20,769 bases of DNA, from the IMG/VR virus record IMGVR_UViG_3300024346_000645, positions 1 to 20,769 of that record. The stretch is one strand, 5' to 3'. Of this stretch, positions 1-20,769 are shown one piece after another. Source of the stretch: a virus. The translations under genes and the position numbers were made by a program. Positions within the stretch are counted from its first letter, which is position 1. Each line of letters begins with the position of its first letter. The notes under the pieces were generated by a model. It did not search any database, was not told where the DNA came from, and saw only the letters and a list, made by a program, of their open reading frames with translations.

Positions 1-14
1 TTATTTATAATTGG

Positions 15-78
15 TTACTTTGATAATGTAAATATAAAACCTTTTTTATTAACTACAAAATTTTTTAGTATTTATTTT
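15..78 (-). repeat. 64-bp repeat, copy 1 (inverted relative to copy 2)
   Basis: The reverse complement of this stretch is identical, base for base, to 9771-9834. The next base on either side differs. It contains a complete Bacteroidota-type promoter, so the repeat is most simply a duplicated promoter cassette. The two copies lie in opposite orientation about 9.7 kb apart and bracket the tail operon. Confidence 0.95.
29..59 (-). promoter_or_regulatory. Promoter A, firing leftwards out of the window
   Basis: On the minus strand TTTG (56-59) is followed after exactly 19 bases by TATATTTA (29-36). This matches the Bacteroidota -33/-7 pattern TTTG-N19-TAnnTTTG with one change at the last base. 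The element is shared with the promoters at 9419, 9790 and 15233. Its target gene lies beyond the left edge. By analogy with the other copies that gene should be a single small gene. Confidence 0.8.
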
Positions 79-90
79 TATTTTTTTTTC

Positions 91-231
91 TTAGCTATAA
101 TATAGATTGAGATAATCTCTAAGAATACAGCACACTTCGTAGTATTCTTTTCTTTCATAAAATTCAAGATACTCTCTAATGTACTCTTCTTGCTCATCAT
201 CTAACCACTCCATTATATCCTCCTCAGTCAT
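91..231 (-). CDS. Small acidic protein, 46 aa, unknown function
   Basis: This ORF begins MTEEDIMEWLDDEQEE and ends DYLNLYYS. It is rich in Glu, Asp and Tyr and predicted to be helical, with no membrane segment or recognised motif. It starts 29 bases after the 66-aa gene ends on the same strand, so it is probably the last gene of the tail operon in this window. Right after its stop lies the T-rich stretch at 61-90 and then promoter A, which marks a transcription-unit boundary. I do not recognise the family. The evidence is an intact, well-placed frame in a tightly packed region; a chance ORF of this length remains possible. Confidence 0.55.
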   Translation of the reverse strand: MTEEDIMEWLDDEQEEYIREYLEFYERKEYYEVCCILRDYLNLYYS

Positions 232-260
232 TAAAAGGATAATGCTGTTGCTTACGCTTG

Positions 261-461
261 TCACGAGTTCGTAATTAGGTAGATTGCTCGTAAGCTATAG
301 CCATACTTCCTGGCTAACTTATTGCGAATGTCTAACACACTAATGCGACCAGTATTTTGATTGTCAAAATCTGCCTTTATAGTGCGTTTAATGGACTCTC
401 TATTGAGCAATCCTTTGTCGGCTGCTTCTAATGCCTCTTTAATATGTTCTTGCTGACTCAA
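261..461 (-). CDS. Small hypothetical protein downstream of the tape measure, 66 aa
   Basis: The frame overlaps the end of the tape measure gene by 23 bases and appears to start at TTG (459-461); there is no internal ATG or any other credible start. The product is hydrophilic, with a helical N-terminus (SQQEHIKEALEAADKG) and a C-terminal segment (RISVLDIRNKLARKYGYSLR) that looks like a small helix-turn-helix-like or helical-hairpin unit. It is translated after the tail genes, so a minor virion or assembly role is possible by position only. No family recognised. Confidence 0.6.
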   Translation of the reverse strand: MSQQEHIKEALEAADKGLLNRESIKRTIKADFDNQNTGRISVLDIRNKLARKYGYSLRAIYLITNS

Positions 462-3381
462 CGTTGTTTACTTTATTTTGTAAGTTACTAAAATCTTGCT
501 CTACATTTACCACTTGCATACTTCTATTTTCATTAACGCTTACCAATTCGCTTACTCCGTCGCTTACTTGTTGGCTTATGCTTGATGCTGTAACTGGTGC
601 TACATATCCACCCTCTGCGAACATCTTAGGCAACTGCAAGTTATTTAAAGCATTCATAAAAGGCAAACCATAATGCTCAACAGCTTTAGTTTTGTGGATA
701 AATTCTCCACCCTCTGCTTCAAATCCACCTCTACCAGCTACGCTAAAAGGCACACCACCTTGTGCGTGACTTGCTCCTTGTATTACTCCACCTTCTGCAA
801 ACTTCTGTGCTTTGATTTGATTGACATTAGCAGCGTATGTTCCAGTTAATATACCTGCGTTAATTGCACCGAGTATTGGACCAGCAATTGGTCCTAATCT
901 TAGTGCTTGTGCAAATGCCTGGATTAAACCATCAAAATAAGACATTGTTGCACTTGCAATATCCATCTTTTTTTGCTGTTTAAATGCTTGTTTTCTAACT
1001 TTCTCTTTTTTCTTTTCTGCTTCTTCCTCAGATAATGCACCACTTTTTACTTGTTGGTCAATCGCAGCTATTCTTTCATCTGTTCTAGTTTGTAAATTTT
1101 GTGATGCTATGGCTAAAATTTGGTCTATTGCACCTATGGCAAATTGAAAACTGCCTATAATTTTTTCAGTTTTTTCATCATCTAATCCTAAACTATCACC
1201 AAACGTATTACCTTCTTCATCTTTACCGACATTATTAATTTGCCCATCCAACGTAGCTAAATCTACTCCTAATTCAGCGAGTCTTTTCTTTAGTTCTTTT
1301 AACTGCTCATCACTTAATATTGCATCTCCTATACCACCTTCTGTACTTGCTGTAGCATCTACTACTTGTTGTTGCAATATTTGTATTTGGTCTTCAACTA
1401 ATTTTTTAGCTTCTATTAATTTTTGTGCGTTGTATTTTTCTGTTAACTTTTGCTGTGCTTCCAAGTTTCCATCTAATGCTTGAAATTGTCTTAAATATGC
1501 TTCTTCATTTTGCAAGGCTGTTAACGTTGCAGCATCTTCTTCGTTTTTAATTTTTTCTTCAATAGCCGATAATTGCAAGTCTGCTAATTTATTGTTGCTT
1601 TCAGCTATTATTGCTTGTCTTTGTGTTTCAGATAATGTTGTGTCAGCTAATTGTGCTGCTCGTTTCTTTTCTTCTATTTCAATTAATGCTGATACCTGGT
1701 CACCACCTTGTGCCTTAATTAATCTTAATTCTGCTGCAAGTGATTCAGTCATTAAAATATAGCTTTCAGATGCTATCTGCTTTTCAAGTCTTAACGTTCC
1801 TTGTGTTTCTGCAGCTAACGCTTGTTCGTATGCTAACTTTTTTTGGAATAATGTTTCTGCTTCTTCTTCGTTATCTGTAGCTAAATCACTTCTTCCTTGT
1901 TGTATGTCACGTTCAGCCTTAGCTATTTTTGTTAGGTTTTTTAGTTTTTGAGTTTCAGCTTCTTTTGCTTCTTCCAGTTTAGCAATGATTTGATCTTGAG
2001 ATAGGTTAGCTTTATCTGCTGCCTCAACTCTTGCCTTAGCTACTTTTTTCTCTAAATCCACATTAGCCAAAAGCAAACGTCTTCTTTCAAAAACTAAGTT
2101 ATTCTCTGCCTTTTGCAAATCTGCGGCACTCTCCATATCTTCCTTAACTTCTTCTACAAATTCTTTAACTGCTTCTTTTGCCTCAACGTATGTGTCAGCC
2201 AATGCTTCTACTCCATTTTCTACTTTTCCTATAACATCTTCAACCCCAGTAACACCTTGCAGTACTGCATTACCTAAATCCTTAAACCCCTCAACCATAT
2301 CTCCACTAAAAATCTTAGCAATAGCTTTACCAGCTACACCAAAAGCCTCTATTCTGTTCATCAGATTGTCTTTAATGGCATCTCCTATACTCTTAAATAT
2401 ATCACCGATATTTAAATCTTTTATACTACTAAAAGCATTAACTATGGTTTCCCCAAATTCAGCCATTTTACTGGTAATATTAGCTGTTATACTTCCTAGT
2501 ACAGCCATTACTACTTTTAATTGTTGTGCGCCCTTTTCTGTACTCTTAAAGTAAGCCACCAAACTACCAACAATCACAACAAACGCACCTATACCAGTTG
2601 CAATTAAAGCTAATTTAAACACATTCATAGCTACCTTACCTGCAATTGTAGCTATATTTAATCCTTTTTGTGCTGCTGTCTGTGCAGTAGTTGCTGCTGC
2701 TTGTGATTTCTGTACGCTTTCCGTTACAATTAAAGATTTAGCTGCTGCAACAGTTGAATCTTTTGTTTCCTTAAAAACTGTAACTAAGCCACCTAAATTA
2801 GTTCCCATTATTGTTACATTTTGCAATGCATCTTGTATTGCATCTGAATAGTTACCTACGTTTCTTCGGTTATCTCCTATTGCGCTTTCATTCTCTTTTA
2901 GTTTTTCGGTTATGCCTTCAATGTTTTGAGTAAGCATTTGCCCTTCTTCTGTGTTTTCTCTTTGTTCCTGGCTTAACCCATCATACTCTTGAGTCATTAA
3001 CTTTAATTGCGCTCTTAATTGCTCGTTAGAGCCTATCTCTGCGTTTAATGCTGTGTTGTATGTGTCAACTTCTTTTATTGCTGCTCTACGCTCTGTATTG
3101 ACTGCACTAAGTTCATCCTTTTGTGTAACTAATAATACGTTTGAAGAATCAAGTTTCTGCGTATATTCATCTAACTTATTAGACTCATCCTCTGTTAGTT
3201 CTCCATTCTTAACTTTTGCTGTTTCCAATTCAGCTAATGTTTTTTCATAGAATTTTATCTGTTGAGTAGTTAGCTTAATTGCATCCTTTTGCTCTATTTG
3301 CTTTTTAGTCAAATCATCCAAGCCTTTTTGCGCATTGCCAAAACCTTTTAACTCTATATCTATTATTACTTTTTCTGCCAT
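439..3381 (-). CDS. Tail tape measure protein, 980 aa
   Basis: This long protein sets tail length and forms the rod inside the tail tube of a long-tailed phage. Residues 20-170 are charged coiled coil, including a stretch around 121-180 ending GDNRRNVGNYS that is typical of Bacteroidota phage tape measures. A hydrophobic segment spans about 250-278 (KLALIATGIGAFVVIVGSLV) and a second Gly/Ala-rich one lies before residue 860. Between them are long Ala/Glu/Lys/Gln-rich coiled coils (about 400-700). The C-terminus (861-925) has the tape-measure Gly-rich signature FAEGGVIQGASHAQGGVPF followed by EAEGGEF. Length and composition fit the family. Its ATG overlaps the stop of the 653-aa gene (TAATG), so the two are translationally coupled. 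It implies a siphovirus or myovirus; no sheath gene is seen, which favours siphovirus. Confidence 0.93.
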   Translation of the reverse strand: MAEKVIIDIELKGFGNAQKGLDDLTKKQIEQKDAIKLTTQQIKFYEKTLAELETAKVKNGELTEDESNKLDEYTQKLDSSNVLLVTQKDELSAVNTERRAAIKEVDTYNTALNAEIGSNEQLRAQLKLMTQEYDGLSQEQRENTEEGQMLTQNIEGITEKLKENESAIGDNRRNVGNYSDAIQDALQNVTIMGTNLGGLVTVFKETKDSTVAAAKSLIVTESVQKSQAAATTAQTAAQKGLNIATIAGKVAMNVFKLALIATGIGAFVVIVGSLVAYFKSTEKGAQQLKVVMAVLGSITANITSKMAEFGETIVNAFSSIKDLNIGDIFKSIGDAIKDNLMNRIEAFGVAGKAIAKIFSGDMVEGFKDLGNAVLQGVTGVEDVIGKVENGVEALADTYVEAKEAVKEFVEEVKEDMESAADLQKAENNLVFERRRLLLANVDLEKKVAKARVEAADKANLSQDQIIAKLEEAKEAETQKLKNLTKIAKAERDIQQGRSDLATDNEEEAETLFQKKLAYEQALAAETQGTLRLEKQIASESYILMTESLAAELRLIKAQGGDQVSALIEIEEKKRAAQLADTTLSETQRQAIIAESNNKLADLQLSAIEEKIKNEEDAATLTALQNEEAYLRQFQALDGNLEAQQKLTEKYNAQKLIEAKKLVEDQIQILQQQVVDATASTEGGIGDAILSDEQLKELKKRLAELGVDLATLDGQINNVGKDEEGNTFGDSLGLDDEKTEKIIGSFQFAIGAIDQILAIASQNLQTRTDERIAAIDQQVKSGALSEEEAEKKKEKVRKQAFKQQKKMDIASATMSYFDGLIQAFAQALRLGPIAGPILGAINAGILTGTYAANVNQIKAQKFAEGGVIQGASHAQGGVPFSVAGRGGFEAEGGEFIHKTKAVEHYGLPFMNALNNLQLPKMFAEGGYVAPVTASSISQQVSDGVSELVSVNENRSMQVVNVEQDFSNLQNKVNNVESARTY

Positions 3382-5342
3382 TACTTCATTATTAATTTAG
3401 CTTTAACTAATTTCTTTATTATATCGTAATTCCATTCTACGATTTTGTACACCTGGTCTTTGTAAATGTACTCTTTACGATTACTGACTATTGTGCCTAA
3501 TTCATCTCTAAATATAACCTCAATTATCTTGTTGTTTTTCTTTTGGTTTAGCGTGTTTAAGAATAACTTGTCCCACGTTTTAGCAAATGCAACTGGTAAA
3601 CTCCAATTCAAATAAGCAGCTACAGATGTTGTTGATGCATCAGCATTTGTATATGTAAAAGAATCCACACCATTAAATCCAGCATCTTCATACCTATACC
3701 GACAAGATAAATTATTCTCCCAAGTTTCAGAATATGCACCAGCATTACCAGTACCATTAAACGAGTTAACCTTTTCAATAAAACTTGAGCCATCATAATA
3801 AGCTGTAAAAAAACTATCTATTTTTTCTACTCTACTATTATTAAACGAGTTTAACTTATAATAAAAACTTCCAAAATCTTGATATTTAAAAACACCAATA
3901 GACTTTACATAATCCGTTTCATTTATTTGTTGGTTTAAATGAATTAAATCTGCTTGTAAATACTCTATGTTTGTATTTGTGCTTTCTTGTGCAATGTTAG
4001 TTAAGTCGTATTGGCTTGTCGCTATGCTTGGCAATGTTGCTGGACTTGTTCCTACTGGCTCTGTGCCTTCATCTTGTAACTCTATGTAAGCAGTTGTGCC
4101 ATCTATATCTAAAACCAAGTTTAAATCATTTAACACACCTTTCAAAAACTCCAACTGATTTTGTCCTCCAATATAATCACCTATCCAAACAGTATCGTTT
4201 ACCACTCTGTTATTGTTGCTTATATTAAACTCTGTACATTTTAAACTTGAACCAGTATAATCACTCGAGCCACCACCACCATTTACTCTTGCTATTATAT
4301 TGATTTCGTGAGTAGCTAAAAATGTGGCACTTATTTCTGTTTCAAAATAATTTGTGCCTTCTTGTAGTAATCCACTGGTATCCTCAATTTCACTAGAAGA
4401 AAAAATTATACTATTTGGATAAATTGGATTATAAACTATTACAATTATTTGAACATTTTGTATGTTCTCGTTGCCTTGATATTCAAATACCCCACTTAAT
4501 TTAATTGTGTCGCAGTTGTTTACAATTTGATACGCATCACCATCATTAATAAACCCTAAATTAGGAGTAGGAGTAATTACGTTTATAGAGTTGTTTCCAC
4601 TTGCTGGTGTTCCTAAACCGAATCCGTGACCGTAATTTGCCCCACTTCCAACTGGAAATATATTTGTACCTCCACTAAATGAGTTATTACTTAATATATC
4701 ATCGGCACTACCAAAATTAGAATAGTCAATAGCTTGTCCATAGTCACTATCAAAAAAGTTGCTAACTAAATCATAGCCTTCATCCTTAAACATTTTGTGC
4801 AACATAGAACGTACTGTAAAAAATGGTGCTACTGTATCTTTGTTTAATGTTCCTGCATCACTTAAAGACCTTAAAAAACCACTACCAAAATGGAATTGTA
4901 CATCTTCGCCAAGTGTTGTACCACTTACAAAATTAGATAGCTTAGTTCTTATTGTTGCATCGGTTAAGGCAAACCTATTATTAGTGTCTATCAAGTTTTT
5001 TAATGGCTTGGCTTTTAACCTACCTATCACATCATTGTTTGCACCCATAAACAAACACTTAAAGTTGTCCTGGTCATAACCTTGCACATATAGAACACCT
5101 TGACTAAATACATTGCCCTCAAGCGTTATAAACGCAGAGCCACTTGTTGTAAGTTCTGAGCCTTCCGTAGTGATGTTACCAAAAGCTAACTCATTCTTAG
5201 CCGTTCTCGGCAAGTTAAATTGTGTGCTTGATGTTCCAGTCCTATCAGTAAGGTTATCTATCTTAGTTAACCCTCCTTTGATGATTAAAGACTGCAATGT
5301 ATCTGCTCGGTAATCAAGTTCTATTCCGTTGTAAGTTATCAT
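3381..5342 (-). CDS. Phage tail/baseplate structural protein, 653 aa
   Basis: The N-terminal 110 residues (MITYNGIELDYR..., then NLTDRTGTSSTQFNLPRTAK at 30-49) resemble the opening domain of tail-tip or baseplate hub proteins common in Bacteroidota phages. The remainder is Asn/Ser/Thr/Tyr-rich and predicted to be mainly beta, as expected for a virion surface or hub protein. There is no signal peptide or membrane segment. The start codon overlaps the previous gene by four bases (ATGA) and the stop overlaps the tape measure start, so it sits in the middle of a tightly coupled tail operon. The precise role (distal tail, hub or adhesin carrier) cannot be read from the sequence. Assignment rests on N-terminal resemblance, composition and context. 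Confidence 0.65.
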   Translation of the reverse strand: MITYNGIELDYRADTLQSLIIKGGLTKIDNLTDRTGTSSTQFNLPRTAKNELAFGNITTEGSELTTSGSAFITLEGNVFSQGVLYVQGYDQDNFKCLFMGANNDVIGRLKAKPLKNLIDTNNRFALTDATIRTKLSNFVSGTTLGEDVQFHFGSGFLRSLSDAGTLNKDTVAPFFTVRSMLHKMFKDEGYDLVSNFFDSDYGQAIDYSNFGSADDILSNNSFSGGTNIFPVGSGANYGHGFGLGTPASGNNSINVITPTPNLGFINDGDAYQIVNNCDTIKLSGVFEYQGNENIQNVQIIVIVYNPIYPNSIIFSSSEIEDTSGLLQEGTNYFETEISATFLATHEINIIARVNGGGGSSDYTGSSLKCTEFNISNNNRVVNDTVWIGDYIGGQNQLEFLKGVLNDLNLVLDIDGTTAYIELQDEGTEPVGTSPATLPSIATSQYDLTNIAQESTNTNIEYLQADLIHLNQQINETDYVKSIGVFKYQDFGSFYYKLNSFNNSRVEKIDSFFTAYYDGSSFIEKVNSFNGTGNAGAYSETWENNLSCRYRYEDAGFNGVDSFTYTNADASTTSVAAYLNWSLPVAFAKTWDKLFLNTLNQKKNNKIIEVIFRDELGTIVSNRKEYIYKDQVYKIVEWNYDIIKKLVKAKLIMK

Positions 5343-6487
5343 ATAAAACTCGGCTTAGTTTGCGCTTTTCTGTACTTGAAATTAAATTCTACTCCTCTTG
5401 ATTTTACAGCCATTTTAAACCCACCATCTAAAACGTTTATAGGTACAAGTTCTCCATTATCAACTACCCATTGTAATGGACTTGATACAAAGTCTTGTAA
5501 CTCTCCTATATGTTTAGTTGGGAACATCTGACCTCTTACCTCGTAATCTTCCAAGATGTCTTGGTTTATCTTTACGTTATTAGCAGATGTGTTAAAGTAA
5601 TTGGTGTTGCCAGTATGCGTATAACCACCTACTCTGTAAGAATCACTTTTAGTATTGATGCTTTCATAGGTGTAAGTTTGAAATTTAATGTTTTCTTTTA
5701 CTCCATATTTATTGATAAATACAAACTCTTCAATGTTGCATCTGTTTTCAAAGTAAAAATACATCTTTCCAAGAGATGAATGCTTTGCCATAAAGCCAGT
5801 ATATTTTGATAATGGTGTACTGCTCGGTGGTACAAGTGCATTGGTAGTTAAAAATGTTCTATTTAAAGGCACACTAATAAGCTTATTTGTGTAGCTTGAT
5901 ATATTAATTTCAGCTATTTGGTTAATTGTGCTTCCATCATTTGGCTTATTTACGTTGTATGTTGTTATGCTAATCTGTGGACTTTGAGCAAACACTACAC
6001 ACCTGTCATATGCGCCTTGAAATTTAGGTGCAAAATTGCCACCTTTTAACTCAGAGCCAAATAGCATACCTTTTCTATTTATACCATCGTTAGCCGTTTG
6101 GTCGTTTAAGTATCTTAATCCATCAATATTGGCAAATGCATAAAACTCGTTGCTTGTTACATCTGGCTCAGAGTTTATTGTATCACTTACCACTACTTCA
6201 TATTTGCCGTATAAGTCAGTTAACTCTTCAATAGCTGTTGTACTATACCCTTGTGTAGTTAATACGTTTAGAATGCTCTTTAAATAGCTTGATGCATCGA
6301 ATGTGTATGTGTTGTTTATATTGGCTGCTATGTAGTTAGGCACATTGGCTATTGCTGCTCCTGCGCTTGTCCTTAAACTAAAGGTAAGGTAAGCAGGATT
6401 CGCAGCTTCTGTTGCTACAAATTTAACTGGCAAGTAAGCCGAATATAATCCGTCTGCCGTCGGTTGGTCTGTTATTACTATTGCCAT
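5339..6487 (-). CDS. Probable tail structural protein, 382 aa
   Basis: The product begins MAIVITDQPTADGLYSAYLP and is beta-rich and Asn/Thr/Ser-rich, with an Ig- or fibronectin-like feel in the first 100 residues (PVKFVATEAANPAYLTFSLR). It has no catalytic motif, signal peptide or membrane segment. It lies between small neck/tail genes and the 653-aa tail protein, overlapping the latter by four bases (ATGA), so co-translation and a shared tail-tip location are likely. I cannot place it in a named family. A distal tail or baseplate component is the best guess from size, order and composition. Confidence 0.5.
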   Translation of the reverse strand: MAIVITDQPTADGLYSAYLPVKFVATEAANPAYLTFSLRTSAGAAIANVPNYIAANINNTYTFDASSYLKSILNVLTTQGYSTTAIEELTDLYGKYEVVVSDTINSEPDVTSNEFYAFANIDGLRYLNDQTANDGINRKGMLFGSELKGGNFAPKFQGAYDRCVVFAQSPQISITTYNVNKPNDGSTINQIAEINISSYTNKLISVPLNRTFLTTNALVPPSSTPLSKYTGFMAKHSSLGKMYFYFENRCNIEEFVFINKYGVKENIKFQTYTYESINTKSDSYRVGGYTHTGNTNYFNTSANNVKINQDILEDYEVRGQMFPTKHIGELQDFVSSPLQWVVDNGELVPINVLDGGFKMAVKSRGVEFNFKYRKAQTKPSFI

Positions 6488-6491
6488 AATC

Positions 6492-6755
6492 TTAACTTGC
6501 TAATTCTACAATTATTTCATCGCATAATGTATCCATTGTTCCTTTTAAGGTAGTAAGAGCATTTCCTAATGATGTCACTTCTTCACCTAACAAAGTGTTA
6601 AATGTTGCACCCTCTACCAATAACGTTTCTTCCCTTACAACTAAATCACCAGAACCTGCGCCAGTAATTAATGTTTTCTGCGTATCTGTCGCTTTGTAAT
6701 TTTGCGCTTGTTGCAGCAAGGCAGTTGCTTTTGTTATTACTACATCTATGTCCAT
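6492..6755 (-). CDS. Small tail-operon protein, 87 aa, unknown
   Basis: The gene starts at ATG overlapping the previous stop by one base (TAATG) and ends five bases before the 382-aa gene. The product has an N-terminal helix (MDIDVVITKATALLQQAQNY), a short Gly/Ser-rich middle (TLITGAGSGDLVV) and a C-terminal helix. There are no cysteine clusters or membrane segments. Its position between a neck-like gene and tail structural genes suggests a virion or assembly component, but no function can be assigned. Confidence 0.55.
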   Translation of the reverse strand: MDIDVVITKATALLQQAQNYKATDTQKTLITGAGSGDLVVREETLLVEGATFNTLLGEEVTSLGNALTTLKGTMDTLCDEIIVELAS

Positions 6756-7153
6756 TATCTTAATTTTAAAAGTTCTCCGACCAGCTTTTCTGCTTGTCTT
6801 GTTATTTCTGTCTTATTATCATCAATCACTTTTTCAATGATATGTAAATCTTCTTCCTTTGTGCTTGAGCCTTTGCTATAAAGTTTTCTTTGTATGGCTG
6901 ATGCAGGAGGAAACGAGCCACCATATCTTGCACTCTTGTTATTTATCCATTCTCGTATATCTTCCAAGTCCACCAACGTACCAGGCTTAACTCCTTCGTT
7001 AATTTCTTCCCAATAATCTACACCATAAATAAGCAAATGCCCATCCTTTAACTCCTCTCTAAGCGTTTCGACAGATTCACCACTTGCACTACGCTTGTGA
7101 AACTCCATCTTGTCCTTAATCTGCTTCTTTAAAAAGTCACCTAAACTGCTCAC
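6755..7153 (-). CDS. Possible HK97-gp10-like tail completion (neck) protein, 132 aa
   Basis: The product begins SSLGDFLKKQIKDKMEFHKR and has a central segment LIYGVDYWEEINEGVKPGT that recalls the aromatic/acidic/GT pattern of HK97 gp10-like head-tail joining proteins. The length fits that family (about 110-150 aa). The start is GTG at 7151-7153, chosen because it overlaps the previous stop as GTGA; the next gene's ATG overlaps its own stop. Neighbours are small neck- or tail-sized genes, consistent with the terminator/completion cluster of long-tailed phages. The family link is a resemblance, not a firm match. Confidence 0.4.
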   Translation of the reverse strand: MSSLGDFLKKQIKDKMEFHKRSASGESVETLREELKDGHLLIYGVDYWEEINEGVKPGTLVDLEDIREWINNKSARYGGSFPPASAIQRKLYSKGSSTKEEDLHIIEKVIDDNKTEITRQAEKLVGELLKLR

Positions 7154-7392
7154 ACCTCAAAGTCTTTTAATCTTTCATTTACTCTTACCATTAAATTATC
7201 ATAGCTTTCATAGCTTAGGTTTTCTACTTGTATATCATCAAGTAAAACACCAAATTTAGCATCTTTAGTTTCTAATAATACATCTACGCTAATTGTGCTT
7301 TTAGATACTTGTAATTGTATAGTATCCTCATTAGCCGATACTGCTGGATTTGTTATTTCTACCTTAAATTGTTCAAATTTATATGTTGCCAT
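7150..7392 (-). CDS. Small tail-operon protein, 80 aa, unknown
   Basis: This short hydrophilic protein starts MATYKFEQFKVEITNPAV and is predicted to be mostly beta, with a final helix (ESYDNLMVRVNERLKDFEV). It lies 12 bases after the 637-aa gene and overlaps the next gene by four bases (GTGA). Size and position fit a minor neck or tail factor. No family recognised. Confidence 0.55.
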   Translation of the reverse strand: MATYKFEQFKVEITNPAVSANEDTIQLQVSKSTISVDVLLETKDAKFGVLLDDIQVENLSYESYDNLMVRVNERLKDFEV

Positions 7393-7404
7393 TTCTCTTT
7401 ATTT

Positions 7405-9318
7405 TTAACTTAATGTTGTGCCATTCCAATTAAATGTCCTTACCAACATAGATTGTAAAGTTGTCGATACGGTTGTTTTGCGAAACAATATAGTATTTCT
7501 ATTGTTATAGTACGCTTGTGTGCCATTTAAGGATAATGATGTCCAAAAACTATTACCCGTTGTATTGCTAAGTGGAGCATAGTCAAGTCCATTTGTGGTA
7601 GTTATATCGTAAAGACTAAGAACCTCATTTGTATTTACTACATTCCAATCACTAAAACCATCTGTTGTATATGGTTGACCAGACATCCAATCTGTCCAGC
7701 TCTTTGTTCCATTATGTGATGTGCTTCTAAACGTAAAAATATACCCTAACACATCTGTACCGCCATCCCAAGTTGACCAATCAATTATAATATTTTTAGT
7801 AAATGTTTGACCACCTAATTCATCGGTATATCTTTCCGTTCCACCAAAGCCATTATTATACGGCAAAGTTAAAAGATTTACTAATCTTCCACGTTCCAAA
7901 TCTCCATCATCACCAGTAGCGTAACTTGTTGTCGCACCAGTTTGCAAAGGCATTAAACCCTTACTACCTCCTACAACAGCATCTAAAATAGTAATTGTAT
8001 TACCACTTAATGCTTCTGGTGTTATTGTGTTACCGCTTACATCTTTTAGTAAAATGTCTTGGTCTTTCTTACTTGGCTTAGTTATAAACGCTGCACTATT
8101 AACTGTGATAGATTCGTCTGGTATATCTACATCTATTACACTCGGACTTGTAACGCTATAGCTGTCATCTGAATTGCTTACAGTAATATCTGGAACACTA
8201 AGATTAGGATTATATGGACTTGAGGCACTATAAGATGAATCTGAGTTACTAATAGTTACATCTGTAATTGTTACATCTTGTGCGCTTGGTATTGATGCAG
8301 TTAAACTTCCATCACTATTAGCTAATGTTATATTAGGCAAATCCACATCTTTAACACTTGGGCTTGTTACAGAATAGCTATCATTGCTGTTGCTTATTGT
8401 AATATCTGGCAGTTCTAAATCTCCACCACTTGCCACATTTACATCATAAGAATCATCTGAGTTACTTACCCTTGCATTTGGTGCTATTATTGTGGCATCG
8501 TCTTCAGCTTTTACATTTGTAGTACTTAAAACTGTACCTAACGCATCCTCAAGAGTTATATCACTATCACCTATTCTGTAATATTGCCCTTGTTTACTTC
8601 CTACTTGTGTAGAGCCACTACTTTGCCTTACTATTATGTCTTCGGTGTCTCCAGCTGCAATAACATCCCACAAAACCCCATTAATATTAATAGTTGCATC
8701 TCCACCACCTTGAGTAACCACAATATCATATCCATTAAACGTAGCATCTATATCATCACCATCTTGATTCTTTAGGGTTAACTCTAAATCTACATTACAC
8801 GCTTGTGTGTATTTTAAAACGCTATTAAAATAAACCTTTACTTCATCTGCTGTTGGTGCTATCTCTTCTGGCTCTACACAAAAATCACGCTTTATTGAGA
8901 TATTTACTCTAAACTCCATAGTAAGAAAAGCGTTAATGCTCAACCTTTCTGCGATTGGGATTTCTTCTGTGCTTAAAACCTCTAAAAAGTCGCTACCACT
9001 TTCAAATGGCATTGCTTGTAGCCAGGTATAAAAGAAAGTTCTTAACGCATCTTGCTGTGTTACTATGTAATCTCGTTGGTAATCTGCTGTTTCCGTTTTA
9101 ACGCTATCTGGAAATTCTGTGAGCAGGTAAATATTAAGGCTCATTTCCGTACCTACCTCATCAAAATTGTTAGTTTCTCCACTATATCTCCAAGCCAAAC
9201 AAGGCATTGTTTGGTTTAGTAGTTCATTAACATCAAAAAGCGTTTCTATTTCTGTGTAAGTAAGGCTATTTGCTATAGCTTTAGTTCTTATTCTATCTCT
9301 AAGGGCAAGTAGATTCAT
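7405..9318 (-). CDS. Tail-terminator-like / repeat / lectin-like fusion protein, 637 aa
   Basis: Three parts can be seen. Residues 1-147 (MNLLALRDRIRTKAIANSLT..., ending before CVEPEEI) have the length and alpha/beta look of a tail-terminator (head-tail joining) protein. Residues 281-400 are five tandem 24-residue repeats built on xITISNSDxSYSVTSPS, separated by LPD- or VPD-like turns, suggesting a beta-fibre. Residues 480-637 resemble the Lcl/DUF1566 ligand-binding domain, with GFSDWNVVNTNEVLSLYD (554-571) matching the usual YSDWRLPxxNEL block and SFWTSLSLNGTQAYYNN (590-606) matching the YWSST block. Together this suggests a virion-attached adhesin that may bind the host surface. It opens the tail operon after the plus-strand cassettes. 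A head-tail joining fold fused to a fibre tip is odd. The repeat and tip calls are firmer than the N-terminal one. Confidence 0.6.
   Translation of the reverse strand: MNLLALRDRIRTKAIANSLTYTEIETLFDVNELLNQTMPCLAWRYSGETNNFDEVGTEMSLNIYLLTEFPDSVKTETADYQRDYIVTQQDALRTFFYTWLQAMPFESGSDFLEVLSTEEIPIAERLSINAFLTMEFRVNISIKRDFCVEPEEIAPTADEVKVYFNSVLKYTQACNVDLELTLKNQDGDDIDATFNGYDIVVTQGGGDATININGVLWDVIAAGDTEDIIVRQSSGSTQVGSKQGQYYRIGDSDITLEDALGTVLSTTNVKAEDDATIIAPNARVSNSDDSYDVNVASGGDLELPDITISNSNDSYSVTSPSVKDVDLPNITLANSDGSLTASIPSAQDVTITDVTISNSDSSYSASSPYNPNLSVPDITVSNSDDSYSVTSPSVIDVDIPDESITVNSAAFITKPSKKDQDILLKDVSGNTITPEALSGNTITILDAVVGGSKGLMPLQTGATTSYATGDDGDLERGRLVNLLTLPYNNGFGGTERYTDELGGQTFTKNIIIDWSTWDGGTDVLGYIFTFRSTSHNGTKSWTDWMSGQPYTTDGFSDWNVVNTNEVLSLYDITTTNGLDYAPLSNTTGNSFWTSLSLNGTQAYYNNRNTILFRKTTVSTTLQSMLVRTFNWNGTTLS
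8119..8478 (-). repeat. Five 72-bp coding repeats (24 residues each)
   Basis: The repeats encode residues 281-304, 305-328, 329-352, 353-376 and 377-400 of the 637-aa protein. The protein pattern (SNSDDSYSVTSPS, then V/L-D-hydrophobic-P) is clear while the DNA copies have diverged. They are therefore old structural repeats rather than a recent expansion. Units 2 and 5 are the most alike. Confidence 0.85.
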
Positions 9319-9418
9319 ATCTCGGTAAATTTAACTAATTAAAATTGCAAATATTACAACAAAAATAAGGCACAAATAAAATTAATTTAAAAAAACTTTA
9401 CTTTTTTAGGTTAAAAAT

Positions 9419-9449
9419 TTTGTAGTTCCAAATATTCGTTTTATATTTA
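9419..9449 (+). promoter_or_regulatory. Promoter B (plus-strand cassette 1)
   Basis: TTTG (9419-9422), 19 bases, then TATATTTA (9442-9449), followed by CATTATCAAA. The flanks are shared with promoters A, C and D. The upstream TTTTTAGGTTAAAAATTTTG block is shared with promoter D. Transcription should begin near 9455, about 35 bases before the ATG at 9492. Confidence 0.85.
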
Positions 9450-9491
9450 CATTATCAAAGGGAATAACCCATAACAATAAAACAAAACAAA

Positions 9492-9722
9492 ATGACAAAT
9501 TTAGAATTAAATAAAATATTGATTGAATATGCAAAAGAAGATTTACAAATTTTAAAAGAAGAAGGATGTTCTGCAATTGCAAATACAAAATTAGGATGTT
9601 TACACAACACTTACGATAATGGAATTTTTACTATACGATTTAACCGAAATCAAGGAATTCTTACTACAAATAACGAATCTGAAGCTATAGAATTTATTGC
9701 TAATTCATATCAAGTAGCATAA
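9492..9722 (+). CDS. Cassette protein 1, 76 aa, unknown
   Basis: This small cytoplasmic-looking protein (MTNLELNKILIEYAKEDLQI... to FIANSYQVA) is encoded on the strand opposite the tail operon. The start is firm: promoter B lies just upstream and the leader AATAAAACAAAACAAA abuts the ATG, the same context seen at other starts here. A hairpin terminator begins 18 bases after the stop. It therefore forms an independent one-gene unit. The middle (GCLHNTYDNGIFTIRF) is predicted beta and the ends helical. No family recognised. Expression outside the late operon suggests cargo useful to the lysogen or acting early, for example modulation of host physiology, but that is inference from layout. Confidence 0.8.
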   Translation: MTNLELNKILIEYAKEDLQILKEEGCSAIANTKLGCLHNTYDNGIFTIRFNRNQGILTTNNESEAIEFIANSYQVA

Positions 9723-9735
9723 CTAAAAAAAAAAT

Positions 9736-9770
9736 AAAAAGCCTTGCATTAACTTGTGAGGCTTTTTTTT
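9736..9770 (+). terminator. Terminator of cassette 1
   Basis: GCCTTGCA (9741-9748) pairs with TGTGAGGC (9755-9762) around TTAACT, with two G-U pairs, followed by eight T. The A-rich flank opposite could also make it work on the other strand. Confidence 0.9.
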
Positions 9771-9834
9771 AAAATAAATACTAAAAAATTTTGTAGTTAA
9801 TAAAAAAGGTTTTATATTTACATTATCAAAGTAA
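9771..9834 (+). repeat. 64-bp repeat, copy 2
   Basis: This stretch is identical to the reverse complement of 15-78 and covers promoter C and its flanks. Perfect identity, in a region where gene-coding repeats have drifted, points to recent duplication or ongoing exchange. Confidence 0.95.
9790..9820 (+). promoter_or_regulatory. Promoter C (plus-strand cassette 2)
   Basis: TTTG (9790-9793), 19 bases, then TATATTTA (9813-9820). The predicted start site is near 9826, leaving a short leader ending in AAAACAATTAAATT before the ATG at 9852. It immediately follows the terminator of cassette 1, so cassette 2 is a separate unit. Confidence 0.85.
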
Positions 9835-9851
9835 TTAAAAACAATTAAATT

Positions 9852-10097
9852 ATGAAAACTTATTTAGAAACTTTAATAACAGAAAAAGGTGTAGACTTAG
9901 AATCTAACATAACAATAGATGGACATTTTGGAATAACTTATCAAATGCTTATAGATTTTATATCGGAAGCCAAAGACTACCACCAACAAATAAAAACTAC
10001 CTTAGTTAAAATAGACTTTATGAATGGGGACTTATTCCACTACTTGCAGCATTTAGCTGTAGGTATGGTGAATTCTTTAGGCTATGAAGTTAAATAA
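9852..10097 (+). CDS. Cassette protein 2, 81 aa, unknown
   Basis: The product runs from MKTYLETLITEKGVDLES through GHFGITYQMLIDFI to SLGYEVK. It is mostly helical, soluble and without cysteines or membrane segments. A GH(F/I)G-TY-MLIDFI block of this kind occurs in small uncharacterised Bacteroidota proteins as I recall them, but I cannot attach a function. It has its own promoter in a 64-bp repeat and its own terminator, and is convergent with the gene on the other strand. Like cassette 1 it looks like a moron: cargo expressed independently of the lytic operons. Confidence 0.8.
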   Translation: MKTYLETLITEKGVDLESNITIDGHFGITYQMLIDFISEAKDYHQQIKTTLVKIDFMNGDLFHYLQHLAVGMVNSLGYEVK

Positions 10098-10112
10098 TAA
10101 AATAAACTAATT

Positions 10113-10144
10113 AAAAGCCTTGCATTAACTTGTAAGGCTTTTTT
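10113..10144 (+). terminator. Terminator of cassette 2, probably bidirectional
   Basis: GCCTTGCA (10117-10124) pairs with TGTAAGGC (10131-10138) around TTAACT, followed by TTTTTT. Stem and loop are almost identical to the cassette 1 terminator. On the minus strand the stem is followed by TTTTAATTAG, so it could also weakly stop transcription arriving from the convergent gene, whose stop codon at 10143-10145 overlaps it. Confidence 0.88.
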
Positions 10145-10415
10145 AATTTATAGCACTCTTGTATTCCACAAAACTCATAACCTCATCAAATGGAGTATTA
10201 AACACCTGGTCTAATCGGTTTAAGTCTTTCTTCCATACTTTCCACCAAGCTACGGAGTACGAAAATACGTTTGATTCTGCAACGTTTGCAAATATAGGGT
10301 AGAAGCCCAAGCGTTTAATGTACTCGTTAGTTTTTCCATCTCCGCTTTTAGTTGTAAATGTGGCTGCATATTTATTCTGTGACTCCTCGTAGAACTGAGC
10401 AAAAAAAAAGCGCAC
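10143..10415 (-). CDS. -1 frame extension of the possible tail assembly chaperone
   Basis: This frame opens at GTG (10413-10415) without a start context of its own and overlaps the upstream ORF by 166 bases. Read after a -1 shift at the T9 run, it adds 86 residues (FAQFYEESQNKYAATFTTKS... to EVMSFVEYKSAIN). It contains aromatic-rich helices (NVFSYSVAWWKVWKKDLNRL) that look more like folded protein than the frame-0 tail it replaces. The shifted product would be 274 aa. It is most likely the natural C-terminus, reached either by programmed frameshifting or transcript slippage, or broken by a one-base indel. An independent gene is unlikely. Confidence 0.55.
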   Translation of the reverse strand: MRFFFAQFYEESQNKYAATFTTKSGDGKTNEYIKRLGFYPIFANVAESNVFSYSVAWWKVWKKDLNRLDQVFNTPFDEVMSFVEYKSAIN

Positions 10416-10966
10416 GAGTAAAATAAATCCATCCTGCCGTACTTCTTTAAAAACTCAATTCGTTCTTCTATCTCTTGTAAATCTTGGTAGTATTCTCCTT
10501 CACGCATATAGATGGCAGCTATTATAATTCCTTTGTCTGCATCTTGGTAATCTTCGTATATGCTTAGTAGGCTCATCGTATCCACAAAGTCACCACAGCT
10601 ACGCTCTCCAAAATTAGGAATTTCAAACTTCTTGCCTTTAATCTTAAACTTGCGTTTTGGTGTTTCATTTTGTAACCAGGCAAATTGCAACATAAACAAG
10701 TTGTTTACTTTGTCCATATCCATACGCATCAAATCATCCATTTCTAATCCTATGCTTAAAGCTGACATAGTGCCACACATTGACTGTACTGCAAGTTTTT
10801 GGCTTTCCTCAAGTTTGCCCTCCTCAAGCAAATCATTTGCCTTTAAAGCTGTGTTTAAATGTTCTTGTGCTTTACTCCATTGCTCAATGTTTACATCGTA
10901 TCTGCCACTTGGCAGCTTGACATCCTTTTTACTCTTTCCGTTTGCTGTGATTGTAAATGTGTTCAT
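10250..10966 (-). CDS. Possible tail assembly chaperone (frame-0 product, 238 aa)
   Basis: The protein starts MNTFTITANGKSKKDVKLPS. It has a basic segment KRKFKIKGKKFEIPNFGER (104-122) followed by a helical part (FVDTMSLLSIYEDYQDADKG, then IEERIEFLKKYGRMDLFYSC). This order resembles uncharacterised Bacteroidota phage proteins encoded near tail genes. At residues 186-189 the frame runs through nine T, after which the -1 frame reads more convincingly. That is the arrangement of G/GT-type tail chaperones, but here the gene lies right after the terminase rather than before the tape measure. It overlaps the 47-aa gene by 38 bases. The chaperone call is inference; the gene itself is secure. Confidence 0.55.
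   Translation of the reverse strand: MNTFTITANGKSKKDVKLPSGRYDVNIEQWSKAQEHLNTALKANDLLEEGKLEESQKLAVQSMCGTMSALSIGLEMDDLMRMDMDKVNNLFMLQFAWLQNETPKRKFKIKGKKFEIPNFGERSCGDFVDTMSLLSIYEDYQDADKGIIIAAIYMREGEYYQDLQEIEERIEFLKKYGRMDLFYSCAFFLLSSTRSHRINMQPHLQLKAEMEKLTSTLNAWASTLYLQTLQNQTYFRTP
10401..10409 (-). other. T9 slippery run (candidate -1 frameshift site)
   Basis: On the minus strand GC-T-TTT-TTT-TTG in frame 0 contains the slippery heptamer T-TTT-TTT. Both tRNAs could re-pair one base back, giving TTT GCT CAG in the frame that runs to 10143. I see no strong stem just downstream, so RNA-polymerase slippage on the homopolymer, or a plain indel, are alternatives. Confidence 0.55.
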
Positions 10967-11072
10967 CTTCTAATTTAGCTATAAGTTTATATAATTTGTC
11001 CTCATCCTTTTTACTTGATGATAGGTTAATCTTGTCTATTAGGTTTAGTATTTGTATTTCAACATCACTCAT
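10929..11072 (-). CDS. Small helical protein after the large terminase, 47 aa
   Basis: The ATG overlaps the terminase stop by four bases (ATGA), which strongly supports translation. The product starts MSDVEIQILNLIDKINLSSS and ends YNHSKRKE; it is charged and predicted to be helical, with no membrane segment. It overlaps the start of the next gene by 38 bases in another frame. The family is unknown; a small packaging or assembly accessory is possible from position alone. Confidence 0.65.
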   Translation of the reverse strand: MSDVEIQILNLIDKINLSSSKKDEDKLYKLIAKLEDEHIYNHSKRKE

Positions 11073-12268
11073 AAAAATACTTGATTTTTCTTTTTACCGA
11101 ATTGATGCCATATAAAATAACCTCCTGCATCTGTTGCGTGGTCTAATCCTAACGTTTTGTCTGGCTCTCCGTTTCTATATGGCTGCTGCTCTAAGCAATC
11201 TGTGTACGTTGGGCATTTATAGGTGTTGATTAGATAGCTTTTATCTTGCAGTTTTTTGTTCATTGTGTTCACCCTATCCTTTACGTTAGGATTTACCTTT
11301 AATGCTCTTACATTTATACCAGCTTTCTTGATTGTATCAATGTCCGTTATACTTGCGCTTGTCTTAACTGCCTTACCGCTTGCATCTGGATAAGCAAACA
11401 GCCTATGATTAGGATAGCGACCTTTTAATATTTGGCATATATCCTCCGTTTTGTACGCATTCACCACCTCATCTACTGCAATAGGGTTTCCATCGTCTAT
11501 AACGTGAACAATCGCAGCCATAGCACCCACGTTAAAATCCAAACCAATGTGTAAAATATCTCCATCTTGTACTTCTCTGTCTGAATGATTGCCATTTCTA
11601 TCAAAATGATTGTAAACTGCACCACTCGTTAAGTTGACAAACTCACCCTCTAAATATGCTCTTAATAGTTCTGGTGTGTACGTTTCTTCCAGGCTCTCAA
11701 TATAGCTATCTGATATAAAAGGATTGTTTCTTGTAGATGCTCTTATCAATAGTTTACTATCTGTGTCACGCTTAACAAAGAAATCATAAAGGAATCTAAA
11801 ACCTTCTGGTGTGCTTACAAAATCCGTTGCGTTATTATTGCCTTCCGACTTGACAGAGTTTCTCGCCAATATCTTTACCATTACATCTTCCATTTTGCGT
11901 TTAGGCAATACATCTGCCTCATCAATTAAGCTATATCCTACCTCATAGCCTACGATTAGGTCTGGATTGTCCATTGAGCGCATTATAATTCTGCCGTATG
12001 GTGTTATTATATCCTTGTCCGACTTGTTTAGCGTAAAAGGTATATTCGCTTGTGTGAGTGCCTCTGTGAATTTTGGGAATGCAATATCTTTAATTAATGG
12101 ATATGTAGGTAAATAGTAAGCTACATCCACACTCGGAAATTGTAGCTTTTTAGATATTGTTTTCCAAATACCTATGTGACTTTTACCACTACGAAAACCA
12201 CCAACTAAACCAGTATGTCTGTGTTGGCTTTCTAAAAACTCGCTTTGATGCTCAAGTAGGTTTACCAT
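11069..12268 (-). CDS. terL: Terminase large subunit, 399 aa
   Basis: This is the ATP-driven DNA-packaging motor with a nuclease that cuts concatemers at the portal. The ATPase part shows Walker A GGFRSGKS (23-30), Walker B SLIDEAD (113-119) and motif III near VSTPEG (151-156). The RNase-H-like nuclease part shows acidic residues in HIGLDFNVG (D244), YPDASG (D295) and GLDHATDA (D376/D380). Length is in the normal range for the Terminase_3/6 type. The start overlaps the small subunit by 17 bases and the stop overlaps a 47-aa gene, so packaging genes are co-translated. The gene downstream is not a portal, which is unusual. Confidence 0.95.
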   Translation of the reverse strand: MVNLLEHQSEFLESQHRHTGLVGGFRSGKSHIGIWKTISKKLQFPSVDVAYYLPTYPLIKDIAFPKFTEALTQANIPFTLNKSDKDIITPYGRIIMRSMDNPDLIVGYEVGYSLIDEADVLPKRKMEDVMVKILARNSVKSEGNNNATDFVSTPEGFRFLYDFFVKRDTDSKLLIRASTRNNPFISDSYIESLEETYTPELLRAYLEGEFVNLTSGAVYNHFDRNGNHSDREVQDGDILHIGLDFNVGAMAAIVHVIDDGNPIAVDEVVNAYKTEDICQILKGRYPNHRLFAYPDASGKAVKTSASITDIDTIKKAGINVRALKVNPNVKDRVNTMNKKLQDKSYLINTYKCPTYTDCLEQQPYRNGEPDKTLGLDHATDAGGYFIWHQFGKKKNQVFL

Positions 12269-12644
12269 CTTTGCCTATAATTCTAAATTGTAATGGCTCT
12301 ACCTGGTGCGTATTGTCCTGCGTTATTTGTTGTGGTGCTTTACCCATCAATCTATCCATTGCAGCTTGATATGCTCTTGTATCTCCCTCATCAAATGCTT
12401 TTTCAATTTGCTTTAATGTCATTGCTATGTCCAAAGTAAACTCGTTATCGTTTAAATCTATGCCTACTTTGTTAGCTATTACTTTGCACTTATCTAATCT
12501 TTCACCACTAATTAATGCATCTGCTAAATCTTTAAGCGTCTTCTTTTTCCTATGTCCAGCCTTTTTAACTTCTGATGATGGCTGATTATCTTTTGTAAAT
12601 CCGTTTGTATTTATTTTATTGCAAAAATTTTCTTCCCTACCCAT
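12252..12644 (-). CDS. Probable terminase small subunit, 130 aa
   Basis: The product would bind phage DNA ends and load the large subunit. The N-terminus is basic (KKAGHRKKKTLKDLADALIS), followed by a helical segment and the block AYQAAMDRLMGKAPQQITQD (91-110), which is typical of DUF5681-like small-terminase proteins where a Gly-Lys/Arg-Pro-Gln motif precedes the C-terminus. The gene overlaps the large subunit by 17 bases. The start at ATG 12642-12644 sits 49 bases after the 50-aa gene. Size and neighbour make the call likely, though small terminases vary greatly in sequence. Confidence 0.75.
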   Translation of the reverse strand: MGREENFCNKINTNGFTKDNQPSSEVKKAGHRKKKTLKDLADALISGERLDKCKVIANKVGIDLNDNEFTLDIAMTLKQIEKAFDEGDTRAYQAAMDRLMGKAPQQITQDNTHQVEPLQFRIIGKDGKPT

Positions 12645-12693
12645 TTGAGTGATTTAAGAGTGATTCATCAAATCTATGCAATTTATTTGGTAA

Positions 12694-12846
12694 TCATTCA
12701 AAGCGATTTTTGTAATACAAATCTTCTGCTATATCTTCTTCCTTTATGCCATCGGTTAAATCATCGTTTAAAGGATTTAAATATCGTTCTGCGAGTCTAT
12801 CTATTATCTCACAGCACTTGGCATAGTATTGTTTTTTATTGTCCAT
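12694..12846 (-). CDS. Small acidic protein opening the late operon, 50 aa
   Basis: The reading frame is open up to an ATG at 12903, but the upstream 19 codons run through a terminator hairpin, so I choose the internal ATG at 12844-12846 (MDNKKQYYAKCCEIIDRLAE). The product is helical and acidic towards the C-terminus (GIKEEDIAEDLYYKNRFE). It directly precedes the terminase small subunit. No family is recognised; a packaging accessory is possible by position. Confidence 0.6.
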   Translation of the reverse strand: MDNKKQYYAKCCEIIDRLAERYLNPLNDDLTDGIKEEDIAEDLYYKNRFE

Positions 12847-12850
12847 ATTC

Positions 12851-12892
12851 TTAAAAATTAAAAAGGCTGCCATAAATAAATACAACAGCCTT
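12851..12892 (-). terminator. Terminator between early and late blocks
   Basis: On the minus strand AAGGCTG (12886-12892) pairs with CAGCCTT (12863-12869) around a 16-nt loop, followed by TTTTTAATTTTT. It lies after the SSB-like gene and only about ten bases before the 50-aa ORF, so it may act as an attenuator for the late operon. Confidence 0.75.
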
Positions 12893-12913
12893 AACCAAAC
12901 CAATTATTCTCTT

Positions 12914-13210
12914 TTAAAATGGTAAGCCACTTGCTTCTTGCTTTACCTCTTTTGTTTCTTCAGTTCTTGCCATTGGATATTTTAAATTACCAATGTAAAC
13001 TGCTTTCTCTCCAGCTTCCCTTTGTTCTTTTGTTTGGCTGATTTGGATACTTGCATTGTTTCCGTATTGGTCGGCTTCATCATTTAGCCATATCACAACG
13101 TTTAAGTATTTCGCACCATTATCAAAAGGCTTACCCTCTTTATTGGTGCTTACAATTTTTGTCTTGTCTATCTTTGTTAGGTTGATAGAACCACTTAGCA
13201 TTTTACTCAT
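12914..13210 (-). CDS. Possible single-stranded-DNA-binding-like protein, 98 aa
   Basis: This small beta-rich protein begins MSKMLSGSINLTKIDKTKIV. It has a core of alternating hydrophobic strands (AKYLNVVIWLNDEADQYGNN, then ASIQISQTKEQREAG) and a tail ending GLPF after an acidic, Glu-rich linker. An acidic linker ending in a Pro-Phe tip is the hallmark of SSB proteins, though here the last residues are SGLPF rather than the usual acidic-IPF. The core lacks a clearly recognisable OB-fold signature. Its place at the end of the replication/recombination block, beside the methyltransferase, fits SSB. It is followed by a terminator. A small structural or regulatory protein is the alternative. Confidence 0.45.
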   Translation of the reverse strand: MSKMLSGSINLTKIDKTKIVSTNKEGKPFDNGAKYLNVVIWLNDEADQYGNNASIQISQTKEQREAGEKAVYIGNLKYPMARTEETKEVKQEASGLPF

Positions 13211-13247
13211 AGTTTTTTGTTTAAATTATTTAATTAATAGAGTGCCT

Positions 13248-13255
13248 TAAAGATA
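13248..13255 (-). promoter_or_regulatory. Possible -7 box before the SSB-like gene
   Basis: TATCTTTA on the minus strand is one base from TAnnTTTG and sits about 40 bases before the start codon. The surrounding CCTTATCTTT matches the -7 region at 17315-17322. No good TTTG is found 19 bases upstream. Confidence 0.35.
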
Positions 13256-13321
13256 AGGATTTTACCTGGTTATATTGGCTTTTTAATAGTTATTGTTTGT
13301 TGTTAATGTTTTTATATAAAA

Positions 13322-14266
13322 TTAAAATAAAGTAGGTGAGTTTAATATTATCCTTGCTCTATCGTTTGCCATTTTTGCGTGTTTTTCTGCTATCTCAAAA
13401 CCTACAAAATTACGTTTTTCTTTTGCACTCATAGCACATTCCGTACCACTTCCAGCAAATGGAACAACTATTAAATCATCTTTTCGGCTACAAGTTTTTA
13501 TTAATATTCTTGTTAATTTTTCGGGCTTTACTGTATCGTGGTCATAGTCGCTCGTTTCGTAGTTTGGCAACCTTATTACATCACCTAAATGTAAAGCGTT
13601 GTTAAATGGTCTACGTAGTTCTTCGTATTCCTTGCGTAGTTCTTCGTATTCCTTTGTTAAATAAGGTGTACACCAAGTTTGTAATTTTTGGTACATTTCC
13701 TTTGTTAACATTGTAGGTTCTGCTTTATCTAAACTCAAACAAGCAGAAGCAACACCACCGCCATTTGTCGCAGTTCCTAACGCTTCATTAACTTGTTTTA
13801 ATACAACTTTACCTTTTGCTTTTACTATTTCGGCTCTTATGTAGTCACGTATCATAAAAACGCATTGAGTTAAATTATACCTTTCATTACTATACATTAA
13901 AATCCTTTCAGTAAGTGGTGCAAAGGTTCGCAAATCTTCGTTAAACCTTATTTGCTGTTTGTGGTCGTTTGTGTTTTCCCATACTATGCTATTTAATAAA
14001 TCAAAATGCTTATCAAATATAACTTGAGCGTAAGCAATATTTTTAGCATCACCATACCAAAGTAAAGTGCCATTATCTGCTAAAATCCTTTTACATTCAA
14101 TCGCCCATTTTTCAACATCATCCAAATAATCATCAAAAGTTTTCCAAATAAAATCAAAGTCACCTTTTACTTTATAATATGGTGGGTCTGCAATTATTAA
14201 ATTTGCACACTTATCTGGCAAATCATTATTTAAAAAATCTATATTGTTTACTTTGTTTAATCCCAT
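13322..14266 (-). CDS. DNA methyltransferase, DPPY type, 314 aa
   Basis: The product should methylate adenine N6 (or cytosine N4) in DNA. Catalytic motif IV is ADPPYY (26-31) near the N-terminus, and the SAM-binding motif I is FAGSGT (270-275) near the C-terminus, the beta-class order. Between them lies the target-recognition region, including VFMIRDYIRAEIVKAKGK and a duplicated KEYEELR. No restriction enzyme gene is adjacent, so it is an orphan enzyme, as is common in phages that need to evade host restriction or mark their own DNA. The gene lies 12 bases after NinG and is probably co-transcribed with it. Target sequence cannot be inferred. Confidence 0.9.
   Translation of the reverse strand: MGLNKVNNIDFLNNDLPDKCANLIIADPPYYKVKGDFDFIWKTFDDYLDDVEKWAIECKRILADNGTLLWYGDAKNIAYAQVIFDKHFDLLNSIVWENTNDHKQQIRFNEDLRTFAPLTERILMYSNERYNLTQCVFMIRDYIRAEIVKAKGKVVLKQVNEALGTATNGGGVASACLSLDKAEPTMLTKEMYQKLQTWCTPYLTKEYEELRKEYEELRRPFNNALHLGDVIRLPNYETSDYDHDTVKPEKLTRILIKTCSRKDDLIVVPFAGSGTECAMSAKEKRNFVGFEIAEKHAKMANDRARIILNSPTLF
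13614..13655 (-). repeat. 21-bp tandem duplication in the methyltransferase gene
   Basis: Two adjacent 21-bp units differ by one base (final G or T) and encode EYEELRK and EYEELRR. The frame is kept. It falls in the presumed target-recognition region. Confidence 0.95.
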
Positions 14267-14278
14267 TTTTTAAAAGTT

Positions 14279-14980
14279 TTATGCTTGCTTAAATACAGCA
14301 TATTTATTTTCATACAATCCAAGCAAAATGTTTACTTGATTTCTTAACCTAATCCGATTGGTAGAATCTTGCATTTGTCCGTTTATTTCGCTTTTAAGCC
14401 ACTTTTTCACTTCAGATAACTTAGTATTTAACTCCAAGTAAAACTGCTTTGTGTGCTTGTCGCTTGGTGTTTGCTTTAATCCTTCCATAAATTCCAGGTA
14501 ACGATCACCATAGATTCTCTTTATGCCTTGAATGTAGTTCATTGCATCTCCACTTTTAAAGTGGTTTGATTCAAAAGATTGGATGTGGATGTTGTGCAGG
14601 TTAAATCTTATCTGACTGCTACCTCCTGCGTGATAAAAATGTCCTGCGTTCATCTTGCCAAAGTTTCCAGTTGCTATACAAGGCTGCCCATTGTCAATGA
14701 TTCTTACTAACTCATTTATCTTTGGCTGAATCATCGTGCTTTTAACCTTGCTTAAACTCATCAAGTCTATCTTTTGCTTTTGGTCTTGCAATCTTTCCTT
14801 GTGCTTGGTTTCTTTTTTTGCTTTAATGGTGTGTCGGTTTAAAGTTTCTTTGCCCTCATCCGTTCCGTATAGCCATTTTTGAAAGCATTTGTGTTCAAAG
14901 CATAAGCCATACTTTCTCCGTTCTACCAGGTTATTACATCCGAAGCCTTTTGCCTTATTTATGCCCTTGCACTTTTTCAT
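14279..14980 (-). CDS. ninG: NinG/Rap-like recombination nuclease, 233 aa
   Basis: Lambda NinG (Rap) acts on recombination intermediates such as Holliday junctions and D-loops. The family block is clear at 101-160: CIATG, then NAGHFYHAGGSSQIRFNLHN (111-130), NIHIQS and FKSGDAMNYIQGIKRIYGDR. The N-terminus has a separate cysteine cluster (C4, C15, C27, C32) suggesting a zinc-binding head, and residues 50-75 are Lys-rich coiled coil. The usual second zinc pair (CxxCG ... CxxCN) is eroded: C101 remains, while the other three positions are T104, S135 and S138. The gene follows the terminator of the 42-aa cassette by 11 bases. Its own promoter is unclear, so read-through is likely. It fits the annealing protein and exonuclease upstream. 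Confidence 0.88.
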   Translation of the reverse strand: MKKCKGINKAKGFGCNNLVERRKYGLCFEHKCFQKWLYGTDEGKETLNRHTIKAKKETKHKERLQDQKQKIDLMSLSKVKSTMIQPKINELVRIIDNGQPCIATGNFGKMNAGHFYHAGGSSQIRFNLHNIHIQSFESNHFKSGDAMNYIQGIKRIYGDRYLEFMEGLKQTPSDKHTKQFYLELNTKLSEVKKWLKSEINGQMQDSTNRIRLRNQVNILLGLYENKYAVFKQA

Positions 14981-14991
14981 AAAACAAAAGT

Positions 14992-15024
14992 AAAAAAAAG
15001 CCTTACAATGTTTGTAAGGCTTTT
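14992..15024 (-). terminator. Terminator of the 42-aa cassette
   Basis: On the minus strand GCCTTACA (15013-15020) pairs perfectly with TGTAAGGC (15000-15007) around a 5-nt loop, then eight T (14992-14999). The stem is nearly the same as in the two plus-strand cassette terminators. Confidence 0.92.
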
Positions 15025-15032
15025 CATATTTT

Positions 15033-15161
15033 TTATTTACAATAAACTATTTTTTCAAACAAATCACCTAATTTTAGTAAAAGCAATTCTTCCTCCATTG
15101 TCATTGTTCCGTTATCTCTTTTGTCTTCAAGATTGTTCATTCTGTTTATTAAGTTTTCCAT
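15033..15161 (-). CDS. Cassette protein 3, 42 aa, unknown
   Basis: This short ORF begins MENLINRMNNLEDKRDNGTM and ends LFEKIVYCK. It is charged and helical, with a leucine-rich middle (EEELLLLKLGDLF) that could be a coiled coil or a peptide that binds another protein. Promoter D lies about 42 bases upstream of the ATG and a perfect hairpin terminator begins just after the stop. It is thus a promoter-ORF-terminator unit like the plus-strand cassettes, but co-directional with the phage early genes. No family is recognised. The transcription signals make expression of this locus convincing even though the ORF is tiny. Confidence 0.7.
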   Translation of the reverse strand: MENLINRMNNLEDKRDNGTMTMEEELLLLKLGDLFEKIVYCK

Positions 15162-15202
15162 AATTTTTTGTTTTTTAATTGTTTTTAAATAACTTGATAA
15201 TG

Positions 15203-15233
15203 TAAATATAAAACAAATATTTTAAACTACAAA
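15203..15233 (-). promoter_or_regulatory. Promoter D (minus-strand cassette 3)
   Basis: On the minus strand TTTG (15230-15233), 19 bases, TATATTTA (15203-15210), then CATTATCAA. The upstream block GGTTAAAAATTTTGTAGTT matches promoter B. The predicted start is near 15197. Confidence 0.85.
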
Positions 15234-15261
15234 ATTTTTAACCTAAAAAAATAAATTATTT

Positions 15262-15396
15262 TTATTTATAGTATTTAAAAAGTAAAAATATAGCAATCGC
15301 AATGAACAATGATGCAAGTAAAGACCAGCATTTAAAAAATGCAGATGTGCAAATTAAAAATATAATTACTGTTGATTGAATAGATGTATTTTTCAT
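15262..15396 (-). CDS. Small two-helix membrane protein, 44 aa
   Basis: The ORF begins MKNTSIQSTVIIFLICTSAF and ends AIAIFLLFKYYK. Two hydrophobic stretches (about 10-21 and 25-40) flank a short FKCW turn, and the end is positively charged, as in a tiny helical-hairpin membrane protein. The leader AATAAAACAAACAAA directly before the ATG matches other starts in this window and decides the start. It sits 10 bases after the DnaA-like gene. A holin-like or membrane-modulating role is possible from shape, but there is no lysin nearby, so I leave function open. Confidence 0.65.
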   Translation of the reverse strand: MKNTSIQSTVIIFLICTSAFFKCWSLLASLFIAIAIFLLFKYYK

Positions 15397-15406
15397 TTTG
15401 TTTGTT

Positions 15407-15817
15407 TTATTGCTCTAATGCTTCCTTTACCTTGTGGTAGGTGTCGCTTAAATCTTGATTGTATGAATTTGGATGTAATGCGTTTTTTACTTCGTTTAAG
15501 GCATTTATTATGGTGCTGTGGTCTTTATTGCCAAATAGCTTTCCTATGTCTTTAAGGCTCATACTTGTATTATACTTTAGCCAGGCTATCAAGCTGTATC
15601 TGTAATAAATAACATCTCTTGACCTTTTATGTAAAAAATGCTTTCTGCTTACATTCAAATCATCACACAATATTTCAATATAACTTGCCACCACATTACT
15701 CAAATGGTGTCCACTTCTTTTTGGTGATATTCTGTGTATGGTTAAGTTTATTTCCTCTTGGTAATTTGGGTAATCTTCTCTTAATTGTAAAAGTTTTCCT
15801 ATTAATTCTCTGCTCAT
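15407..15817 (-). CDS. Stand-alone DnaA domain IV-like DNA-binding protein, 136 aa
   Basis: Residues 66-112 match the DnaA C-terminal DNA-binding domain: RSRDVIYYRYSLIAWLKYNT aligns with the aRqiamyL helix and DIGKLFGNKDHSTIINALNE (90-109) is the DnaA signature with its Asp-His-Ser/Thr-Thr/Ile core. There is no AAA+ ATPase or DnaB-interaction domain; the first 60 residues are short helices. The product should bind DnaA-box-like sites without forming an ATP-driven helix, so it could steer replication at the phage origin, compete with host DnaA or act as a regulator. The leader AAAACAAAACAAA before the ATG supports the start. It is co-directional with the initiator gene about 0.6 kb upstream. 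Confidence 0.85.
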   Translation of the reverse strand: MSRELIGKLLQLREDYPNYQEEINLTIHRISPKRSGHHLSNVVASYIEILCDDLNVSRKHFLHKRSRDVIYYRYSLIAWLKYNTSMSLKDIGKLFGNKDHSTIINALNEVKNALHPNSYNQDLSDTYHKVKEALEQ

Positions 15818-15828
15818 TTTGTTTTGTT

Positions 15829-16047
15829 TTATTGTCCGTTTAAAATTTGTTCTATTGCTTTATACCCATAACCAGCTTTCCTTAGTAATCCTATAATCCT
15901 ATCTAAATCATCATCATTTAGCTTTTGTATATTGTTTTGAAATTGGTTTTTAATGTCATCATCAATGCACTTTATTAGTAAATCTAATAAATAATAATCT
16001 TCTTCCATTACAGCTAAAGTAATTACACCTTTAATTATCTCAATCAT
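15829..16047 (-). CDS. Small acidic helical protein, 72 aa
   Basis: The product begins MIEIIKGVITLAVMEEDYYL and ends KAGYGYKAIEQILNGQ. It is rich in Asp and Leu and predicted to be all-helical. The chosen ATG overlaps the previous stop by eight bases; a shorter form from M14 is possible. It lies between the 151-aa gene and the DnaA-like gene, so a replication accessory role is suggested by neighbourhood only. Confidence 0.6.
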   Translation of the reverse strand: MIEIIKGVITLAVMEEDYYLLDLLIKCIDDDIKNQFQNNIQKLNDDDLDRIIGLLRKAGYGYKAIEQILNGQ

Positions 16048-16495
16048 ATTTTATAAAATTATTTGTTTCAAAATCTTCTTGTCTTATATACAATGGTTTG
16101 CTTTGCTCTGCACTTATCCTAATCTTAACAAACTTACTAAAATCAAATGAATTATTTACCATATCTTGCCAGGTATAAACCTTCACATTTTTGTCATAGC
16201 TTACAAAATCTGCTATGCTTGGCTTTGGATATTTGCAATGATCAATCACATAGTTTACAGCATCGGTGAATCTTTCATCTGTAAAGCCATTTCGTTTAAG
16301 GCTCTCAGTTAATAAGTCTGTGAACATCGCATCGGTCTTTTCAAACGCTGCTAAGATCTTTAAGCAGTTCTTTTTGATTCCTTCTTTACTTAACTTTCCA
16401 TTGTAGATACTTATTGCACCATTATCAATCCTGGAAATGCTTGTCAATGGATGCTTCAAATTGTTCTCTTGTAATATTTCGCTTAGTTTTTCCAT
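16040..16495 (-). CDS. Probable replication accessory protein, 151 aa
   Basis: The start at 16495 overlaps the initiator gene by 71 bases, but the bases before it read ACAAAACAAA directly against the ATG, the same leader as at six other starts, so I accept it. The product (MEKLSEILQENNLKHPLTSI..., then LLTESLKRNGFTDERFTDAV and YPKPSIADFVSY) is helical in the first two thirds. It resembles the small proteins that follow phage replication initiators, some of which load helicase. No Walker motif is present. Function is inferred from position. Confidence 0.65.
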   Translation of the reverse strand: MEKLSEILQENNLKHPLTSISRIDNGAISIYNGKLSKEGIKKNCLKILAAFEKTDAMFTDLLTESLKRNGFTDERFTDAVNYVIDHCKYPKPSIADFVSYDKNVKVYTWQDMVNNSFDFSKFVKIRISAEQSKPLYIRQEDFETNNFIKYD

Positions 16496-17195
16496 TTGTT
16501 TTGTTTTTGTAATTCCCCTCTAATATCTTAATAAAATTTTGCTTTTGCATTAACCAATCAAAATCAGCTGTCCAACCCCTATTGTTGTCACCATTTAAAA
16601 ATGAAGATTCAGCAGTTAAATCTATTGCCTTTTTTAAATCATCTTTAGAATATTCTTTCATCCGATTTGTTATAAGCATTTTTCTTTTATCAGTTGCCTT
16701 TATAACTTTTGGAAGATTAACACAAACACCGTTAAAGTATTCAATAACTCCCTCAGCTAATTTATTAGCGTTATTATTCTTATTATCTTTTTTTATTTTA
16801 TCTTCTTTTATCTTATGGCTTTCATTCGGCTTTACTTCGGCTTTAGTTCGGCTTTCCGTTGGCTTTTGTTTGGCTTTTTTTGGTCTGCCTCCCATCTTGC
16901 CCTTTGCGCTATTTATAGCACTTAAAGATATGGCATTTTCACGCTGAGAATCTAAAAATTTAATTGAAATATCTTCACCTTGTAAATCTATTACACCTTC
17001 TTTAATTAACTCATTTAATGCACTTTCGTAGTTTAATCTTCTTAGCACTTGTCCTTTTGTTAATTCGCAGTTACGTTGCCAGTAATAGGCGCAAATATTA
17101 ATAAATAAACCTTGCGCTTCTAAGCTACAAAATGAAACATCTTTTGTAAGATATTCTGCTGGTTCAAATTGAAAATATGGTAGTTCTTTTGCCAT
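16425..17195 (-). CDS. Phage replication initiator (replisome organiser), 256 aa
   Basis: The N-terminal part (ELPYFQFEPAEYLTKDVSFC, then SLEAQGLFINICAYYWQRNC) resembles the winged-helix domain of Lin1244/DnaD-type phage replication proteins. A Lys-rich linker follows (100-145, with GGRPKKAKQKP). The C-terminal part (149-228) contains EYFNGVCVNLPKVIKATDKR and GWTADFDWLMQKQNFIKILE, the usual end block of Bacteroidota phage initiators. It should bind the phage origin and recruit helicase. The linker-coding DNA holds 11-bp-spaced repeats next to a very A+T-rich stretch, so the origin may lie inside the gene, as in lambda O. Upstream is a predicted structured RNA ending in a terminator. Confidence 0.75.
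   Translation of the reverse strand: MAKELPYFQFEPAEYLTKDVSFCSLEAQGLFINICAYYWQRNCELTKGQVLRRLNYESALNELIKEGVIDLQGEDISIKFLDSQRENAISLSAINSAKGKMGGRPKKAKQKPTESRTKAEVKPNESHKIKEDKIKKDNKNNNANKLAEGVIEYFNGVCVNLPKVIKATDKRKMLITNRMKEYSKDDLKKAIDLTAESSFLNGDNNRGWTADFDWLMQKQNFIKILEGNYKNKTNGKTKRNITREQFEASIDKHFQD
16740..16880. other. Candidate phage replication origin (iterons plus A+T-rich tract)
   Basis: TTCGGCTTT occurs at 16825, 16836 and 16847, followed by TTGGCTTTT at 16859 and TTGGCTTT at 16870. The spacing is 11, 11, 12 and 11 bases, about one helical turn. Immediately to the left, 16742-16816 is almost pure A/T. Iterons beside an unwinding region inside an initiator gene is the lambda-ori layout. The repeats also encode a Lys/Pro/Glu-rich linker, which could explain them in part. 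Confidence 0.5.
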
Positions 17196-17206
17196 AATAT
17201 TAGTTA

Positions 17207-17263
17207 TAAAAAAAGGCTTTAATCTACTCCTTACAAACGCACTGCAAGTTTCAAAAAAAGCCT
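17207..17263 (-). terminator. Terminator just before the initiator gene
   Basis: AGGCTTT (17257-17263) pairs with AAAGCCT (17214-17220), enclosing a second hairpin, and is followed by seven T and TATAAC. Its position between promoter and initiator gene suggests conditional read-through. Confidence 0.7.
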
Positions 17264-17310
17264 AAATATTAATTTTTTTAGCTATCGTGTGCGTTACGAT
17301 TTATTGCTAC
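17207..17310 (-). ncRNA. Predicted structured leader or small RNA with kissing loops
   Basis: On the minus strand a hairpin ATCGT-AACGCAC-ACGAT (17300 to 17284) is followed by a second hairpin CTTGCA-GTGCGTT-TGTAAG (17248 to 17230). The two 7-nt loops are exact reverse complements. The second hairpin lies inside an outer stem AGGCTTT/AAAGCCT (17257-17263 with 17214-17220) followed by seven T, an intrinsic terminator. A -7 box at 17315-17322 would start transcription about ten bases before hairpin 1. The RNA could act alone or attenuate the initiator gene, whose ATG lies 12 bases beyond the T-run. Confidence 0.6.
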
Positions 17311-17314
17311 TTTA

Positions 17315-17322
17315 CAAAGATA
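17315..17322 (-). promoter_or_regulatory. -7 box for the predicted RNA
   Basis: TATCTTTG is an exact TAnnTTTG match on the minus strand. No clear TTTG occurs about 19 bases upstream, where TTTTAAGG is found, so the promoter may be weak or regulated. It lies just downstream of the 103-aa gene's stop codon at 17332. Confidence 0.55.
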
Positions 17323-17331
17323 AGGTTTTAT

Positions 17332-17643
17332 TCAATAGTATTCCTTAAAATAAGGTTTTTTTAATCTGTAATATCCTAAAAGTTCTCTCTTTGGGAATAC
17401 CTCTTCTTCATCCTTGTATATTTGCACCTGGTTTGCATAACGGATTTTAAAGCTAACTTCACCACCATCACGAAACATATCTATCTCGTTAAATGGTATG
17501 GGTAAACATTGTTTAAGTTCTAAGACATCTACCTCACGCTTCTTTAATACTCGTTTAACGCTTCTTCCAGTAGTAATGCCATAACAACTACCCAATACAC
17601 CAAGATGAACTTTTACCTTTTGTCCTGCTTTAATCTTCTCCAT
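17332..17643 (-). CDS. Small basic protein, 103 aa, unknown
   Basis: The product begins MEKIKAGQKVKVHLGVLGSC and ends YYRLKKPYFKEYY. It is Lys/Arg-rich and predicted to be mainly beta, with two cysteines (C20 and C46). The first 50 residues look like a small barrel, but no family is recognised. It overlaps the previous gene by 14 bases and belongs to the early operon before the replication genes. Confidence 0.6.
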   Translation of the reverse strand: MEKIKAGQKVKVHLGVLGSCYGITTGRSVKRVLKKREVDVLELKQCLPIPFNEIDMFRDGGEVSFKIRYANQVQIYKDEEEVFPKRELLGYYRLKKPYFKEYY

Positions 17644-17947
17644 TGATATTTTTTTGAATTGCTGTTAATAAATCCTTGTTTTCTTGCACTCCAAATATCA
17701 CATCCATTATGTAATCAATGGCTAATGTAAGTTCATTCTGTGCAGCTAATCCCTCTTTAGCACTTTGCTCATCCACGTTACTATTTATAATGCGTTCTAA
17801 GCGGTTTAATTCTCTTTCTGTGGCATTCATAAAGTTGTTATGATGTTGTTTGTAGGAGTGCTTTATTTGACCATCTAACTGCTCAAATGTCAACTGCTGT
17901 AATTGCATTAAAACCAATGCCCTTGATATTATTCTTTCCTTGCTCAT
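17630..17947 (-). CDS. Small helical protein, 105 aa, unknown
   Basis: The frame is open further upstream, but the ATG at 17945-17947 overlaps the previous stop as ATGA, so I start there (MSKERIISRALVLMQLQQLT). The product is all-helical and charged, with ATERELNRLERIINSNVDEQ in the middle and no catalytic motif. It is co-translated with the winged-helix gene. Role unknown; a partner of that protein or a replication accessory is conceivable. Confidence 0.6.
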   Translation of the reverse strand: MSKERIISRALVLMQLQQLTFEQLDGQIKHSYKQHHNNFMNATERELNRLERIINSNVDEQSAKEGLAAQNELTLAIDYIMDVIFGVQENKDLLTAIQKNINGED

Positions 17948-18303
17948 AGTGTTTGTGTTTTTAAGTTTAAAATTTCTGTGTATCCTCTTTCTTTGCCTTG
18001 CTTTTGCCATCTTAAAGCCTTTTCATATTGTCTTTGATTGGCTAACATTGACTGCTTTAGTTCATCGGTAACTATTTGATACTTTGTGTATCTGCCTCTT
18101 GATGTTTCACGAATCAAACCCATATCAAGCAAGTCTGTTACCCTTCCAGATAACTCGTTTAAGCCTTTCTTATTTAGCTTAACTCTAAGCTGTTCTAAGG
18201 TCTGTGATTCTATTGTTAGCAGTCTAAAAACTTTTGCTTTGTCTGTGTTAAATTTGCCACTTTCCATACCTTGTATAAAAGCCTCTTTTTGTGCTGTACT
18301 CAT
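17944..18303 (-). CDS. Winged-helix-like protein, 119 aa
   Basis: Residues 22-78 read as a winged helix: KAKVFRLLTIESQTLEQLRV, then GLNELSGRVTDLLDMGLIRE as the recognition helix and the strand RGRYTKYQIV as the wing. A basic tail follows (QKQGKERGYTEILNLK). It may bind DNA as an early-gene regulator or an accessory factor. The ATG is preceded by AAACAAAACAAA. It overlaps the following gene by four bases. Fold prediction is by eye, so the DNA-binding role is inference. Confidence 0.6.
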   Translation of the reverse strand: MSTAQKEAFIQGMESGKFNTDKAKVFRLLTIESQTLEQLRVKLNKKGLNELSGRVTDLLDMGLIRETSRGRYTKYQIVTDELKQSMLANQRQYEKALRWQKQGKERGYTEILNLKTQTL

Positions 18304-18312
18304 TTGTTTTGT

Positions 18313-18618
18313 TTATTGTTTTAAGTTAAAAAAATCGTTTACAAATACAGTTCCCACTAATTCTCTTGCTGGGTCTGTTAGTTGTTTAAGTTCATAAGGG
18401 ACTTTATCAAATTGCGTTTGATTGTTTACTATTAATTGAAATAAATCATTCCCTTGCTTATGTGTTATAAAAACATAAGAATCTTTTTTAGCGTACAATG
18501 TGTTATATTCGGAAAAATCCATACTAATATTATGCTTTTTTGCATTTAATTTAATAAGTCTTTCTTTTTGTACAATCCATACATTGAATTCCGTTTCGTA
18601 ATTAAATCTAAATTTCAT
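18313..18618 (-). CDS. Hypothetical early protein, 101 aa
   Basis: The product begins MKFRFNYETEFNVWIVQKER and ends ELVGTVFVNDFFNLKQ. It is mixed alpha/beta with many aromatic residues, and has no cysteine, signal peptide or membrane segment. The leader AAAACAAAACAAA immediately before the ATG supports the start. It lies between the exonuclease and the winged-helix gene. I do not recognise it. Confidence 0.6.
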   Translation of the reverse strand: MKFRFNYETEFNVWIVQKERLIKLNAKKHNISMDFSEYNTLYAKKDSYVFITHKQGNDLFQLIVNNQTQFDKVPYELKQLTDPARELVGTVFVNDFFNLKQ

Positions 18619-18635
18619 TTGTTTTGTTTTTTTGG

Positions 18636-19541
18636 TTATTTAATAATGTTATTAATAGGTTTTACTGTATTCATATATTCTCTTGCTACCTTAATGCACT
18701 CGTTGCGTTGTTCAATTCGTACCTGGTCAAATGCGTGTGGAATCATATGTATTCTTTGGTCATCTGATAACTCAATGAAATTATCAAACCAAGATAACTG
18801 AACGTTGGAAGATTGTGTGCAGTAATCTACAAGTCCTTTGCCAGTAAATATATGATTGCTTACTAACTCAACTACATCTCCAATAAACTCTTCTCGTATG
18901 TCACCACTCAAATCACTTATATTGTACTTCCAATCCATTCGCTGTATCTCGTCATCAATTAACTTTGCAGGTGTATCTACAAGAACGTGAACTAACAAAC
19001 TATCTTTTATATTCCATAAATCCATATAACAATCTAATTGTCTTAGATACATTTCATTTGGCTTTGATAATAGGTGCTTGTTAAATGATTCAAATGACCA
19101 AGCCGACTTAATGTCAATGATTACATCATCACTCTTAACATCTCGCAAACCAGTTACCCAATCATTTTGCTTTCTTTCTGTGTCCTCCGTTAAACGTAAA
19201 CCAAGAATGCGACTTGTCAAATCTCTACCAGCTTTCTCTGCTTCTATGCCTTTGGTAAAGTATTTGTTTTCAAGTTTTGACCTCCGACCAGTTCGCTTCT
19301 CAAATACTAAATCGTTTAGGTATTTCTTAGCAGTATCATTTAGCTTGTACGTTTCACTTTCATTATGCTTATGCTCTAATGAATGCCAGGTTTTCTTTTG
19401 ATTGTCCGTTAATGGTTTGCCTTCTCCGTTTGCTCGTTCGCGATAAGCTGTAAGCGTTTCGCTTTGCGTAGCTGTTAATGGTTTCGGTACGTTTACAATC
19501 GTGCCAACTGAATGGCTGCGAAAAATGTGTTTTTCAAACAT
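18636..19541 (-). CDS. PD-(D/E)XK exonuclease of a recombination module, 301 aa
   Basis: The product should chew DNA ends to give single strands for the annealing protein encoded upstream. The nuclease core is visible: a helix with GIEAEKAGRD (98-107; E100/E102), then WVTGLRDVKSDDVIIDIKSA (128-147) holding the D-x-K triad (D143, K145), and QLDCYMDLW (168-176) as the RecB/YqaJ-type QxxxY motif. About 80 N-terminal residues are charged and helical. Length fits lambda-exo/YqaJ-like phage nucleases. The leader ACAAAACAAAACAACT precedes the ATG. The pair with the Rad52-like gene, separated only by the 91-aa gene, makes a Red-like system. Confidence 0.82.
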   Translation of the reverse strand: MFEKHIFRSHSVGTIVNVPKPLTATQSETLTAYRERANGEGKPLTDNQKKTWHSLEHKHNESETYKLNDTAKKYLNDLVFEKRTGRRSKLENKYFTKGIEAEKAGRDLTSRILGLRLTEDTERKQNDWVTGLRDVKSDDVIIDIKSAWSFESFNKHLLSKPNEMYLRQLDCYMDLWNIKDSLLVHVLVDTPAKLIDDEIQRMDWKYNISDLSGDIREEFIGDVVELVSNHIFTGKGLVDYCTQSSNVQLSWFDNFIELSDDQRIHMIPHAFDQVRIEQRNECIKVAREYMNTVKPINNIIK

Positions 19542-19600
19542 AGTTGTTTTGTTTTGTTTATGCCTACTCTATTTCGGATTTTTGGCATCCTCCGTTTTGT

Positions 19601-19876
19601 TTATTTGATTATTTGAAACATATTCCAACTTTTAAATTTTGAACTATCTGAAAATGTAGGAAACCATTTTTCACTATCATTGAGATTTTGTTTGTCGGCT
19701 CTAAGTACTCTTTGTTGACCATTTTCAGACTCAAGTAAAGCAAATTTTGCAATAACTTTTATTTTGCTTCCGTTATTTCTGTATAAAGTTTCAACTGCTT
19801 CTACGATGTTTTCAACTTCAAAACTTTTAATTTTGTCGCCAATTTTTAGTGTGTTTTCTTGTTTTAAAGTTTTCAT
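19601..19876 (-). CDS. Small protein inside the recombination module, 91 aa, unknown
   Basis: The product begins MKTLKQENTLKIGDKIKSFE and ends WFPTFSDSSKFKSWNMFQII plus K. It is Lys-rich, mixed alpha/beta and soluble, with no recognised family. Promoter E, a consensus Bacteroidota promoter overlapping a perfect palindrome, lies about 30 bases upstream of the ATG, and the leader AACAAAACAAAACAATT supports the start. It can therefore be expressed separately from the annealing protein gene just upstream, like the cassette genes, but no terminator hairpin follows. Confidence 0.7.
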   Translation of the reverse strand: MKTLKQENTLKIGDKIKSFEVENIVEAVETLYRNNGSKIKVIAKFALLESENGQQRVLRADKQNLNDSEKWFPTFSDSSKFKSWNMFQIIK

Positions 19877-19905
19877 AATTGTTTTGTTTTGTTGTTAACG
19901 ATACC

Positions 19906-19936
19906 CAAATCTAATATTAATATTTCAGACTACAAA
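19906..19936 (-). promoter_or_regulatory. Promoter E (before the 91-aa gene)
   Basis: On the minus strand TTTG (19933-19936), exactly 19 bases, then TAGATTTG (19906-19913): a full consensus match to TTTG-N19-TAnnTTTG. Confidence 0.88.
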
Positions 19937-19945
19937 ATTTTGTAG
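19930..19945. promoter_or_regulatory. Candidate operator palindrome CTACAAAATTTTGTAG
   Basis: A perfect 16-bp palindrome covers the -33 box of promoter E. The right half, AAATTTTGTAG, is kept at promoters A-D. A repressor bound here would block polymerase. Confidence 0.6.
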
Positions 19946-19953
19946 CAAAATAA

Positions 19954-20568
19954 TTAAATATTTTTTTGTTTTTCATTAATTACTTCCTGGTAATTGGTTT
20001 GCTCTTTGGCACTCATAGCACTCCAAATCATATCCAACTCCTCTGATGATTCGGCTTTGTCTATGTCCTTAATCCAGTCCTTAACTTGTATCTCCTTAAA
20101 CTCATCCTTATTATAAATGTCAGCAGCTATGCCAATTTCAGCAGCGCACTTTTTTAAACAATCAGTTGCAGCAGATTTTAAATCATTACCTATTGATAAT
20201 GGCACACGATTACCTTGCGCATCTGTTCCACGTTTATACATTATGTCCTTGTTTCCGTATTGCGTTTTAATAATCGTGCGACCATTTGACCTGCAAGTTA
20301 AACGACCTTTTACAATAGCTTCATCGTGCATAATCTTATCTTCTAATACTTCAAAATCCCAATCCCATCCAAACATCAGATTTAAGACCTTTTTAACGTA
20401 TCCTCCACTTACATAATCCCAAGTGCCTCCACCTTTAGCTGGACGCTTCTTTACATACGCTTTTGGAGTACGTTTTAATATCTGAGCAAGTTGGTTTGCA
20501 TTCAAGCTATTGTCATCTACCAGGCTTAAATCTTCTGCGCTTATAAGTGCTAAATTATTCTCTTTCAT
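19954..20568 (-). CDS. Rad52-like single-strand annealing protein, 204 aa
   Basis: This protein would anneal complementary single strands made by the exonuclease during phage recombination. The core matches Rad52/22-type phage annealing proteins: VSGGYVKKVLNLMFGWDWDF (53-72), then VKGRLTCRSNGRTIIKTQYG (86-105), then IGNDLKSAATDCLKKCAAEI (126-145) and GIAADIY. That last block corresponds to the family's KSAxTDALKRAA motif. The C-terminal 45 residues are charged and helical. The start at 20568 follows an A/T-rich leader, and the stop codon of the preceding partial gene lies one base upstream. Together with the downstream PD-(D/E)XK nuclease it forms a Red-like pair. Confidence 0.85.
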   Translation of the reverse strand: MKENNLALISAEDLSLVDDNSLNANQLAQILKRTPKAYVKKRPAKGGGTWDYVSGGYVKKVLNLMFGWDWDFEVLEDKIMHDEAIVKGRLTCRSNGRTIIKTQYGNKDIMYKRGTDAQGNRVPLSIGNDLKSAATDCLKKCAAEIGIAADIYNKDEFKEIQVKDWIKDIDKAESSEELDMIWSAMSAKEQTNYQEVINEKQKNI

Positions 20569-20569
20569 T

Positions 20570-20769
20570 TTACTTTATTTTAATGGTTATTTGTTTATTT
20601 CTATGAATCATTTTTAAGGTGTTGTCTGCGCTTATTCCAAACTTACTTAGCTTGTGTCTGCTGCACAGCTTTACCTCTGCTTCAAACACAGCTACCATAG
20701 TAGTAATGTTGTTATCATTTAATAGCCTTTGTGCTAATGAGTATAATGCATTAAATTGTCCATTGTTTT
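20570..20769 (-). CDS. Partial hypothetical early gene (5' end beyond the window)
   Basis: An open frame runs in from the right edge and stops at 20570-20572, just before the annealing protein gene. The visible 65 residues (NNGQFNALYSLAQRLLNDNN ... LKMIHRNKQITIKIK) are mixed, mildly basic, with one cysteine and no recognised motif. The near-abutting arrangement with the next start (one base between) suggests co-translation. Family unknown. Confidence 0.6.
   Translation of the reverse strand, partial: NNGQFNALYSLAQRLLNDNNITTMVAVFEAEVKLCSRHKLSKFGISADNTLKMIHRNKQITIKIK

Follow-up and report, generated by a model that had tools for sequence, protein, structure and literature searches.

A kissing-loop terminator leader ahead of early genes in flavobacterial phages, apparently an undescribed RNA family

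The window analysed here, a virus record of 20,769 bases, carries on its minus strand, just before a replication initiator gene, a leader in which a 5′ hairpin (H1) and a second hairpin enclosed by a terminator (H2) present exactly complementary loops, AACGCAC and GTGCGTT. The same layout recurs with other loops in the relatives of this leader, and their comparison strongly supports its fold as a kissing-loop terminator leader. Judged from its sequences, the element is apparently a real regulatory RNA family that has not been described before. The two hairpins had been proposed in a sequence-only reading of the window, and their coordinates and loops were exact on recheck; the parts are collected in Table 1. 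The initiator ATG lies 12 nt past the T run. The literature that we searched says little about how Bacteroidota phages control transcription, and a widespread, strongly covarying RNA that heads early operons is directly testable because cultured phages carry it.

Table 1. Parts of the leader and the gene that follows it in the window
Feature	Position	Strand	Basis
TAnnTTTG (-7) promoter box TATCTTTG	17322-17315	minus	sequence; box in nearly all covariance-model matches
Hairpin H1, ATCGT-AACGCAC-ACGAT, 5 bp, loop 17295-17289	17300-17284	minus	sequence, folding, covariation
A/T-rich linker, 20 nt, from H1 to terminator	17283-17264	minus	
Terminator 5′ arm AGGCTTT	17263-17257	minus	folding, covariation
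Internal loop, 5′ side TTTTGAAA (GAA strand)	17256-17249	minus	sequence
Hairpin H2, CTTGCA-GTGCGTT-TGTAAG, 6 bp, loop 17242-17236	17248-17230	minus	covariation
Internal loop, 3′ side GAGTAGATT (AGUA strand)	17229-17221	minus	recurrence in relatives
Terminator 3′ arm AAAGCCT (17220-17214) and T run to 17208	17220-17208	minus	sequence
DnaD/O-like replication initiator, 256 aa, ATG at 17195	16425-17195	minus	PHROGs phrog_29280, phrog_10469, phrog_345

Thermodynamics alone is inadequate for judging the kissing contact because the folding energy of the window leader is unremarkable (z = -0.52) and nested folding cannot show loop-loop pairs. The case was therefore built on relatives, which were collected through loci encoding the initiator or the gene upstream of it. 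The Bacteroidota-type promoter box, H1, a terminator enclosing H2, and loops complementary over at least 6 nt occur together in the window and in these relatives, with loop pairs such as ATGGGAC/GTCCCAT (L006), GTCGCAC/GTGCGAC (L008), GTTACAG/CTGTAAC (L010), GTAGGAA/TTCCTAC (L030) and others. About 40 different exactly complementary pairs were found within the one layout, in phages of marine and freshwater flavobacteria. MAFFT misaligned the hairpins of the raw elements, and pairs were counted instead across seven elements that were aligned without gaps after manual trimming of the spacers (A2). In this alignment, two members of which (L010 and L030) came from a scanner that requires complementary loops, each of the seven kissing pairs is standard throughout, and six of them have changed on both sides; H1 (4/4 pairs), H2 and the outer stem have likewise changed on both sides. 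Taking all stems and the kissing helix together, 98.7% of the cells of 22 pairs are paired and 21 pairs show two-sided changes, a result reached in 0 of 500 shuffles, whereas sliding the alignment as a control left 27-49% of cells paired. The compensatory changes that the sequence-only reading had called for in both stems and in the loop pair were thus found in the covariance search of relatives, and the terminator that it had drawn around H2 is borne out by the arms and T run in the window and by an outer stem that covaries in the relatives.

The larger set of 52 elements consists mostly of matches to two covariance models, R1 and R2, which encode H1, H2 and the outer stem and do not link the loops; the scanner supplied L052-3317, L070, L072 and L110. 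In 51 of the 52, the stretch before the terminator and the terminator interior are exactly complementary over 6-10 nt (at least 7 nt in 47), and every model match outside the training set has complementary loops. The remaining one, at 14993-15063 of the window, is just a plain terminator. Swapped elements, used as a control, reached at least 6 nt in 12-13% of cases and 7 nt in 3%. For 40 distinct elements the longest complementarity within an element averages 7.5 nt, against 4.58 ± 0.16 nt with permuted partners (z = 18.6), and the highest of 20,000 permutations gave 5.4 nt. We discarded, as circular, a further count of pairs in 30 elements that had been excised around their own kissing words. 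The permutation result replaces the chance of 1 in 16,000 first attached to the loops, a figure that is right for one pre-chosen pair and is uncorrected for searching.

Comparisons between close relatives point the same way. Loop variation without compensation had been named beforehand as evidence against the contact, and what was seen in the relatives does not speak against kissing. A stepwise compensated change links GTCACAG and GTTACAG in related leaders, GCTTCGAC has become GCTCTCAC with compensation in leaders before initiators identical at 252 of 255 positions, and GTGAGAAG, GTGAGACG and GTGGAACG are compensated variants in cultured Flavobacterium phages. L036 and L039 have initiator genes of 99.7% identity and an identical downstream stretch, yet their leaders are unrelated in sequence and have the same architecture, so that on one replication module the shape has been kept while the sequence is exchangeable. 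In L035, L036 and L039 (upstream of 5001) the leader is a mosaic boundary, with different leaders before near-identical initiators; L036 also carries a NUMOD4-HNH gene. We also considered diversifying selection or hypervariability of the loops and found no support for it, as close relatives retain identical loops.

The anatomy is regular in dimensions and free in sequence. In the parsed elements H1 starts near the expected transcript start, and in 44 of 45 the linker measures 10-26 nt and the rod 16-22 nt, L015 being longer in both; H1 is weak or unusual in L028, L015 and L103. Linker length against rod length was tried as a test of co-existence and was confounded by the delimitation of the outer stem. 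By a simple text rule, under which L110 is probably misassigned within its group, 28 of 40 elements have a GA-type internal loop between the outer stem and H2, either AGUA/GAA or its reverse, or UGAW/KGAU and GGAN/UGA. By analogy with known three-dimensional motifs, the first would be a bulged-G/loop E signature and the other two tandem G-A. The TTTTGAAA/GAGTAGATT loop of the window is a possible bulged-G/loop E motif by the same reasoning, and its GAA/AGUA form recurs in L036 and L096. In L040, L051, L053, L106 and their relatives the H1 loops are about 14 nt long and combine an 8-nt kissing stretch with a recurrent AYUAUA-like 3′ part, together with tandem-GA rods. Pairing of the linker with the 5′ terminator arm as a family-wide antiterminator helix was no better than in permuted elements (p = 0.40), and the element is therefore not a classical two-state attenuator. 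AAGG-type linker runs could pair with the 5′ arm in L035, L039, L040, L041, L053, L066 and L091, where they may form a subtype-specific antiterminator rather than a family-wide one.

Cultured carriers include the Cellulophaga phages phi10:1, phi19:1 and Nekkels_1, the Flavobacterium phages morran9-1, lillamy9-1, hattifnatt9-1, sniff9-2, mumin9-1, snusmum9-1 (two copies) and the F. columnare phage FCV-20, as well as Polaribacter P12002L and Croceibacter P2559S. For P12002L, where the script picked another stem, the 8-nt pair GGTCGTAG/CTACGACC comes from visual reading of the sequence. By blastn the morran element matches 114 phage records, 60 of them with an F. columnare host; among the matches listed, the F. 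columnare records cover only its 5′ half. Weak model matches in phiST, phi12:1, phi46:3, phi17:2, P12024S, FCL-2 and crAss001 did not show the layout. In Flavobacteriaceae chromosomes the models gave seven weak matches, all plain terminators without paired loops, in a search that missed G024, the carrier of L110, and is too insensitive to count as evidence of absence. Of 200 Flavobacteriaceae genomes only 1 was found to encode the initiator, which implies that integration of these phages is rare.

The window initiator has its nearest cultured-phage relatives in Cellulophaga phages phi10:1 and phi19:1. The initiators of the window, L006 and L030 look modular, with differing N-terminal parts, a common DnaD-like C-terminal part and the same type of leader. 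On the 3′ side of the window initiator, at 15407-15817 (minus), lies a gene for a 136-aa phage protein whose sole recognised part is a DnaA C-terminal DNA-binding domain (PF08299). The element had been tied to the replication initiator in the sequence-only reading, a restriction that does not hold: it also heads genes for an ERF annealing protein, a helicase-methyltransferase, an MT-A70 methyltransferase, NUMOD4-HNH endonucleases and DUF6378, and small early genes. A ligand-sensing leader, also considered there, fits poorly, since beyond the promoter, the T run and the GA-type internal loops no sequence core is conserved and the downstream genes have no metabolic theme. One phage may carry up to four elements, each with its own loops; the four copies of contig G001 (L143; 6461, 8494, 9819 and 13644) all differ in their loops, and in G001 and snusmum9-1 the loops and stems of copies are unlike. 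A loose promoter-anchored descriptor proved too noisy for copy counts.

We favour, with somewhat better than even confidence and from sequence comparison, a cis-acting leader of about 100 nt in which docking of the 5′ hairpin on a promoter-proximal terminator would set early-gene read-through. Transcription would start at the TAnnTTTG promoter and H1, at the 5′ end, would fold first. H2 would follow, and a kissing helix of 6-8 bp would join the two loops while the outer terminator arm is still to be transcribed. Closure of the outer stem around H2, by way of the GA-type internal loop, would then produce a rod that H1 clamps at its tip; the U tract would come after the rod, immediately 5′ of the start codon. 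Most transcripts would probably stop at the T run, and the docked fold would set, upward or downward, the fraction that continues into the early gene or operon, acting either alone or as a shape recognised by a host or phage factor. A point against this leader model is that the hairpins alone would be adequate terminators, and the sequence does not explain why the docking has been kept. More tentatively, at rather less than even confidence, the docked-tip terminator may be a new class of gene-control RNA in Bacteroidota phages, a sequence-independent shape signal that gates early operons, has RNA polymerase or a kissing-complex-binding factor of the phage or host as its reader, and carries loops that are mutually orthogonal within a genome. 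The element is also an example of a terminator built as a tertiary structure, and its roughly 40 intramolecular kissing pairs of 6-10 nt amount to a natural library for RNA design.

Of the other explanations, a processive antiterminator would be the first to consider, and we regard it as unlikely. The docked RNA would bind host RNA polymerase and carry it past its own and later terminators, and without docking transcription would end at once. Placement directly behind early-gene promoters, several copies per phage and conservation of shape rather than sequence all agree with this, and HK022 put is a precedent: its nascent RNA forms two stem-loops behind early promoters and needs no partner to act on the elongation complex (PMC9378689). 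Against it, put copies have sequence in common and the copies described here do not, and in the present element the fold takes in the terminator.

The product might also be the terminated RNA itself, a stand-alone small RNA of about 100 nt with the 5′ hairpin closing the 3′ terminator loop, which would work in trans or serve as a decoy while the next gene simply gained from read-through. Its own promoter box and terminator and its compact closed fold suit such a role, which we nevertheless hold to be improbable. An early gene nearly always follows within tens of bases; where an ORF was found (36 elements) the start codon lies 3-47 nt past the T run, and in most elements a second promoter therefore has little or no room. 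Loops that differ among the copies of one phage also leave no constant target site visible. Action in trans had been raised in the sequence-only reading as well, and wherever word length allows a judgement a partner encoded by the phage is unlikely: outside the element, the 8-nt loop words do not occur in morran9-1 nor, in the case of two copies, in G001, which favours pairing in cis. The 7-mers of Nekkels_1, phi10:1, the window and a third G001 copy recur at frequencies close to chance or moderately higher and are uninformative.

A still weaker candidate, which we consider very improbable, is a specificity or exclusion RNA whose loops tell phages apart, comparable with plasmid antisense copy control, the free leader of one phage pairing with the nascent leader of another. 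The many loop pairs, all different within one phage, and the near-identical replication modules with different leaders would be expected of such a system, but close relatives with identical loops argue against hypervariability, the leader difference between L035 and L039 falls on a mosaic boundary, with upstream genes that are different as well, and intramolecular pairing should beat pairing in trans. That the repeats act as DNA, as an operator pair or recombination site, is scarcely credible: elements can sit at mosaic junctions, but H1, H2 and the outer stem covary separately, T runs and internal loops of the GA type are recurrent features, and the words are unrelated between the copies of one phage, so that a single protein could not recognise every copy as DNA.

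The impression that no described family has this layout was confirmed as far as we could follow it. Rfam 15, searched at gathering and loose thresholds with the window and eight further loci, has no family over the element, and our literature search, whose reach did not extend to the Weinberg 2017 motif paper, found no published description. The only Rfam match, DUF805b, lies outside the element, at 19561-19595 (minus; 45.1 bits), about 20 nt 5′ of an exonuclease-like gene; a second DUF805b RNA stands immediately 5′ of another gene in morran9-1 (L016, 1300-1334), and DUF805b is therefore present in flavobacterial phages too. We class the element among promoter-proximal terminators, as a new RNA family whose tertiary contact had no described counterpart that we could find. 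The known systems closest to it each have only single aspects in common with it. In HK022 put, early phage promoters are followed by two hairpins of the nascent RNA, and a phage has more than one copy (PMC9378689). The element likewise has two stem-loops behind a promoter whose early timing would follow from the downstream genes, but its copies within one phage are not alike in sequence as put copies are, and its hosts belong to another phylum. To our knowledge put has neither a built-in terminator nor a variable complementary loop pair. The PeSL motifs of T4-type phages, cited in PMC4503421, are compact cassettes of promoter and stem-loop that are repeated in the phage genome and tied to gene shuffling. 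The element may resemble them as a compact cassette in repeated copies, and it lies at mosaic junctions in L035, L036 and L039. The PeSL terminator ends upstream transcription, whereas in the element, which is found in other phages, it follows the promoter; we know of no paired loops described for PeSL. The late leader of lambda at PR′-tR′ also has a promoter, a short terminated RNA and downstream genes that need read-through, but it works through a DNA-bound Q protein with no kissing RNA and serves late genes, whereas the element heads early ones. The P4 CI and P1 c4 immunity RNAs, from phages of Proteobacteria, similarly place complementary stretches in an early-ending phage leader before replication or antirepressor genes; they are processed, antisense-like RNAs of conserved sequence (c4 is Rfam RF01695), whereas the element has no Rfam match. 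The contact itself has a parallel in ColE1 RNA I/RNA II and pT181-type antisense attenuation, where loop-loop recognition controls replication genes through fully complementary 7-nt hairpin loops and Rop recognises the kissing shape with little regard to sequence. The window has loops of that length and kind before a replication gene, but there two RNAs come from opposite strands, whereas in the element both loops lie on one transcript.
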